A DNA stretch of 64,000 nt, taken from an uncultured Shimia sp. Its GTDB lineage: Bacteria > Pseudomonadota > Alphaproteobacteria > Rhodobacterales > Rhodobacteraceae. The notes beneath the pieces were generated by a model, which saw only the letters and a list, made by a program, of their open reading frames with translations, was not told the origin of the DNA and searched no databases. Location: positions 744,001 through 808,000 of the forward strand of contig NZ_CANLRL010000001.1 of the NCBI RefSeq assembly GCF_947493595.1. Reading direction: 5' to 3'. A program made the translations under genes and the position numbers. Positions 1 to 64,000 of this stretch are shown one piece after another. The number at the start of each line of letters is the position of its first letter. Position 1 is the first letter of the stretch.

Positions 1-636
1 AACCTGGCGTTTATTGGCGACGGGTCTTCTGGAAATTGGGAGGCGTTTCAGTTTCAGGATGCTGAGCTGTTTGGGGAAAACCGCTATGCGTTGTCGACAC
101 GCCTGCGGGGACAGCTGGGGACGGATGTTGTGATGCCAGCGGCTTGGCCGGCTGGAAGCTGGATTGTCTTTCGCTCGTCTCAGCTTACGCAGCTGCCATT
201 TGCAAAAAACAATCGCGGCCAGCCCCGGCACTATCGTATCGGGCCAGCGCAGCGTGGGCTGAATGCCGCCAGTTACACGCATCATATGGAAAGTTTTGAG
301 GGTAATGGTTTGCGGCCCTACGCGCCGGTGCATCTTAACCGGGTGATCAAATCTACCGGCGACATTGAGGTTACATGGATTAGGCGCGCACGGCTGGACG
401 CGGACAGTTGGGACGGATTCGAAGTGCCGCTTGGCGAAGAAAATGAGAGTTATCTTCTTCGCGTACGACGCGCGGATACAATTGTGCGTGAGTTGCAAGT
501 ATTTGAAACACGGTGGCAATATCAGTTTGATGATCAAATGGTAGATGGTGGTGTTTCGGGCCTTGAGGTCGACGTGGCGCAAATTTCAGCGGTGTTTGGG
601 CCGGGACCATTTCGTTCCATGGCACTTGAGGCTTGA
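1..636 (+). CDS. Gene transfer agent baseplate/host-specificity protein (GTA orfg15-type), 3' end
   Basis: The frame is open from base 1 and reads NLAFIGDGSSGNWEAFQF onward, so the 5' part lies outside the window. About 211 C-terminal residues are visible. They match my recollection of the C-terminal region of the large GTA tail-tip protein of Rhodobacterales (TIM-barrel-like baseplate 'megatron'). Seen motifs include RLRGQLGTD, RHYRIGPAQR, GLRPYAPVHL, WIRRARLDADSWDGFEVPLG, and VAQISAVFGPGPF near the end. In this family the protein sits at the tail tip and takes part in cell contact and DNA delivery. It is normally the last gene of the structural cluster, which fits the housekeeping gene cysE following. 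No frameshift is visible in the part seen. Confidence 0.8.
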   Translation, partial: NLAFIGDGSSGNWEAFQFQDAELFGENRYALSTRLRGQLGTDVVMPAAWPAGSWIVFRSSQLTQLPFAKNNRGQPRHYRIGPAQRGLNAASYTHHMESFEGNGLRPYAPVHLNRVIKSTGDIEVTWIRRARLDADSWDGFEVPLGEENESYLLRVRRADTIVRELQVFETRWQYQFDDQMVDGGVSGLEVDVAQISAVFGPGPFRSMALEA

Positions 637-762
637 GGGAGAAGATCAGCAAGGTTCACCAACTTGTGTTTCATTTTATTTGGTTTTTGTCACCGTCACG
701 CCTTTGAATTTGCGGCGCTTGGCTTAGGTGGTGTAGACTTGCCGGGAGAAAAGGGGACCAAG

Positions 763-1578
763 ATGGCTGAGACGCAACCCAAAGTGACCGAACTTGATCC
801 GGTCTGGCAGCGCATTACGCGAGAAGCGGAAGACGCGGTAAAAGAAGAGCCGCTGATGGGTGGCTTGGTGCACGCCTGTGTTTTGCACCATCGTACCATT
901 GAACGTGCCCTGAGCTATCGCTTTGCTGCCAAACTATCGTCCAACGAGATGTCGATGGTGATCCTACGCGAGATTGCGGATGAGGCCTTTGCGTCTGATC
1001 CAGCGATTGCTGAATCAGCGCGGGCTGATTTGAGCGCGATCTATGACCGCGATCCGGCGTGCCATCGTTTGTTGCAGCCGATCCTGTATTTCAAAGGCTA
1101 TCAGGCGGTGCAGGCGTATCGGATTGGCAACTGGCTTTGGCGGCAGGGACGGACCGATTTGGCCTATTTCATCCAGATGCGCACCAGCGAGATTTTTGGC
1201 ATCGACATTCATCCGGCCGCCAAGATTGGCAAAGGCATCATGATCGACCATGCACATTCTATTGTGATTGGTGAGACCGCCGTGGTGGGTGACAATGTGT
1301 CGATGTTGCATTCGGTGACGCTTGGCGGGACCGGCAAAGAAGAAGAGGACCGTCATCCCAAGATTGGCGATGGTGTTTTGATTGGCGCGGGAGCCAAAGT
1401 GCTCGGCAATATCACAGTGGGGCATTGCAGCCGTGTGGCAGCTGGTTCGGTTGTGTTGCAAGAGGTGCCACCTTGTTCAACGGTCGCTGGTGTGCCTGCC
1501 AAAGTGGTGGGCGAAGCGGGGTGCGACCAACCAGCTGTGAATATGAATCAGGATATTGGTGACTGCAGCAAAGGCTGA
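763..1578 (+). CDS. cysE: Serine O-acetyltransferase
   Basis: This 271-aa protein makes O-acetylserine from serine and acetyl-CoA, the entry step of cysteine synthesis in the cytoplasm. Residues ~10-115 form the helical SATase N domain. Residues ~145-250 form the left-handed beta-helix of hexapeptide repeats (HPAAKIGKGIMIDHAHS, GETAVVGDNVS, SVTLGGTGKE). The catalytic pair corresponds to Asp148 and His163, 15 residues apart as in E. coli CysE. The ATG at 763 was chosen over an upstream in-frame start at 664 because homology begins at MAETQPK and a GGGAGAAAAGGGG ribosome site precedes it. A strong terminator follows. Confidence 0.95.
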   Translation: MAETQPKVTELDPVWQRITREAEDAVKEEPLMGGLVHACVLHHRTIERALSYRFAAKLSSNEMSMVILREIADEAFASDPAIAESARADLSAIYDRDPACHRLLQPILYFKGYQAVQAYRIGNWLWRQGRTDLAYFIQMRTSEIFGIDIHPAAKIGKGIMIDHAHSIVIGETAVVGDNVSMLHSVTLGGTGKEEEDRHPKIGDGVLIGAGAKVLGNITVGHCSRVAAGSVVLQEVPPCSTVAGVPAKVVGEAGCDQPAVNMNQDIGDCSKG

Positions 1579-1595
1579 CAGGGTTTTGATTTAAA

Positions 1596-1631
1596 AAAGA
1601 AAAAGGACCGCATAGTGCGGTCCTTTTTTTG
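1596..1631. terminator. Bidirectional rho-independent terminator, cysE / pdhC
   Basis: The stem pairs AAAGGACCGCA with TGCGGTCCTTT around a 3-nt TAG loop. It is flanked by an A-run on the left and a T-run on the right, so it can serve the two convergent genes cysE (+) and pdhC (-). Confidence 0.9.
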
Positions 1632-1649
1632 GTTGTCTCGCTTGTTGGT

Positions 1650-2960
1650 TCAGGCCAGCATGGCCATTGGATTTTCCAAATTGTCGACAATGGAGTTCAG
1701 CAACTGCGCACCCAAGGCGCCATCGATTACACGGTGATCGACAGATAGGGTCACGGACATAACGGTTGCAACTTCGAGGTCACCTTCAGCGTTCACAACT
1801 GGCTTTTTCGTGCCCGCGCCGACCGCCAGAATCGCGCCATGTGGTGGGTTGATCACCGCATCAAAGTTGTCGATGCCGAACATACCGAGGTTAGAGATGG
1901 CGAAGCTGCCGCCTTGGTACTCATGTGGGGCTAGTTTCCGATCTCTTGCACGGGTGGCGAGGTCTTTCATTTCCGCGGAGAGCGCGGAAAGCGACTTCAT
2001 CTCGGCGTCTTTGAGCACAGGAGTGAACAACCCGCCTTCGATGGCCACAGCAACTGCTACGTCAGAGGGAGACAGTTTTAGAATGCGGTCGTTGGCCCAC
2101 ACAGCGTTGGCTTCCGGCACCTCTTGAAGCGCCAGCGCGCAGGCCTTGATGATGAAGTCATTCACCGAGAGCTTGGCACCGCGTTTCTCCAGCTGTTTGT
2201 TGAGCTGGCTGCGGAACGCCAAGAGAGCGTCGAGTTTGATATCGCGACGCAGATAGAAGTGCGGGATCGACTGTTTGGCTTCGGTGAGACGCGCGGCAAT
2301 GGTTTTGCGCATGCCATCCAACGCGACTTCTTCGAAGTCGCGGTCGCCGTACATTTTGAGGACCGTGTCGGTGTCAGGACCGCTAGGCAGTTTGGCAGCA
2401 GACGCTGGTGCCGACGGTTTTGCCGCAGTAGCTGCTGGTCGGGCGGCTGGTGATATGGACGCTCCCTCAACATCTGCCTTCACGATGCGCCCACGTGGAC
2501 CGGACCCTTGAATGGTCGAGAGATCCAAGCCTTTGTTGGCTGCGATGCGACGCGCAAGTGGCGATGCGAAGATGCGGTTTCCGTCTGCAGCAACAGGGGC
2601 AGCGGGTGCTGCGGGTGCAGGCGCTGCTGAAACCGCTTCGGGAGTGGCTTCAGGTGCACTCTCAGCCGCTGCGACAGGTGCGGCGGCAGATGACGCACCG
2701 ATGTCGTCAGCGCTTTCGCCATCTTCTAACAAAATGGCGATGGGCGAGTTTACGGCAACGCCCTCGGAGCCTTCCGGTACAAGGATTTTGCCAATCACAC
2801 CGTCTTCGACGGCCTCAAACTCCATGGTGGCTTTGTCGGTCTCAATCTCCGCCAACAGGTCACCGGAAGAGACTTCGTCCCCTTCTTTGACAAGCCATTT
2901 GGCCAGCGTGCCCTCTTCCATGGTGGGCGAGAGGGCGGGCATGAGGATTTCAATAGGCAT
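1650..2960 (-). CDS. pdhC: Pyruvate dehydrogenase E2, dihydrolipoamide acetyltransferase
   Basis: This 436-aa core protein of the pyruvate dehydrogenase complex moves the acetyl group from lipoyl-lysine to CoA. Residues 1-78 are a single lipoyl domain with the lipoylated lysine at Lys43 ([10 protein letters not shown]). An Ala/Pro-rich linker covers ~85-125. The peripheral-subunit-binding domain is at ~129-166 ([23 protein letters not shown]). The catalytic domain is ~205-436, with the His409-x3-Asp413-Gly motif (VDHRVIDGA). It starts 12 bp after pdhB ends and is the last gene of pdhA-pdhB-pdhC. Confidence 0.95.
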
Positions 2961-2972
2961 GTGCGTGTCTCC

Positions 2973-4346
2973 TCACCGATAGGTCACTTGTTTCACTGCT
3001 GCGACGACCTCTTCCGTGGTCGTCAGCGCCAGTTTTTCGAGATTGGCCGCATAGGGCATCGGGACGTCTTTGCCGGTGCAGTTGATCACCGGCGCGTCCA
3101 GATAGTCAAATGCGCGCTCCATAATGGTGGCCGAGAGGTGATTGCCGATGGAGCCCACCGGCCAGCCTTCTTCAACGGTTACACAGCGGTTAGTTTTCAT
3201 CACCGAGGCGATCACTGTGTCATAGTCAATCGGGCGCAGGGTACGCAGGTCGATAACTTCTGCTGAGATGCCGTCTTCGGCCAGCTTGTCAGCTGCTTCC
3301 AGCGCGTATTGCATGCCAATGCCGAAGCTGACGATGGTCACATCAGAGCCTTCGCGCCAGATCCGGGCCTTGCCGAAGGGGATGGTGAAATCGTCCATGG
3401 CGGGCACTTCGAAGCTGCGGCCATACATGATTTCGTTTTCCAGGAAGATCACAGGGTTTGGATCGCGGATCGCGGATTTGAGCAATCCTTTGGCATCAGA
3501 CGCCGAATAAGGCATCGCAACTTTGAGGCCCGGGATTTGCGCATACCATGCTGCGTAGTCCTGACTGTGCTGCGCGCCTACGCGGGCGGCCGCGCCATTG
3601 GGCCCACGAAACACCATCGGCGCGCCCATTTGACCGCCAGACATATAGAGCGTTTTGGCGGCGGAATTGATAATTTGGTCAATGGCTTGCATGGCGAAAT
3701 TGAATGTCATGAATTCAACAATGGGCTTCAAGCCGCCAAAGGCCGCGCCCACTGCGATGCCGGCAAAGCCATGCTCGGTGATGGGCGTGTCGATGACCCG
3801 CTTGCTGCCAAATTCGTCCAAAAGGCCTTGGCTGACCTTATAGGCGCCTTGATACTCCGCGACCTCTTCGCCCATCAGGTAAACGTCTTCGTCACCGCGC
3901 ATTTCTTCCGCCATGGCATCCCGCAGCGCTTCGCGTACGGTCTGGGTCTTCATCGGGGTGCCTTCCGGCCAGTCCGGAGTTAAATCCGGTGCTGGTGCGG
4001 CAGGAGCTGCCTGTGCTGGCACTGACGCAGGGGCTTCAGCTGCGGTAGCAGGAGTGCTGGCTTTGAGCGCTACTGGAGCGGCCTCAACGGCGCTAACGTC
4101 TTCTCCCTCTTCGGCCAAAATAGCGATGGCTGTGTTGACGGCCACCCCTTCTGTGCCTTCAGCTATCAGGATTTTGCCAATCACACCTTCATCGACAGCC
4201 TCAAACTCCATTGTGGCTTTGTCGGTTTCGATTTCGGCAATAATATCACCAGATTGTACGGTTTCGCCTTCTTTCACCAGCCATTTGGCCAGCGTGCCTT
4301 CTTCCATGGTTGGAGAGAGGGCGGGCATGAGAATTTCTGTTGCCAT
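2973..4346 (-). CDS. pdhB: Pyruvate dehydrogenase E1 component, beta subunit, with N-terminal lipoyl domain
   Basis: This 457-aa protein forms with PdhA the thiamine-diphosphate E1 enzyme that decarboxylates pyruvate. It is about 130 residues longer than plain E1-beta proteins. Residues 1-80 are a lipoyl domain almost identical to that of the neighbouring E2 (Lys43 in [10 protein letters not shown]). An Ala/Pro linker follows, then the E1-beta core from ~130 ([14 protein letters not shown] to the end). The fusion is typical of alphaproteobacterial PDH. It lies between pdhA (20-bp gap) and pdhC (12-bp gap), so it is surely cotranscribed. Confidence 0.95.
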
Positions 4347-4366
4347 TTTTGTGTCCTCTCGTTGGC

Positions 4367-5356
4367 TTACGCGTAGATGTCGGTCCAGAGTTCGGACTCG
4401 TCAGGCAGGGGGCTTTCCTTGGCGAAGTCGGCCGAGGCATTCACGATGGCTTTGATCTCTTTGTCGATCGCTTTCAGATCATCCTCTGTGGCGTGTTTGC
4501 CGGTCAGAAGCATCTGACGCACGTTCTCGATAGGGTCACGTTCCTCGCGCATCTTCTGTACCTCTTCGCGGGTGCGGTACTTGGCCGGGTCAGACATGGA
4601 GTGGCCGCGGTAGCGGTAGGTTTTGACCTCAAGGATGTAGGGGCCTTTGCCGGAGCGGCAGTGTTTCACCGCGCGTTCGCTGGCGTCTTTGACCGCAAGA
4701 ACGTCCATTCCGTCAACCATTTCCCCAGGAATGCCAAAGGCTTCGCCGCGCTTGTAAATGTCCTGTGAAGAGGTTGATCGAGCTTGGGCTGTGCCCATGG
4801 CATATTGGTTGTTCTCGATGACAAAGATCACAGGCAAATCCCAGAGAGCGGCCATGTTAAAAGTTTCATAGACTTGGCCTTGGTTTGCAGCGCCGTCGCC
4901 AAAGTAGGTGAAGGTCACGCGGCCGTTGTCTTTGTATTTGTCTGCAAAGGCGAGGCCAGCACCGAGGGGAACTTGCGCGCCGACAATGCCGTGGCCGCCA
5001 TAGAAATGCTTCTCTTTCGAGAACATATGCATGGAGCCGCCTTTGCCTTTGGAGTAGCCGCCTTCACGCCCTGTGAGCTCGGCCATCACGCCATTGGCGT
5101 CCATACCGCAGGCCAGCATGTGGCCGTGATCGCGGTAGGAGGTGATACGCTTGTCACCTTCTTCTGTTGCAGCCTCAAGGCCCACAACCACAGCTTCCTG
5201 ACCGATGTAAAGGTGGCAGAAGCCGCCGATCAATCCCATGCCGTAGAGTTGACCAGCCTTCTCCTCGAAGCGGCGGATCAATAGCATGTCGCGGTAGTAT
5301 TGCGTGAGTTCTTCGCCCGAGACGTTGGGCTTCTTTGCAGCACGTTTTGCCGCCAT
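4367..5356 (-). CDS. pdhA: Pyruvate dehydrogenase E1 component, alpha subunit
   Basis: This 329-aa protein binds thiamine diphosphate: the motif starts with GDGAANQGQ and ends with ENNQYAMGT. The regulatory-loop-like [20 protein letters not shown] stretch is present. The start was placed at the ATG at 5356 (MAAKRAAKK), because GGGAGGAGCCACC sits just upstream. The longer reading from TTG at 5377 translates the ribosome site itself. It is the first gene of the pdhABC operon, about 100 bp downstream of ftsB on the same strand. Confidence 0.95.
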
Positions 5357-5474
5357 GGTGGCTCCTCCCAAAGACAAAATGGTTTAGTGTTAAACCATAC
5401 TTGCAGGAAGGGTAGCGGATCACCGCATGGGTTGCGAGTGGAAAAAGGTCTGTATTGTCAGGATGTTCGTGGTT

Positions 5475-5777
5475 TTAACGAATGACAAGCTCGTCCGCAC
5501 GGATCATGCCGAGCACATCACGGGCCTGTTGATCCAGCAAATCAAGGTCTAGGTAGCTGTCAGACAAGCGGCGGGTGAGGTTTTCCATATGGGCCACTTC
5601 CGCCTGAGCCAGAGCCAACTCCGCTTCAAGCTGCTGCTTTTCCGCCAGGATCTCGACACGACGAAACAGGCCGTAATCGCCTTGCACAGCGGCGAAGGTG
5701 AAGTAGGTCGCCAGCGTGAAAGCGATGCCAAAAAACGCAAGCGCGCCAAGGGCCGGTTTGGTGGAAGATGCTGTCAT
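5475..5777 (-). CDS. ftsB: Septum formation initiator family protein (FtsB/DivIC-like)
   Basis: This 100-aa bitopic protein has one membrane segment at ~10-30 (LGALAFFGIAFTLATYFTFAA). A periplasmic coiled coil follows at ~40-75 (EKQQLEAELALAQAEVAHMENLTRRL), then a short conserved tail (LDLLDQQARDVLGMIRADELVI). This architecture is that of FtsB, which joins FtsL and FtsQ in the divisome. Its position directly upstream of pdhA is the usual alphaproteobacterial arrangement. The symbol rests on architecture and synteny, because the family is short and poorly conserved. Confidence 0.85.
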   Translation of the reverse strand: MTASSTKPALGALAFFGIAFTLATYFTFAAVQGDYGLFRRVEILAEKQQLEAELALAQAEVAHMENLTRRLSDSYLDLDLLDQQARDVLGMIRADELVIR

Positions 5778-5941
5778 TTTTGCCTCTGAGTGCGGCTTTG
5801 CGCCGTCTGATTTCTTTATATCTTAGGTGATTCGCTGTGTGAATCCCTTAACGACAAGTTTTTTCATTTATTTTTGTGACGTGACGGGAATGTTGGCAGG
5901 GCGGTTTTCTAAGGTCAGGCTGGCTAAGGGAGGAGCCAGAA

Positions 5942-7561
5942 ATGACCACATCACAGCCGGTGTCTCAGTTAGGATCGCATGAAGTTTTTAATCAACCTGA
6001 ACCGCGACGGGCGGTGGATTTTTGGGGGCAGGATCATGCGTTAAGAGAGCACGCCACTGCGGCGGGTGCGCGGGCGGATCATCTGGCGCAGGTTGGGACC
6101 AATTGGGGCGGCGAAACCTTGCGGCAGGCGGCGGAAGAGGCGCGGCGGGATTTGCCGCGATTGAAGACGTTTGACCGGTCCGGGCGACGCGTCGATGAGG
6201 TGGAATTTCACCCCGGATACCATGCGGTGATGCAGGCGGGCTTAGAGGCGGGCTATGCCTCGGCGGCCTGGGATGGGCGGATTGGCGGACATGCGACCCA
6301 TGCGGTGCTGACCTACTACATGGCGCAGCTGGAGCCTGGTGTGGCCTGTCCATTGACCATGACTTACGCGGCGGTGCCGGCGCTGCGCCATCAGCCGGAG
6401 TTGGCAGAGGTTTGGGCCCCGCGTTTGACCTCCGGCGTCTATGATCCGGGCACCACGCCGATTGGTACCAAACAAGGCGCAACTCTGGGCATGGCAATGA
6501 CCGAAAAGCAGGGTGGCAGTGATGTGCGGGCTAATACCACCAGGGCTATCAGGGACGGTGACGCTTATCGGCTTAACGGGCACAAGTGGTTCTGTTCCGC
6601 GCCGATGTGTGACGGGTTCCTGACACTTGCACAGGCAGAGGGCGGGCTGACCTGCTTTCTGGTGCCGCGTTGGTTGGACGGAGAGCGAAATGGCATTCGA
6701 CTTCAACGGCTTAAGGACAAGCTGGGCAATAAGGCCAACGCAAGTTCCGAGATTGAATATCACAATGCGCTGGCGTACCGCGTCGGCGAAGAAGGTGCCG
6801 GGGTGCGGACCATCATCGAGATGGTGCATCACACGCGGTTGGACACGGTTTTGGCACCGGCGGGATTGATGCGTGTGGCCTTGCAGGAGGCGCATTGGTG
6901 GATATCGTCACGGTCCGCTTTTCAGAAGCGCCTAATTGACCAGCCGCTGATGCGGTCGGTGTTGGCTGATTTGGCGGTCGACACGGAGGCGGCGCTGTCG
7001 GTGGGCATGTTCCTGGCAAGTGCCTTTGATCGCGACGATGCGGAGAGCCGCGCGTTGGCGCGGATTGGTGTGGCGCTGGCGAAATACCTCAACAACAAGC
7101 GCTGTATTGGTGTGATTGCCGAGGCGATGGAGATGTTGGGCGGCATGGGCTACGTCGAGGAAACGCCGATGCCGATGTTGTATCGCGAGGCGCCGCTTAA
7201 TAGCATCTGGGAAGGCTCCGGCAATGTGATCTGTCTGGATGTGTTGCGGGCGCTGATGAAGGAGCCGGAAGCAGGCGAGGCATTGAGGACCGTGCTGACC
7301 TCCGTGACCGGATCAGATGCGCGGTATGATGCGGCCTTGAAAGCGCATATGGAGCGCTGGCCGGGGCTGCCACATGAGGCGGAAGCGCGGTGGTTTGTGG
7401 AGAGTTTGGCGGTGCTTTTGACAGCGGCGAGCCTGATGAAAGCTGCGCCGTCTGCGGTGGCGGAGGGCTATGTCAGCTCACGGGTTACAGGGGATCGCGG
7501 GGCGTTTCCGGGCGCCGCGCGCGGCATGGATGTGGACGCAATCATTGCGCGGTTGGGGTAG
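5942..7561 (+). CDS. AidB-like acyl-CoA dehydrogenase
   Basis: This 539-aa flavoprotein of the acyl-CoA dehydrogenase superfamily is clearly longer than the usual ~380 aa. It has the AidB-type layout: an N-terminal extension (HEVFNQPEP), a middle FAD-binding region (MAMTEKQGGSDVRANTT, GHKWFCSAPMCDGFLTLAQ) and the C-terminal signature EGSGNVICLDVLRAL. E. coli AidB is part of the adaptive response to alkylation and binds DNA. No ada or alkB gene lies nearby here, so a role in fatty-acid or branched-chain oxidation is equally open. The start is the ATG after GGGAGGAGCCAGAA. Confidence 0.88.
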   Translation: MTTSQPVSQLGSHEVFNQPEPRRAVDFWGQDHALREHATAAGARADHLAQVGTNWGGETLRQAAEEARRDLPRLKTFDRSGRRVDEVEFHPGYHAVMQAGLEAGYASAAWDGRIGGHATHAVLTYYMAQLEPGVACPLTMTYAAVPALRHQPELAEVWAPRLTSGVYDPGTTPIGTKQGATLGMAMTEKQGGSDVRANTTRAIRDGDAYRLNGHKWFCSAPMCDGFLTLAQAEGGLTCFLVPRWLDGERNGIRLQRLKDKLGNKANASSEIEYHNALAYRVGEEGAGVRTIIEMVHHTRLDTVLAPAGLMRVALQEAHWWISSRSAFQKRLIDQPLMRSVLADLAVDTEAALSVGMFLASAFDRDDAESRALARIGVALAKYLNNKRCIGVIAEAMEMLGGMGYVEETPMPMLYREAPLNSIWEGSGNVICLDVLRALMKEPEAGEALRTVLTSVTGSDARYDAALKAHMERWPGLPHEAEARWFVESLAVLLTAASLMKAAPSAVAEGYVSSRVTGDRGAFPGAARGMDVDAIIARLG

Positions 7562-7563
7562 GG

Positions 7564-7642
7564 CGTTAACCTGCCAAATTGAGCCAAATTTCACGTCGGT
7601 ATATTGTCTGTATCGCGACTGTTTTGCGGAGGTGCGTATTTT
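7564..7642 (+). promoter_or_regulatory. Conserved intergenic element, copy A (GTTAAC + 11-bp periodic repeat)
   Basis: GTTAAC is followed after exactly 23 bases by CGTCGGTAT, two variable bases, TGTC, one variable base, and GTATCGCGACTGTTTT. The inner part is a tandem of 11-bp units (GTCGGTATATT, GTCTGTATCGC, GACTGTTTTGC). A second copy at 53049-53127 has the same parts at the same spacing, upstream of another gene. It lies about 200 bp before the secreted-protein gene at 7846. Its function is unknown; one-helical-turn periodicity suggests protein binding or a promoter. Confidence 0.6.
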
Positions 7643-7845
7643 GCGCAGACAAAACGTTGCCTTTGTGAAGGCGGCGTACGGCGGTTTACGTGGATTGAAA
7701 CGATGTCTCCGTGCGGAAGCGTTTAACGATCAGCTTCTGCGTGATGGACCGGTTGCAAGGAATGTTCTACCCTAACAAGAAATTTACCTTCAACGGGCGG
7801 CATCAATGCTCGGCCCAAATCGCATTTTAGAAAGGAATAGCCCTC

Positions 7846-8382
7846 ATGAGCCTGTTTAAACCTGTTCAGACCTTTTTGACCGGACTGACCGCTGCGGCGG
7901 CAGTTTTCACAGGGTCGGTGAGCCTAGCGGCGGATGAAACCGTATTGCCAACCTCCGGTGACAATGTGGAGACCTATCTGAGTTCAAAATATTGGACGGT
8001 CTTCAAGAACACCACGCGGCAGTCTTGTTTCATCGAGTGGCGCAGTGAAAACAGTGTGGTGCAGGCGGGTCTCACCATGGCGCAGGACGCTGCCTATTTG
8101 GGGGCCTTCGTCAAAGGCGAAGCACCTGCGGACGGGGACCGTGAGATTGCGATTGTGGTGAATGGCAACATTTACTCCGGGACGGCTTCGTCTGTGTCCC
8201 AGACCGTGTCCGGCGGCTTCACCGGTGGCTACATCGTTTTTGACAACCCGCAGTTTGTGGTCGATCTGGAAAAGGCCCGCGAGTTTGTGGCGTTTCAGGG
8301 CTCGCCGCGCGCCGTGACCGTGAAGCTCAAAACACCAAAAAATGCGATTGAACGCGCGCAGGAGTGTATGGCGAAGTTTTGA
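7846..8382 (+). CDS. Secreted protein of unknown function
   Basis: This 178-aa protein has an apparent signal peptide (residues ~1-28, cleavage after VSLA-A) and a soluble remainder. Two cysteines remain after cleavage (TTRQSCFIEW and the C-terminal AQECMAKF), which suggests a disulfide in the periplasm. I do not recognise a named domain. It has some flavour of the invasion-associated IalB proteins but lacks their cysteine spacing. The ATG follows AGGAATAGCCCTC. The 284-bp leader upstream carries the conserved element at 7564-7642 and otherwise nothing I can name. Confidence 0.7.
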   Translation: MSLFKPVQTFLTGLTAAAAVFTGSVSLAADETVLPTSGDNVETYLSSKYWTVFKNTTRQSCFIEWRSENSVVQAGLTMAQDAAYLGAFVKGEAPADGDREIAIVVNGNIYSGTASSVSQTVSGGFTGGYIVFDNPQFVVDLEKAREFVAFQGSPRAVTVKLKTPKNAIERAQECMAKF

Positions 8383-8397
8383 GGCTGGTTTTTGAAA

Positions 8398-8973
8398 TCA
8401 TCTGAACTTCTGAATGTCGGTGAGATCGATCAAAACGGAGTGTCGGTTGTCATCAAACCGAGTGGGCACAACTTGTAAGTCGTGCTCGCTTGGTCCTTTT
8501 TTGACGCGGCCCCATAGATCAAAATGCGAGCCGCGACAGGGATCAAAAAAGCCGCCAAAATCCCCCGCATTGGCCAAGGTGACGCAGCCGATGCCCCCCA
8601 TATCCACCGGGCTAAGCACCAGCCATTCGAGGTAGGTGTATTGCTCGGGGTCCATATCCGCTTCGAGTGATCCGTCCTGCAAGCTCTCCAGTATGTCGTC
8701 ATACGCAAAGCGGGGATCCCACTGTGTCAGCGCAGTTGCCATTTGTGGCAGGCTGCGCCGCCAGATTACCACGGGTTTCCCGTTAAAGCCGCTGAAAGCC
8801 GTGTCTCCCGGCGCCATGTCGATGACGGATATATGGTGCAAGTTGGGGTTGGTTTGCGCCGTCACATCTGTGGAGGGGGCCGTGCTGCCCGCCAAATAGT
8901 AGAGCCCAGTCGCCACTGTCGCAAACAGCCACCCTGCGGTGAGGTAATAGAGCGCGTTGTTTTTGTTGATCAT
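8398..8973 (-). CDS. Rieske-fold protein lacking all [2Fe-2S] ligands (PetA paralogue)
   Basis: This 191-aa protein follows the bc1 Rieske protein (PetA) throughout. The N-terminal membrane anchor is LYYLTAGWLFATVATGLYYL, then STDVTAQTN, GKPVVIWRRS and EWLVLSP. The cluster-binding fold ends AGDFGGFFDPCRGSHFD with GRVKKGP. The canonical boxes CTHLGC and CPCHGSH are changed. Ligand Cys1 is Met125 (or Asp124 if a gap is placed differently), His1 is Gly127, Cys3 is Asp144 and His2 is Arg147. The two cysteines that form the family's disulfide are kept (Cys130 and Cys146). It therefore cannot hold a Rieske cluster. It is not next to petBC, and its role is unknown. Confidence 0.8.
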   Translation of the reverse strand: MINKNNALYYLTAGWLFATVATGLYYLAGSTAPSTDVTAQTNPNLHHISVIDMAPGDTAFSGFNGKPVVIWRRSLPQMATALTQWDPRFAYDDILESLQDGSLEADMDPEQYTYLEWLVLSPVDMGGIGCVTLANAGDFGGFFDPCRGSHFDLWGRVKKGPSEHDLQVVPTRFDDNRHSVLIDLTDIQKFR

Positions 8974-9179
8974 AAAACTTCTGGCTTCTGTAAAGTCTCT
9001 GGCGGCGTGCCCCTCCCTATAACGCTTGAGTTGAGTTTTGAGAATATGCGGCGAAGGCTTTGAGAAAGGTGTTCCTTACCTTTTGTTGCGTGTTTTCCCT
9101 CTCGCTCCTCGCCAAATTCTCTGCCACACTTCTTGGCAATGAGTTTGGCACGTAGGCTGGTCAAAAAGAGGCAGTTGGT

Positions 9180-10331
9180 ATGAGTTTTTCACGTCGGAAT
9201 TTTCTGGTGGGGTTGTCGTCATTGGCACTGGCGGCCTGTCAGGGCACGTCGACCACGCCGTCGCGGCAGACGGCATCGATTGCCCAAGGGTTGCCGGTGG
9301 ATTTGCGCCCCACGCCTAACGGTGCCTATGATGCTTGGGTAGCAAGCTTTCGTGGGCGGGCGGCAAGCGCGGGGATCAGTGAGACCACGCTAAACGCAGC
9401 GTTTCGCAACACCGGGTATTTGCCGGGGGTGATCAAGCGCGATCGCAATCAGACCGAGTTTACTCGGACGCTGGAGGATTATCTGTCGATTGCCGCGTCT
9501 GATGAACGGATTGCCAAAGGCAAGGCGGCATTCGCGCGGCATGGCAGCACGCTGCGCAATCTGGAGCAAAGCTATGGTGTGGATGCGGAGATCATCTGTG
9601 CGATCTGGGGGCTGGAGAGCTATTACGGGGAGCGCAAAGGCGACATTCCGGTGATCTCGGCCACTTCGACGCTGGCCTTTGATGGGCGGCGGGGGAGTTT
9701 TTATGAGAAGCAGCTGATCGCGGCGCTGAAGATTTTGCAGAATGGCGACACTACGGTGGATCGCATGACCGGTAGCTGGGCCGGGGCGATGGGGCACACG
9801 CAGTTTATTCCCACGAGTTATCAAGCCTTTGCGGTGGATTACACCGGCGACGGGCGGCGGGATATCTGGTCTGATGATCCGTCCGATGCTTTGGCCTCCA
9901 CGGCGGCCTATTTGCAGCGCAATGGCTGGACACGTGGTGTGTCCTGGGGGCGGGAGCTACGCCCGGGCGAGAGCGCGGGGCGGGTGATCCAGCCGCAGGC
10001 CGGTGGCCCGCGGTTTGGCGTGAGTGGGAACTTCTCGGCGATCAAGCGTTATAACAACTCGGACAGTTACGCGATTGGCGTTGGGTATCTGGCGGATCGG
10101 ATTGGGGGTGGCGGGCCTTTGCGGACCGCGTTCCCGCCGGATCAGTATGGGCTCACCAAGGACGACCGGATTGCCTTGCAGTCTCGTTTGACAGCGCGGG
10201 GATTTGACACCGGTGGGGCGGATGGCGTTCTGGGTCCGAAGTCGCGCGCAGCCATTGCGGATTATCAGCGCAGTCGCGGGCTTGAGCCGACGGGCGATCC
10301 GTCTCAGGCATTGCTGGCTTCATTGGCTTGA
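9180..10331 (+). CDS. Lytic murein transglycosylase, MltB family, with peptidoglycan-binding domain
   Basis: This 383-aa enzyme cleaves the MurNAc-GlcNAc bond to give 1,6-anhydro ends. The N-terminus has a twin-arginine-like SRRNFLVGL stretch and a lipobox (LALAAC, Cys20), so it is probably a lipoprotein. The MltB catalytic domain covers ~45-310, with catalytic Glu146 in WGLESYYG and the conserved SWAGAMGHTQFIPTSY. Residues ~325-383 form a peptidoglycan_binding_1 domain (LQSRLTARGFDTGGADGVLG). The start at 9180 follows AAAAAGAGGCAGTTGGT. Confidence 0.92.
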   Translation: MSFSRRNFLVGLSSLALAACQGTSTTPSRQTASIAQGLPVDLRPTPNGAYDAWVASFRGRAASAGISETTLNAAFRNTGYLPGVIKRDRNQTEFTRTLEDYLSIAASDERIAKGKAAFARHGSTLRNLEQSYGVDAEIICAIWGLESYYGERKGDIPVISATSTLAFDGRRGSFYEKQLIAALKILQNGDTTVDRMTGSWAGAMGHTQFIPTSYQAFAVDYTGDGRRDIWSDDPSDALASTAAYLQRNGWTRGVSWGRELRPGESAGRVIQPQAGGPRFGVSGNFSAIKRYNNSDSYAIGVGYLADRIGGGGPLRTAFPPDQYGLTKDDRIALQSRLTARGFDTGGADGVLGPKSRAAIADYQRSRGLEPTGDPSQALLASLA

Positions 10332-10335
10332 TATG

Positions 10336-10368
10336 AAAAAGGCGCCCCGTGAAGGAGCGCCCTTTTTT
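10336..10368. terminator. Terminator between the transglycosylase and aldolase genes
   Basis: The arms GGCGCCCC and GGAGCGCC pair with one mismatch, flanked by AAAAA on the left and CTTTTTT on the right. It can act on both converging genes. Confidence 0.85.
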
Positions 10369-10386
10369 GATGTTTGTCGCTGTGGC

Positions 10387-11280
10387 TTAGCCTGCGATGG
10401 AAGCCTGGTAGATGCCTTCGATGCTGTCTGCGATGGTAGCGGCAAACTCGTCGTCGCTTTGTTGCGCAGAGAGGCCTTCGGTCAGGGCGCGGGAGAAGCT
10501 GGCGATCATGCCGGTGTTCTCTGCCAGTTTGGCATTGGCTTCTTCGCGGGTGTAGCCGCCGGAGAGTGCCACGACCTTCATCACGCGGGGGTGATCTACC
10601 AGCGATTTGTACTGGTTGGCGTTGTTGGGCAGGGTCAGTTTCAACATGACCTGCTGATTTTCGGGCAGGATGTCCAGCGCGGCGGTCAGCTCGGTCAGAA
10701 GGATGTCTTCCGCTTCGGCCTTATCTGCGATGGAGATGGTCACTTCCGGCTCGATGATCGGCATCAGGCCGTGGCTGATGATTTGTTCACCCACCATGAA
10801 TTGCTGCGCGACGATGGCGCGGATGCCGTCGGCGTTGGCAGCGGAAATAACGGAGCGCATTTTTGTGCCAAACACACCTTTGGCCGCCGCGCGTTCGCAG
10901 AGCGTGTCGAGCTCTGGCATCGGCTTCATCATCTGAACACCGTTTTCTTCCGCTTCGAGGCCTTTGTCGACTTTCAGGAAGGGCACAACGCCGCGCTGTT
11001 CCCACATGTAGGTGGGGGTCGGGGTGCCGTCGATGTCGCGGTCCATGGTCATTTCAAACAGGATCGCGCCGACCACTTTGTCGCCGGTGAAGGCTGGGGC
11101 CTGTGCGATGCGGGAGCGCATGCCGTGGATAAGGTCAAACATCTCTTCGTCGTTGCTGTATCCGTCGGATTCGATCCCGTAGAGGCCAAGCGCCTTTGGA
11201 GTGGAGCCACCGGATTGGTCGAGCGCCGCGATGAAGCCTTGGCCGTTGGAGATTTTTTCTGCTTGAGCTTGGTTTGACAT
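10387..11280 (-). CDS. Fructose-bisphosphate aldolase, class I
   Basis: This 297-aa cytoplasmic aldolase splits or forms fructose 1,6-bisphosphate in glycolysis and gluconeogenesis. Class I signatures include GFIAALDQSGGSTPKAL near the N-terminus, FEMTMDRDIDG, LKVDKGLE, PIIEPEVTI, and the VMLKLTLP stretch expected to hold the Schiff-base lysine. The length is typical of bacterial class I enzymes; it is not the metal-dependent class II. It lies downstream of pgk on the same strand with a 167-bp gap that contains no visible gene. Confidence 0.92.
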   Translation of the reverse strand: MSNQAQAEKISNGQGFIAALDQSGGSTPKALGLYGIESDGYSNDEEMFDLIHGMRSRIAQAPAFTGDKVVGAILFEMTMDRDIDGTPTPTYMWEQRGVVPFLKVDKGLEAEENGVQMMKPMPELDTLCERAAAKGVFGTKMRSVISAANADGIRAIVAQQFMVGEQIISHGLMPIIEPEVTISIADKAEAEDILLTELTAALDILPENQQVMLKLTLPNNANQYKSLVDHPRVMKVVALSGGYTREEANAKLAENTGMIASFSRALTEGLSAQQSDDEFAATIADSIEGIYQASIAG

Positions 11281-11447
11281 ATCTGTCCCCAGTCAAAAAG
11301 TGGTTGTGAATAAAGGGTTAAAGCCCCGTTGCCTAAGCTCATAGAGGAGCAGGACAACGGGTGCAATTGTGGTGGCGCTACCGCTCATTAATTTGAGGGT
11401 CGGATTAATTTTGCGCCTTTGTTTTGCGCGATATGTGCAAAACTGAC

Positions 11448-12638
11448 TTACTGATTGAGCGCGGCAACCCCGGGCAGTTCTTTGCCTTCCATCCACTCCA
11501 GGAACGCGCCGCCTGCGGTGGAGATGTAGCTGAAGTCTGCTGCAGCGCCGGAGGCGTTAAGGGCGGCAACAGTGTCACCACCACCGGCGACAGAAACCAG
11601 TTTACCTGCTTTTGTCAGGGCGGCGGCTTGCAGGGCGGCGGCGTCAGTTGCCGCGTTGAAAGGCTCAATCTCAAAGGCGCCCATCGGGCCGTTCCAAATC
11701 AGGGTTTTGGAAGCTTCAAACACCTCAGCCACTTTGGCAACAGTCGCAGGGCCGGCATCCAAGATCATGGCGTCCGCTGGGCAGGCGTCCGCGGCAACGG
11801 TTTCATTGGCGGCGTTGGCGGCAAACTCGCGCGCCACAACCACGTCGGTGGGCAGCACAATGGCGCAGCCTGCGGCTTTGGCTTTGGCGAGGATTTCGGA
11901 CGCGGTGTCGGTCATGTCGTGCTCAGCCAGCGATTTGCCTACGTCGATGCCTTGCGCCGCGAGGAAGGTGTTGGCCATGCCGCCGCCAATCACGATGTTG
12001 TCGACCTTAGAGACCAGATTGCCAAGCAGTTCCAATTTGGTGGAGACTTTGGCGCCGCCAACAACAGCGGTCACCGGGAGCACCGGATCAGCCAAGGCAC
12101 TTTCCAGGGCTGAGAGTTCGGCCTGCATCAAGCGGCCGGCGCAGGCGGGCAGGGCGTGGGCCAGGCCGCAGGTGGAGCTGTGGGCGCGGTGGGCGGCGGA
12201 GAAGGCGTCGTTGCAGAAGACATCGCCGAGTTTTGCCATGGCGGCGGTCAGATCGGCGTCGTTTTTGGTTTCGCCTGCGTGGTAGCGGGTGTTTTCCAGC
12301 AGAAGCACATCACCTTCCGCCAGCGCATTGACAGCGGCTTCGGCGGCGGGACCAACACAGTCAGCGGCAAACATCATCTTGGTGCCAAAGGCAGCCTCAA
12401 GCGCAGGGACCAGCTGTTGCAGAGACATTTCTGGTACGCGCTCGCCTTTGGGGCGGCCAAAGTGCGCCAGAAGGATCGGCTTGCCACCGGAGGCAAGTAT
12501 GTCCCTCACTGTCGGCACAATGCGGTCGATGCGGGTGGTGTCGGTGACTTGGCCATCAGCAACCGGGACGTTGATGTCCACACGGGTCAGCACATTTTTG
12601 CCGCTCAGCTGCATTTCATCGAGGGTCTTCCACGCCAT
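11448..12638 (-). CDS. pgk: Phosphoglycerate kinase
   Basis: This 396-aa glycolytic enzyme interconverts 1,3-bisphosphoglycerate and 3-phosphoglycerate with ADP/ATP. Seen motifs are [11 protein letters not shown] and IDRIVPTVR in the N-domain (substrate binding), [32 protein letters not shown], and the C-terminal nucleotide motif [11 protein letters not shown]. The start is the ATG at 12638 (MAWKTLDEM); five more codons can be read upstream but include the GGAGA ribosome site. A sigma70-like promoter is visible at 12672-12699. It is divergent from ppiB. Confidence 0.96.
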
Positions 12639-12671
12639 GGTCTCAATCTCCAAAGAAAATCCGTTGCCGCA

Positions 12672-12699
12672 TTCCTAGCGCACTGGGACATAGGGTCAA
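12672..12699 (-). promoter_or_regulatory. Candidate sigma70 promoter of pgk
   Basis: On the minus strand TTGACC (-35) and TAGGAA (-10) are separated by 16 bases, about 35 bp upstream of the pgk start codon. It is inferred from consensus only. Confidence 0.45.
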
Positions 12700-12706
12700 C
12701 GCTCTC

Positions 12707-12734
12707 TTGGCATTCGCCGACGGGATGTTTAACT
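12707..12734 (+). promoter_or_regulatory. Candidate sigma70 promoter of the cyclophilin pair
   Basis: TTGGCA (-35) and TTAACT (-10) are separated by 16 bases and lie 33 bp upstream of the ppiB start. They sit back to back with the pgk promoter. Inferred from consensus only. Confidence 0.4.
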
Positions 12735-12767
12735 ACGGGGCAAGTATTTACATTGAGGAGCGCCAAC

Positions 12768-13280
12768 ATGGCTGAGATCAAAGATCCTGAGAACACAATC
12801 CTGATGGAACTGACCGGTGGTACAGTTGTTATCGAGCTGCTGCCGGATGTGGCACCAGGACATGCTGAGCGTATGAAAGAGCTGGCGCGGTCTGGTCAGT
12901 ACGACAACGTGGCGTTCCACCGTGTGATCGACGGCTTCATGGCGCAAACGGGTGATGTGGCCAACGGCAACATGGAAAAAGATTTCAACCTGCGTATGGC
13001 GGGCACTGGCGGTTCTGATTTGCCAGACCTGAAGGCCGAGTTCTCCAAGCTGCCACATGACCGTGGCACATTGGGCGCGGCACGGAGCCAGATGCCTGAT
13101 TCAGCGAACAGCCAGTTCTTCATCAACTTCAAAGACAACCACTTCCTGAACGGCCAATACACTGTTTATGGCCGTGTGATTGAGGGTATGGATCACGTCG
13201 ATGCAATCGTGAAAGGCGAGCCACCTGCGAATCCAGATCGCATGATCAGCGTGAAGGTGGCAGCAGATGTCGATGCTTAA
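12768..13280 (+). CDS. ppiB: Peptidyl-prolyl cis-trans isomerase, cyclophilin type, cytoplasmic
   Basis: This 170-aa cyclophilin isomerises Xaa-Pro bonds. The core motifs are FHRVIDGFMAQTGD, ARSQMPDSANSQFFINF and FLNGQYTVYGRVIEGMD. There is no signal peptide, so it acts in the cytoplasm. The start is the ATG at 12768 behind GAGGAGCGCCAAC. The frame is open far upstream across pgk, but that is antisense coding shadow. The stop codon lies inside the next gene: the last 14 bases overlap the periplasmic cyclophilin, which suggests translational coupling. Confidence 0.95.
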   Translation: MAEIKDPENTILMELTGGTVVIELLPDVAPGHAERMKELARSGQYDNVAFHRVIDGFMAQTGDVANGNMEKDFNLRMAGTGGSDLPDLKAEFSKLPHDRGTLGAARSQMPDSANSQFFINFKDNHFLNGQYTVYGRVIEGMDHVDAIVKGEPPANPDRMISVKVAADVDA

Positions 13281-13818
13281 GCTTGCAGCGGCCTTTGCCG
13301 TGATGGCCAGCCCTGCGTTGGCTGCTGGTCTTCAGATTGAGGTGGAAGGTGAGGCCAATGGCGTTATCACCATCGATCTGTTAGAAGATGTGGCCCCTAA
13401 GCATGTTGAACAGATCACCGCTTTGGCAGCCGAAGGCCAGTATGATGGCGTGGTGTTCCACCGCGTGATTGACGGCTTTATGGCGCAAACGGGTGATGTG
13501 AAGTTTGGCAAGGTTGGCGAAGACATGCGTATGGCGGGGCGGGGCGGTTCCGATCGTCCGGACCTGCCTGCGGAGTTCTCTGACATCAACTACGACCGTG
13601 GTGTTGTTGGCATGGCGCGCAGCCAGAACCCGAACTCGGCCAACAGCCAGTTCTTTATCATGTTTGCTCCGGGTCCGTTTTTGAATGGTCAATATACCGT
13701 TGTGGGTCAGGTGACCGATGGCATGGACGTTGTGGACGCGATCAAACGCGGTACTGGTCAAAACGGCGCCGTTGTTGGTCAGCCGGACATGATGAAGAAA
13801 GTCACCGTGACCGAGTGA
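13267..13818 (+). CDS. ppiA: Peptidyl-prolyl cis-trans isomerase, cyclophilin type, periplasmic
   Basis: This 183-aa paralogue of the preceding cyclophilin has the same core (FHRVIDGFMAQTGD, ARSQNPNSANSQFFIMF, FLNGQYTVVGQV). It adds a signal peptide (MSMLKLAAAFAVMASPALAA, cleavage after Ala-Leu-Ala), so it works in the periplasm. The start overlaps the ppiB end by 14 bases; an ATG two codons later (13273) is an alternative. The pair probably arose by tandem duplication. Confidence 0.92.
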   Translation: MSMLKLAAAFAVMASPALAAGLQIEVEGEANGVITIDLLEDVAPKHVEQITALAAEGQYDGVVFHRVIDGFMAQTGDVKFGKVGEDMRMAGRGGSDRPDLPAEFSDINYDRGVVGMARSQNPNSANSQFFIMFAPGPFLNGQYTVVGQVTDGMDVVDAIKRGTGQNGAVVGQPDMMKKVTVTE

Positions 13819-13847
13819 TCTGCGTCGCGCCCTTGGCGTGATGGATG

Positions 13848-13891
13848 AAAAAAAGGCCCATCGCAGGGATTGCGGTGGGCCTTTTGTTTTT
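13848..13891. terminator. Terminator between ppiA and the methyltransferase gene
   Basis: An 11-bp stem GGCCCATCGCA / TGCGGTGGGCC (one G-T pair) is preceded by an A-run and followed by TTTTGTTTTT. Confidence 0.88.
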
Positions 13892-13908
13892 GATTTCGTG
13901 TGTGCGCT

Positions 13909-15129
13909 TTAGTGTACCGGACGCTCGGAGGAGGGGGGCTCCTGCGTGTCCGGCACAAACCACGACGGCGTGACCTCAGGCACCGGTGCAAATGTGCTGT
14001 GGCTGTTCACGCCACGCTGCCAGATGATTGGGCGCTCTGCTGGAGAAGTGTCGTGGATCGACACGCTGAGCTTTGTGGCGTCGTGCTGCGCGGTGATGGT
14101 GACTTGGGAGCCAACGCTGACTGGCGTGGACTGGTCCAGAAGATAGGAGAAGCGCCCCCAGTGGCCGTCGGTGTTCAGGTCGTTGGAGACTGAGATGCCA
14201 GGTGCCAGCACCATGTCGAAGCTGACCACAACGGCGTGGGCGGTGCCCACAGTGGTGCAGAACAGCGGCAGGGTGGTTTTGCCGTGGGACATGTCCGGGC
14301 GGGTGAAGTCGAAGTGGAACAGATCGCTGGTTGGGCCTAAGGGACGTAGACCGCAAGCAGCGGAGTCGTTGGGGGTGACTTGGGCGACATTGGCAAACTT
14401 GTGGAAGGCGGAGAGGTCAAAGCCTTCGGCCTCAAGCGGGCGGTATTGATTGCGCAGGGCGGCGCTTTCCACCAGCTGCGCCTTGAGTGTACCGCTTTCG
14501 GGCACGGCACGGGCGTTGGGTTTGGCAAGATGCTCCATGGCATGGGTCAGCGTGGCAAGCGCGCCTTCGCCCAAGAGGTTGCTGTCGACAATTTCTGAAA
14601 CAACCACATCGGCACGATCCGGTAGGTCTTCGCCGATGATCAACTCGTGGGACCACTTGGATAGGACTGTGATTTTTTCGCTGAGGCCATTGTCGGCGAT
14701 CACCTGTTTGGCAGCGGCCGCAATCAGCGGCTGGCCTTCGATGGCGTAGACATGTTTGGCCCCGGCGCGGGCGGCAAGCATGGCGGTGAGACCGGCGCCA
14801 CAGCCGATGTCAAGCACGATGTCGCCGGGCTGAACTTTGGCGGCGATGGCCTTGGCGTAGGCTTGGTTGCGCACGGTGTCGGCCAGCATGGGGAAGTGCC
14901 AGCGGGGCACAAACATCTGATGCAATTGCTCTTTCAGGAGATGCGCCGCGTGGTGATGCGGGTCTTTCTCAAGCGCTTGGGCCAGCAGATTGGAGGCGTG
15001 TACGCCGCCGTCGCCTAAGGGGGCGTTTTCGGCAAGGGCCACAAGGCTGTTTGCATCCAGCATCTCAAAACGGGGTTCAAACTCGGCAATGAGATCGAGG
15101 TCGGCGGCAGAGGGTTGTTCTTCTAACAA
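13909..15129 (-). CDS. PRMT7-like class I SAM methyltransferase
   Basis: This protein is about 406 aa. Residues ~40-70 are a short helical lead-in with repeat-like character (LLAQALEKDPHHHAAHLL). The Rossmann core follows with VLDIGCGAGLTAMLAARAGA (SAM site, ~105-124) and the acidic Glu131 after AIEG. The stretch SEIVDSNLLGEGAL carries Glu179 and Glu188, nine residues apart, as in the double-E loop of protein arginine methyltransferases. It resembles the PRMT7 version. AVPESGTLKAQLVES and a C-terminal beta-barrel-like half also fit. The substrate is unknown. The first usable codon is a TTG at 15129 behind AAGGAAAATTAAAG, so the start is not certain. Confidence 0.75.
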   Translation of the reverse strand: MLEEQPSAADLDLIAEFEPRFEMLDANSLVALAENAPLGDGGVHASNLLAQALEKDPHHHAAHLLKEQLHQMFVPRWHFPMLADTVRNQAYAKAIAAKVQPGDIVLDIGCGAGLTAMLAARAGAKHVYAIEGQPLIAAAAKQVIADNGLSEKITVLSKWSHELIIGEDLPDRADVVVSEIVDSNLLGEGALATLTHAMEHLAKPNARAVPESGTLKAQLVESAALRNQYRPLEAEGFDLSAFHKFANVAQVTPNDSAACGLRPLGPTSDLFHFDFTRPDMSHGKTTLPLFCTTVGTAHAVVVSFDMVLAPGISVSNDLNTDGHWGRFSYLLDQSTPVSVGSQVTITAQHDATKLSVSIHDTSPAERPIIWQRGVNSHSTFAPVPEVTPSWFVPDTQEPPSSERPVH

Positions 15130-15281
15130 CTTTAATTTTCCTTTTTTGAGGCAAATGCTGCGGAGCTAGCTATGCGACAGAGGGATTGAGGATTGGTAAA
15201 GGCGTCTCACATCTGCGTGTGCGGGCTGGCGCGGGCTCAGAATTCGGCGCAGGCTTTTGAGAAGCGCGGGAGGGTAGGGCT

Positions 15282-16262
15282 ATGGCATTGAAACGATTGG
15301 GACGTTTGGCGGCGGCGGTTGCGGTTTTGGCGCTTGGTGGGACGGCTTGGGCCGATCCGAGTTTCTGGAAACATGAGTGGCCGGAGACGGATTTTTCCCG
15401 AACCAGCATCAACAATTGGGTTGAGATCATGAGTGGCGGGCCGCCCAAAGATGGGATTCCGGCGCTGAGTGATCCGCAGTTCATTCGTGTGGGCGATGAG
15501 AGTCGGATTGGGGATCGCGAGCCGGTGGTGACGGTGGAAATGCCCGGTGAGCTGCCGCGGGCCTATCCGATTCGCTATCTAACCTGGCATGAGATTGTGA
15601 ACGATCAGGTTGGCAAGACACCCATTGCGGTGACCTTTTGCCCGTTGTGCAATTCGGCGATCACCTTTGATCGGCGTGCCAAGGGCAAAGTGCTGACGCT
15701 TGGGGTGTCGGGCAAGCTGCGCAACAGCGATATGGTGATGTATGACCGCGAGACCCAGAGTTGGTGGCAGCAAGCGATTGGCACTGGGATCGTCGGCGAG
15801 ATGACCGGGGTGACGCTGAAGGCGTTGCCCACCTGGATGGAGAGCTGGGCGCAGTTTAAGGCGCGGCATCCGGAGGGGTTGGTGATGGCGGAGCCACCGT
15901 ATAATCGCGACTACGGGCGCAATCCCTATGTGCGCTATGACAGCTCGGCGCGGCCGTTTTTGTACAGCGGGGAGAACCCGCCTCACGGGGTGCCGCCTTT
16001 GGTGCGGGTTGTGCGCGTGGGGGATCGGGCCTGGCCGATGACGCGATTGGCAGAGAAAGGCAAAGTGTCAGAAGCGGGGATTACGATTTCCTGGCAGGCG
16101 GGGCAGGCTTCGGCTTTGGACAAGGCCAACATCGGCAAGAGCAAAGATGTCGGCACTATTCGGGTGAAGGACACCAGTGGTAAGGATGTGCCACATGATG
16201 TGCTGTTCGCCTTTGCCTTTCATGCCTTTTGGCCGGATGGGCAATGGATGTTAGGGAAGTAG
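15282..16262 (+). CDS. DUF3179 domain-containing secreted protein
   Basis: This 326-aa protein has a signal peptide (residues 1-24, ending GGTAWA-D). The DUF3179 core includes AYPIRYLTWHEIVND, VTFCPLCNSAITFDR with its CxxC pair, GKLRNSDMVMYDRETQSWWQQ and GEMTGVTLK. The family is widespread in marine bacteria and archaea without a settled function. The CxxC could bind metal or be redox active. The start is the ATG at 15282 after GGGAGGGTAGGGCT. It is divergent from the methyltransferase gene. Confidence 0.85.
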   Translation: MALKRLGRLAAAVAVLALGGTAWADPSFWKHEWPETDFSRTSINNWVEIMSGGPPKDGIPALSDPQFIRVGDESRIGDREPVVTVEMPGELPRAYPIRYLTWHEIVNDQVGKTPIAVTFCPLCNSAITFDRRAKGKVLTLGVSGKLRNSDMVMYDRETQSWWQQAIGTGIVGEMTGVTLKALPTWMESWAQFKARHPEGLVMAEPPYNRDYGRNPYVRYDSSARPFLYSGENPPHGVPPLVRVVRVGDRAWPMTRLAEKGKVSEAGITISWQAGQASALDKANIGKSKDVGTIRVKDTSGKDVPHDVLFAFAFHAFWPDGQWMLGK

Positions 16263-16345
16263 GTTCGCCGTCCAGTCTGTCACATTGATTTTGTTTTGCT
16301 TTTTTGCGTTACTGGGCATCAAAGGTCCACTACGGGGAAAGCACC

Positions 16346-16705
16346 ATGCAGAGCACATTGTCTGAAGACGCATTGGCGGTGATGCCGTTTTGGGTCACGG
16401 GGCCCGGGCAGACGGATGGGTTCATGTGGACCGTTGCTGTGGTGTTGGTTGCCGTGTTGATTGGGTTTGGCGCGCTGTATTTCACCATTCAGGCCATTCC
16501 TGACCGCATGGCGACAGGGGCGCATAAGGTCCAGATGCAACTGGTGAGCATGTTGGGATTGGTATCACTATTCACTATGAACAACGCTTTTTGGATCGCC
16601 GCCATTTTGATTGCCGCGGTGCCGCTGCATGAGGTGTTCCCAGCCTTTAAGGCGTCCATGGACACTGTGCCTGAGACCGATGTCGAGGAGACAGCTGATG
16701 CTTGA
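16346..16705 (+). CDS. Small inner-membrane protein, YiaW/DUF3302-like
   Basis: This 119-aa protein has two membrane segments (~24-46, MWTVAVVLVAVLIGFGALYF; ~68-90, LVSLFTMNNAFWIAAILIAAV). The stretch around AIPDR...GLVSLFT resembles E. coli YiaW (DUF3302), which is encoded next to the HlyD-type YiaV. The same arrangement occurs here, with an 8-base overlap to the HlyD gene. The ATG at 16346 behind GGGGAAAGCACC was chosen over an in-frame start 42 bases earlier. The function is unknown; it probably forms an envelope complex with the next protein. Confidence 0.65.
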   Translation: MQSTLSEDALAVMPFWVTGPGQTDGFMWTVAVVLVAVLIGFGALYFTIQAIPDRMATGAHKVQMQLVSMLGLVSLFTMNNAFWIAAILIAAVPLHEVFPAFKASMDTVPETDVEETADA

Positions 16706-17924
16706 GCTGATCTTCTCCGCCTTGATCACGATTTTGCCGGACTACCTGTATCGACGCTACAGGCAGGGCAAGCGTATTGGTCATGAAATCACGTTGTTCA
16801 ACGTGTGGTATGAGTTGCGCTGGGGGCTGACCTCCTGTGCGGTGCTTGCGATTGCGCTGATCACTGTGATTTTTCATTTTCACCCGGCCGCGACCAGCGT
16901 GTCTGCGCCGTTCCGCACGGTGTCCATTTTGTCAGAACGGGCCGGGCGCGTGGCTGAGGTTTATGTGAACAACAACGATCAGGTGAAGGCCGGGGATGCG
17001 ATTTTCCGACTGGATACCAGCCGACAAGAGGCGTCGGCGGAAACGGCGCGCCGTCGTATTGCCGAGGTGGAAGCGACGTTGGATGCCGGCGCAGAAGACA
17101 TCGCAGTGGCCCAGGCGCAAGTGTTGTCGGCCGAGGCGGCGTTTTTGCAGGCGCAGGACGATCTGCAGCGGCGGCAAGACGTGGCACGGCGAAACGAGAC
17201 AGTGGTTAGCGAGCAAGAGTTGCAGCGTCTGACATCTGCTGTGACGCAGGCCGAGGGCGTCTATGACGGGGCGCAGGCGGCGTTGCGGGGCATTGAAGCG
17301 CGGGTCGCGGAGGTCTTGCCGGCCCAAAAATCAAGTGCCGAGGCGATGTTGGCGGAGGCGCTGACAGAAATTCGCCTGTCGACAGTGACGGCCGAAGTGG
17401 ACGGGGCGGTGACGCAGTTTTTGTTGAAGCCGGGGGATTTGGTGAACCCGATCCTGCGTCCGGCGGGCATTTTGGTTCCGGATGTGACAGGTCAAGGGCG
17501 GTTCATTGCGACGTTCAAACAGATCGCGACGCCTGTGCTGAAGGATGGCATGTTGGTGGAAATTACCTGCGCCGCCAAGCCGTTGGAGGTCATTCCTATG
17601 GTGATTTCAGAGCGCCAGCGTGTGGTGGCGGCTGGCCAGTTTCGACCGGGAGATGCGTTGCAAGATGCGTTAGAGCGGCAGCGCAAAGGCTCGGTTCTGG
17701 TATTCCTGGAGCCGGTCTACGCGGGGCATACCGATGACATTCCGCCCGGCAGCGCCTGTGTCGGGATGGCCTATTCCAACCGGGGTTTGGAGATGGCCGC
17801 CGGTGAGATCACTGGTTTTGCGCGACTGACCACGTCGATTGTGGATGGCATGGGCATTGCCAATGCCATCCTGATGCGGGCGCAAGCGATCCTGTTGCCG
17901 GTGCGCACGCTGGTGTTCAACTGA
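16698..17924 (+). CDS. HlyD-family membrane fusion protein, YiaV/YibH-like
   Basis: This 408-aa protein has one N-terminal membrane segment at ~37-59 (LTSCAVLAIALITVIF). A biotinyl-lipoyl-like half follows (RVAEVYVNNNDQVKAGDAIFRLD), then a long coiled-coil hairpin (~100-205), the second lipoyl half (TVTAEVDGAVTQFLLKPGD), and a beta-barrel domain to the end. These are periplasmic adaptors of transporters, but no transporter gene is adjacent. The start overlaps the previous stop by 8 bases, so an upstream reading that begins at 16611 was rejected. The partner is likely the small membrane protein before it, as in YiaWV. Confidence 0.82.
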   Translation: MLELIFSALITILPDYLYRRYRQGKRIGHEITLFNVWYELRWGLTSCAVLAIALITVIFHFHPAATSVSAPFRTVSILSERAGRVAEVYVNNNDQVKAGDAIFRLDTSRQEASAETARRRIAEVEATLDAGAEDIAVAQAQVLSAEAAFLQAQDDLQRRQDVARRNETVVSEQELQRLTSAVTQAEGVYDGAQAALRGIEARVAEVLPAQKSSAEAMLAEALTEIRLSTVTAEVDGAVTQFLLKPGDLVNPILRPAGILVPDVTGQGRFIATFKQIATPVLKDGMLVEITCAAKPLEVIPMVISERQRVVAAGQFRPGDALQDALERQRKGSVLVFLEPVYAGHTDDIPPGSACVGMAYSNRGLEMAAGEITGFARLTTSIVDGMGIANAILMRAQAILLPVRTLVFN

Positions 17925-17925
17925 C

Positions 17926-18246
17926 TTAGGCCGCGTGGGTTTCCAGAGAGACGTAGGTGTCCATGGGCGCCTCCGGATCAAAGTCGGTCAGGTCCATCAC
18001 CGAGAAGAAGTCGGCACAGGCTGGCGATTGCATTTCTTTTTCGATAACTTCCGCCATGTCGGCCTCGCTGCGGAATTGCACGATGTCCAGATAGGTACCG
18101 TCTTGCGCGCGCACCAGCTCGCGGCGCAGCACGCCTGGCTCATGGGCAACAAACTCGGATTGGAATTTGGCGGAGGCGGCGAGCAGGTCAGCTTCACTTT
18201 TGTTGGGGGCCAGTTTGATTGGGGCCAGTACGGTGATAGGTGTCAT
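17926..18246 (-). CDS. Antibiotic-biosynthesis-monooxygenase-like (ABM fold) protein
   Basis: This 106-aa dimeric alpha-beta barrel type protein reads MTPITVLAPIKLAPNK, then SEFVAHEPGVLRRELVRAQD, YLDIVQFRSEADM and DFFSVMDL. Family members act as cofactor-free quinol monooxygenases, heme-degrading enzymes or stress proteins; the substrate cannot be read from sequence. It is divergent from the WYL regulator at 18316 across a 69-bp gap, which suggests that the regulator controls it. Confidence 0.7.
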   Translation of the reverse strand: MTPITVLAPIKLAPNKSEADLLAASAKFQSEFVAHEPGVLRRELVRAQDGTYLDIVQFRSEADMAEVIEKEMQSPACADFFSVMDLTDFDPEAPMDTYVSLETHAA

Positions 18247-18299
18247 TGAAGTCTCCTGTAAGTGTGACAGGGATCGGATATTGAGTAATGCGCCGTTTT

Positions 18300-18318
18300 A
18301 TGTCCTATTTGTTACATG
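18300..18318. promoter_or_regulatory. Possible operator between ABM gene and WYL regulator
   Basis: ATGTCCTATTTGTTACAT is an imperfect inverted repeat (outer ATGT/ACAT arms) that ends at the regulator's start codon. It is a weak candidate for autoregulation. Confidence 0.25.
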
Positions 18319-19059
18319 ACACAGAAGCGCTCTCGTGCGGATGCACAAACCCGGATGATGCGGTTGGACCAGATTGCGGCCCAACTCAAAGGTGAAGACC
18401 CCTGTACAGTAGACGATTTGGCAAGGACCCACGGGGTGAGTCGCCGCACCATTGCGCGGGATCTGGAGATCATGCGGGCGCAGGGGATGCCGATTGAGGC
18501 AGAACGCGGACGCGGTGGTGGTGTGCGCATGGACGTGAATTGGGGGGTGGGGCGGCTCAATCTGTCTTATGCCGAGAGTGTCGACCTTTTGATTAGCCTG
18601 GCGGTGGCTGAGCAGATGAACTCACCGTTGTTTCTGGCGCAAATGGGATCAATCCGGCGGCAGTTGATCGCGTCTTTTTCCAAGGAGAAACGCCGCGCAG
18701 TGCAGGGTATCAAGAAACGGATTTTGATTGCCGAGCATGCGTCGTTGCCGGTGCAGACCTCGATGGGGCAACCAAAGCCACGGGTTGTGCAGACGTTGCA
18801 TCAGGCGTTCCTCAATCAGAAGCTTGTGGAGATTGACTATGTGCGTGAGGATGGAGCCAAATCAAAACGAACCATTGCTCCGCAGTACCTGCTGCTGTGT
18901 TCGCCGGTGTGGTACGTGTTGGCCTGGGATCATCTGAGGGATGCGCCAAGGACGTTTCGTTGCGACCGGATTCAGCGCGCAACCGAAGGGTTTGAGAAGT
19001 TCTCGCTACAAGATGCCAAGGTGTTTGAACCCGCACTGGACCACTACAATGTGTTGTGA
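18316..19059 (+). CDS. HTH-11/WYL-domain transcriptional regulator (YafY/DeoR-like)
   Basis: This 247-aa cytoplasmic protein has a winged helix-turn-helix at ~15-75 (DDLARTHGVSRRTIARDLEIMRAQGMPIEAERGRGGG). A WYL domain follows at ~155-230, with the variant core PVWYVLAWDHLR and FRCDRIQRA. WYL domains sense ligands, often nucleotides or effectors linked to stress. Divergent transcription from the ABM gene suggests that gene as the target. It is convergent with aqpZ; a 7-bp inverted repeat without a T-run (19056-19082) lies between them. Confidence 0.82.
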   Translation: MTQKRSRADAQTRMMRLDQIAAQLKGEDPCTVDDLARTHGVSRRTIARDLEIMRAQGMPIEAERGRGGGVRMDVNWGVGRLNLSYAESVDLLISLAVAEQMNSPLFLAQMGSIRRQLIASFSKEKRRAVQGIKKRILIAEHASLPVQTSMGQPKPRVVQTLHQAFLNQKLVEIDYVREDGAKSKRTIAPQYLLLCSPVWYVLAWDHLRDAPRTFRCDRIQRATEGFEKFSLQDAKVFEPALDHYNVL

Positions 19060-19090
19060 GGCAGCGACAGGCACGGCCTCACCTGTGCTG

Positions 19091-19780
19091 TTACTCTTCC
19101 GAGGAAATGACCTTCCAAAGAACGCCACCGATTGCCGCGCCAACCAGCGGAGCAATCCAGAACAGCCAGAGCTGCGACAGGGCTGGTCCGTCGGCAAAGA
19201 GCGCCACACCGGTGGAGCGGGCGGGGTTCACTGAGGTGTTGGTGACCGGAATGGAGATCAGGTGGATCAGTGTCAGGCCAAGACCAATGGCAATGGGGGC
19301 AAAGCCTGCGGGGGCACCGGAGGACGTGGAGCCAAGGATGATGAAGAGGAAGGCAGCGGTGAGCACCACTTCGATGACCAGGGCGGACATCATGGAATAA
19401 CCTTGCGGCGATGCTTCGCCGTAGCCGTTGGAGGCAAATCCCCCGACGCCGGCAAATTCCGGTGCGCCGGAGACAATGAGGTAGAGCACAATTGCGGCGG
19501 CGATTGCGCCTGCCACTTGCGCGACCCAATAGGGGATCAGGTCTTTGGCTTCAAATCGTCCGCCAATCATAAGACCAAGGCTAACGGCGGGATTGAAGTG
19601 GCCGCCGGAGATGTGGCCTACGGCATAGGCCATGGTCATCACGGTGAGGCCGAAGGCCAAGCTGACACCCAGCCAGCCGATGCCAACATCTGCAACCCCT
19701 GCAGCCAGTACTGCGCTGCCACAACCGCCAAGCACCAGCCAAAAGGTGCCGATGAATTCTGCGCCAAGTTTCTGAAACAT
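19091..19780 (-). CDS. aqpZ: Aquaporin Z
   Basis: This 229-aa water channel has six membrane segments. Both half-helix signatures are present: HFNPAVS (Asn63) and SVNPARS (Asn185). The selectivity filter reads Phe43, His173, Thr182 and Arg188, matching the water-specific set of E. coli AqpZ rather than a glycerol facilitator. It is single-gene, with its own upstream region of about 200 bp shared with the bactofilin terminator. Confidence 0.95.
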
Positions 19781-19938
19781 TTTATCACTCCCAAATATAC
19801 CTTTGGGGAGCCTAGGAAGCGAATTTGGCTCTGCCTAGGGGAGAAATAAGGGAACTGGCGCAAAAGGATCGTTGAGCGCAGCGGCTCTGCAAGGTGTAAA
19901 GTGTATAGGTTTGTGGGCGATTTCAGACAGTTGCGCAA

Positions 19939-19970
19939 AGAAAAACCGCCGCGCAGGTAGCGCGGCGGTT
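19939..19970 (-). terminator. Terminator downstream of the bactofilin gene
   Basis: A perfect 11-bp stem AACCGCCGCGC / GCGCGGCGGTT with a 5-nt loop is followed on the minus strand by TTTCTTT. Confidence 0.88.
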
Positions 19971-19996
19971 GCGTGTTTCTGTGGCGTTTATGCCGC

Positions 19997-20542
19997 TTAT
20001 TTGGCAGGTTTGGCCGCCGCAGGAGCGGCTGCTGGGGCTGCTGCGGCAGGCGCTGCGGCGCGTGGGGCGGCTGCTTTGCCAACGGTCAGTGGATCGTCCT
20101 GACGTTGTACGGAGCCTTCAAAGTGGGCACCGCTTTCGATGGCGATGGTTTTATGGATGATGTCGCCTTCCACACGGGCGGTGGAGGTCAAGCGCACTTT
20201 CAAGCCACGTACGCGACCCACGATGCGGCCATTGATGACCACGTCGTCCGCAATGATTTCACCTTTGATGGTGGCGGTTTCGCCAACGGTCAGCAGGTGG
20301 GCGCGAATGTCGCCTTCCACGGTGCCTTCGACCTGAATGTCACCGGTGGTTTTCAGGTTGCCGGTGATGTGCAGGTCTGTGGACAGCACAGAGGCAGGTG
20401 GTTTGGCTTTGGGGGCCGAAGCGCCTTTGAACTCGCTGGCCTTTGCGGGCGCTGCCGGGATCGGCGCCGCTGGGGCGGCCGCAGGCTTGGCCGGAGTGTC
20501 TGTAGTCGGTGCGGGGTCGTTGATTTTGCTCTTAGAAAACAT
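19997..20542 (-). CDS. Bactofilin (polymer-forming cytoskeletal protein)
   Basis: This 181-aa protein has a central bactofilin/DUF583 beta-helix at ~58-150. It consists of short repeats such as DLHITGNLKTTGDIQVEG, GDIRAHLLTVGETATIKGE and DDVVINGRIVGRVRG. Pro/Ala-rich disordered tails lie on both ends. Bactofilins self-assemble at the inner membrane without nucleotide. The gene overlaps the end of the M23 peptidase gene by 11 bases. This pairing is known from cell-shape systems, where the bactofilin positions a LytM peptidase. Confidence 0.92.
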   Translation of the reverse strand: MFSKSKINDPAPTTDTPAKPAAAPAAPIPAAPAKASEFKGASAPKAKPPASVLSTDLHITGNLKTTGDIQVEGTVEGDIRAHLLTVGETATIKGEIIADDVVINGRIVGRVRGLKVRLTSTARVEGDIIHKTIAIESGAHFEGSVQRQDDPLTVGKAAAPRAAAPAAAAPAAAPAAAKPAK

Positions 20543-21845
20543 CTCTTCCAGCCTTGATAAATGTCATCGGGTTTACAGCGCGACCATTGACGCGCACTTC
20601 GTAGTGCAAATGCGTGCCGGTCGAGCGTCCAGAATTGCCCATATCACCAATATGGTCGCCACGCGAGACTCTTTGGCCGACTTTTACGCGGATTTTCGCT
20701 TGGTGGGCGTAGCGGGTCTCAATTCCGTGGTCATGTTTGATTTTCACAAGGCGCCCGTAACCTGACAACCAGCCCGCGTGAGTCACAACACCATCCGCTG
20801 TGGCGTAGATCGGCGTGCCATAGCGGGCGGCAAAATCGGTGCCTTTGTGCATCCGACCCCAACGCATTCCAAAGCCGGAGGTGTAACGGAAGGCGGATTT
20901 AATCGGGTTGTCAAACGGCACGGTTTCCGCCGCAATACGATAGACGTTCAATTGGTCCAGCTGTTCCAGGAGACGGTTGGCCCGTAGGGTTTCTTCGGAG
21001 ATTTCGACTCCTTTGGTGGAGAAGCTGAGGGGCATCATTGGTCCGCCCTGGCCTTGATAGCCACGGCGGACCTCTTCCATCAGGTTTTTGGTGTCCAGAC
21101 CGGCAGCCGTGAACATCTTTGTCAGCGGTTCCACAGACACGGTCATGGCGTCTTCGAGTTGGCGGAAGATTTTGTCGTTTTTCTCTTCCATCAGGAGCAA
21201 TTCACGCTCCATTTCCTCGGCGGCGTTCAAAGCCAGCTGCGCATTGGCCACCACTTCGTCCCGTTCGGCGGCGGTTTCGTTCAGCGCAGTCGACAACACG
21301 TCAAGCATGTCGTTGCCAAGCGGCGAGGAACCGATGAGGGCGGTCTGGGTTTCAGCCTGTGCCTGATCGCGGGCAATAACTTCGGCACGGGCGGCTTCCC
21401 GTTCCTGCATGGTGCGGCGCAACGTGGCTTGGATCACCTCAATGCCGGTTTCCAGCTCTTTGCGGCGGATTTCAGATGCCAGCAGCTCAGACTGCATGTC
21501 GGAGATCTGTGTCAGGGCAGAGTTGAAGCGGGCCTGTGCCGCCAGCGCTTCCTCGGTGCGCGTGTCACGTTGCGAGGACAGATCATTGAGGCGTTGCTCA
21601 TAGGTGAGCTGATCGCGTTTGGCCTGCTCCCGGAAGTTGCCGGAGCCGATGCTGTCCATCAAAAGGATCGCGGTGGCGATGATGGCCCAAGCGACAATCG
21701 CGGAAGAGCCAACAAACGCAATCAGTTGCGTGCTTGGCTTCAGGCGGATGAAGCGGGTGTCTGTGTCTGACCGAAGAAAGAGCCTGCGTTCCGGAAAGAA
21801 GCGTTCCAGGATCGCGTGCGCGCGGATCGCGAGTCGTGTTCTCAC
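20532..21845 (-). CDS. M23 family (LytM) peptidoglycan endopeptidase with coiled coil
   Basis: This 437-aa protein has a short basic cytoplasmic start, one membrane segment (~41-66, LIAFVGSSAIVAWAIIATAILLM) and a long periplasmic coiled coil (~75-235). The C-terminal LytM domain (~318-430) has the zinc ligands in HKGTDFAARYG and HLHYEVRVNG. All catalytic residues look present, so it is probably an active D,D-endopeptidase. The first codon is a GTG behind AAGGAATTCTTCC. It is cotranscribed with the overlapping bactofilin. Confidence 0.9.
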   Translation of the reverse strand: MRTRLAIRAHAILERFFPERRLFLRSDTDTRFIRLKPSTQLIAFVGSSAIVAWAIIATAILLMDSIGSGNFREQAKRDQLTYEQRLNDLSSQRDTRTEEALAAQARFNSALTQISDMQSELLASEIRRKELETGIEVIQATLRRTMQEREAARAEVIARDQAQAETQTALIGSSPLGNDMLDVLSTALNETAAERDEVVANAQLALNAAEEMERELLLMEEKNDKIFRQLEDAMTVSVEPLTKMFTAAGLDTKNLMEEVRRGYQGQGGPMMPLSFSTKGVEISEETLRANRLLEQLDQLNVYRIAAETVPFDNPIKSAFRYTSGFGMRWGRMHKGTDFAARYGTPIYATADGVVTHAGWLSGYGRLVKIKHDHGIETRYAHQAKIRVKVGQRVSRGDHIGDMGNSGRSTGTHLHYEVRVNGRAVNPMTFIKAGRDVF

Positions 21846-22034
21846 GGAAGAATTCCTTGTTTAGTCCCATCCCGAGAAGCGCCATCCCCGGCGCAACCCA
21901 TTGTCCCCAACGCCTTTTGATGGCGCCTTGGGGCAAGGGTTTAGCGGGCCAAGCCCTGTCCGGCAAGGTTTTTGACCTTTTTAGGCAGGTAAGGCGCGGA
22001 AGTGTCGCCATGATGGGCGGTTTGCCGCCGATAT

Positions 22035-22865
22035 CTAGCGGGCGTAGGCTGGTGGCTCTTCGTCAGAAAGCGGCCAGTAAAAATCTGGCGGTAAGCCCGC
22101 GTCGGCACGTTTCTCTTCATTGAACGGTGGTTTGAGAGCGCCGTGAAAGTACTTTTGCACAAGGCCATGAAAGGTGGCTTTGGGATCCAGAGCGTGGCGG
22201 CCGCAGAGGAAGTTGAACCATTTTGAGCCATAGGCGACGTGGCCCACTTCTTCGGCGTAGATGATGCGCAGGGCTTCCAGGGTTTGTTCGTCTTTGGCGT
22301 TCTCAAAGATGCGGATCATGCCGGGAGTCACGTCCAGCCCCCGTGCTTCGAGCACCATGGGCACCACCGCGAGGCGGCCCATCAAGTCATCCACGGTGTC
22401 CTCGGCGGCGCGCCACATGCCTGCGTGGGCAGGCAGGGCGCCGTAGAAACTGTCTTTGGCTTCAAGACTGTCGCATATCAGGTTGAAATGGTTTGATTCT
22501 TCCGCTGCGGATTTCACCCAGTCGTCATAGAAACCCAGCGGCATTTCGACGTCGGTGAAACGCGCGATGATATCCCAGTGCAGGTCTACGGCGTTGAGTT
22601 CGATATGCGCCACGGCGTGCAACATGGCGATGCGGCCCTGCGGGCTGCCAGGCTTGCGGCGCGGCACGTCGCGTGGGTTAAGCAGTTCTGGCTGCGCCGG
22701 GCGGGCTGGTTGCAATGGCGGAGTGGCTTTGCCGATTGGCAGCGGCGTGCCAGCCTCACGCGCAGCAAACCAAGTCTCTGCGTGCTTTTTTGAAATCGCG
22801 GTTTTGGCACGGCCGTCGGCAGTGGTGAGCACTTCAACAGCCATTTCTGCAAGGGATTTGGTCAT
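22035..22865 (-). CDS. Ferritin-like DUF455 family protein
   Basis: This 276-aa protein's helical core carries the di-metal-type motifs HAVAHIELNAVDLHWD, SAAEESNHFNLI and IIYAEEVGHVAYG, matching the DUF455 branch of ferritin-like proteins. The family has been compared with diiron oxidases and tRNA-modifying enzymes, but its reaction is not established. Its start codon overlaps the bcp stop by one base (TGATG), so the two are translationally coupled. This suggests, without proving, an oxidative-stress setting. Confidence 0.82.
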   Translation of the reverse strand: MTKSLAEMAVEVLTTADGRAKTAISKKHAETWFAAREAGTPLPIGKATPPLQPARPAQPELLNPRDVPRRKPGSPQGRIAMLHAVAHIELNAVDLHWDIIARFTDVEMPLGFYDDWVKSAAEESNHFNLICDSLEAKDSFYGALPAHAGMWRAAEDTVDDLMGRLAVVPMVLEARGLDVTPGMIRIFENAKDEQTLEALRIIYAEEVGHVAYGSKWFNFLCGRHALDPKATFHGLVQKYFHGALKPPFNEEKRADAGLPPDFYWPLSDEEPPAYAR

Positions 22866-23329
22866 CAGAGCGCCTTTGCAGCCTCCAAGACCTCTTCCGC
22901 ATGCCCATCAACTTTTACCTTTGGCCAGGTGCGGGCGATGTTGCCATCTGCATCAATCAACACTGTGGAACGCACGATGCCCATAAAAGTTTTGCCATAC
23001 ATTTTTTTCTCCACCCAGACCCCATAGTCTTCACACACAGTGCCGTTTTCATCGGACAGCAGTGGCACGGTCAGGTTTTGTTTTTCGACAAACTTGCCAT
23101 GGCTCTTCATACTGTCTTTGGAGATGCCAAAAACCTGCACGCCTGCGGTGGCAAACTCTTCCAATAGGTGGGAAAAAGCGATTGCCTCCTTGGTGCAGCC
23201 GGACGTGTTGTCACGCGGGTAGAAAAACAGCGCCACCGGCGCGGGGCGCAGCGCCGAGAGAGTGACATCGTCGCCAGCGGTGGACGGCAAGGTGAAATCG
23301 GGGGCAGGTTGGTTGGTCTCAATCATCAT
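22865..23329 (-). CDS. bcp: Thioredoxin-dependent peroxiredoxin, BCP/PrxQ type
   Basis: This ~154-aa thiol peroxidase reduces hydroperoxides. The active site reads FYPRDNTSGCTKEAIAF, with the peroxidatic Cys in the usual place but Ser for the common Pro two residues before it. The second Cys that many PrxQ proteins have five residues later is absent (Ala/Ile/Ala), so it is a 1-Cys type. Tandem ATGs at 23329 and 23326 follow AAGGAG; the second has better spacing. It is divergent from the YhdP-like gene. Confidence 0.9.
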   Translation of the reverse strand: MMIETNQPAPDFTLPSTAGDDVTLSALRPAPVALFFYPRDNTSGCTKEAIAFSHLLEEFATAGVQVFGISKDSMKSHGKFVEKQNLTVPLLSDENGTVCEDYGVWVEKKMYGKTFMGIVRSTVLIDADGNIARTWPKVKVDGHAEEVLEAAKAL

Positions 23330-23340
23330 TTTGCTCCTTG

Positions 23341-26300
23341 ATGGCCCGTTGTTGCCAAAGCGGTGATCCGGCCTTGGGTCGGGCGTCTCTTGCAGGTATA
23401 GTTTTGTCCACGAGCACCGAAATAACAGAACACACAGAGGCATCAACCCTGACCGAGAACGGCGAACATAACTCCGCGTCAGAGGGTCCAGCTCAATCAT
23501 CCGAAACCGCCGAGTCTGCGAAACGCGGAGAGTCGGTGGCCCAGTCGGAGTTGGAGACGACCGAGGCGCAACCCGGGCGGCGTTCGCGCCGGGCCCGGCG
23601 TTTTGGTGTGATTGCGCTGTTTAGTCTGAGCGTACCGGTGCTGGTGTTGGCGGTTGCAGCCTTTGTGATCAGCGGCAAGCCTTTGCATGCGCCCGAGTGG
23701 CTACACACCCGCGTGCAAGCTGCGCTGAACCAACAGTTGGACGGACTTGAGGTGTCCATCGAGCATATGGCGCTTGTTGTTGAGGACGACTGGGACCCCA
23801 GCATTGAATTGCAAGGGGTGGAGGTGGCGCCTGAGGATGGTGGCAGCCCGGTACGTTTGGAGACGGCGCGGGCACGATTGGCTTTTGCGCCGCTTTTGGA
23901 TCGGCAGATTGCGCTGCGAGATGTGCAGGTGTCAGGCGTGACGTTGCTGGTGTTGCGTCAGGAAGACGGTCAGGTTCAGGTTTCGATTGGCCAAGGTGGT
24001 GGCGCGTTTCAGACAGACACCGACATCACAACCTTTGGCGACCAGGTGGAGGGCTATTTACAGGCGCCTCTGTTGGCGTACCTTGATTTGTTCCAGATTG
24101 AAGATGTGACCATCCGGTTTGAGGACCGGCGGGCGCAGCGGGCGTGGACTGTGGATGGTGGCCACATCACTTTGCGGCGCACGGACGAGTTGGTGGAACT
24201 GGCGTCTCAGATGACGCTTTTGGGCGGACGCAGCTACGCCAGCACAATTGAAGCTTCGGTGACCACGCGGTTTGGGTCTCGCACGACCGAGTTTGGGGTG
24301 AACTTTGAAGATCTGCCAAGCGATGATATTGCCTCGCAATCTGCTGCGCTGAGCTGGTTGCAGATTTTACGGGCGCCGATTTCGGGCGCGCTGCGGGCCA
24401 GCATTGATAGCGAAGGCAATCTGGGCAATGTGAATGCGACTTTGCAGATTGCTGATGGCGTGTTGCAGCCGGATGGGGCGGTGCGGCCAGTACCCTTTGA
24501 AAGCATGCGCAGTTATCTGACCTATGATCCAAACCGTGGCGCAATTCGGTTTGATGAGTTGTCCTTGAGCAGCGATATGGTGCGGGTCAACGCCCATGGG
24601 GAAGCGTTTTTCGGGTCTTTGTCACAAGGCTTGCCGGAAGATTTTCTGGTGCAGCTGACCTTAAATGAATTTCGCGCCAATCCCCGCAACCTGGATGATG
24701 ACCCGGTGGCGTTGGAGAGGTCTTTTGCGGATTTTCGGTTGAAACTGGACCCGTTTGAACTGGATTTGGGGCAGTTGGTGGTTCGCCAGAACGGCAACCA
24801 GATTGTGTTGGATGGCAGTTTGACCACCGAAGGTGAGAATTGGGCTTATGCCTTAAACGGGCATATGGATGAGGTTGTACCAGAAAGCGTACTGGCGCTG
24901 TGGCCTAAGAGTTTCAAACACAAGCTGCGCAAGTGGATTGACCAGAACATCTATAAGGCGACATTGCACGACATTGATTTGGCCGTGCGCTCAAGAGGGG
25001 CGGAGCCGCCAGAGGTCTACGTGGACTTCCAGTTCCGCGATGTGGACATCAAACCAGTGAAAACCATGCCGCCGGTGCGCGATGGCATTGGCTTTGGCGT
25101 GTTGCAGAACCACCAACTGCATATCACGGCGGAGGCGGGGTATGTCGAAGCGGATCAAGGCGGGCGTATGGATGTGGCGGGCACCAATATGGTGATCCTG
25201 AATACGCGGATCAAACAGTCCCCGGCTGTGGTGCAGGCGCAAGCACGCGGGCCGGTTGAGGCGGTGTTGTCGCTGTTGGATCGCAAGCCTTTGGAGTTGT
25301 TCACGAAGGCCAATCTGCCTGTGGATTTTGCCTCCGGGTGGGCGGACTTGGAAGGCACGGTGGAGCTCGTGCTCAAGGACAAGCTGCCTATTGAGGAGGT
25401 GGTGTACGACGTGCGCGGTGATCTGAGCGATGTGCGCAGCGGGCATTTTCTGCCGGGCAAAGAGATGCGCGGCGACTTGCAGGTGACGGCGACACCGGAG
25501 CGAGTCGAGGTCTGGGGAGACGGGTTTGTCGCAAACATTCCTGTCAGCGCCAAATGGCACATGCAGGGTGGCAAGGAGAATGCAGGACGCAGTTGGGTTA
25601 GTGGCACAGCGGAGCTGAGCGCGGCGGCGCTGGACACGTTTGAGGTGGGGCTGCCCAAAGGCACGGTGTCTGAGGTTGGGCAAGCCCGTTATGAGATGGA
25701 CATTGTGCGCGATCAGCCCCCCAAAATGCGGTTGCGGTCCGATCTGGTGGGGGTGCGCATGTCTTCGCCGCCGCTTGGATGGAGCAAATCTGCAAAGAGC
25801 AGTGGCACGCTTGAGGTGGATTTGACGCTGGGTAAGTCGCCGAGCATCGACCGTATTTTGTTTGAGGCACCGGGGTTGAGCGCCAGAGGGCGGATTTCGA
25901 TTGCGGACGGCGGCGGCCTTGGTGTGGCGCAGATGGACAGCTTTGTAGTGGGCCGTTGGCTCAACGGCACGGGGCGGCTGTTGGGCCGTGGCAAGGCGCC
26001 GCCGGCTGTGGTGATGACCAGCGGGCGGCTGGACATGCGGCGTATGCCGGACAGTAGCAAAGGCAGTGGGCGTGGCGGCGCGGCGGGCATTGGGCCAGTT
26101 ACGGCCAATGTGGATGAGGTGGTTGTGACCGACAACATCCGCTTGGGACCGATGAAGGCGGAGTTGAATTTTGACGGCGGCTTGAGTGGCAGCTTCAACG
26201 GCAATTTCAAAGGTGGGCCTTTGGTGTTTGGCACTTTGGCACCGCATCGCAATGGCACGCAATTGCGCGTGACGTCGGATCACGGAGGGAAAATCGCGCA

Positions 26301-26829
26301 GCTTATGGGGGTGGTGAAATCCGCCAGTCGCGGCGCAATGACCTTGTCGATGGTGCCGCGCGCTGCCAAGGGCGAATACGACGGCGTGTTGGAGATGAAA
26401 GAGGTCAAAGTGCAGCAAATGCCGTTGGTGGCCGAACTTCTGAATGCGATCAGTGTGGTTGGGCTGGTGGAGCAGCTGGCGGGGCCGGGGATTCTGTTCA
26501 CCGATGTGTTTGCGCGGTTTCGGTTGACACCTGATCGGTTGGTGATTGGCGAAAGCAGTGCGGCGGGGCCTTCAATGGGGCTGTCTGCCAACGGCACGTA
26601 TAGCTTTGCGCAAGAATGGTTCAACATTCAGGGCACAATTTCGCCGATCTATGCGGTGAACGTGATTGGCCGACCGTTTGCGCGGCGCGGGGAGGGGTTG
26701 ATTGGCTTTAACTACACCATGCGCGGACCGGCCCAGCAGCCGGAGATCTCGGTAAACCCACTCTCGGCCTTGACGCCGGGCTTCTTTAGAGAGATTTTCC
26801 GCCGTCCACCACCGGACCTGAGTAACTAA
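23341..26829 (+). CDS. YhdP/AsmA-like protein (DUF3971), large periplasmic bridge protein
   Basis: This protein is about 1160 aa. It has a polar, low-complexity N-terminal region (~20-85, Glu/Ser/Thr-rich), one membrane segment (~86-110, [23 protein letters not shown]), then a very long beta-rich periplasmic part. The DUF3971/AsmA_2-like region is near ~300-700 and the C-terminal AsmA-like end is ~1000-1150. YhdP-type proteins are thought to carry phospholipids from inner to outer membrane. The start is uncertain: ATG 23341 has no clear ribosome site, and TTG 23404 is an alternative. Downstream, queA follows after 14 bp. Confidence 0.82.
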
Positions 26830-26843
26830 CGGCGCGACCTCTG

Positions 26844-27893
26844 ATGCAGCTTTCCGATTTTGATTTTGATCTTCCCGAGTCTTTGATTGCGACCCGTCCA
26901 GCGGAGCCGCGCAGCTCAGCGCGCCTGTTGGTGGCCAAGGGCGGCGAGATCACCGATGGGGTGGTCACGGATTTGGTGGATCTGCTGCAGGCAGGCGATC
27001 GACTGGTGCTGAATGATACCAAAGTGATCCCGGCCCGCTTATCTGGCTACCGTGTTCGGCAAGGGCCGGAAGGGGAAACCCAGTCGCGCATGGAGGTAAC
27101 GTTGTTGGAGCCGCGCGCAGGTGGGGCTTGGGCGGCATTGATCAAACCGTTGCGGAAAATTCGCGAAGGCGAAGAGATTGTCTTTGCCGCAGGTCTCAAG
27201 GGTCGGTTGCTGTCCAAAGAAGATGGGCAGGGGCTGGTGCAGTTTGACCTCGAGGGCGACGATTTTGATGCGGCGTTGGAGGCGGCGGGCAATATGCCGT
27301 TGCCGCCCTACATTGCTGCAAAGCGCGCTGCTGATGAGAAAGACAAAACCGATTATCAGACCGTTTGGGCGAAACACTCCGGCGCTGTGGCGGCCCCAAC
27401 CGCGTCGTTGCATTTTGACGATGCGTTGCTGGCGGCATTAAAGGCCAAGGGCGTCCAATTCACCCATGTGACATTGCATGTTGGGGCGGGGACGTTCCTG
27501 CCGGTGAAGGTTGAAAACGTCAAAGAGCACAAGATGCACGCCGAATGGGGCCGCGTGACCGAGGCCGCGGCGGCGGAGATCGCGGAAACCAAGGCGGCGG
27601 GCGGACGGGTGATCCCGGTGGGCACCACTGCGCTGCGGTTGATAGAAAGTGCGGCGCGGGAAAGCGGCACAATCCAGCCGTGGGAAGGCAATACGGATAT
27701 TTTCATCTATCCGGGGTTCTCGTTTAATGTGGCGGACGCCTTGATGACCAACTTCCACTTACCAAAATCGACCCTAATGATGTTGGTCAGCGCCTTGTTG
27801 GGGCAGGAAGAAATTCGCAAGGTCTATGACCATGCGGTAAACGAAGGCTATCGGTTCTTCTCTTACGGAGATGCCTCGCTGCTGCTTCCCTGA
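26844..27893 (+). CDS. queA: S-adenosylmethionine:tRNA ribosyltransferase-isomerase
   Basis: This 349-aa enzyme transfers the ribosyl part of SAM to 7-aminomethyl-7-deazaguanine in tRNA, making epoxyqueuosine. Typical motifs are [19 protein letters not shown] at the start, [46 protein letters not shown] and [21 protein letters not shown]. It is full length. It lies 14 bp after the YhdP-like gene, so probably the same transcript. Confidence 0.96.
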
Positions 27894-28009
27894 TTAAATC
27901 TCTGACGATGCCGCAAAATGACATGTCGCTGTCGCGATTGGATGCGATGGCTGAGGGCGTGTTTTGCATACGGGCACATCTGTGAGACAGTTGTGTTGAG
28001 GATCGTCCA

Positions 28010-29275
28010 ATGGGTCAGTTTCTAAAAGGTGCGTGGCCACTGCTGCTGGGAATGCTGTTGCTGATGGTTGGCAACGGTATGCACGGGACGTTGCTCGGTA
28101 TTCGCGGCGAGGCGGCGGGATTCTCGACCTTTGAGATGTCGATGGTGATGTCGGCCTATTTTGTGGGCTTTCTGGGTGGCAGCCGCATCACGCCGGAATT
28201 GATCCGCCGTGTTGGACATGTGCGGGTGTTTGCCGCCATGGCCTCCATGATCTCCGCGGTTCTGATCCTTTATCCGACTCTGGAACACCCGGTGGCCTGG
28301 ATCGCCGGGCGTACGTTGATGGGGCTGTGTTTTTCCGGGGTGTATGTCACGGCGGAAAGCTGGCTCAACAATGCGGCGACCAACGACACACGTGGCAAAG
28401 CGCTGTCGATTTATATGATGGTGCAGATGTTTGGCATCGTCGCTGCGCAGGGCATGTTGACCATTCCGGATGCGACCGGGTTCTTGCTGTTTGTGATCCC
28501 CTCGGTGCTGGTTTCGATCTCATTTGCGCCGATTTTGCTTTCCGTGTCGCCGACGCCGGCGTTTGACACCACCAAACCAATGAGCCTGAAAGAGCTGTTC
28601 CACAATTCGCCACTGGGCGTGGTGGGCATGTTCTTGCTTGGCGGCGTGTTTTCGGCACAGTTTGGTATGTCAGCGGTGTTTGCCACGCGCGCTGGTTTGA
28701 GCCTGAGTGAATTGTCGTTGTTTGTCGCGGCATTTTACATTGGTGCGACGGTGTTTCAGTATCCGCTTGGGTGGATGAGCGACCGGATGGATCGGCGTGT
28801 GTTGATCATGTTTGTGGCCGCGATTGGTGCGTCAGGGGCAATGCTGGGCTTCTTTGCCGGGGACAACTACTTGATGCTGCTTGTGTCCGCGCTTTTTATT
28901 GGGGGATTTTCAAATCCGCTGTATTCCATGCTGATTGCCCACGCCAATGACTTCCTAGAGTATGAAGATATGGCGGCGGCCTCAGGTGGTTTGGTGTTTG
29001 TGAATGGTGTTGGTGCCATTGCAGGACCAATGATCACCGGGTGGATGATGGATGTCATCGGACCCAGCGGGTACTTTATCTACTTGGTTATTCCGCTTGC
29101 GGCTTTGGGTCTTTACGCGGGGTATCGCACCACACGGCGTCCTGCGGCCTCTGTGGAAGATACTGGCAGCTATACCGCGGTTATGCCTACGGCCTCTGTG
29201 GTTGCGGTGGAGGTTGCACAAGAGGTGGCGATCGAGACGGCGATGGAGGAAGAGCAGGAAGCTGCCGCAGGGTAA
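28010..29275 (+). CDS. MFS transporter, YcaD-like
   Basis: This 421-aa inner-membrane carrier has twelve predicted membrane segments. The first is AWPLLLGMLLLMVGNGMHG; a conserved stretch AGRTLMGLCFSGVYVTAESWLN and the loop GWMSDRMDRRVLI match the YcaD/UPF0226 group. A Glu-rich cytoplasmic tail ends the protein. The substrate is unknown. The start is the ATG at 28010, after TTGAGGATCGTCCA. Confidence 0.85.
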   Translation: MGQFLKGAWPLLLGMLLLMVGNGMHGTLLGIRGEAAGFSTFEMSMVMSAYFVGFLGGSRITPELIRRVGHVRVFAAMASMISAVLILYPTLEHPVAWIAGRTLMGLCFSGVYVTAESWLNNAATNDTRGKALSIYMMVQMFGIVAAQGMLTIPDATGFLLFVIPSVLVSISFAPILLSVSPTPAFDTTKPMSLKELFHNSPLGVVGMFLLGGVFSAQFGMSAVFATRAGLSLSELSLFVAAFYIGATVFQYPLGWMSDRMDRRVLIMFVAAIGASGAMLGFFAGDNYLMLLVSALFIGGFSNPLYSMLIAHANDFLEYEDMAAASGGLVFVNGVGAIAGPMITGWMMDVIGPSGYFIYLVIPLAALGLYAGYRTTRRPAASVEDTGSYTAVMPTASVVAVEVAQEVAIETAMEEEQEAAAG

Positions 29276-29422
29276 GCAAACCTCTGCCGGTGTTAGCGCC
29301 AAAGGTCGCGGGCTGTGTCGGGATGTTGCATTTTGTGACTATTCTTTCTTAATTTCCTGTGTCTAACCTCCTAAGTACCAAGCGTCTTTTAATGAGACGG
29401 AACAGGCAAAAGGAGATGGGAC

Positions 29423-29998
29423 ATGGTGGGTCCCGAAGAAGTACTTTCGTATTGGCTCGACGAGGTTGGGCCGAGCGGGTGGTATGCAGTTTCCGAAGAG
29501 CTGGACGCAGAGATCCGGCGGCGGTTTGAGGCAACATGGGAAGTGGCTCAGGCCGGTGGCCTTGGGCAATGGTTGACCTACGCCAGTGGCACCTTGGCCT
29601 ATCTGATCCTCACCGATCAGTTTTCGCGCAACATGTTCCGCGGCAGTGGCAAAGCTTTTGCGAGCGATCATAAGGCGCTTGCGGCGGCTAAATCTGCGAT
29701 CGACAAAAAGTGGGATCAGAAAATCGACGGCCCGGCGCGGCAGTTTTTCTTTCTGCCACTGATGCATTCGGAGAACCTCTGTGATCAGGAGCGCTGTGTG
29801 CGCATGTTCCTGCAGCGGATGGGCGACGCCGATAGCAACCTGTTGCACGCCCAGGCCCATCGCGAGGTGATCCGGAAGTTTGGACGTTTCCCATACCGCA
29901 ATGAAGCGCTTGCCCGGGCCTCGACCGAAGTGGAAATGGCCTATGTGGCCAATGGTGGCTACGGTGCTACTGTGCGGGAACTTCAGGCCACGGGCTAA
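29423..29998 (+). CDS. DUF924 family protein
   Basis: This 191-aa soluble protein has the DUF924 pattern: VLSYWLDEVGPSGWYAVSEELDAEI, LAYLILTDQFSRNMFRG, FFFLPLMHSENLCDQE and FGRFPYRN. The family is common in proteobacteria and has a helical, TPR-like fold; no reaction is established. The ATG follows AAAAGGAGATGGGAC. It is convergent with the next gene, with only 3 bp between the stop codons and no terminator. Confidence 0.85.
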   Translation: MVGPEEVLSYWLDEVGPSGWYAVSEELDAEIRRRFEATWEVAQAGGLGQWLTYASGTLAYLILTDQFSRNMFRGSGKAFASDHKALAAAKSAIDKKWDQKIDGPARQFFFLPLMHSENLCDQERCVRMFLQRMGDADSNLLHAQAHREVIRKFGRFPYRNEALARASTEVEMAYVANGGYGATVRELQATG

Positions 29999-30001
29999 CC
30001 G

Positions 30002-30454
30002 CTATTCAGAGGGTGTGCTGGCGTCCGGCTTGGTTTCGGGCGCATAGCAGCTGGCGATGGTGCCGATACGGCCACTCACACGGCTGGCCACGTCATCCAG
30101 CGCGGATTGCATCAGGGTTTCCGGCGTGTCCGCGAGGCGGGCCAGGTTGCTGTTGATGCCCGCCAATTCCAATTGCAGCGCATTGGCGCGGGTTTGCAAG
30201 CGTTCGGTGGCCTGAGCGGTCAGGGATGTGCTGTCCAGGGAGATAGCGGCCAGATCGCTGCGCAGGTCGGCCACTTCGGTGCGCAGACCGTCCACTTTGA
30301 TTTCTAATGGCTGCACAATTTGCAAGTTTTGCGCAAAGCTGGCTACAACGCGTTCTGCGGTGTCCGACAGGCGCCAGAGGAAAAACAGGCAGATTGCCAC
30401 CAATATCAAGGTGGCGTTGATCATGGCAACAAGCAAGTTTTTCAGGGTTTTCAT
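30002..30454 (-). CDS. Membrane-anchored coiled-coil protein of unknown function
   Basis: This 150-aa protein has one membrane segment (~8-28, LVAMINATLILVAICLFFLW) and a long heptad-like helix (~35-110, rich in Leu/Val/Asp/Gln, e.g. VDGLRTEVADLRSDLAAISL). A Cys and charged residues lie near the end (IASCYAPETKPDAS). I recognise no domain. It is divergent from lpd, sharing a 159-bp intergenic region. The ATG follows GGGAGCCAAGCC. Confidence 0.6.
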   Translation of the reverse strand: MKTLKNLLVAMINATLILVAICLFFLWRLSDTAERVVASFAQNLQIVQPLEIKVDGLRTEVADLRSDLAAISLDSTSLTAQATERLQTRANALQLELAGINSNLARLADTPETLMQSALDDVASRVSGRIGTIASCYAPETKPDASTPSE

Positions 30455-30613
30455 GGCTTGGCTCCCGACTCGGTGACGCGGGCGCAGTGTGCGCTTCTGA
30501 TTGCGCGATCGCCAGTTAAAAATTGCGCGTAAAACGGGCGGTTCGCTTTATTGAAGCCGCTGCGGAGTTCCAGTAGGCTCGCGCAAAGACATAGCGGGAG
30601 GCGGGGAAACACC

Positions 30614-32008
30614 ATGGCTAGCAAGAACTTCGACATGATTGTGATTGGCGCAGGGCCGGGCGGCTATGTGGCTGCCATTCGCGGCGCGCAACTGGGCCTC
30701 AAGGTTGCGATTGTGGAGCGTGAGCACATGGGCGGGATTTGCCTAAACTGGGGCTGCATTCCAACCAAGGCGCTGTTGCGGTCGGCGGAAGTGTTTCACC
30801 TGATGGAACGCGCTAAGGACTTTGGTCTGAAGGCGGAGGGCATTGGCTATGACATCGATGCAGTGGTGAAACGTTCGCGTGGGGTGGCCAAACAACTGAG
30901 CTCTGGCGTTGCTTTCTTGATGAAGAAGAACAAGGTTGAGGTCTTCATGGGGGAGGCGACTTTGCCAGCCAAAGGCAAAGTGTCGGTGAAGGGCGAAAAA
31001 GGCGTTGAGGAGCTGACCGCGAAGAACATCGTGTTGGCCACAGGTGCGCGGGCGCGGGAATTGCCGGGGCTCGAGGGCGATGGCAAGCGGGTCTGGACCT
31101 ATAAGGACGCGTTGGTGCCGCCGCATATGCCCAAGAAGTTGCTCGTGATTGGTTCAGGTGCCATTGGGATCGAGTTTGCGAGTTTCTACAATACGTTGGG
31201 CGCGGATACGACGGTTGTTGAGGTCATGGATCGGGTTTTGCCGGTTGAAGATGCAGAGATAAGTGCTTTTGCCAAAAAGCAATTTGTCAAACAGGGCATG
31301 ACCATCATGGAGAAATCCACGGTCAAGAAACTGGATCGCGGTGCCGACAAAGTCACGGCGCATATTGAGGTGGGTGGCAAAGTCACAACGCAGGACTTTG
31401 ACACGGTGATTTCCGCAGTAGGCATTGTAGGCAATGTCGAGAATCTCGGGCTTGAAAAGCTTGGCGTGAAGATCGACCGGACCCATGTGGTCACGGATCA
31501 ATACTGCCAGACCGGTGTGGACGGGCTGTTTGCGATTGGTGACATCGCTGGCGCGCCTTGGTTGGCGCATAAGGCGAGTCATGAGGGTGTGATGGTTGCG
31601 GAGCTGATCGCCGGTGGGAAGCCGCATCCAGTGAAGCCGGAGAGCATCGCGGGCTGTACTTATTGCCACCCGCAGGTGGCCAGCGTGGGCTACACCGAGG
31701 CCAAGGCCAAGGAACTAGGCTATGACGTGAAAGTCGGGCGCTTCCCGTTTATTGGCAACGGCAAGGCGATAGCCTTGGGCGAGCCAGAGGGCATGGTGAA
31801 AACCGTGTTTGATGCCAAGACTGGCGAGTTGCTTGGCGCGCATATGGTGGGCGCGGAGGTCACCGAGTTGATCCAGGGCTATGTGGTGGGACGCCAGCTT
31901 GAGACCACCGAGGCAGAGCTGATGGAGACCGTGTTCCCGCATCCAACTTTGAGCGAGATGATGCATGAAAGCGTGCTGGACGCTTATGACCGGGTGATCC
32001 ACGTTTGA
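30614..32008 (+). CDS. lpd: Dihydrolipoyl dehydrogenase (E3)
   Basis: This 464-aa FAD enzyme reoxidises dihydrolipoyl groups of 2-oxoacid dehydrogenases with NAD+. It has an N-terminal FAD site (IVIGAGPGGYVAAIRGAQLG), the redox disulfide in GGICLNWGCIPTKALL, an NAD site (LLVIGSGAIGIEFASFY) and the C-terminal interface motif FPHPTLSEMMHES. The CLNWGC variant is typical of the PDH-linked alphaproteobacterial form. It is probably the E3 for the pdhABC operon 25 kb away. ATG 30614 was chosen over an upstream in-frame start because GGGAGGCGGGGA precedes it. Confidence 0.95.
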   Translation: MASKNFDMIVIGAGPGGYVAAIRGAQLGLKVAIVEREHMGGICLNWGCIPTKALLRSAEVFHLMERAKDFGLKAEGIGYDIDAVVKRSRGVAKQLSSGVAFLMKKNKVEVFMGEATLPAKGKVSVKGEKGVEELTAKNIVLATGARARELPGLEGDGKRVWTYKDALVPPHMPKKLLVIGSGAIGIEFASFYNTLGADTTVVEVMDRVLPVEDAEISAFAKKQFVKQGMTIMEKSTVKKLDRGADKVTAHIEVGGKVTTQDFDTVISAVGIVGNVENLGLEKLGVKIDRTHVVTDQYCQTGVDGLFAIGDIAGAPWLAHKASHEGVMVAELIAGGKPHPVKPESIAGCTYCHPQVASVGYTEAKAKELGYDVKVGRFPFIGNGKAIALGEPEGMVKTVFDAKTGELLGAHMVGAEVTELIQGYVVGRQLETTEAELMETVFPHPTLSEMMHESVLDAYDRVIHV

Positions 32009-32029
32009 CGCGCAGGCTCTTGTGACTAC

Positions 32030-32070
32030 AAAAAAAGCCGCAGAGGTGTCCTCTACGGCATTTTCTTTTG
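32030..32070. terminator. Terminator between lpd and the lipoprotein gene
   Basis: The stem GCCGCAGAGG / CCTCTACGGC (one mismatch) has a 3-nt loop. It is preceded by AAAAAAA and followed by ATTTTCTTTT. Confidence 0.85.
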
Positions 32071-32083
32071 GGTGAAGGCTTAA

Positions 32084-32596
32084 TCAGTTGGTCACGGCAT
32101 CAACAGCACTGAGCATCGCGTCAATCGAAGAGGTTGGTGTGATGCTTGGGAGGTACCTCCCCGTGGCAGAGCTCAGCAGACGGGCGTTTGCGCGCGACCA
32201 GGCGCTGGCCAGTGCTTCTTCGACTGTGGCGGCGCCTGATTTTTTCACAGCTACTTCGCCATTTTTTTGAACCGATCTGAAGGTGATCTTATTGTCTTTC
32301 TTAATGTAGTCTCCGGTCGGGATGTTCTCACGTACCACTGTGCCATCTGGATAGGTATAGGTGATCTGGGAAACGTAACGGACACCAATGTCGCGGGGAT
32401 CTTCGCCGCTGCGCTTGTGCACGGTATTTCTTGCAAACACGTCAACCTTCGTGTTGACGATATCGCCGTTGGGTGTGGTGATGTCCTTTTGCTCACTTGC
32501 AGTAAGGTCAGTGATCTCGCCGGTATAGATTGTTGTACAGGCAGACATCAGCGCGAGGCCGCCCATCAGGAAAAGCGTTTTAATAAGTCTATGCAT
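32084..32596 (-). CDS. Lipoprotein of unknown function
   Basis: This 170-aa protein has a signal peptide with a lipobox (LFLMGGLALMSAC, Cys ~20). The mature part reads TTIYTGEITDLTASEQKDI, DVFARNTVHKRSGEDPRDIGVRYVSQITYTYPDG. I do not recognise it. The start was placed at the ATG at 32596 after AAAGGAACAGCC; an earlier start (32662) would precede the signal peptide with 22 non-signal residues. It lies 10 bp after the outer-membrane-type gene on the same strand, so they likely form an operon and may act together at the outer membrane. Confidence 0.7.
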   Translation of the reverse strand: MHRLIKTLFLMGGLALMSACTTIYTGEITDLTASEQKDITTPNGDIVNTKVDVFARNTVHKRSGEDPRDIGVRYVSQITYTYPDGTVVRENIPTGDYIKKDNKITFRSVQKNGEVAVKKSGAATVEEALASAWSRANARLLSSATGRYLPSITPTSSIDAMLSAVDAVTN

Positions 32597-32606
32597 GGCT
32601 GTTCCT

Positions 32607-33395
32607 TTAGAACCGATGGGTGAAGCTGAGATCGAGACGTCGGTGGGTGTCTTCCGCACCAAAAGCTTGGGTCCAACCCAAGGTGGCGCCGAAGTCCTCG
32701 GTGAAGCGGTAGGTTGCGCTTAGGCGGGCGCGGTTTAGCTCTTCCTTATCGGTAATGGTGATGATCGCGTTGGACCATGTGTGGCTGAGACCCGCGGTGA
32801 AGATCCAGTTGTCGCCAGCGATGTGAAAGAGTTCCGCGCCAACCGTAAAACGATTGGTGTTGGTTTTGTTTGACAAGCCGGAGGTGTCAAAACTGCTGTT
32901 TGTGTGTGACGCCGCAGCCAAGCCTTTTACAAATGTGCGCCCGGAAAGCGGTGCGACCTGCTCGTATTGCAAAGTGGCGGTTAGGGTGTCACCGTCCCCA
33001 GCGGTCGTTGTGCCGCCGGAGGTGTAGGCTTCGGCAATGTCGCCGCTCAGTATTGTGCCGGTGAGCGTGCCACCGCGTCCAACTTGATATTGTGCCCCGA
33101 GACCGAAGGTTGGCGTCCGTGTGGTTTGCGTGTCTGGAGGAAAGGTATTGTCGGTGCGCGATTGGCCGAAAAAACCCAACAAACGCAGCTTGTCGGTGTA
33201 TTGGTAGCCATACGACACCATCGCCGTTGTGGCATCTCGCGAGACGCCCTGATCTTCGCGGTCCAAAGCCGAGTAGTGCAGGGTCACTATGTGATCTCCT
33301 GCTTCCAAGGTCTGAGCTGCCGCCGGTTGGGCCAGCGTGAATGCAACATAGGTGCCGAGAGCAAGGACACCATAAGAGATCAATGTAATTTTCAC
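32607..33395 (-). CDS. Probable outer-membrane beta-barrel protein
   Basis: This 262-aa protein has a signal peptide (~1-27, ending AQPAAAQ-T). It then shows regularly alternating beta-strands rich in aromatic and small polar residues (e.g. TAMVSYGYQYTDKLRLLGFFG, RLSATYRFTEDFGATLGWTQ). It ends in an aromatic residue (LDLSFTHRF), the usual signal for outer-membrane insertion. GTG 33395 behind GGGGGAAATC is the best start; an earlier one (33449) would add 18 residues before the signal. The specific role is unknown. Together with the lipoprotein it forms a two-gene unit. Confidence 0.75.
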   Translation of the reverse strand: MKITLISYGVLALGTYVAFTLAQPAAAQTLEAGDHIVTLHYSALDREDQGVSRDATTAMVSYGYQYTDKLRLLGFFGQSRTDNTFPPDTQTTRTPTFGLGAQYQVGRGGTLTGTILSGDIAEAYTSGGTTTAGDGDTLTATLQYEQVAPLSGRTFVKGLAAASHTNSSFDTSGLSNKTNTNRFTVGAELFHIAGDNWIFTAGLSHTWSNAIITITDKEELNRARLSATYRFTEDFGATLGWTQAFGAEDTHRRLDLSFTHRF

Positions 33396-33553
33396 GATTT
33401 CCCCCAGTTTTACCGGCTCAACGTTGAGGTGACCGGGGGCCAAAATCAATAAATTTTAACGATCGCACGGGTTGCGGGTAAACTTGCAACAGTTTTGAGG
33501 TGGGGGAGAGTGCGCATAGCCCAGGCGAGATTGATGCAACCGCGGTGCCGTAC

Positions 33554-33585
33554 CACAAAAGCCGCCAATGCAGGCGGCTTTTGTG
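33554..33585 (-). terminator. Terminator (DUF1761 operon end)
   Basis: A perfect 13-bp stem CACAAAAGCCGCC / GGCGGCTTTTGTG has a 6-nt loop. The T-run is inside the arm, as often seen. It lies 18 bp beyond the DUF1761 stop. Confidence 0.8.
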
Positions 33586-33602
33586 ACGCGTAATAGAGAT
33601 AG

Positions 33603-33971
33603 TTACAGGATGGCGTGGGCCAAGATCAGCAGCACGCCAGACCCCAGCACGTATCCAACATCCACGGTAATGGCGAAGCGGGATTTGTTGATCCACGCGC
33701 CGGTGTTGGCCACGTAAGCGGCGCAGGCGAGGATGGCGAGGAGAGCCACGGTCAGGTTCTGTGTGGTTTCGGTCAGGGCGACGATATAGGCCAGAAGTGC
33801 GATGGCGATCCAATTGGTGAAGAGCGGGCCCATTGGCATTTTCTCTGGCGGCTTGGGGTCAATGTTGCTGCCTTCGGCCCAGCGTTTTTGGAGGCCCAAA
33901 ACTGGTCCGTAAACCAAGAAGCCAAAGGCAGAGCAGGCGATGAAGCCGACAATAAATGCAATCCAATTCAT
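33603..33971 (-). CDS. DUF1761 family membrane protein
   Basis: This 122-aa protein has about four membrane segments (MNWIAFIVGFIACSAFGFLVYGPVLG; LFTNWIAIALLAYIVAL; LTVALLAILACAAYVANTG; VDVGYVLGSGVLLILAHAIL). The GPVLG...WINKSRF features fit DUF1761. Its start overlaps the SRPBCC stop by four bases (ATGA), so it is the third gene of the ArsR-SRPBCC-DUF1761 operon. The function is unknown. Confidence 0.78.
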   Translation of the reverse strand: MNWIAFIVGFIACSAFGFLVYGPVLGLQKRWAEGSNIDPKPPEKMPMGPLFTNWIAIALLAYIVALTETTQNLTVALLAILACAAYVANTGAWINKSRFAITVDVGYVLGSGVLLILAHAIL

Positions 33972-34393
33972 AGGGTTGTCTCCAATGTTTCCAATATGCG
34001 TGTCCAACCACTTTCGTGGTTGTCGCGGCTTTCCTGCGAAGGAAATCGAATATGCGTCAGGGTCAGGTTGGTGCCATCATTGGCAGGTGTCAAGATTAAG
34101 GTAACTTCGCTATCCTCTTGAGAATAGGGAGAAACCCAGGTGAAACGTAGGCGGTTGGCGCGGTCGATTTCGAGGTATTCGCCTTCGTGTGGCCAGCCTT
34201 CTTCGACATCAGGGGCTTGCATCACCACGCGAAACCGGCCGCCGACAACCGGATCGTTGCTGGCCTCCGGCACGGTCATTCCGGGGGCAGGGATCAAAAA
34301 TTTCTGCATCATTTTGGGGTCCAGCCAGGCGTCAAACACGCGTTCTGGCGGGAAAGGTAAGTGGCGGGAGATTTCCAGCGCGAGGTCAGTCAT
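33968..34393 (-). CDS. SRPBCC (AHSA1/START-like) domain protein
   Basis: This 141-aa helix-grip protein opens with LEISRHLPFPPERVFDAWLDPKMMQKFLIPAPGMT. It continues GGRFRVVM, GEYLEIDRANRLRFTWVSP and ends ESGWTRILETLETTL, the AHSA1-like pattern. Members bind hydrophobic ligands. Such genes are very often paired with an ArsR regulator, as here: the regulator overlaps it by 8 bases upstream and DUF1761 by 4 downstream. Confidence 0.85.
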   Translation of the reverse strand: MTDLALEISRHLPFPPERVFDAWLDPKMMQKFLIPAPGMTVPEASNDPVVGGRFRVVMQAPDVEEGWPHEGEYLEIDRANRLRFTWVSPYSQEDSEVTLILTPANDGTNLTLTHIRFPSQESRDNHESGWTRILETLETTL

Positions 34394-34757
34394 TTTTGTC
34401 TTCCTCCATTAGGGCAGATTCGAGGGCGTCCAACCGCAGCGCCCAGATTGAACGCAGGTCAGCAAACCAAGTGTCAATGAGCGACAAGGGCGCCATTTGC
34501 ACCTCGATCAAGTGCTCGCGCCATTCGGTGCGGCGACTGGCCAGTCCGGCGGCCTCCAGCACTTTGATGTGCTTGGATACCGCATTCAGGCTCAGATCAA
34601 ACCGGGCGGCGATGTCGGTGACTTTCATCGGGCCGTTCTGGGCCAGAAGAGTCAGGATTGCGCGGCGGTTTGGCTCTGATGCGGCCTTGAGTATGGTGCT
34701 GAGCTGGTCCGCGGTCTTGGTGATGTCTTGTCGTTCAACCATGTGGGTGAATAACAT
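34386..34757 (-). CDS. ArsR-family transcriptional repressor
   Basis: This 123-aa winged-helix protein shows LSTILKAASEPNRRAILTLLAQNGPMKVTDIAARFDLSLNAVSKHIKVLEAAGLASRR at ~18-75. It has no Cys pair of the metal-sensing type, so it belongs to the SRPBCC-associated group that senses another signal. It is first in a three-gene overlapping operon and probably autoregulated through the inverted repeat at 34773-34789. A second ATG at 34742 is possible. Confidence 0.85.
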   Translation of the reverse strand: MLFTHMVERQDITKTADQLSTILKAASEPNRRAILTLLAQNGPMKVTDIAARFDLSLNAVSKHIKVLEAAGLASRRTEWREHLIEVQMAPLSLIDTWFADLRSIWALRLDALESALMEEDKND

Positions 34758-34772
34758 CGACTCCCCGATCAG

Positions 34773-34789
34773 TCAACCCTTTGGGTGAA
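34773..34789. promoter_or_regulatory. Candidate ArsR operator
   Basis: TCAACCC-TTT-GGGTGAA is an imperfect inverted repeat 16 bp upstream of the arsR-type start codon. GGGTGAAT recurs at 34745-34752 over the start codon region. This is inferred from position and symmetry. Confidence 0.4.
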
Positions 34790-34804
34790 TGACGGGTCGA
34801 TGCA

Positions 34805-34836
34805 CAAAAAAAGCGGCTCCTGAAAGCCGCCTTTGA
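34805..34836 (-). terminator. Terminator downstream of the VWA gene
   Basis: The stem GGCGGCT / AGCCGC has a short loop and, on the minus strand, a following TTTTTTT run. Confidence 0.82.
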
Positions 34837-34856
34837 GGTTCGGTTTGGTAGTTAGC

Positions 34857-37052
34857 TTATTGGACTTTAAGCGGGATTGCAGCCAAGAGCTTGTTGTCCA
34901 CATCGAGGAAGTAGCGGATTTCATAGTCGCCGGGCTCATCAGGTACGATCAGGCTGAGAGGGCTGCCATTTTCCGCATAGGTGTAGGTGAGGTAGGGTTT
35001 GTCCGCGTTACCTACCGCGAGATAGTCGCGCGGATGTCCGGGGCCTGTCCAGTTGACCTCAATGTTGCTGCCGGGCGTCGCGGTTGTGGGCGCGGTGATG
35101 GTGACTGGCACGTCTTCAACAGTCAGCGACGCGCGGGCGAGCACTTTGGTTGGATTGGTATCCGCGACGTAGCGCAACTCGTAGGTGCCGGGATTGGCTG
35201 GCAAGGTGAGCGTCAAATCGCTGCCGTCGCGGGTGTAGGCGTAGGAGCCGTAGTCTCCTTCAGCGGCGTCTGGTGTTACAATGGTCAGGTAGTCGCCTTC
35301 GCCGCCCGGGCCAGTCCATGAGGCGGTGATTGCGCCGCCAATTGGGCCGGTGGTTGGCCCCGTGACCGTGGCGCCGACGGCAGTGACGTCAATCGGGATA
35401 CGGGCTTGAATGGATCGGTCCTGCCCCAAAACATAGCGGATTTCGTGTGGGCCGGGGTCACCTGGCATCACAAGTTCCAAGGGATTGCCTTCGCGGGTGT
35501 AAGTGTAGTTGACGTATTTGTCGTCCGGCATGCCTTTGGCGGCAACGGTGATGTAGTCTCCGTCGTAACCGGGCCCGGTCCAGGACACGACGAGCTTTGC
35601 ACCGGCACCGGCGCTGCTGTCTGCTTGCAGATCATAAGCCAGGGCCGCAACCGAGATAGGTTCGCGGTGAATGATCGTGCGGTCTTGGCTCATGGTGTAG
35701 ACCATTTCATAATCACCAGGCGCGCCCGGCATTTGCAGCATCATGGGATTGCCGTCGCGGGTGTAGGTGTAGGTGATCCATTTCTCGTCACCCGGTTTGG
35801 TGACGGAAACATAGTCGCCGTCATAATCTGGTCCGATCCAGTCCACGGGAACTGTGGCACCGGCGACCAACTCATCTGGCGCGGACAGGGTGACGGTAAC
35901 TTCTGTGGCGGTGATTGGTTGGTTGGCCAAAGGTTTGCGGCCGTCGCTCAGGATGTAGCGCAGTTCATAGGCGCCAGGTCTGGGCGGCATTTGTAGATCA
36001 AGTGGGCTGCCTTCGCGCGTATACGCATAGGTGATCCATTTGTTGGTATCCGGATCAACCGCGGCGATGAAATCATCTTTGGCGTTGGGACCGGTCCAGT
36101 CGACGGCAATGGTGCTGCCTGCAGCGGCGGATTGTGGGCCGGACACAGTGGCCGGTGGCTTATATTCCGGCAACTCCAGAACCACCCGTTTGTTGACCGA
36201 GCCGACGCCGAAGCGGGCTTCGGCAGTGGCTTCATCTTCGGGGCGCAGAACAGTGACGGTGTAGGTGCCTTCGAGCAGGTCTTCCTTCAAGGATGGCGCG
36301 TTGTGTTTGTCGTGAATGCTGCTGTCGCCTGCGAGATCCCAGATCAGGGGGGTGGTAATCGTTGGTCCGTTTTTGCCATCAATGGCCACAATGGTGACTT
36401 GCACCGGATGTGGTTCCGGTTCGGGTACAGGGGCGGCAGCGACTGCGGTCAAAGCGTTGCCAAGCTCATCTGCATTGGCGGCGGATAAGAATGTGCCGCC
36501 CGTAGCTTCGGCCATGCACTGGAACTGAGTCAAGGCTTGTGGGTCGGTTACGTCGAACCCCACAACATGCGCTGTGAAATCAACGCCTGTGGCTTCCAGT
36601 TCTTTGGCAACGGCACAGACGTCCGGGACGCAGGTCTCAATGCCATCAGAAACCAGGATCACGGTGGCGGCTTCTTCGGTGTGGCGCAACGCTTTGGCGG
36701 CCGCGACCACGGCGTCCGCCATCGGGGTTTTGCCTTTGGGGGATATGCCGTTCACAGCCGAGGTGATTGCGGTGCGTGTGTCGGAGCCGGGCAGAACCAC
36801 GGTTTCGATGTCGGAACAATCCCCTTTGCGACGGTGGCCATAGACGGTCAAACCCAGATCAAGGTCGGCGGGCAGAGTGGTCATCAGTTCGCCCATGACC
36901 TGCTGGGCGATGGTGATTTTGGCTACGCCGTCAATTTGCCCCCACATGGAGCCGGACCCATCCATCACCACAATGGCGGAGGGGTTGTCTTGCGCAAAAA
37001 TCGCAGTGGGCAGCAGACACAGCGCGGCCGAAGTCGCTCTCAAAAAAGTCAT
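34857..37052 (-). CDS. Secreted VWA-domain protein with five C-terminal repeats
   Basis: This 731-aa protein has a signal peptide (~1-20) and a von Willebrand A domain (~22-210). The intact metal-ion site is DGSGS (Asp31, Ser33, Ser35), and cysteines occur in KGDCSDIE, IETCVPDVCAV and FQCMAEA. A linker (~215-300) follows, then five homologous repeats of 84-89 residues (~301-384, 385-470, 471-559, 560-647, 648-731). Each repeat carries a W[TI]GP core, a Y[TA]YTR/E-type turn and GxYE[ILM]RY. They look like Ig-type beta modules. ATG 37052 was chosen; TTG 37067 is an alternative. The ligand is unknown. Confidence 0.78.
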   Translation of the reverse strand: MTFLRATSAALCLLPTAIFAQDNPSAIVVMDGSGSMWGQIDGVAKITIAQQVMGELMTTLPADLDLGLTVYGHRRKGDCSDIETVVLPGSDTRTAITSAVNGISPKGKTPMADAVVAAAKALRHTEEAATVILVSDGIETCVPDVCAVAKELEATGVDFTAHVVGFDVTDPQALTQFQCMAEATGGTFLSAANADELGNALTAVAAAPVPEPEPHPVQVTIVAIDGKNGPTITTPLIWDLAGDSSIHDKHNAPSLKEDLLEGTYTVTVLRPEDEATAEARFGVGSVNKRVVLELPEYKPPATVSGPQSAAAGSTIAVDWTGPNAKDDFIAAVDPDTNKWITYAYTREGSPLDLQMPPRPGAYELRYILSDGRKPLANQPITATEVTVTLSAPDELVAGATVPVDWIGPDYDGDYVSVTKPGDEKWITYTYTRDGNPMMLQMPGAPGDYEMVYTMSQDRTIIHREPISVAALAYDLQADSSAGAGAKLVVSWTGPGYDGDYITVAAKGMPDDKYVNYTYTREGNPLELVMPGDPGPHEIRYVLGQDRSIQARIPIDVTAVGATVTGPTTGPIGGAITASWTGPGGEGDYLTIVTPDAAEGDYGSYAYTRDGSDLTLTLPANPGTYELRYVADTNPTKVLARASLTVEDVPVTITAPTTATPGSNIEVNWTGPGHPRDYLAVGNADKPYLTYTYAENGSPLSLIVPDEPGDYEIRYFLDVDNKLLAAIPLKVQ

Positions 37053-37133
37053 CCCAAAAATCCTCAAATATGTAATGCATAGAGACTAAGAGAGAAATTC
37101 CAAATCTGGCAAGTCATGAGGCAAAAACCGGGC

Positions 37134-37163
37134 TTGGCGAATTAAAATGTTCTCTGTATGTTC
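37134..37163 (+). promoter_or_regulatory. uvrA promoter with SOS (LexA) box
   Basis: GTTC-TCTGTAT-GTTC at 37149-37163 is a perfect alphaproteobacterial LexA site (GTTC-N7-GTTC). It overlaps a candidate -10 (TATGTT, 37157-37162) that is 17 bases from TTGGCG at 37134. LexA would therefore block the promoter directly. Confidence 0.85.
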
Positions 37164-37229
37164 GCGATATCTGGTTGGCAGAGGGGGCGTGATCCCCTAT
37201 GTCTGGTGCCGTATCCGTTGGGGGTTTGA

Positions 37230-40091
37230 ATGGCCGAACTGAAGAACATCGAAGTGCGTGGCGCGCGCGAGCACAATTTGAAGTCGATTGACGTGGATAT
37301 TCCACGTGATCAGCTGGTGGTGATCACCGGTCTGTCAGGCTCTGGCAAATCCTCATTGGCGTTTGACACCATCTATGCGGAAGGGCAGCGGCGCTATGTC
37401 GAGAGCCTGAGCGCCTATGCGCGGCAGTTCCTTGATATGATGGAAAAGCCGGATGTGGATCACATCAGCGGGTTGTCTCCTGCGATTTCGATTGAGCAGA
37501 AGACGACGTCAAAAAACCCGCGCTCCACCGTGGGAACGGTGACAGAGATTTATGACTATCTGCGTTTGCTGTTTGCCCGTGTCGGCACGCCGTATTCGCC
37601 GGCCACCGGGCTGCCGATTGAGGCGCAACAGGTGCAGGATATGGTTGACCGTGTCATGACCTTGGAGGACGGCACGCGTGGTTACCTTTTGGCGCCGATC
37701 GTGCGGGACCGGAAAGGCGAATATCGCAAAGAGTTTCTGGAGCTGCGCAAGCAGGGTTTTCAGCGGGTGAAGGTGGATGGCGCATTCTATGAGCTGGACG
37801 AGCCGCCCACGCTGGACAAGAAATTCCGCCATGACATTGATGTGGTCGTGGATCGGCTTGTGGTGCGCGAGGGTATGGAAACCCGTCTTGCAGACAGTCT
37901 GCGCACCGCGCTGGATCTGGCGGATGGGATAGCGGTTTTGGAGACCGCACCCAAAGAGGGCGATCCGGAACGGATTACCTTCAGTGAGAAATTTGCCTGT
38001 CCTGTCAGTGGCTTCACCATCCCTGAAATTGAGCCGCGGCTGTTTTCGTTTAACGCGCCGTTTGGCGCCTGCCCAACTTGTGACGGGCTTGGCAAAGAGC
38101 TGTTCTTTGATGAGCGTTTGGTGGTCCCGGATGTGACGCTGAAGGTTTATGACGGGGCTTTGGCGCCGTGGCGGAAGGGCAAATCTCCGTATTTCCGGCA
38201 AACCATTGAAGCACTTGCGAAACACTATGAGTTTGACAAAAACTCACCTTGGAAAGATCTGCCGAAACATGTGCAGCAGGTGTTCCTCTATGGCTCTGGT
38301 GAGGAAGAGATTGAATTCCGCTACGATGAAGGTGGCCGTGTTTATCAGGTGACGCGCGTGTTTGAGGGCGTGATCCCCAACATGGAACGGCGCTACCGCG
38401 AGACGGACAGCAACTGGATCCGAGAAGAGTTTGAAAACTATCAGAACAACCGTCCGTGCGGCGCCTGTCGTGGGCATCGGTTGCGTGAAGAGGCTTTGGC
38501 TGTTCGGATTGCCGAGAAACATGTTGGCCATGTGGTGCAGCTGTCGATCCGAGAGGCTTTGGCCTGGATTGAGAGCGTGCCTGCGGCGTTGACTCCTCAG
38601 CGGCAGGAGATTGCGCGGGCGATTGTGAAAGAGATTCAGGAGCGGCTTGGGTTCTTGAACAATGTTGGCTTGGAATACCTAACCTTGTCGCGCAACAGTG
38701 GCACGCTGTCAGGCGGGGAGAGCCAGCGTATCCGATTGGCGAGCCAGATTGGCTCTGGCCTGACCGGTGTGCTGTACGTGCTGGATGAGCCATCGATTGG
38801 CCTGCATCAACGGGACAATGACCGGCTGCTGACGACGCTGAAAAACCTGCGAGATCAGGGCAATACGGTTATTGTTGTCGAGCATGACGAAGAAGCGGTG
38901 CGTGAGGCGGACTATGTGTTCGACATTGGCCCAGGGGCTGGTGTGCATGGCGGTCAGGTGGTGTCACAGGGCAAGCCCGAAGATATTGCAGCTGATCCGG
39001 CATCGCTGACCGGGCAGTATCTGTCTGGTGCGCGTGAAATTGCGGTGCCTACGGAACGGCGTGAGGGCAATGGTAAATCTGTGACGGTTGTGAAGGCGAC
39101 GGGCAACAACCTGCGTAAGGTCACGGCGGACTTCCCACTTGGTAAGTTTGTTTGCGTGACCGGTGTGTCCGGAGGCGGGAAATCGACGCTGACCATTGAG
39201 ACCTTGTTCAAGACTGCTTCGATGCGCCTGAATGGGGCGCGGCAGACTCCTGCGCCTTGTGAGACGATCAAGGGGCTTGAGCATCTGGATAAGGTGATCG
39301 ACATTGACCAGCGGCCTATCGGCCGCACGCCACGGTCCAACCCCGCGACTTATACCGGGGCATTTACACCGATCCGCGATTGGTTTGCCGGTCTGCCGGA
39401 AGCCAAAGCGCGTGGCTATAAACCCGGACGGTTCAGTTTCAACGTCAAAGGCGGGCGTTGTGAGGCGTGTCAGGGTGACGGTGTCATCAAGATCGAGATG
39501 CACTTCCTGCCAGACGTCTATGTCGAATGTGAGACCTGCAAAGGCGCGCGCTACAACCGCGAGACTTTGGAAATCCGATTTAAAGGCAAGAGTATTGCGG
39601 ACGTGCTGGATATGACCGTTGAGGAGGCTCAGGAGTTCTTCAAAGCGGTGCCCAGCATTCGCGACAAGATGGATGCGCTGATGCGGGTTGGTCTTGGCTA
39701 CATCAAGGTGGGGCAGCAGGCGACAACGCTGTCTGGTGGTGAGGCGCAGCGGGTGAAACTGTCCAAAGAATTGGCGAAACGCTCAACCGGGCGCACACTC
39801 TATATTCTGGATGAGCCAACCACCGGTCTGCATTTTGAAGATGTGCGTAAGCTTTTGGAAGTGCTGCATGAATTGGTGGATCAGGGCAATACGGTTGTGG
39901 TGATCGAGCACAACCTGGATGTGGTGAAAACCGCCGATCATATCATCGACATTGGCCCCGAGGGCGGTGACGGCGGTGGTAAGATTGTTGCCAAAGGTAC
40001 GCCGGAGAAGGTGGCCAAAGTGGCCGCGAGCCATACCGGGCATTATCTGAAGGATATGTTGGTGCCGAAGAAGAAAGTGGCGGCAGAGTAA
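37230..40091 (+). CDS. uvrA: Excinuclease ABC subunit A
   Basis: This 953-aa ABC-type ATPase finds bulky DNA lesions with UvrB in nucleotide excision repair. It has two P-loops ([14 protein letters not shown] and [14 protein letters not shown]), two signature motifs ([24 protein letters not shown]) and Walker B motifs with DEPS/DEPTTGL. Zinc-finger cysteine pairs are visible (ACPTC in the first, CEAC...CETC in the second). It is full length. The SOS box 67 bp upstream predicts damage induction. Confidence 0.97.
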
Positions 40092-40097
40092 AAAAGT

Positions 40098-40134
40098 CGG
40101 GCGGTGGTTGTGAAAACCACCGCCCGTTTTCTTT
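40098..40134. terminator. Terminator downstream of uvrA
   Basis: The 11-bp stem GGGCGGTGGTT / AACCACCGCCC with a 5-nt loop is followed by GTTTTCTTT and preceded by AAAAAG. It also serves the convergent membrane-protein gene. Confidence 0.88.
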
Positions 40135-40567
40135 AGGCTGCGACGGCTTGGCGGGGTTTTGCCAGCGTGATTGGTAGCACAAACATCAGCAGGAAGCCGG
40201 TGTTCATAACCACGTTGAACCAGGCACCTGCAACGAGGGAGCCTGCGCTGTCCACCACATACCAACTCCAGACACCCCAGCTGATAATGGAGGCGCCGGT
40301 TTCAGGATCGTTGGCGTAAACGTGGATGGTGACTTGCCAGGTCACGACCCCAAGGCTGACCATGAGGCCGCCGCCGATGGCGGCGAGCACTTTTTCGCTG
40401 TCGCCGCCAAAGCTCTGCGCGCCATCAAGTGGCAGGTGCGTCAGGTCCATGAACCAGCCAACAACGCCGTGGAGGCCGCCAATCATGGCAAACAGTGGGA
40501 TAAGGCCAAAAAGCACCGTGCCAAGCGAGGTGAGTTTCAGAAGGTAGATCGCGCGATCCTGTGTCAT
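40133..40567 (-). CDS. Four-helix membrane protein of unknown function
   Basis: This 144-aa protein has about four membrane segments (LTSLGTVLFGLIPLFAMIG; VLAAIGGGLMVSLGVVTWQV; IISWGVWSWYVVDSAGSLVAG; NVVMNTGFLLMFVLPIT). I recognise no named family. The start was set at ATG 40567 (MTQDRAIYLLK), not 29 codons upstream. It is divergent from the XRE regulator, with a perfect inverted repeat between them, and may be the regulator's target. Confidence 0.7.
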   Translation of the reverse strand: MTQDRAIYLLKLTSLGTVLFGLIPLFAMIGGLHGVVGWFMDLTHLPLDGAQSFGGDSEKVLAAIGGGLMVSLGVVTWQVTIHVYANDPETGASIISWGVWSWYVVDSAGSLVAGAWFNVVMNTGFLLMFVLPITLAKPRQAVAA

Positions 40568-40626
40568 GTGATGTCTCCATTTGAGGTTATGGCGACAAAC
40601 TGCGTCCGTTTGGTGGGGCAAAACAA

Positions 40627-40641
40627 TTACCTGTGAGGTAA
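40627..40641. promoter_or_regulatory. Candidate operator, perfect inverted repeat
   Basis: TTACCT-GTG-AGGTAA is a perfect palindrome with a 3-bp spacer. It lies between the divergent membrane-protein gene and the XRE/MmyB-type regulator, 53 bp before the latter's start codon. Confidence 0.6.
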
Positions 40642-40693
40642 GTGCTTTGCGCAAGGGATCGGCTATGATGCTCGGGACAATGAGGAGCGGGAC

Positions 40694-41464
40694 ATGGGCG
40701 TAGAGTTTGGCGCGGTTTTAAAAGAGTGGCGACAGGTGCGGCGGGTGAGCCAGCTGGATCTAGGGTTGTCCGCTGGCGTGAGCTCTCGGCATATCTCGTT
40801 TCTGGAAACCGGCCGGTCGCGGCCCAGTCGTGGCATGGTGCTGCGGCTCTGTGACGAGTTGGAGGTGCCTTTTGCGCAACGTAACCGCATGCTGTCTGCG
40901 GCTGGGATGAGCCCGGCCTATGCAGAGCGGGATTTGTCAGAGGCGGATATGGCGCCGATGCGGGCGGCGATGGAATGGACCCTCAAACGGCATGAGCCCT
41001 ATCCAGCGATGGCGATTGATCGGCATTGGAGGCTGGTGGCGTTGAATGCGATTTCCGCACAGTTGTTGGCCGGATTTGACGTGCAGGTTGGTGATAGCCT
41101 GATTGATATGATGGTTGACTCGAAGGGTGTCCGGCAAGCACTTGTCAATTATGAAGAAATTCTACGTCACATGATTGCGCGCCTGCGTGTCGAAAGCGCG
41201 CATTTTGGGCATGATCCGGTGTTGGAAGATGGCATTGCGCGCATGGAAGAGCGTCTAGGTGAGGCTGTGCTTGAGGTGGATGGCATCAAGCCTGCGATCA
41301 TTCCCGCAGTTTATGAGTTTGGCGGGATGCAGATGTCGTTTTTCTCCACCATCAGCCAGTTCGGCTCGGCCGAGGACATTGCCCTCAGCGAGTTGCGGAT
41401 TGAGATGATGTTTCCTGCGGATGAGGCCACGCGCCTCGCGTTGGAGGCGCTGGCGGCGAACTGA
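40694..41464 (+). CDS. XRE-family regulator with MmyB-like ligand-binding domain
   Basis: This 256-aa protein has an N-terminal helix-turn-helix (~8-62, LKEWRQVRRVSQLDLGLSAGVSSRHISFLETGRSRPS). A PAS-like MmyB domain follows (~100-250; AIDRHWRLVALNAISAQLLAGF, LNxxE-type segments, FFSTISQFGSAEDIALSELRIEMMFPAD). In this family the second domain is thought to bind fatty-acid-like ligands. The SELRIEMMFPAD ending is typical. The palindrome at 40627-40641 is the likely binding site. Confidence 0.85.
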   Translation: MGVEFGAVLKEWRQVRRVSQLDLGLSAGVSSRHISFLETGRSRPSRGMVLRLCDELEVPFAQRNRMLSAAGMSPAYAERDLSEADMAPMRAAMEWTLKRHEPYPAMAIDRHWRLVALNAISAQLLAGFDVQVGDSLIDMMVDSKGVRQALVNYEEILRHMIARLRVESAHFGHDPVLEDGIARMEERLGEAVLEVDGIKPAIIPAVYEFGGMQMSFFSTISQFGSAEDIALSELRIEMMFPADEATRLALEALAAN

Positions 41465-41659
41465 TCATTTTCGGTGCAGCGGACAGGTGCCTTTACCCAA
41501 TATGGTGTAAAGCGGACAGGACCCAAAAAGGGCGGTGGCCAATGGGATTATACCAATCCACATCCAAGCGCCGTAGCCCATGAGCGCGCCTGCGATCAAA
41601 GCCAGACCAATCACCACACGCAGTACCTTGTCGATACCGCCAACATTTTTCGCAAACAT
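41465..41659 (-). CDS. DUF2892 (YgaP-type) small membrane protein
   Basis: This 64-aa protein starts MFAKNVGGIDKVLRVVIGL and has two membrane helices (ALIAGALMGYGAWMW; IIPLATALFGSCPLYTILG). It carries the conserved CPLYTILGxxTC motif with its two cysteines. DUF2892 forms the membrane part of YgaP, where it sits next to a rhodanese domain; here it stands alone. The ATG follows TAGGAGGGACACAT. It is convergent with the regulator gene, and the stop codons are adjacent. Confidence 0.85.
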   Translation of the reverse strand: MFAKNVGGIDKVLRVVIGLALIAGALMGYGAWMWIGIIPLATALFGSCPLYTILGKGTCPLHRK

Positions 41660-41741
41660 ATGTGTCCCTCCTAGAGATGAGACAACTATACATTTTGATT
41701 TTGGAATGTGACTTGATTTGCCTCAAGCGGCCTAGGAAAAC

Positions 41742-43319
41742 TTACGCTGCCAGAAGTGCAGTTGCCTCATAGCTGCGCAGGCTGGGGCGGGCGGCTATGT
41801 CCTCAAAGCTGATGTTTTTTTCCCGCATCACCTGCCGCAGGGAGCGGTTGGCAAAGGGATCAAAGCTGTAGCGGGTCATTGGGCCGGGCAAGAAGCTTTC
41901 GGACCATTGGCCTTCAGAGTAGAGCAGCTCATGTTGTGGCATCAGGATGTGGAAGTAGGTAATGGTGCTGTCGGTTTCACAACGGGTCACATCGCGGCCA
42001 TTCACAATATCCTTGGCTTTTACCAGCACTTCGTCGCAGCCAAACAGCAGTTCGGCGCGGTAGCCTTGCAGCAACACTCGGTGTTGTGGGGACACGATCA
42101 GGTCGCGGTCATTGTCGAGCACGCCTGCTTTGATGCGGATGGGCAGCGATTCAAAACGCGGCGGCATATGGGAGTGGCCAATCCACTGGATGGGTTGCAA
42201 CCCGTTGTCGAGGGTGTCGACCAACATGCCAGCACGCAACTCTTCAACCGGGATGTCGCCCTCGGAGGTGCGGATCAGGGTGCCCACGGTAAAACACGGC
42301 GCGTGCTGTTCGATTTCGACCAGCGCGGTGTCGGTTTCTCCGGTGGAGTCTTCGATGGTGTAGTTGAAATAGACAGTCTCGTTGTCGGTGTCGGCGTCAA
42401 CAGTAAGCGTGCCATCTGCGTTCAAGGTCACAACCTGCCCAGTTGCCAAGGTCACGCTGCTTGGCAGGCCGCCACTTCCGTCGTGGCTGACCGCGGTGCC
42501 ATTGATGTGCGTGATGGTCAGGGTAGGGCCCGCGGATGAGTTGTCATTGCCCAGCACGTCGAGGGTCTTGCTGTTGCCATAGGCGATGCGCATGTCATCG
42601 TCCTGTGCCACGATAGCGGTTTGCACCGAGCCACCTGCGATCAGCAAGTTGGAATCGTATTGTGTATCGGTCGCGTCGGCGATGCCAATCACCAGCTCGT
42701 TTACACCGTCCTGAAGAGGGACCACGAAGGTTAGCGTGACGGTGAAACCGTCCATTTCTGTGTTGTATTGATCGCCAGCGTTGTCGTTGTAAATATTGGA
42801 GTTGGCGTCGTTGATGTTGCCAACGGTGGCGCCGCCATCTCCAACGGAAATTTGTGCCTCAACCCCATTCACCCAAACGCCAATGGCGTCGTTGTAGCTG
42901 AGGTATTCCGGGTATTCCTCGGATGACAGCACAAAGTCGATGGTCAGCAACTCGCCAGCGGTGCCGTTAAAATCGATGGTCAGGTAGGACGCGTCAAAGG
43001 TGTTGGTGCCTGCGGCGGCGTTAAACAATGCGTTGTTGTCTTCGCCAGAAGTGTTGGTGGAGGTAGAGGCGGATTGGTTGGTGTTTGTGGTGCCGTCACT
43101 GTTGGTGAAGTCATCCACGTGGCCGGTGGACAAGATCACACCGCTGTCAGCAGGGGCGACGCCAGCGGAGGTTGTGTCGGCACCGGTGTAGATGCCCGAA
43201 GAGGCCGCATCGCCGGTGTAGGTGGCCCCCAAGATGCGGGAGGGATCCCCAAAGATCTCATTGGCCATCGCGGTGGCGTTGGCGCTTGTGTCGATATTGA
43301 GTTCCGTTGCCGTTGGCAT
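41742..43319 (-). CDS. Choice-of-anchor L / Hint-domain secreted protein
   Basis: This 525-aa acidic protein has no classical signal peptide. Residues ~1-235 form a choice-of-anchor-L domain (SGVILSTGHVDDF, LSSEEYPEYLSYNDAIGVWVNG, NLLIAGGSVQ). Residues ~238-335 form a cadherin/VCBS-like module (YGNSKTLDVLGNDNSS, VTLNADGTLTVDAD). Residues ~342-480 form a Hint domain that begins at Cys342 (PCFTVGTLIRTSEGDIPVEEL) and contains LIVSPQHRVLL. Hint domains self-cleave in inteins and hedgehog proteins, which would split the N-terminal modules from the rest. Type I secretion is likely from the absence of a signal peptide. Confidence 0.82.
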   Translation of the reverse strand: MPTATELNIDTSANATAMANEIFGDPSRILGATYTGDAASSGIYTGADTTSAGVAPADSGVILSTGHVDDFTNSDGTTNTNQSASTSTNTSGEDNNALFNAAAGTNTFDASYLTIDFNGTAGELLTIDFVLSSEEYPEYLSYNDAIGVWVNGVEAQISVGDGGATVGNINDANSNIYNDNAGDQYNTEMDGFTVTLTFVVPLQDGVNELVIGIADATDTQYDSNLLIAGGSVQTAIVAQDDDMRIAYGNSKTLDVLGNDNSSAGPTLTITHINGTAVSHDGSGGLPSSVTLATGQVVTLNADGTLTVDADTDNETVYFNYTIEDSTGETDTALVEIEQHAPCFTVGTLIRTSEGDIPVEELRAGMLVDTLDNGLQPIQWIGHSHMPPRFESLPIRIKAGVLDNDRDLIVSPQHRVLLQGYRAELLFGCDEVLVKAKDIVNGRDVTRCETDSTITYFHILMPQHELLYSEGQWSESFLPGPMTRYSFDPFANRSLRQVMREKNISFEDIAARPSLRSYEATALLAA

Positions 43320-43473
43320 GTTTCTACCTCAGTGCGTTCTGCTCTTGTCCAATCACGGGGCCTCTGCGGGTCCTCGGTCAGAGCAAAACTGGCGGGCAAA
43401 CGTGGCGCGAACGGGGCTGGGGTAAGGAAAGATTAATTAAAATTGAGGGTAGAGTGGGGCGTTTGCCCAAAGG

Positions 43474-43511
43474 AAAAGGGCCGCGCAAAATGTGGCGTGG
43501 CCCTTTGTTTT
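43474..43511. terminator. Terminator downstream of mmsB
   Basis: AAAGGGCC / GGCCCTTT arms enclose a partly paired GC-rich loop, with T-rich ends on both strands. It lies about 20 bp beyond the mmsB stop codon. Confidence 0.75.
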
Positions 43512-43531
43512 ATTGCTGATACCGCAGTTTC

Positions 43532-44404
43532 TTAGGTGCGGGTGCGTTTTTCGAAACGTGGCAACATTGCGGAGAAGTCGGTGCCAAGCCCGCCTTCATT
43601 CTCCACAAACTGCTCATAAAGCGCAGCGGCGGCTTGACCCATCGGGGTGTCGGCATCAGCGCTTTCAGCAGCCTGTTGTGACAGGCGAAGGTCCTTGAGC
43701 ATCAGCTCAGAGGCAAAGCCTGGTTGGTAGTCATTGTCTGCCGGAGACTGCGGGCCAACGCCGGGGGCCGGGCAGTAGGCGTTCATAGTCCAGCTGTACC
43801 CGGATGAGGTGGAGACCACGTCAAACATCGACTGGCGGTCCAGACCTAGTTTGTCGGCCAGAGCAAAGGCTTCACACGTGGCGATCATGGTCACGCCAAG
43901 GATCATGTTGTTACAAATTTTGGCAGCTTGACCGGCGCCCGCGTCGCCACAGTGCACCGCCTTTTGGCCCATGATGTCAAACAGCGGGTCGGCCTTGGCA
44001 AAAGCGTCTTTTGACCCACCGGCCATAAAGGTCAGTGTGCCGCCTGCCGCACCACCCACGCCGCCAGACACTGGCGCGTCCACGGGCAGGAGGCCTGCGG
44101 TGGTGGCTTGTTCAGCCACGGCGCGGGCGCTGTCTACGTCCACGGTGGAGCAATCCACAAAAGTCGCGCCTTTGGACATCACCGGAATGATCTCATTGGC
44201 GACGGCACGCAGGATTTGGCCGTTGGGCAGCATGGTGATGACCACATCCGCGCCCGTGGCTGCGGCGGCACCGGTGTCGGCCATGGTGACGCCATCGATG
44301 GCCACATCTGCCATGTCAAAGCCGGTGACCTCATGGCCCGCTTTTGCAAGGTTGGCAGCCATAGGGCCGCCCATATTGCCCAGTCCGATGAATCCGATCT
44401 TCAT
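43532..44404 (-). CDS. mmsB: 3-hydroxyisobutyrate dehydrogenase
   Basis: This 290-aa NAD enzyme oxidises 3-hydroxyisobutyrate to methylmalonate semialdehyde in valine breakdown. It has a Rossmann start GFIGLGNMGGPMAANLAKAGH, a substrate loop PVSGGVGGAAGGTLTFMAGG, and the catalytic Lys162 with Asn166 (AKICNNMILG). The start is ATG 44404 after GGGAGAGTAGCACC; seven more codons can be read upstream. It starts 4 bp after the hydrolase gene ends. Confidence 0.93.
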   Translation of the reverse strand: MKIGFIGLGNMGGPMAANLAKAGHEVTGFDMADVAIDGVTMADTGAAAATGADVVITMLPNGQILRAVANEIIPVMSKGATFVDCSTVDVDSARAVAEQATTAGLLPVDAPVSGGVGGAAGGTLTFMAGGSKDAFAKADPLFDIMGQKAVHCGDAGAGQAAKICNNMILGVTMIATCEAFALADKLGLDRQSMFDVVSTSSGYSWTMNAYCPAPGVGPQSPADNDYQPGFASELMLKDLRLSQQAAESADADTPMGQAAAALYEQFVENEGGLGTDFSAMLPRFEKRTRT

Positions 44405-44408
44405 GGTG

Positions 44409-45449
44409 CTACTCTCCCTTTTCAAATGTTAGCGCATCCGCCCCAAGCGGAAGAACCATCTTGGTCACGATGCCAGCGGGCAGGGCGTCCAAGCTGTATT
44501 TCCATTGCGGATTGCGGTCTTTGTCGATGATCTGTGCGCGGATGCCTTCGAGAAAATCGCCATCCTCCATGGCGCGGAAGGTGAAGCGGTATTCCTGATC
44601 CAGCGCAAAGCGGATGTCGTCGCGTTGGCGCACGCGGTGGATGATCTCCTGTGCGGCCCCCATGGCGATGGGGGAATTGCGGGAGAGTTTTTTCAGGGCT
44701 CCGGTGGCAAATTCGCTGTCGGAAAACTTCAGCGCGTTCAATATGTCGTTGAGGGTCTCACCGCCAAAGTGCGCGTCGATGTCGGCCTGTTGTGTGGTGA
44801 GCGGCCCAGCCTCCGGCTCGCTCGCGGCGGCGTCGATCAGCGCATAATCCGCTGTTTCCTCGAGTTGGGTAATCAAGGCGGGCCATGCATCTTGCGGGAT
44901 GAAGTAGTCCGCGAAGCCTGCGTAGATCGCGTCTGCGGCATTCAGGCGGGCGGCAGTGAGGCCGAGGTATTCGCCAAGCCGACCGGGCGCACGCGCAAGG
45001 ATCAGAGAGCCACCCACGTCAGGAACAAGGCCAATGCCACACTCTGGCATGGCGATTTGACTGCTCTCGCCCACGATACGGTGGGAGCCATGACAGCCCA
45101 CACCCACGCCGCCACCCATGGTGAAGCCCTGCATGAAGCTGACCACGGGTTTGGGGAACTCAAAGAGTTTGGCGTTCATGCGGTATTCGTCGGCCCAGAA
45201 TTTCCGGCCATAGGCAAAGTCGCCCTTGGTGCCGGTCTCATAGAGTTCGGCAATATCGCCGCCCGCGCAGAAGGCTTTTTCGCCTTCCGCGTCGATGACG
45301 ATCATTTTGACTTCGTCATCCGTGGCCCAGACGTCGAGCGCGTCTTCGATGGCGATGCACATGTCATAGGACATGGCGTTGAGCGCTTTGGGACGGGTGA
45401 AGGTGATGCGGCCGGTTTGACCAGCTTTGCGAAAGGAGATGTCAGACAC
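44409..45449 (-). CDS. 3-hydroxyisobutyryl-CoA hydrolase
   Basis: This 346-aa member of the crotonase superfamily releases 3-hydroxyisobutyrate from CoA. The oxyanion-hole regions are AFCAGGDIAELYE and MGGGVGVGCHGSHRIV; the active-site region is MPECGIGLVPDVGGSLILA. The protein is longer than plain enoyl-CoA hydratases, with the C-terminal region typical of HIBCH (SPIAMGAAQEIIHR, IRAQIIDKDRNPQW). The first codon is GTG behind GGAGCGCCCCGC. Its position between the acyl-CoA dehydrogenase and mmsB supports the valine route over a generic hydratase. Confidence 0.9.
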   Translation of the reverse strand: MSDISFRKAGQTGRITFTRPKALNAMSYDMCIAIEDALDVWATDDEVKMIVIDAEGEKAFCAGGDIAELYETGTKGDFAYGRKFWADEYRMNAKLFEFPKPVVSFMQGFTMGGGVGVGCHGSHRIVGESSQIAMPECGIGLVPDVGGSLILARAPGRLGEYLGLTAARLNAADAIYAGFADYFIPQDAWPALITQLEETADYALIDAAASEPEAGPLTTQQADIDAHFGGETLNDILNALKFSDSEFATGALKKLSRNSPIAMGAAQEIIHRVRQRDDIRFALDQEYRFTFRAMEDGDFLEGIRAQIIDKDRNPQWKYSLDALPAGIVTKMVLPLGADALTFEKGE

Positions 45450-45468
45450 GCGGGGCGCTCCGTCTTTG

Positions 45469-45496
45469 AAAAAGGGCCGCTCCTGTAGGGCGGCCC
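45469..45496 (-). terminator. Terminator-like hairpin inside the valine gene set
   Basis: The stem GGGCCGC / GCGGCCC is followed on the minus strand by TTTTTC. It lies between the acyl-CoA dehydrogenase stop and the hydrolase start, so it may lower expression of the two downstream genes. Confidence 0.7.
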
Positions 45497-45504
45497 GGTC
45501 GTGG

Positions 45505-46644
45505 TTAGGCGGAAATCATCTGGCGGGAGATGATCAGGCGCATGATTTCATTGGTGCCTTCGAGGATCTGGTGCACACGCAGGTCGCGGACAATTTTCTC
45601 GATGCCGTAGTCCGCGAGGTAGCCATAGCCGCCGTGCAGCTGCAAGCAGCCGTTGGCAACATCAAAGGCGACGTCGGTGACCATAAGCTTGGCCATGGCG
45701 CAGAATTTAGTGGCGTCGTGGTCGCCGTTGTCGAGTTTCCATGCGGCCTGGCGCAGGAAGGTGCGGGCGGCTTGCAGTTTGGTTTCATACTCCGCGAGGC
45801 GGAATTGCAGCGCTTGGAATTGGTTGATGGATTTTCCAAAAGCTTTGCGTTCGGACATGTATTGCACGGTCAGATCCAACGCCTTCTGTGCGCCGCCAAG
45901 TGCGCCGGCGGAGATGTTCAGGCGACCACCGTCCAGACCTGCCATGGCGTAGCTGAAACCTTTGCCTTCTTCGCCAATCAGGTTGTCGGCCGGCACTTTG
46001 CAGTCGTCAAACTGGACTTGTGAGGTGGGTTGGCTGAGCCAGCCCATTTTCTTTTCCAACGCGCCAAAGGACAGGCCCTGCGCGCCGTCTTCGACCACTA
46101 CAGTGGAAATGCCTTTGGGGCCGTCTTCTCCAGTGCGCACCATACAGACATAGGCGTCGGAGTAGGATCCACCTGAGATGAAGGCTTTGGTGCCATTGAG
46201 CACGTACCCGTCGTTGGTGCGTTCGGCCCGAGTTTTCAGAGCCGCCGCGTCTGAGCCTGAGCCTGGCTCGGTCAGGCAGTAGGAAAAGACTTTTGTCATA
46301 GAGCAAAGGTCCGGCAGCCACTTCTGCTTGGTTTCCTCAGAGCCAAATTTGTCGATCATGCCACCACACATGTTGTGGATTGACAGGAAGGAGCCAACGG
46401 ACGGGCAGGCCATGGCGAGGGCCTCAAACACCAGCGTAGCGTCCAAGCGGGACAGGCCAGAGCCGCCGTATTCCTCGGATACATAGATGCCGCCCAGTCC
46501 CAGTTCCGCCAATTGTGGCCAGAGCTCTTTGGGGATAGAGCCTTCGGATTCCCAATTCTGGGCGTGAGGTGCGATATTTTCTTCGCCAAAACCTTTGGCC
46601 ATATCAAAGATCAGGGTCTGTTCTTCACTCAGTGCAAAATCCAT
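45505..46644 (-). CDS. Isobutyryl-CoA dehydrogenase-type acyl-CoA dehydrogenase
   Basis: This 379-aa FAD enzyme oxidises an acyl-CoA to its 2-enoyl form. It has the signatures YCLTEPGSGSDAAALKTRA, FISGGSYSDAYVCMVRTG, MGWLSQPTSQVQFDDCKVP and the C-terminal VHQILEGTNEIMRLIISRQM, which holds the catalytic Glu. With the hydrolase, mmsB and mmsA nearby, isobutyryl-CoA is the likely substrate; the sequence alone would allow other short branched acyl-CoAs. It begins the run of three valine genes on the minus strand. Confidence 0.88.
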   Translation of the reverse strand: MDFALSEEQTLIFDMAKGFGEENIAPHAQNWESEGSIPKELWPQLAELGLGGIYVSEEYGGSGLSRLDATLVFEALAMACPSVGSFLSIHNMCGGMIDKFGSEETKQKWLPDLCSMTKVFSYCLTEPGSGSDAAALKTRAERTNDGYVLNGTKAFISGGSYSDAYVCMVRTGEDGPKGISTVVVEDGAQGLSFGALEKKMGWLSQPTSQVQFDDCKVPADNLIGEEGKGFSYAMAGLDGGRLNISAGALGGAQKALDLTVQYMSERKAFGKSINQFQALQFRLAEYETKLQAARTFLRQAAWKLDNGDHDATKFCAMAKLMVTDVAFDVANGCLQLHGGYGYLADYGIEKIVRDLRVHQILEGTNEIMRLIISRQMISA

Positions 46645-46869
46645 GTCTCATCCTTCAAGATCGCGGCGTCGGCGGGGCCGAGCCAAAGCGGGTGCAGATG
46701 AGGGGCAGGGGGCTAAAGCGCCGATCCGCAGCCTCCCCTCCGCGAATTGAACATGTGTTAAATTACCATCCTTGCATCAAGATTGCAAAGTGCGAATGGC
46801 GCAAAAATAGCGCTATCACGCAGCGATTATGCAGAGTGATTTTGCAGTTTTGTCGGTGTAGGTCTGTTT

Positions 46870-48759
46870 TTAGCTGGCGGCTTTGAAGTCATTCGATGCC
46901 GGCGCAGGGCCTTCTTCGGTCATTTGCGCATAGGTGACTGAGCGGTTTCGACCCGTGGACTTTGCATGGTAGAGCGCCTCGTCGGCGCGCAGCAGCAACT
47001 CTTCGGGGTCTAAATCCGAATTTGGTTCTGCGCAGGCGATGCCAAAACTGGCGGTGACGCGCAGGCTGACATTGCCGGTGCATTCTGCGGTCAAGGCAGA
47101 AATGCGATTGCGTATACGTTCTGCCACCACTTGGGCATTGTCGCAGGTGGTGTCGGGCAGGATCATGACAAATTCTTCGCCGCCATAGCGACAAACGCGA
47201 TCAGCGCGGCGCAAATTGGCCACTTGCATTAGATCAGCAACAGCACGCAGGACATCATCTCCCGCTGGATGGCCATAGGTGTCGTTCACAATCTTGAAGT
47301 GGTCGATGTCAAAAATCACCAGGGAGATACCCTGATCGGAATAGTCTTTTTCACGCCATGCCAGGGAGAGTTCGTTGTCAAACGCCTGACGATTGAGCAG
47401 GCCGGTGAGGTGGTCGCGGCTGGCAGTGTCCAGGGCGTTCTTGTGTAGTTGTTGCAGGTTTGAGCGCTCCTGATCCAACACCTCGGCGCGGGTTACCGCG
47501 CTGGTGACCCTGCGGCCCACTTTTACGCTGTAGGCGCAGATAAACAAGACAAAGGCATGGGTGGCGAGGTACACGCCGTGATAAGTGTTGGAGACGATGA
47601 TGTCATTGACGCCAGCGAGCAGTGGCACAAACCATCCCAAAGTGAAAAACCAGGCGTCAGGCACGCGTTTGATAATGGCGCGGGCGCTGGTCCAGAGGAT
47701 CAGGCCAAAAATCGCCACGCAGTACAACTGGATGACAAACAATTGCTCGGTGACAAACGGCAATGGGGCCGTGAGCACGATGGCGCCGCCAAGCATGGCC
47801 AATACACCGGTCACCAAAGGTCCACCAAGATCGGACAGGCGGCGCCAGACCAAAGCCTGCTGTAAGGCGTAGCCAGCCCAAGCGATCAATAAAATGTCTG
47901 CGTATTCAATCCGGACTCGCAGGGCGCGAACTTCGGGGCCAAACACCATTTCTAGCGTACCAGCCAGGATGACCGAGCGCAGCAGGAAAGCAAAAGACAC
48001 CAAAGCAAGCAGCAGGGTGGCGGGGTCTTTGCGGTACACCACAAAAAGAAACAGATTCAGAGCTGTGACCAGCAGAGTGATGCCAATGATGGCACCTTCA
48101 ATCAGGCGATCCAGGTGAGCGTCTCTTTGGAGGAAGGCCGCATCAGAGATGAACGGCGTGCGTAAAATGCCGCCATAGCTTTGCAACTCTTTGCGGACTT
48201 GAACAACGATATAGCCTTCGCCAATTTGGTTCAGTGCATAGCTTTGTTCAATCAGGGACGCGCGGATTGGTCCGGTCATTGCACCGTTGCCGCCAATACG
48301 TTCTGCATGTGCGAGGTTGTTGGCAGGCACCCAGAACACCTCATAAGCGTCAGCGACCCGCGGGAAGGCGATCGCCAAGGGCGTGGATCGTGAATATGGC
48401 AGTGTGAGGTTTATCACATAGGTGCCGGTGCCGTGGGCATGTGGATTTGTCTCGCTGGCAATGCCAGCCTCTTGCCAATCATCAGGCACGTGCAAGGTGC
48501 CCAGTTCATTGGACACGGCGGCCTCTACCGCCTCTTGGGGTGTCAGGCGAGATCCGAACTGGAACCACCAGTCGCCGCGCAATTGAGCTTTCTCTTGAGT
48601 GTCAAATGGAAACGACGAAAAGTCGCGCTCTGGCCCCGGTCCGCTATGGGCCTGGGCAGTGGTGATCAGTGTTTCTGACAGGAAAACACAGGTCATCACA
48701 ACCGTGACGGCGTGAAGTATCGCACGTGCAATTTTGAGGTGCATGGGCCTGTGTCTCAT
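46870..48759 (-). CDS. 7TMR-DISM diguanylate cyclase (GGDEF)
   Basis: This 629-aa inner-membrane protein has a signal or first helix (~10-36) and a periplasmic 7TMR-DISM extracellular domain (~50-195, LHVPDDWQ, YVINLTLPYS). Seven membrane segments follow (~208-415), then a short coiled linker and a GGDEF domain (~455-615). The active site is GGEEF (526-530). The inhibitory I-site RxxD (RRAD, 517-520) is in place five residues before it, so it should be active and feedback-controlled by cyclic di-GMP. The CtrA box at 48796-48811 is the likely control point. Confidence 0.92.
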   Translation of the reverse strand: MRHRPMHLKIARAILHAVTVVMTCVFLSETLITTAQAHSGPGPERDFSSFPFDTQEKAQLRGDWWFQFGSRLTPQEAVEAAVSNELGTLHVPDDWQEAGIASETNPHAHGTGTYVINLTLPYSRSTPLAIAFPRVADAYEVFWVPANNLAHAERIGGNGAMTGPIRASLIEQSYALNQIGEGYIVVQVRKELQSYGGILRTPFISDAAFLQRDAHLDRLIEGAIIGITLLVTALNLFLFVVYRKDPATLLLALVSFAFLLRSVILAGTLEMVFGPEVRALRVRIEYADILLIAWAGYALQQALVWRRLSDLGGPLVTGVLAMLGGAIVLTAPLPFVTEQLFVIQLYCVAIFGLILWTSARAIIKRVPDAWFFTLGWFVPLLAGVNDIIVSNTYHGVYLATHAFVLFICAYSVKVGRRVTSAVTRAEVLDQERSNLQQLHKNALDTASRDHLTGLLNRQAFDNELSLAWREKDYSDQGISLVIFDIDHFKIVNDTYGHPAGDDVLRAVADLMQVANLRRADRVCRYGGEEFVMILPDTTCDNAQVVAERIRNRISALTAECTGNVSLRVTASFGIACAEPNSDLDPEELLLRADEALYHAKSTGRNRSVTYAQMTEEGPAPASNDFKAAS

Positions 48760-48795
48760 CTGGTTTTCTGTAGGAAAATTTGTGAGGCACAGGCT

Positions 48796-48811
48796 TTAAG
48801 GTCGATTTAAC
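48796..48811. promoter_or_regulatory. Perfect CtrA binding site upstream of the diguanylate cyclase
   Basis: TTAA-GGTCGAT-TTAAC matches the full consensus TTAA-N7-TTAAC. It lies 37 bp before the cyclase start codon. I saw no other perfect full site in the intergenic regions of the window. Confidence 0.7.
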
Positions 48812-48925
48812 TCGCTAACAAGAGCGGTGGTTTTGGCGGGCAAAAATAGGCGGAAATTGGATCAAACTTTAGCGGGCCTGTGGAAATTTGCTCAACTGCC
48901 GCCAGTCGTGATGTGACGTTGTGCT

Positions 48926-49345
48926 CTAATCTGCTGTGCTGAGAAGTTGGTCGAGGCTGGATTGAGGCAGGCCAAGAATGGCGAGCGCCTCGATTTCGTT
49001 CTCCTGCAGGATGGGCACAACTGACGGAAAAGGCTCCCAGCTGCGCAAGGCCAGGCGCGCCAGTTTTTTGCCGATGTCGCTTGGCGCGAAGTAGATGATC
49101 AACGTCTCGGCATTGTTGCCGGTAAACGCCTCCGCCTTTTTGGCCTGCGCCTTCATAAGTTCAAGGTAGTCTTCATCCCAGCCAGTTAGGGCGCTGAGGT
49201 CGACAAACTGTTTTTGGCCCGGTTGGAAATCCGGGTGTTGAGCATAGGCGGTAAAGGCTTGCAACGTGTCGGTCATATTGGCGTGGCCGTCGTAGCGGAC
49301 ATAGACCAAGCCGATGGTGGGGATGATCCGAAAACTCACTGACAA
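48926..49345 (-). CDS. STAS/SpoIIAA-like small protein
   Basis: This 139-aa soluble protein alternates beta and alpha elements (FRIIPTIGLVYVRYDGHANMTD, FVDLSALTGWDEDYLELMKAQAKKA, ETLIIYFAPSDIGKKLARLALRSW). This fits the SpoIIAA-like/STAS-type fold of small Roseobacter proteins. The function is unknown. The first codon is TTG at 49345, with AAAGGAG placed correctly before it. It lies upstream of the cyclase gene on the same strand, separated by 166 bp that hold the CtrA site. Confidence 0.6.
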   Translation of the reverse strand: MSVSFRIIPTIGLVYVRYDGHANMTDTLQAFTAYAQHPDFQPGQKQFVDLSALTGWDEDYLELMKAQAKKAEAFTGNNAETLIIYFAPSDIGKKLARLALRSWEPFPSVVPILQENEIEALAILGLPQSSLDQLLSTAD

Positions 49346-49366
49346 GTTTACACGCTCCTTTTACCT

Positions 49367-49398
49367 AAAAAAACGGGCGGCCCGGAGCCGCCCGTTTG
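49367..49398 (-). terminator. Terminator downstream of mmsA
   Basis: A perfect 8-bp stem CGGGCGGC / GCCGCCCG with a 5-nt loop is followed on the minus strand by GTTTTTTT. Confidence 0.88.
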
Positions 49399-49428
49399 TA
49401 TGCAAATGATCACAGAAACGGGTCTGGA

Positions 49429-50928
49429 TCAATCCATCTGTTTGAAGTGGAACTCGCCGCCTTCTTTGATGCCCGAAGGCCAGCGGGAGGTCACGGTTTT
49501 GGTGCGTGTGTAGAACTTGAACGAGTCCGGACCATGCTGGTTCAAATCGCCAAAGGCAGATTTTTTCCAACCGCCAAAGGTGTGATAGGCCAGTGGCACA
49601 GGGATTGGCACGTTCACGCCAACCATGCCGACGTTGACGCGGTTGGCAAAGTCACGGGCGGTATCGCCATCGCGAGTGTAGATCGCGGTGCCGTTGCCGT
49701 ATTCGTGATCCATCGCCAGACCCAGCGCTTCTTCGTAAGACTGGGCACGCACCATGGACAGAACCGGACCGAAGATCTCGGTTTTGTAGATGTCCATGTC
49801 TTTGGTGACGTTATCAAACAGGTGCGGACCAACAAAGAAGCCCTCTTCGTAGCCTTGAAGGCTGAAGTCGCGGCCATCAACAACAAGATCTGCACCTTGG
49901 TCGACACCGGTTTGCACCAGGCGCAGGATGTTTTCCTGAGCGGCTTTGGTCACAACTGGACCGTAGTCCACATCGTCGCCCGCGGTGTATGGCGCGATTT
50001 TCAGCTTTTCGATGCGTGGGATCAGCTTGTCACGCAGCTTATCAGCGGTTTCTTCGCCTACAGGCACAGCCACGGAGATCGCCATGCAGCGTTCGCCAGC
50101 AGCGCCGTAGCCTGCGCCAACCAACGCGTCTGCGGCCTGATCCAGATCTGCATCCGGCATGATGATCATGTGGTTTTTCGCACCACCGAAGCACTGAACG
50201 CGCTTACCTTGGGCACAACCAGTGCCGTAGATGTATTCGGCAATAGGCGTAGAGCCCACAAAGCCAACGGACTGGATGATCGGATCATAAAGGATCGCGT
50301 CCACGGCCTCTTTGTCGCCGTTCACAACCTGAATGATGCCCTTTGGCAGGCCAGCTTCTTCAAGCAGTTCGGCCAGCATCAGCGGCACGGATGGGTCACG
50401 CTCAGATGGCTTCAGGATGAAGGCGTTGCCGCATGCGATGGCAGGTGCAAACATCCACATTGGGATCATCGCTGGGAAGTTGAATGGTGTGATACCCGCG
50501 GTCACGCCAAGCGCCTGGCGCATGGAGTAGATATCGATGCCGGGGCCGGCTGCGTCGGTGTATTCACCTTTCAACATTTGCGGTGCGGCGATGCAGTATT
50601 CTGCCACTTCCAGGCCGCGCTGGATGTCGCCTTTGGCATCCGGGAAAGTCTTGCCGTGCTCGCGGCTCAGTGCCTCAGCCAGCTTGTCCATGTCGCGGTT
50701 CAGCAGGTCAACAAACTTCATCAGCACGCGGGCGCGACGCTGTGGGTTCACGGCGGCCCAAGCAGGCTGAGCAGCCTGAGCGGCAGCGACGGCGATGTCC
50801 ATCTCAGCCTTGTTGGCCAGAGGCACTTTGGCCTGAACCTCACCGGTGGCTGGGTTGTAGACATCGGCAAAACGGCCGGACGTCCCTTTGACGTGTTCGC
50901 CGTTGATGAAATGAGTCAACTCTTGCAT
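49429..50928 (-). CDS. mmsA: Methylmalonate-semialdehyde dehydrogenase (CoA-acylating)
   Basis: This 499-aa enzyme of the aldehyde dehydrogenase superfamily turns methylmalonate semialdehyde into propionyl-CoA, the last step of valine breakdown. It shows GVTAGITPFNFPAMIPMWMF, FILKPSERDPS, FVGSTPIAEYIY, and the catalytic Cys281 in GAAGERCMAISVAV. The Phe-Gly-Gly-Ala-Lys-Asn-His segment is typical of the CoA-dependent MmsA group. It is divergent from the LysR-type gene, which probably regulates it. Confidence 0.95.
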   Translation of the reverse strand: MQELTHFINGEHVKGTSGRFADVYNPATGEVQAKVPLANKAEMDIAVAAAQAAQPAWAAVNPQRRARVLMKFVDLLNRDMDKLAEALSREHGKTFPDAKGDIQRGLEVAEYCIAAPQMLKGEYTDAAGPGIDIYSMRQALGVTAGITPFNFPAMIPMWMFAPAIACGNAFILKPSERDPSVPLMLAELLEEAGLPKGIIQVVNGDKEAVDAILYDPIIQSVGFVGSTPIAEYIYGTGCAQGKRVQCFGGAKNHMIIMPDADLDQAADALVGAGYGAAGERCMAISVAVPVGEETADKLRDKLIPRIEKLKIAPYTAGDDVDYGPVVTKAAQENILRLVQTGVDQGADLVVDGRDFSLQGYEEGFFVGPHLFDNVTKDMDIYKTEIFGPVLSMVRAQSYEEALGLAMDHEYGNGTAIYTRDGDTARDFANRVNVGMVGVNVPIPVPLAYHTFGGWKKSAFGDLNQHGPDSFKFYTRTKTVTSRWPSGIKEGGEFHFKQMD

Positions 50929-50964
50929 GGCATCCTCCTATGACATTTGAGCAAAAGAATAGGC

Positions 50965-51022
50965 TTGCAAAAATCAACGGAAAAGAGGCAACTGTTCAAA
51001 ACGGCTTTGCAAAAATGAATGG
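50965..51022. promoter_or_regulatory. Direct repeats in the mmsA-lysR intergenic region
   Basis: TTGCAAAAATCAACGG (50965-50980) and TTGCAAAAATGAATGG (51007-51022) are direct repeats 42 bp apart, about four helical turns. They are candidate sites for the LysR-type regulator. The core GCAAAAAT recurs upstream of the acyl-CoA dehydrogenase (46801-46808) and the cyclase (48840-48847). Confidence 0.45.
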
Positions 51023-51029
51023 GGGCAGC

Positions 51030-51926
51030 ATGGCGGCGCATTGGGATGACCTGCGGGTGTTTTTGGCGGTGGCGCGGGAAGAGAGCCTGTCTGCGGCGGG
51101 GCGGCGCTTGCAGGTGGATCCTGCGACAGTGGGGCGGCGGGTTGCGCGGTTGGAAACAGCGTTTGAATCGCCGTTATTTGTCAAATCGCCAACGGGGTAT
51201 GCCTTGACGGACGCGGGTCAGAGGCTGATGGGGCATGCGTTGCGGGTGGAGCAAAGCCTGCAGGAAGCCACTGAGGAAATGGTGGGGCAAAGCGCTGGCT
51301 TGTCAGGGCAAATTCGCATTGGCGCGCCAGATGGAGTGGCAAATTATCTACTGCCGGCGGTCTGTGGGCGGATTGCCGAGGCCAACCCGGATCTGGAAAT
51401 TCAAATCGTGGCTTTGCCACGCGTGGTGAGTCTGTCTCGTCGGGAGGCAGATTTGGTGGTTGCGGTGAGTGCGCCGACCGCTGGACGTTTGACGGTTCAA
51501 AAGATTACCGACTACAAACTGCATCTGGCGGCGGCCAAATGGTACCTGCGCAAGCGGCCTCAGATCACTTGCGTGGATGATCTCAAGGACCACCTTGTTA
51601 CCGGCTACATCCCGGACATGATCTTTGATAAAGAGCTGGATTACCTCAGTGAAATTGGCATTGACCGGGTGCGTTTGGCCTCCAACTCAGCCTCGGTGCA
51701 ATTCAACTGGGTGCGCAGCGGTGCGGGCATTGGCGTGGTGCATGACTTTGCCATTCCCTGGGGGCGCGGTGTCACCAAGGTTTTGGAAAATGAGGTTAGC
51801 CTGACCCGCAGTTTCTATCTGATCCGGCATGCTGATGACCGGCGGTTAGAGCGGCTCAACCGGTTCTCAGAAGCCCTGTGTGAAGGTATGCGGCAAGAGG
51901 TGGCCCACCTAGAAGGTCAAACTTGA
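51030..51926 (+). CDS. LysR-family transcriptional regulator
   Basis: This 298-aa protein has a winged helix-turn-helix at ~5-62 (WDDLRVFLAVAREESLSAAGRRLQVDPATVGRRVARLE). The effector domain follows (~95-290; LSGQIRIGAPDGVANYLLPAV, NWVRSGAGIGVVHDFAIP). The start is the ATG at 51030 because GGGGGCAGC precedes it; reading from 50940 would make the direct repeats coding. Divergence from mmsA suggests control of valine catabolism, but this is inference. Confidence 0.87.
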   Translation: MAAHWDDLRVFLAVAREESLSAAGRRLQVDPATVGRRVARLETAFESPLFVKSPTGYALTDAGQRLMGHALRVEQSLQEATEEMVGQSAGLSGQIRIGAPDGVANYLLPAVCGRIAEANPDLEIQIVALPRVVSLSRREADLVVAVSAPTAGRLTVQKITDYKLHLAAAKWYLRKRPQITCVDDLKDHLVTGYIPDMIFDKELDYLSEIGIDRVRLASNSASVQFNWVRSGAGIGVVHDFAIPWGRGVTKVLENEVSLTRSFYLIRHADDRRLERLNRFSEALCEGMRQEVAHLEGQT

Positions 51927-51994
51927 CAAGTGCTTAGGATACGGCAACGCTGATCTTTAGGGAGCGCCTAAACAAGTTCAAAGCGGAGGTCGCC

Positions 51995-52429
51995 ATGCTC
52001 GTACACCAAATTCTCAAGTCCAAAGGCTCTGAAGGAGTGCTGACTGTGAAACCGGGAACCTTGGTGGAGGAGGCGGCAAAGATCCTTGCCGAAAACGGAA
52101 TTGGGACTGTCATCGTTTCGCCCGATGGAGAGTCTCTGTCCGGTATTCTTTCGGAGCGGGACATTGTACGTGAGTTGGCCAAGCGTGGCGTGGGGTGCAT
52201 GTCTGACAAGGTTGACGATTACATGACCACGGAGCTTGTGACCTGTGGTCGCAACGATGATGCGGTATCTGTGCTTGAAAAGATGACCAAAGGGCGGTTT
52301 CGACACATGCCAGTTGTAGAGGGTGATGCGCTGGTGGGCCTTATTTCACTGGGTGATGCGGTGAAAGCGCGGCTGTCGGAAGTGGCAATGGAGAAGGATG
52401 CGCTGGAAGGCATGATCATGGGGCATTAA
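51995..52429 (+). CDS. CBS-pair domain protein
   Basis: This 144-aa protein consists of two CBS motifs (~5-60, GVLTVKPGTLVEEAAKILAENGIGTVIV; ~75-130, YMTTELVTCGRNDDAVSVLEKMTKGRFRHMPVVEGD). The family binds adenine nucleotides and often tunes partner enzymes. It has no other domain, so its target is not visible. The ATG follows AGCGGAGGTCGCC. Confidence 0.88.
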   Translation: MLVHQILKSKGSEGVLTVKPGTLVEEAAKILAENGIGTVIVSPDGESLSGILSERDIVRELAKRGVGCMSDKVDDYMTTELVTCGRNDDAVSVLEKMTKGRFRHMPVVEGDALVGLISLGDAVKARLSEVAMEKDALEGMIMGH

Positions 52430-52536
52430 GCCCGTGTCGCGACGTTCTCTGTCCGCAGAACTACCTATGTCTTAAAGAACCCTTGCAAATGGCTGCGCAA
52501 TAATGTTGCGTGCGCACAGGACCACGGGAGGCTTAC

Positions 52537-53034
52537 ATGCGCACCGCACTTTATCCAGGCACGTTTGACCCTATCACATTGGGACATATAGATATTATCC
52601 GCCGAGCGGCCGTTTTGGTCGATCGGTTGGTGATTGGTGTGGCGATCAATCGCGACAAGGGCCCGATGTTTGACCTGGAAGAGCGGGTGGCGATGATTGA
52701 GGGTGAATGTGCCAAGCTGTCCAAAGAGACCGGCACAGAGATCTTTGCGCATCCGTTTGAGAACCTGCTGATTGATTGTGCCAAAGAAGTGGGCGCACAG
52801 ATCATTGTGCGCGGGCTGCGCGCTGTGACCGACTTTGAGTATGAATATCAAATGGTTGGCATGAACCGGGCATTGGATAGCAGCATTGAGACCGTGTTCC
52901 TGATGGCGGATCTGAAACATCAGGCGATTGCGTCAAAGCTTGTCAAAGAGATCGCACGGCTGGATGGAGATGTGTCGCAATTTGTGACACCTGCGGTGAA
53001 CGCCGCACTGCTGGAGCGGTTGGGCAAAGCCTGA
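52537..53034 (+). CDS. coaD: Phosphopantetheine adenylyltransferase
   Basis: This 165-aa enzyme makes dephospho-CoA from 4'-phosphopantetheine and ATP, the fourth step of CoA synthesis. It has the nucleotidyltransferase motif YPGTFDPITLGHIDIIRRA with T/HxGH, IIVRGLRAVTDFEYEYQM and the C-terminal VKEIARLDGDVSQFV. ATG 52537 was chosen over 52510, because the upstream codons read through the GGGAGGC ribosome site. Confidence 0.96.
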   Translation: MRTALYPGTFDPITLGHIDIIRRAAVLVDRLVIGVAINRDKGPMFDLEERVAMIEGECAKLSKETGTEIFAHPFENLLIDCAKEVGAQIIVRGLRAVTDFEYEYQMVGMNRALDSSIETVFLMADLKHQAIASKLVKEIARLDGDVSQFVTPAVNAALLERLGKA

Positions 53035-53048
53035 CCTTATGCAGTCGC

Positions 53049-53127
53049 GTTAACACAAAAAACCAGGCCCCAAATCGCGTCGGTATTCTGTCGGTATCGC
53101 GACTGTTTTTGAACGGTCCGTATTGGC
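53049..53127 (+). promoter_or_regulatory. Conserved intergenic element, copy B (GTTAAC + 11-bp periodic repeat)
   Basis: This is the second copy of the element at 7564. GTTAAC is followed after 23 bases by CGTCGGTAT-TC-TGTCG and GTATCGCGACTGTTTT, then GGTCCGTATT. The 11-bp units are GTCGGTATTCT, GTCGGTATCGC and GACTGTTTTTG. It lies about 135 bp before the DUF808 gene. Confidence 0.6.
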
Positions 53128-53259
53128 GTATCCAAGTGTGACCGCGCCGCACGCTGCAACGTCTTGTGGCGCAACGGCTCTTTGCAAATCTGTCGGGGTG
53201 GGGCATGAAGAGCCAACAGGACAGACAGCCCCACCTAAGGGGCAAAAGGAGTGCGTAAG

Positions 53260-54234
53260 ATGGCAGGTGGTTTGCTGGCGTTGTTGGATGATGTGGCCTC
53301 GATAGCCAAAGTGGCGGCGGCTTCGATTGACGATGTGGCGGCGGGCGCGGCCAAAGCGAGCGCCAAGGCGGCGGGCGCAGTGATCGACGACGCGGCGGTG
53401 ACGCCAAAATACCTGCATGGGTTTGAAGCCAAGCGTGAACTGCCGATTATCTGGAAAATCGCTAAAGGCTCGATCAAGAACAAGCTGCTCATTCTGTTGC
53501 CGGTGGCTTTGCTGTTGGCCAACTTTGCACCCTGGTTGATTTCGCCACTGTTGATGATTGGCGGGGCGTATCTGTGTTTTGAAGGCGCTGAGAAGGTGCT
53601 GCACGCCTACCTGCCGCATGACGATCATCACGGCAGTGAGGATGTGGAGAGCGACGATCCGGCGCATCTGGAAGAGAAAAAGGCAGCCGGGGCGATCAAA
53701 ACAGACTTCATCCTGTCCGCAGAGATTATGACCATCATTTTGTCGGGCATTCCGGAGAGCAACTTTTGGATGGAAGCGGCTACTTTGGCAGTGGCTGGCG
53801 TGGGCATCACCGTGGCGGTTTATGGCTCTGTGGCGCTGATTGTGAAAATGGATGATGTTGGCTTGGCAATGTATGCCGGTGGTCGCTTGTCACTGACCCG
53901 CACCCTGGGCCGTTGGCTGGTGCGTGGGATGCCCTATTTCATGAAGCTGCTGACCATTGTCGGCACGGCGGCAATGCTTTGGGTGGGTGGTTCGATCGTG
54001 ATCCACGGTATGGAAGAATTGGGCTTTGGCTGGCTGGGTCACCACATTCACGACCTCGCCTATGCGGCGGGCCACATGGTGCCCGCGGCCTATGAGGGCT
54101 TTGTCGAATGGACCACCAAAGCGGCGCTGGATGGCGTGTTTGGTCTAGTACTGGGGGCGGCACTGATCCCGGTGGCAACCAAGGTGATTGCGCCGATCTG
54201 GGGCGCGGTGAGCGGCAAGAAGGCGGCGCATTAA
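53260..54234 (+). CDS. DUF808 (YedI-like) membrane protein
   Basis: This 324-aa inner-membrane protein has the N-terminal signature MAGGLLALLDDVASIAKVAAASIDDVAAGAAKASAKAAGAV, then KIAKGSIKNKLLILLPVALLLA, EKVLHAYLPHDD, TDFILSAEIMTIIL and several further membrane segments. The family is unstudied beyond the name. ATG 53260 is behind AAAGGAGTGCGTAAG. It carries the conserved element (copy B) in its leader. Confidence 0.9.
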   Translation: MAGGLLALLDDVASIAKVAAASIDDVAAGAAKASAKAAGAVIDDAAVTPKYLHGFEAKRELPIIWKIAKGSIKNKLLILLPVALLLANFAPWLISPLLMIGGAYLCFEGAEKVLHAYLPHDDHHGSEDVESDDPAHLEEKKAAGAIKTDFILSAEIMTIILSGIPESNFWMEAATLAVAGVGITVAVYGSVALIVKMDDVGLAMYAGGRLSLTRTLGRWLVRGMPYFMKLLTIVGTAAMLWVGGSIVIHGMEELGFGWLGHHIHDLAYAAGHMVPAAYEGFVEWTTKAALDGVFGLVLGAALIPVATKVIAPIWGAVSGKKAAH

Positions 54235-54327
54235 ATGCGCGTTGATGGAGCGCTGCCGGTGATCCGGGAGGTGCGTCCCTGGTATTCAAGATGGATTGGA
54301 ACGCGGTCCGTCCACCCGGAGCGTCAT

Positions 54328-54669
54328 ATGCGCTTCATCGACTTTGCCTCCACGCTTTCCGCTTTTGACGCGCGCATGACACTTGCGCCACGTGTTCAGC
54401 AAGAACTTGTGGCTTTCTTGGATGTGCGGCTTAAGATTGCAAAACGTGCAAGAACGCGAGCTTCCAGTGTTGTAGGCAGACTGGGTAATGCTCTGTCAGG
54501 CGAACATCCGGACTATTTGAGGCTGACGGCCAGCGAATTGCAGGATGTTCTTCATCTCCTAGGCGTGGAGGCGGATGACATCGTCGATCAACATACTTTG
54601 TTTGATTTGCGAGTGGATGTCGCTGAAGAGGCATTTTTGAAAATACGAGATCACACCTCTGCGAAATGA
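54328..54669 (+). CDS. Hypothetical protein
   Basis: This 113-aa soluble protein is mostly helical. I do not recognise a family. Visible stretches are FASTLSAFDARMTLAPRVQQELVAFLDVRLKIAKRA and LTASELQDVLHLLGVEADDIVDQ. ATG 54328 behind CGGAGCGTCAT is preferred. ATG 54235, just after the DUF808 stop (TAAATG), would add 31 residues and is an alternative; translational coupling would then apply. Confidence 0.55.
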   Translation: MRFIDFASTLSAFDARMTLAPRVQQELVAFLDVRLKIAKRARTRASSVVGRLGNALSGEHPDYLRLTASELQDVLHLLGVEADDIVDQHTLFDLRVDVAEEAFLKIRDHTSAK

Positions 54670-54698
54670 TTCCATTCCTAGGGTTTGCCTGAATTCAA

Positions 54699-54736
54699 TT
54701 GACTTCCTCACCAGGGTGGATTTGATTTGATCAAAT
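54699..54736 (+). promoter_or_regulatory. Candidate promoter and palindrome of the GNAT gene
   Basis: TTGACT (54699) is followed at 17 bases by TTGATT. The perfect 12-bp palindrome ATTTGATCAAAT (54725-54736) overlaps that -10, as a repressor site would. Confidence 0.4.
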
Positions 54737-54759
54737 TTTAGCAGGTGAGAGTTTGAGTT

Positions 54760-55212
54760 ATGGTGTTGGTGGTAAAAAAGGCGGCGCAGGAAGATGCGAG
54801 CGTGGTGGCGGAGTTTGTCTACGCACTGTTGAAAGAGCTGACCGGCAGCGAAGACATAGACCGTGAGGGTATGTCTGCCACGGCAGAGGCGCTATTGCGG
54901 CGCGGGACGATCACCGCCTTTGTGGCCTATCGGGACACGACACCGGTGGGGGTGATCTCCTTACATGAGTGCGCTGCGATTTATGCCGGAGGCGTGTTTG
55001 GCGAGATTTCCGAGCTCTATGTGACGCCGGCCTACCGGTCGCAGGGCGTGGCGGCGGATTTGCTGTCGGCCGCGCAGGCGGAAGGTGTTGCGCGGGGCTG
55101 GAAGCGGTTGGAAGTTGGCGCGCCAACGCAGCCGCAATGGCATCGAACTTTGGCGTTTTACGAAGGACAAGGTTTTTTGGAAACCGGGCCGCGGCTGCGG
55201 CGGTTGATTTGA
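54760..55212 (+). CDS. GNAT-family N-acetyltransferase
   Basis: This 150-aa protein has the GNAT core: VVKKAAQEDASVVAEFVYALLKEL, the strand GGVFGEISELYVTPAYRSQGVAADLLSAAQ with the acetyl-CoA pyrophosphate loop RSQGVA, and WHRTLAFYEGQGFLETG near the end. The substrate cannot be told from sequence. Confidence 0.85.
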   Translation: MVLVVKKAAQEDASVVAEFVYALLKELTGSEDIDREGMSATAEALLRRGTITAFVAYRDTTPVGVISLHECAAIYAGGVFGEISELYVTPAYRSQGVAADLLSAAQAEGVARGWKRLEVGAPTQPQWHRTLAFYEGQGFLETGPRLRRLI

Positions 55213-55247
55213 TGCGCCCATGAACCTGTGATTACAACGGAACGGAA

Positions 55248-55655
55248 TTACGCTTCATCAACGCCAGTCCAATCTTGGTGGCCTCTGGCGTTGAGCATGG
55301 AGGACATGCGGAAGCGTCCGTCTATGTTGTGTAACAAGGCCGTGGACGTGTAGGGCGCAGTTGCGAGGTTTGGGCCGCTGAGCATGCGGGTTCGAAAGGT
55401 TCCAAGCCAGGTGCCGTCTGGGCATTCTTCCAAAGTGATTGGGACGCGGTCGATAAGGTCCATGTTCATCATTTCCACGGCAAGTCGATATTGCTGGAAG
55501 TTGTGCGCTACGGCATCTTCGGTTCTGAGCACAATCGGCTTGAGCTTTGTGATCAATGAAAACGGCAAGATCAGGCGCGCGCGCCATTGCTCGAGGTCGT
55601 TCCCCGTAAAGGCGTGGGAAATATCTGTGAGAAAATGCTCAAACTCAGTATCCAT
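55248..55655 (-). CDS. Hypothetical protein, NTF2-like pattern
   Basis: This 135-aa protein reads FEHFLTDISHAFTGNDLEQWRARLILPFSLITK and RMSSMLNARGH. The layout resembles NTF2-like/SnoaL small domains, but I cannot name it. ATG 55655 is preferred over a TTG two codons earlier; no strong ribosome site is seen for either. It lies 74 bp upstream of plsC on the same strand. Confidence 0.55.
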   Translation of the reverse strand: MDTEFEHFLTDISHAFTGNDLEQWRARLILPFSLITKLKPIVLRTEDAVAHNFQQYRLAVEMMNMDLIDRVPITLEECPDGTWLGTFRTRMLSGPNLATAPYTSTALLHNIDGRFRMSSMLNARGHQDWTGVDEA

Positions 55656-55729
55656 GCGCAAAGTTGTACGCCTGTTCCAAGGTTAATGCGAGTGTCTCGG
55701 TGCCAAGAGTGGTTTTGAGTTGCGGGTGG

Positions 55730-56476
55730 TTAGGGGTGTTCCGTGACTTCGCCGGTTTGCGCGTCGTAGGCCGTGGCCATGGCTGCGCGAAGACGGGCAA
55801 CGGCGACGTCGGTGTTTTCCTCGGCGTCAAAGCGCATCTGGTCGAGTACGTCGATGTGGATGGTGCCCTTGAACGGGAAGAACTTGCCACGTGGCAGGAG
55901 CGTGTCGGAGTGGCTGATGACAAAGGGGCGTACAGCGCGGCCGGTTTGTTGCGCGATCAGCACGGCGCCAGCTTTGAACGGGGCCAGGCCCGGTTTGGTG
56001 GAACGGGTGCCTTCGACAAACAGGATGGGCGAGCGGCGTACTGGCATCGCAGCTATGGCGTCTGTCAGGGATGAGAGCGCGTCGCGGCCCTTTTGGCGGT
56101 CGATTTTCAGGAGACCTGCGCCTTCAAAGCCGCGTTTGAGGAGGGCGGCTTCGCAGAGTTCTTTCTTGGCGCCGAAGGTGACCCATTTCTCGTCCGGGAT
56201 CACGTGCAGCATGGAGAAGCCATCAAGGTGGCTGCGGTGGTTTACAGCGATGATGGAGTTGCTGTCAGTGCGCAGGGCTTCAATCGCGGCGTCGGAGATT
56301 TCGACTTTCACGTCGAGGAACCACAATAGCCAGGAGCAGCAGCGCGACACGGTGCGCCAGAACCAGCCGCGAAAGCCGGGGCGTTTGCCGCAGACGGTGG
56401 GGATGAAGGCCACAAACAGGAAGATAAACGGGCCGGTGAGGACCAAGAGGCAGCGCTTTAGAAGGGTGGCGAGCAT
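55730..56476 (-). CDS. plsC: 1-acyl-sn-glycerol-3-phosphate acyltransferase
   Basis: This 248-aa membrane-bound enzyme makes phosphatidic acid from lysophosphatidate. It has an N-terminal hydrophobic helix (LVLTGPFIFLFVAFIP), the catalytic NHRSHLDGF (HX4D), the substrate motif FVEGTRS, and the later FKAGAVLIAQQTG region. It could be a specialised paralogue, since these genes are often multiple in one genome. Confidence 0.88.
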   Translation of the reverse strand: MLATLLKRCLLVLTGPFIFLFVAFIPTVCGKRPGFRGWFWRTVSRCCSWLLWFLDVKVEISDAAIEALRTDSNSIIAVNHRSHLDGFSMLHVIPDEKWVTFGAKKELCEAALLKRGFEGAGLLKIDRQKGRDALSSLTDAIAAMPVRRSPILFVEGTRSTKPGLAPFKAGAVLIAQQTGRAVRPFVISHSDTLLPRGKFFPFKGTIHIDVLDQMRFDAEENTDVAVARLRAAMATAYDAQTGEVTEHP

Positions 56477-56614
56477 GGCGGGTCCTGTGTGGCGGGGCGT
56501 CGGATGGCTGATAGAGACTTACGGCGGGTAAAGATAGGGGGGAATTGGGGTAGGTACGGGGGCAGTGGTGTCGGCGTAGAGATGACATGCGTGGACTGCA
56601 CTGGGGGTGAGGCT

Positions 56615-56705
56615 CAAGACGGTGGTCAAGCTGGGGGCCAGCCCCCAGACCCCCGGGATACTTCTGGCAAGAAGAAAACGGGGGCGGCACGGGCCACCCC
56701 CTGAA
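56615..56705. repeat. GC-rich intergenic repeat-like element
   Basis: CTGGGGGC-CA-GCCCCCAG (56631-56648) is a perfect 8-bp hairpin with almost no loop. It is followed by ACCCCCGGGATACTTCTGG and a second G/C-rich block. From memory, similar hairpins with CCCCCGGGATA-type flanks recur in intergenic regions of Rhodobacterales genomes. There is only one copy in this window. Confidence 0.4.
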
Positions 56706-56892
56706 GGAACCCCGATGAGGTTTCTCCTTGCGCGGCCATCGGCTTCCCAGCCTGTGCCGCGGTGCAAGCTTGTGCCCTTATGGTTAATGAAAGGTTACTG
56801 CTTCTTTCTTAAGGGGTAAGGGCGCCACCCGTTTTCTGCTGGTGCTGCGCGCTCCTTGGCGAAGGCAACCAAATGCACGTCTGCGCGTGGTA

Positions 56893-56926
56893 ACAAAAAA
56901 AGGCGCCTCAAAATGAAGCGCCTTTT
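56893..56926 (-). terminator. Terminator downstream of tkt
   Basis: The stem GGCGCTTC / GAGGCGCC (one mismatch) with a short ATTTT loop is followed on the minus strand by TTTTTTTGTT. Confidence 0.85.
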
Positions 56927-56946
56927 CAATTGGATATACGTCGAGC

Positions 56947-58968
56947 TTACAGCAGGTCTTTGACCTTCTGGGCCACGTTTGTCGCGGTGATACCGAATTT
57001 CTCAAACAACTCACCCGCTGGAGCGGAGGCACCGAAGCCGTCCATGCCAACAAAGTCAGATTTGCCTGGACGGGCGCGTTCGCCCAGCAGCCATTGATCC
57101 CAGCCGCCATTGCGCACGGCCGCCTCAACGCCAACACGCACAGCGGCGCCAGCTGGCAGCACTTTGCGGCGGTAGTCTTCGTCCTGAGCAGCAAACAGCT
57201 CCATACACGGCATGGAGACCACGCGGGTGCCGATGCCTTCGGCCTCAAGCAGTTTCTTGGCTTCCATGGCGGTGGAGACCTCGGAGCCGGTGGCGATCAG
57301 GATGGCCTGACGTTTGCCTTCGGCTTCGGCCAGAACGTAGCCGCCTTGGGCGGTGAGGTTCTTCAGCTTGTGCTCTGTGCGCAGGGTAGGCAGGTTTTGA
57401 CGGGTCAGCGCCATCACCGATGGGGTGTCCTTGGAGGTCAGGGCAATTTCCCAAGCCTCGGCGGTTTCCACGGAATCAGCCGGACGGAACACATAGGTGT
57501 TTGGTGTTGCGCGACAGATTGCCAGATGCTCAACCGGCTGGTGGGTTGGGCCGTCTTCACCCACGCCGATGGAGTCATGGGTCATGACAAACACGGTTGG
57601 GATTTTGCTCAACGCGGCCAGACGCATGGAGGGGCGTGCGTAATCGGTGAAGCAGAAGAAGGTGCCGCCATAGGGGCGGATACCGCCGTGCAGCGCCATG
57701 CCGTTCATCGCCGCGGCCATGCCGTGCTCACGGATGCCCCAATAGACGTAACGACCTTTGCGATTGTCGGTGTCAAACACACCCAGATCAGCGGTCAACG
57801 TGTTGTTGGAGCCGGTCAGGTCAGCAGAGCCACCCACGGTTTCCGGCATGATCGGGTTGATCGCAGCCAGCGCCATTTCGGAAGACTTCCGGGTGGCCAC
57901 AGTTGGCAGGTTTTCGGAAATCTGCTTTTTCAGCGCTTTGACAGTTGCCGACAGCTTGTTAGGGGCCTCTAGCGCGTAGGCGCGGTTGAAGCGGTCCTGT
58001 TTCTGCTTGGAAGCTTCGGAGAAGCGACCTTCCCAAGCTTCGCGATCTGCGGCGCCACGGGAGCCAATGGCTTCCCACTGGGATTTGACGTCAGCGGGCA
58101 CTTCGAACGGCGCGGAGGTCCAGCCGTAGCCTTCTTTGGCAGCTTTCATCTGATCCGCATCGGTCAGCGCGCCGTGGCCTTTGGACGTGTCCTGTGCCGC
58201 GTGACCAATCGCGATGTGCGTTTTGCACGCGATCATCGAAGGTTTCTTGGTTTTCTTGGCAGCTTCGATGGCGGCGTCGATCGCTTCCGGATCGTGGCCG
58301 TCGATTTCCTGTACGTGCCAGCCGGATGCTTTGAAGCGCTTGACCTGATCGGTGCGGTCAGACAGCTCTACGGTGCCATCGATGGTGATGTTGTTGTTGT
58401 CCCAGAAGACAATCAGGTTGCCAAGCGAATGGCGACCGGCCAGGCCGATGGCCTCTTGGGAGATGCCTTCCATCAGGCAGCCGTCGCCTGCAATCACATA
58501 GGTTTTGTGATCCACCAGCTTGCGGCCATATTGTGCGCGCTGGATTTCCTCGGCCATGGCAAAACCCACGGCGTTGGCGATGCCTTGACCCAATGGACCG
58601 GTGGTGGTTTCCACAGCATCCAACAGGAAGTTTTCCGGATGGCCTGCGGTCAATGCGCCGGATTGGCGGAAGTTTTTCACCTGCTCGTGGGTGACCTGCT
58701 TGTCGCCCATGAGATAGAGCAGGGAGTAGATCAGCATGGAGCCGTGGCCGGCGGACAGGATGAAACGGTCGCGGTCCGGCCAGCTTGGCGCAGCCACGTC
58801 AAATTTCATGTGCTTTTCAAACAGCACGGTGGCCACGTCGGCCATGCCCATGGGCATACCGGAGTGACCGGAGTTTGCAGCGGCAACCGCATCCAGCGTC
58901 AGGGCGCGAATGGCGGTGGCTTTCATCCAGTGTTCTGGGTTTTTTTCACGCAGTGCGGCGATATCCAC
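56947..58968 (-). CDS. tkt: Transketolase
   Basis: This 673-aa thiamine-diphosphate enzyme of the pentose phosphate pathway has the ThDP motif from [18 protein letters not shown] to NNITIDG, an N-terminal [14 protein letters not shown], and [19 protein letters not shown] with the conserved Glu. [13 protein letters not shown] is also present. The first codon is GTG 58968 behind AAGGAGCGCATCC. It is divergent from the coiled-coil/zapA pair, sharing a 253-bp region in which I see no further gene. Confidence 0.96.
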
Positions 58969-59221
58969 GGATGCGCTCCTTCGGTTAAGGGGTTGTGTTG
59001 ACCGGTTACTAGCAGTTTCGCGCTCAATAGCAAGCTGGCAGGCGTGTTAGCGGTAAAAATGAGCGGGTTACGACACAAGGCAATCTGTCGGATAGGGGGC
59101 GCAATTTGCAATTTCAACGGCTAATATCAGACCATTGAGCGTCGTTCTTTGATTCGTTAAGAAGGACAGGCGCGCTTAAGAACGCGGGTCACTAAGAACC
59201 GGACCGGAAAGGACGAGGCAT

Positions 59222-60031
59222 ATGAGCGACATCAGCGAACTGGAAAGCAGGCTGACGGCGGCGCTTGAACGCATAGCGCGCGGCGTTGACGGCATGCAGG
59301 CTGTGGTTGCTGAGCCCGAAGAGGGTGAAGACGTACAGGCATTGCGTCGGGCATTGGAAAACGAGGCGCTGGTGACGGCGCAAATGGAAGAACGTGTGCG
59401 GGCTTTGACTGCGCGGCAGACCGAGCTTGAAGAAGAGTTGGGTGCAGCGCAGGCCGCTCAGAGTGAGGCGGAAGACGCCTTGAAAACCGCAGAAGGCAAA
59501 GCGGAGGAAACCTCTGCGTCTTTGTTGGCGGCAGAAGCACGGGCGGAAGCGGCGGAAACCGCAGCGGCAGCCGCAGCAGATGCGGCGGAAGAGGCGGCCG
59601 AGATTGCTGGCAGTTCTGCAGATGAGACCGCGGACCCGGCGCCAGCGGAAGATGGTGCGTTGGCTGCGGCGGTGGAAGAAAATCGCGTGATGCTTGGCGA
59701 GTTGGGCAAACGTCTGCGCCGGTTGCGGCAGATGGCGCGGCGGGAACGCTCTGCCAATCAGGTGCTGCGCGAGCAAGTTGAGAAAGAGGGCATGGTGGAT
59801 CCGTCTGCTGTGAACGAAGCCTTGAAAGCCGATCTTGATACGTTGAGCGCCTTGCGCGAAGCCGAGAGCGCGGAAACAGCCGTGATCCTGGCGGAGCTGC
59901 GTCCTTTGGTGCATGGCATGGCGAGTGCCGCTCTTGACGACGATTCATCAGAAGACAGCGAAGCGGTTGAGGCCGTTTCAGATGAGACCGCCGCATCGGT
60001 TGAAGACAGCAAAGAAACGGGAGACGCCTGA
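59222..60031 (+). CDS. Acidic coiled-coil protein upstream of zapA
   Basis: This 269-aa acidic, alanine- and glutamate-rich protein is made almost wholly of heptad-like helix (~35-120, then ~140-190), with the more conserved stretch LGKRLRRLRQMARRERSANQVLREQ at ~160-185. The C-terminal ~30 residues are acidic and probably disordered. There is no signal or membrane segment. The stop overlaps the zapA start (TGATG). I infer a role with ZapA at the division ring, but know of no assigned function. Confidence 0.7.
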   Translation: MSDISELESRLTAALERIARGVDGMQAVVAEPEEGEDVQALRRALENEALVTAQMEERVRALTARQTELEEELGAAQAAQSEAEDALKTAEGKAEETSASLLAAEARAEAAETAAAAAADAAEEAAEIAGSSADETADPAPAEDGALAAAVEENRVMLGELGKRLRRLRQMARRERSANQVLREQVEKEGMVDPSAVNEALKADLDTLSALREAESAETAVILAELRPLVHGMASAALDDDSSEDSEAVEAVSDETAASVEDSKETGDA

Positions 60032-60426
60032 TGCCTGAAGTACAGATTGAAATTGGCGGTCGCGTTTTTGAAGTGGCCTGTCAGGAAGGTGAACAGCACT
60101 TTCTGCGGGCGGCGGCGCAAATGGTGGATGAACAGGCACGGGTGCTTGTTGGGCAAGCCGGTCGCATTCCCGAGGCGCGTATGTTGTTGATGTCGGGGTT
60201 GATGTTGGCTGACAAGACCGCTGGGTTGGAAGATCAGCTGCGCGATGCGGAAGCCAAGATTGCCGCGCGGGACAAAGAAATTCAGGCACTGCATGAGACG
60301 CCAAAGGCCGCGCCTGAAAAGGTGGAAGTGCCGACCATTCCTGAGGAAGTGACGCAGACGCTGGCTGAGATGGCGGCGCGTGCGGAAAGTCTCGCGGATC
60401 TGGTGGAAGAGAAGGCGGCGGGCTAA
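60031..60426 (+). CDS. zapA: Cell division protein ZapA
   Basis: This 131-aa protein has the N-terminal ZapA fold (VQIEIGGRVFEVACQEGEQHFLRAAAQMVDEQARVL, then RMLLMSGLMLADKTAGLEDQL). A coiled coil and a longer C-terminal tail than in E. coli follow. ZapA binds and bundles FtsZ filaments. It is translationally coupled to the coiled-coil gene upstream by a one-base overlap. Confidence 0.92.
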   Translation: MPEVQIEIGGRVFEVACQEGEQHFLRAAAQMVDEQARVLVGQAGRIPEARMLLMSGLMLADKTAGLEDQLRDAEAKIAARDKEIQALHETPKAAPEKVEVPTIPEEVTQTLAEMAARAESLADLVEEKAAG

Positions 60427-60445
60427 TTTCCGCTCCGTTTGAAAG

Positions 60446-60478
60446 TAAAAAAGCCCCGTCAATTTGGCGGGGCTTTTC
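60446..60478. terminator. Bidirectional terminator between zapA and grxD
   Basis: AAAAGCCCCG / CGGGGCTTTT (10-bp stem) with a 7-nt loop has A/T-runs on both sides. Confidence 0.9.
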
Positions 60479-60498
60479 AGTTGGATATGATGTGAAGC

Positions 60499-60861
60499 TT
60501 AGGCGTTGGCTTCGCGGATTTTGTCGGCCGCGTCTTTGTCAAATGCCACGCCGTTGTCGGTGAACAGCGTGTCGAGTTCGCCGGATAGGGTCATTTCGGT
60601 GATGATGTCACAGCCGCCAACAAACTCACCTTTGACGTAGAGCTGTGGGATGGTGGGCCAGTCGGAGTAATCCTTGATGCCCTGACGGATTTCCTCATCC
60701 GCCAGCACGTTCACGTCGGCGTAATCTACCGCCATGTAGTTCAGAACGCCTGCCACGCGGGAGGAGAAGCCACACTGCGGCATGTCCTTGGTGCCTTTCA
60801 TGAACAGCACCATGTCGTTGGCTTTTACAATCTCGTCAATGCGGTCTTTAACGTCGGTCAT
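60499..60861 (-). CDS. grxD: Monothiol glutaredoxin Grx4
   Basis: This 120-aa monothiol glutaredoxin has the CGFS active site (Cys30, [10 protein letters not shown]). It also has the TVP-like [19 protein letters not shown] and the C-terminal glutathione-binding region. It carries and transfers [2Fe-2S] clusters, often as a heterodimer with BolA, whose gene lies upstream in the same operon. ATG 60861 was chosen; its ATGA overlaps the stop of a 50-codon ORF. Confidence 0.95.
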
Positions 60862-61010
60862 GTCTTTCTCCGTTTCCAAGCGCGGTATCGTAGCTGCCGT
60901 TCGACGCGCCAGAACCTAGGCCCATATTTCATCAGTTTTCGGACCTCACATATGGTGATGGCCACCATATAGGCAAGATCAATTAGTTTTAGCAGCGCCC
61001 ATACGGCCAT
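60858..61010 (-). CDS. Small ORF (50 aa) between bolA and grxD
   Basis: The predicted 50-aa peptide is hydrophobic at first ([20 protein letters not shown]) and strongly basic later ([15 protein letters not shown]). The stop codon overlaps the grxD start as ATGA, a classic coupling arrangement. The ATG lies 21 bp after the preceding gene's stop, within the same strand run bolA-61032 gene-this-grxD. The ribosome site is weak (TTGGAACG). There is no homology evidence available to me. It could be a real membrane-anchored peptide or a coupling leader. Confidence 0.5.
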
Positions 61011-61031
61011 CGTTCCAAGAGGGCCGTCCAC

Positions 61032-61244
61032 TCAGCGCTTACCATTGCGTTCTTCCAGTCGCCGGTTTTTGGCGATGATGGCGTCCATACTGTCGTTGTC
61101 CAGTGGGTGATGCCGCACTTCGCTAGACTTCGGTTTGATTTTACTCAAGCTGGAGCGTTTGTTCCGCTTAATAAAGGCTTCAGCACAGGCCGCGCCCACC
61201 ACCAGAACCAGTATCCCAACAACAATGGTGGTGACTGATGGCAC
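61032..61244 (-). CDS. Small membrane protein between bolA and grxD
   Basis: This 70-aa protein has one membrane helix at the start (TTIVVGILVLVVGAACAEAFI) and a basic, polar C-terminal part (KRNKRSSLSKIKPKSS, NRRLEERNGKR). It has no recognisable domain. The GTG start overlaps the bolA stop by one base (TAGTG), so it is translated after bolA. Its place in the BolA/Grx4 operon hints at a link to iron-sulfur handling, which is not shown by the sequence itself. Confidence 0.7.
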   Translation of the reverse strand: MPSVTTIVVGILVLVVGAACAEAFIKRNKRSSLSKIKPKSSEVRHHPLDNDSMDAIIAKNRRLEERNGKR

Positions 61245-61480
61245 TACTCAGGCGCCTTGGTGGTCAGCGCAAGGGCATGTAGCTCACCAGTAGAGCCGTC
61301 CATTTTGCCTTTGAGCGCGGCGTAGACGGCGCGTTGTTGCTGCACGCGGTTTTTGCCGCGGAAGCTTTCGTCAATCACCATCGCGGACATATGCACGCCG
61401 TCGGTGCCGCCAACCTGAATGTCGGCGTCCGGGAAGGTCTCGCGCAGGAGTTCCTCGATTTCGTGAGCGGTCATTGGCAT
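61244..61480 (-). CDS. BolA family protein
   Basis: This 78-aa protein has the BolA fold: HEIEELLRETFPDADIQVGGTDGVHMSAMVIDESFRGKNRVQQQRAVYAALKGKM, ending LHALALTTK. His residues at the expected cluster-ligand positions are present. BolA proteins bind [2Fe-2S] with CGFS glutaredoxins. A second ATG (61474) is possible. It is first in an operon of four overlapping or close genes. Confidence 0.93.
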   Translation of the reverse strand: MPMTAHEIEELLRETFPDADIQVGGTDGVHMSAMVIDESFRGKNRVQQQRAVYAALKGKMDGSTGELHALALTTKAPE

Positions 61481-61546
61481 TGTGAGCTATTCCTTTGTGT
61501 CGTTGCTCAAAAATGTAAGTGGCCCGCTGCGGCTCTGCAAGGCGAT

Positions 61547-62068
61547 TTAGAGGAAGGTCGCAAGTGATTGCAGGTAGGCGGGCACGTCGGCGAGGGCGTC
61601 CTGTACCTCGGGGTCTTCAAAATCATGCACTGACTTCGGGTCTGGCGGGGAAAGGGCGGCAATCAGGAACTTACCCTGACGCTTGGAGCTCTCTGGGATG
61701 GGCAGGTGGCTGGCTTCCTGCAGGAGCAACAGGGCTTCGTGGATGGGCCGTAGGACGCGTAGGGCGTAGGTCATATGCTCCAGAAGATCCGGATCATCAC
61801 GCCAGGTTTCGCCATCAAACAGCTCTTGCGTCACGCGTTGGCCGGCCCCGGCGCATTGGTAGGCGACGCAGCCGCCAAAACCTTTGGGCAGGAGATCGTC
61901 GTGGATCGCACAATTGAGGCAGCTGTCGGAAAGGTTGGGGCAGGGCGTGTCGGCGCGTTTGAGCAGGGCGAAGTCTTCGTTAGCGTCAAAAGGGTAAGCA
62001 ACACAGCAGAGTGCGGCGCATTGGCTGCAGTCATCGCTCAGGGTCGGCAAGGTGACGGGCAATGTCAT
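61547..62068 (-). CDS. Cysteine-rich protein (YkgJ-like cysteine cluster)
   Basis: This 173-aa protein has nine cysteines in its first ~75 residues (CSQCAALCC, CPNL, SCLNC, GGCVAYQC), a layout like metal or Fe-S cluster binding YkgJ-type proteins. The C-terminal half is helical and free of Cys. The function is unknown. It is on the same strand as purL and next to the BolA/Grx4 operon. Confidence 0.7.
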   Translation of the reverse strand: MTLPVTLPTLSDDCSQCAALCCVAYPFDANEDFALLKRADTPCPNLSDSCLNCAIHDDLLPKGFGGCVAYQCAGAGQRVTQELFDGETWRDDPDLLEHMTYALRVLRPIHEALLLLQEASHLPIPESSKRQGKFLIAALSPPDPKSVHDFEDPEVQDALADVPAYLQSLATFL

Positions 62069-62083
62069 GGCAAAGGGCCTGCG

Positions 62084-62569
62084 TCAGTCTTCATAGAGGT
62101 CTGAAGGCACCTTGGAAGTTTTGTAGAGCACAAACAAGGAGCTAAAGCCCCAAATATAAGCGACAGCAATTGCCGCCCAAGACAAGGCTTGATGTGTCCA
62201 AGTGGGGCGAAAAATCGAGCGCATATCGGATTTGTCGAAACCTGTTTCACAGTGGAATAGATTGCTAGCTTCAAGGAGGATGTCATTGGCGTAATGCGCA
62301 AAGACAAAGCTCAAGGCGCAGATCAACGGCAGTGTGGCAACCGGCCAGGATATTTCTGCAAACCGGTGTGCGATGACGATGCCGGGGGCGTGGATCAGCG
62401 CGACAAACAGCGTGACTTTTGCCAAATTGAGGATGGTCTTGTTGGCGTAGTCCAGCGCACAGAAATCGATCGCAAAAGATGTCCGATGCGACGCTAGAAG
62501 CAGCGTGTAGACAATGCAAAACACGCCGATCTGCGACAGGATGTAGAAGATCGGCGCGTTGGCTTTCAT
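62084..62569 (-). CDS. Membrane protein of unknown function
   Basis: This 161-aa protein has about four membrane segments (IFYILSQIGVFCIVYTLLLA; ILNLAKVTLFVALIHAPGIVIA; PVATLPLICALSFVFAHYAND; ALSWAAIAVAYIWGFSSLFVL). No family is recognised. It starts 3 bp after the purL stop codon, so it is probably read from the purL transcript. Confidence 0.65.
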   Translation of the reverse strand: MKANAPIFYILSQIGVFCIVYTLLLASHRTSFAIDFCALDYANKTILNLAKVTLFVALIHAPGIVIAHRFAEISWPVATLPLICALSFVFAHYANDILLEASNLFHCETGFDKSDMRSIFRPTWTHQALSWAAIAVAYIWGFSSLFVLYKTSKVPSDLYED

Positions 62570-62572
62570 GGA

Positions 62573-64000
62573 TTAGGCAACAGCCGCGGCAAAGCTGCTG
62601 CGGAACGTGGCAGAGAGTTCCTCCAGAGAGGCCTCGGAGCTTCCAAACTTGACGCTGTCACCGGTGAACTTCCCGATGGAAGCGATTGAAACACCAGCCT
62701 TTTGAGCGTTGATCATCAACGCCTCAGCCTGATCGAAGTTACAGGCCACCAGATAACGGGCCTGATCTTCGCCAAACAGGGTTGGGGTGTCATCCACATC
62801 GATCTGAACACCGACGCCAGCCGCTTCGGCCATTTCGAAGGCCGCCAGAGCCAGACCGCCGTCTGCGAGGTCGGTGCAGGCTTTGATCCAGTCGCGGTTG
62901 TTGCGAATGAACTCGCCGTTTTTGCGTTCTTCATCGAGGTTCACGTGTGGTGCGTCGCCGTCTTCGCGGTTGAAGACCTCTGCCAGCAGGGCGGATTGGC
63001 CAAGGTGGCCGGTGGTGTCCCCAATCAGCAGGGCCACGTGGCCGTCACGTGCTTCGCCCAAGATCGGCTCTTCGCCAGCTGCAATCAGGCCCACAGCGCC
63101 AATGGTTGGAGTTGGCAGAATGGCAGAGCCGTCGGTCTCGTTGTATAGCGACACGTTGCCGGACACGATGGGCATGTCCAGAGCGGCAACGGCTTCACCG
63201 ATGCCTTTGATCGCGCCGACAAACTGACCCATGATTTCAGGCTTTTCGGGGTTGCCGAAGTTCAGGTTGTCTGTTGTGGCCAATGGCTTAGCACCAACAG
63301 CAGAGAGGTTGCGGAAGGCTTCGGCAACAGCCTGTTTGCCACCCTCTTTGGGGTTGGCTTTTACATAGCGCGGGGTCACATCAGAGGTGAAGGCCAGCTT
63401 TTTGTCGGTGCCGTGTACGCGGATCACGCCGGAGCCCATGCCGGGACGCTGGGCGGTATCGCCCATCACGGTGGTGTCATATTGCTCATAGACCCATTGC
63501 TTGCCGGCGTAGTTTGGCGAGGTGATCAGGCCTTTGAGGCCGTCAATCGCGTCAATCTGGGGCACGTCTGCCAATTCTTCCGCCGCTGGGGTTTCCACCC
63601 ACGGGCGGTCGTATTCTGGCGCGCGGCCAGACAGCGGGGACAGAGGCAGGTCCGCTTTGACCTCGCCGTTGTGCAGGATCAGGAAGCGGTCTTCGGCGAT
63701 GGTTTCACCTACGATGGCAAAGTCGAGATCCCATTTGGTGAAGACCGCGCGGGCCTCAGCCTCAAGCTCCGGGTTCAGAACCATCAGCATGCGTTCCTGG
63801 GACTCAGACAGCATCATTTCATAAGCTGTCATGTTGGCTTCACGCTGTGGCACGTCCTCAAGGTTGAGCTTCACACCCAGCTTGCCTTTGTCACCCATTT
63901 CCACCGCGGAACAGGTCAGACCGGCTGCGCCCATGTCCTGAATGGAGATCACAGCGCCGGTCTGCATCAGCTCCAGCGTCGCTTCCATCAGGCGTTTTTC
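62573..64000 (-). CDS. purL: Phosphoribosylformylglycinamidine synthase subunit PurL, 5' end missing
   Basis: About 475 C-terminal residues are visible; the frame is open to the window edge, so the start lies outside. PurL makes FGAM from FGAR in purine synthesis, as part of the PurS-PurQ-PurL complex. Seen motifs are [49 protein letters not shown] and [13 protein letters not shown]-like segments. In alphaproteobacteria this is the small, ~720-residue type. The C-terminal end [15 protein letters not shown] matches the family. Confidence 0.95.

Follow-up and report, generated by a model that had tools for sequence, protein, structure and literature searches.

A PetA-like Rieske gene without cluster ligands

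The window (the whole 64,000-nucleotide stretch of DNA analysed) encodes a 191-aa paralog of the bc1-type Rieske protein PetA on the minus strand at positions 8398-8973, with an ATG start, as read from the open reading frame and its translation. Its features, in window coordinates, are as follows.

8398..8973, minus strand: ligand-less PetA-like Rieske gene, 191 aa, stop codon included (PDB phmmer, TIGR01416)
8956..8973, minus strand: N-terminus MINKNN, replacing the twin-arginine motif RRDF of intact PetA (motif counts 60/61 intact, 0/10 in the family)
8884..8964, minus strand: predicted membrane-anchor helix, residues 4-30 (AF2 helix; more hydrophobic than in intact PetA)
8809..8877, minus strand: neck, residues 33-55, P33 and D36 kept, three residues longer than in PetA (neck counts, alignment)
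8584..8604, minus strand: former cluster box I, DMGGIGC, residues 124-130; ligand Cys and His gone, Cys130 kept (alignments)
8518..8544, minus strand: former cluster box II, DPCRGSHFD, residues 144-152; Asp144 and Arg147 at ligand positions, Cys146 kept (alignments)
8512..8514, minus strand: Trp154, shared by all 10 Cys-keeping members; the position is Ser in 43/61 intact PetA
8401..8427, minus strand: C-terminal extension, residues 183-191, beyond the usual PetA end (gap in 59-61 of 61 intact PetA)

A phmmer search against PDB sequences returned bc1 Rieske chains as the top rows (E = 1.9e-19), so the homology to bc1 Rieske proteins is not due to chance. Against TIGR01416, the PetA family, the protein scored 56 bits (55.5 in a second search; E = 4.9e-15), under the curated cut-off of 97.4. 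A Pfam search up to E = 1 gave no match, nor did one of the viral structure library at E <= 0.001, and a promoter and terminator scan found nothing.

For comparison we used the intact PetA of the fetched loci, 61 distinct sequences that are biased to the best matches of each search. Box I of the window protein reads D124-M-G-G-I-G-C130 against C-T-H-L-G-C in intact PetA, and box II reads D144-P-C-R-G-S-H-F-D against C-P-C-H-G-S-H-Y-D. As a preliminary description of this DNA had proposed, all four [2Fe-2S] ligands are replaced, with a substitution at every ligand position in the translation and alignments, and the structural Cys130 and Cys146 are retained, as they are in all ten open-frame members of the family described below. 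The one-residue ambiguity that it reported at box I (Met125 or Asp124) is visible in the alignment.

The same description held that the whole bc1 Rieske architecture is present. This is borne out for the predicted Rieske fold and the N-terminal anchor: residues 4-30 are helical in the AF2 model and form its sole predicted helix of more than 11 residues. It does not extend to the neck, which is three residues longer, the twin arginine, which is gone, the anchor helix, which is rebuilt, or the C-terminus, to which about nine residues are added. The protein thus resembles PetA (TIGR01416) in sequence, predicted fold, N-terminal anchor, neck P-x-x-D motif, disulfide cysteines and overall length, and differs from it in its lost ligands and twin arginine, longer neck, more hydrophobic anchor, C-terminal extension and sub-cut-off score.

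A small, patchy family in the Roseobacter group

With identical sequences merged, this Cys-keeping family was found in 11 carriers from at least five genera. The frame is open in ten of them and has one in-frame stop in the other (G495). All ten open-frame members lack the ligands, have Asp at the third ligand position and carry the two disulfide cysteines as their only cysteines from the anchor onward. The C-x-H-x-G-C and C-x-C-H boxes occur in none of the ten and in 61/61 intact PetA, which were chosen by that pattern. Ligand loss with kept cysteines therefore recurs in close homologues, and no family member with intact boxes turned up. The nine other open-frame members are 33-90% identical to the window protein, and Asp183, in the C-terminal extension, aligns in 10/10.

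The family is small and patchy within the Roseobacter group. The gene is present in 3 of 25 genomes of the genus: the window genome (G000), G015 and G021. A family-level draw of 394 genomes gave, among the matches listed, three that are clear of the PetA cloud (G000, G217, G102); 30 loci were fetched from these matches, and weaker ligand-less copies may be hidden. Six of 390 genomes in an order-level draw pass E 1e-28 (G000, G426, G479, G495, G588, G632). The alignment searches, including those at order and class level, scored at most eight first-look candidates per genome. A contig scan recovered eight loci, from Shimia (two), Tateyamaria, Ruegeria arenilitoris, R. atlantica, Rhodobacteraceae bacterium Alg231_04, HKCCE2091 and Marinibacterium. 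The G495 copy (L082) belongs to the R. atlantica / R. arenilitoris genus group.

In the class-level search beyond the family, matches were obtained in 5/385 genomes, and the four besides G000 are ordinary intact PetA. Seventy-nine plasmid records match, all at <60% identity; of the ten listed, the one inspected, Phaeobacter inhibens pP30_b, has an intact petA. In this conjugative plasmid (L197), petB and petC are not annotated in the 5.9 kb seen around the ligand-intact petA.

In all three Shimia carriers the gene sits between a gene for a 178-aa protein and a fructose-bisphosphate aldolase gene. Both flanking genes adjoin directly in G020 and G009, 145-190 bases apart, with neither the Rieske paralog nor an mltB-like gene between them, which suggests that the paralog was gained or lost alone and cleanly. 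The mltB-like gene shares the site in G000 and G015 and was not found there in G021. Conservation of the gene neighbourhood is confined to the three Shimia carriers and was not seen between genera, as judged with a simple gene caller and without family annotation of neighbours beyond the window; the neighbours therefore indicate no partner.

Two neighbours deserve a brief description. The convergent gene at 7846-8382 encodes the 178-aa protein, which appears by eye to be exported, has no Pfam match, and has some match in 21/25 genus genomes (>=59% identity in 15). The lytic-transglycosylase-like gene (PF13406) at 9180-10331 is at the site in G000 and G015 and was not found there in G021, G020 or G009.

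Selection on the paralog

We compared substitution rates (NG86) with those of petA. For the Rieske paralog, dN/dS was 0.051/0.181 (0.28) against G015 and 0.155/0.967 (0.16) against G021; for petA it was 0.013/0.352 (0.04) and 0.022/0.240 (0.09), respectively. The paralog ratio thus exceeds the petA ratio by a factor of 7.6 against G015 and of 1.7 against G021. The neighbouring 178-aa gene gave 0.022/0.342 and 0.169/1.514. In a simple site-count test, the nonsynonymous deficit relative to the neutral site ratio was significant in both cases (22 against 21 changes, p = 1.6e-4; 62 against 71, p = 2e-14). The paralog is under purifying selection; the constraint is real and weaker than on petA.

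These values bear on whether the gene is a decaying petA duplicate caught before its loss. Its patchy distribution, a dN/dS exceeding that of petA, the in-frame stop in one copy and a fragment of a sister subfamily with three stops all fit decay, and the two interrupted copies (G495, G363) show that the gene is dispensable in some lineages. However, 10/11 Cys-keeping copies are open across at least five genera, the family has invariant residues of its own, and the nonsynonymous deficit is significant in two comparisons, so we regard decay as highly improbable. Signs of decay in relatives, which the preliminary description had named as evidence against its proposal of a repurposed fold, are therefore partly present in the stops and opposed by a dN/dS well below 1. 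Repurposing itself is supported: ligand loss in 10/10 open-frame members, family-specific residues, the dN/dS values and an intact petABC elsewhere all favour it. The structural, regulatory or assembly role that the description put forward with it is putative. We conclude that the gene is a real, selected, narrowly distributed bc1 Rieske variant without cluster ligands.

A Cys-less sister subfamily and the origin of ligand loss

The window genome has a second ligand-less paralog, which is without the disulfide pair (L035:6863-7423; G000 C2:28862-29419). Open frames of this sister subfamily were found in G000 (L035), G020, G024 and G293; the G020 copy has one Cys elsewhere. The L035 paralog lies downstream of what appear by eye to be histidine kinase and response regulator genes. 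The fragment with three stops mentioned above is L118 (G363).

Because the sister subfamily lost the Cys pair, the wider family can do without the disulfide. This counts against a thiol-disulfide sensor or switch that uses Cys130-Cys146, in favour of which both cysteines are invariant in 10/10 members and are the only ones from the anchor onward. The disulfide of ordinary Rieske proteins has a structural role, which also tells against a switch, and we think this function very unlikely.

Both subfamilies share a neck three residues longer than in PetA and four residue marks: Trp71, Phe142, an acid (Asp or Glu) at 144, and Phe151 occur in 14/14 ligand-less proteins. Intact PetA has Arg (59/61), Trp (61/61), Cys (61/61) and Tyr (61/61) at these positions, the Tyr being presumably the hydrogen-bond donor that tunes the cluster. 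The acid at 144 could also hint at another metal or an unusual cluster, bound via Asp144, His150 or nearby residues, as Asp144 and His150 are invariant in 10/10 members and the sister subfamily has Glu and His in 4/4. However, the box I His-ligand position is Gly in 9/10 and its Cys position is variable, the box II His position varies (R, Q, E, T), and His150 is equally invariant in intact PetA (61/61), where we take it not to be a cluster ligand. Binding of another metal thus seems most improbable.

Since the shared marks are atypical of the 61 intact PetA, they favour one ancient loss over repeated decay. In a 75-row tree, a single branch splits the 61 intact PetA from the 14 ligand-less proteins (100/99). 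The same split (100/99) appears in a 67-row tree of the 14, 23 of the 61, and 30 PetA of other families of the class, these being the top-scoring loci from the 49 genomes that gave a match; neither tree includes the interrupted copy, which is in two pieces. In both, the ten Cys-keeping members fail to group as a single clade: L042 falls away from the rest and, in the second tree, groups with the Cys-less proteins, a placement that carries a long-branch warning. Because the branches are very long, the family cannot be placed inside or outside Rhodobacterales PetA. Given these branches and the split Cys-keeping members, a single cluster loss and a single origin of the ligand-less proteins are supported, not proven, and appear probable from the sequences.

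Loss of the twin arginine and a possible Tat-to-Sec switch

An RRxF-type motif is present at the signal-anchor of 60/61 intact PetA, the remaining one having KRDF; a twin arginine is found there in 0/10 Cys-keeping members. The Ruegeria arenilitoris member reads KKDFLYYATGG against RRDFLYYATAG. Three of the four Cys-less members have RR near the start (MRRPN), not in the RRxF form.

The anchor helix differs as well. On the Hessa insertion scale, the best 19-residue sum was 3.71 to 6.21 for the 61 intact PetA, -1.03 to 3.56 for the ten and -2.18 to 0.73 for the four, ranges that just fail to overlap. Kyte-Doolittle helix means agree in direction (1.25, 1.59 and 2.34 for intact PetA, the ten and the four), with overlapping ranges. 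The rows are related, so rank-test p values for the helices are not independent evidence. Together, the lost twin arginine and the helix that is more hydrophobic on one scale suggest a Tat-to-Sec switch of the export signal, Sec being the putative route of this paralog. The shift observed in the anchor is the one that abandoning Tat would be predicted to bring in a single-helix Rieske protein.

Intact bc1 genes and the lengthened neck

The preliminary description had advised looking for a second, intact petABC, and this was located on contig C2 of the window genome, where genes for an intact PetA (216.8 bits), a cytochrome b identified by eye from its sequence and cytochrome c1 adjoin one another. 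The paralog gene at 8398-8973 is not beside petB/petC. An intact PetA above the TIGR01416 cut-off was found in 12/12 genomes examined that carry either ligand-less subfamily, and cytochrome c1 in 12/13 such genomes, one copy each; the miss is G021, a draft. Second intact petA copies are also present in G007, G008 and G217.

The stretch from the neck motif to the first turn of the head has 17 residues in 13/14 ligand-less proteins and 19 in L042, compared with 14 in 56/61 intact PetA. Among the five exceptions, the search pattern was displaced in two, giving a count of 15, failed to match in two and matched wrongly in one. Alignment columns 46-48, the extra ones of the neck, are gaps in 61/61 intact PetA.

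A longer neck would favour parking of the head at cytochrome b. The paralog might be a decoy subunit that throttles bc1 by replacing PetA in some dimers or by plugging the Qo docking site. Consistent with this, neck P33 and D36 and the fold residues are kept with the redox centre gone, necks are at least three residues longer in 14/14 ligand-less proteins, and carriers have bc1, judging by cytochrome c1 in 12/13 genomes examined. The neck-insertion mutants of R. capsulatus, in the available portion of PMC4583038, lend the idea some appeal. However, bc1 is no mark of carriers, since relatives without the gene also have PetA-like matches (some match in 383/394 family genomes); the placement of the extra residues within the neck is ambiguous; and the tip residues, Pro loop and anchor helix are changed. 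We consider a decoy unlikely. Its fullest form, a natural dead Rieske subunit in which a cluster-less, Sec-inserted copy enters bc1, parks via its longer neck at the quinol-oxidation site and brakes respiration, is rather improbable.

A proposed cofactor-free accessory

The reading that we prefer, with a probability of roughly 0.58, is that the paralog, anchored in the membrane and free of any cofactor, is a Rieske-fold accessory acting through binding; it would descend from an old PetA paralog whose cluster was probably lost once, and its anchor would have moved from Tat to Sec. After losing the [2Fe-2S] cluster, the protein would have been kept, anchored at its N-terminus with the Rieske-fold head putatively in the periplasm. 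With no cluster to insert in the cytoplasm, export in the folded state would no longer be needed, and the Tat-type signal-anchor could give way to one suited to Sec/YidC. The vacant cluster tip may be held by a Cys130-Cys146 disulfide, if formed, together with Trp71, Phe142, Asp144, Phe151 and Trp154. Electron carriage through a Rieske cluster would be impossible, and the protein would most likely act by binding some partner at or within the inner membrane, with an accessory role in assembly, stability or regulation.

Several observations weigh against this accessory reading. The gene has a patchy distribution, with broken copies in some relatives, and its dN/dS is above that of petA. The Sec switch must be reconciled with the RR near the start of 3/4 Cys-less proteins and the overlapping Kyte-Doolittle ranges, and the single origin with the very long branches.

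As for the partner, a bc1 role is plausible because of the ancestry and the kept neck residues. The changed positions correspond to what we take to be the docking tip and Pro loop of PetA; these changes and the rebuilt anchor helix argue against a simple PetA-like fit into bc1. Cytochrome bc1, with the decoy version included, is only tentatively the likeliest single partner, and a different membrane partner has about the same likelihood.

The family is a natural experiment in which the cofactor was lost, the export signal went from Tat-like to Sec-like and the protein was kept. It allows two questions to be tested: does cofactor insertion hold Rieske proteins to the Tat pathway, and do bacteria tune bc1 with dead subunits?

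Comparison with known cluster-free Rieske folds

According to the available portions of PMC12164590 and PMC8003979, TEF5/PSB33/LIL8 of green algae and plants has a ligand-less Rieske-like domain and affects photosystem II assembly or stability. As described there, TEF5/PSB33 is membrane-anchored, as the window protein is predicted to be, and its Rieske-like domain likewise lacks ligands; it differs in its C-terminal anchor helices (the predicted anchor of the window protein, residues 4-30, is N-terminal), stromal side, restriction to the green lineage and photosystem II partner. We regard it as comparable, a precedent for using a ligand-less Rieske-like domain, and make no claim of common ancestry. 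PMC5770400, a paper that names both Rieske and Shimia, concerns oxygenases in its available portion. Among the matches listed from the open-licence PMC literature, we saw no bacterial bc1-type cluster-free Rieske protein. Cluster-free Rieske-like folds are already known from TEF5/PSB33, and the bacterial bc1-type example may be new.

The NirD-type small subunit of nitrite reductase also has a Rieske fold without ligands, and this cluster-free fold would be its likeness to the window protein. NirD is soluble and works with a catalytic partner; the window protein matches no Pfam family, Rieske_2 included, and is predicted to be anchored in the membrane.
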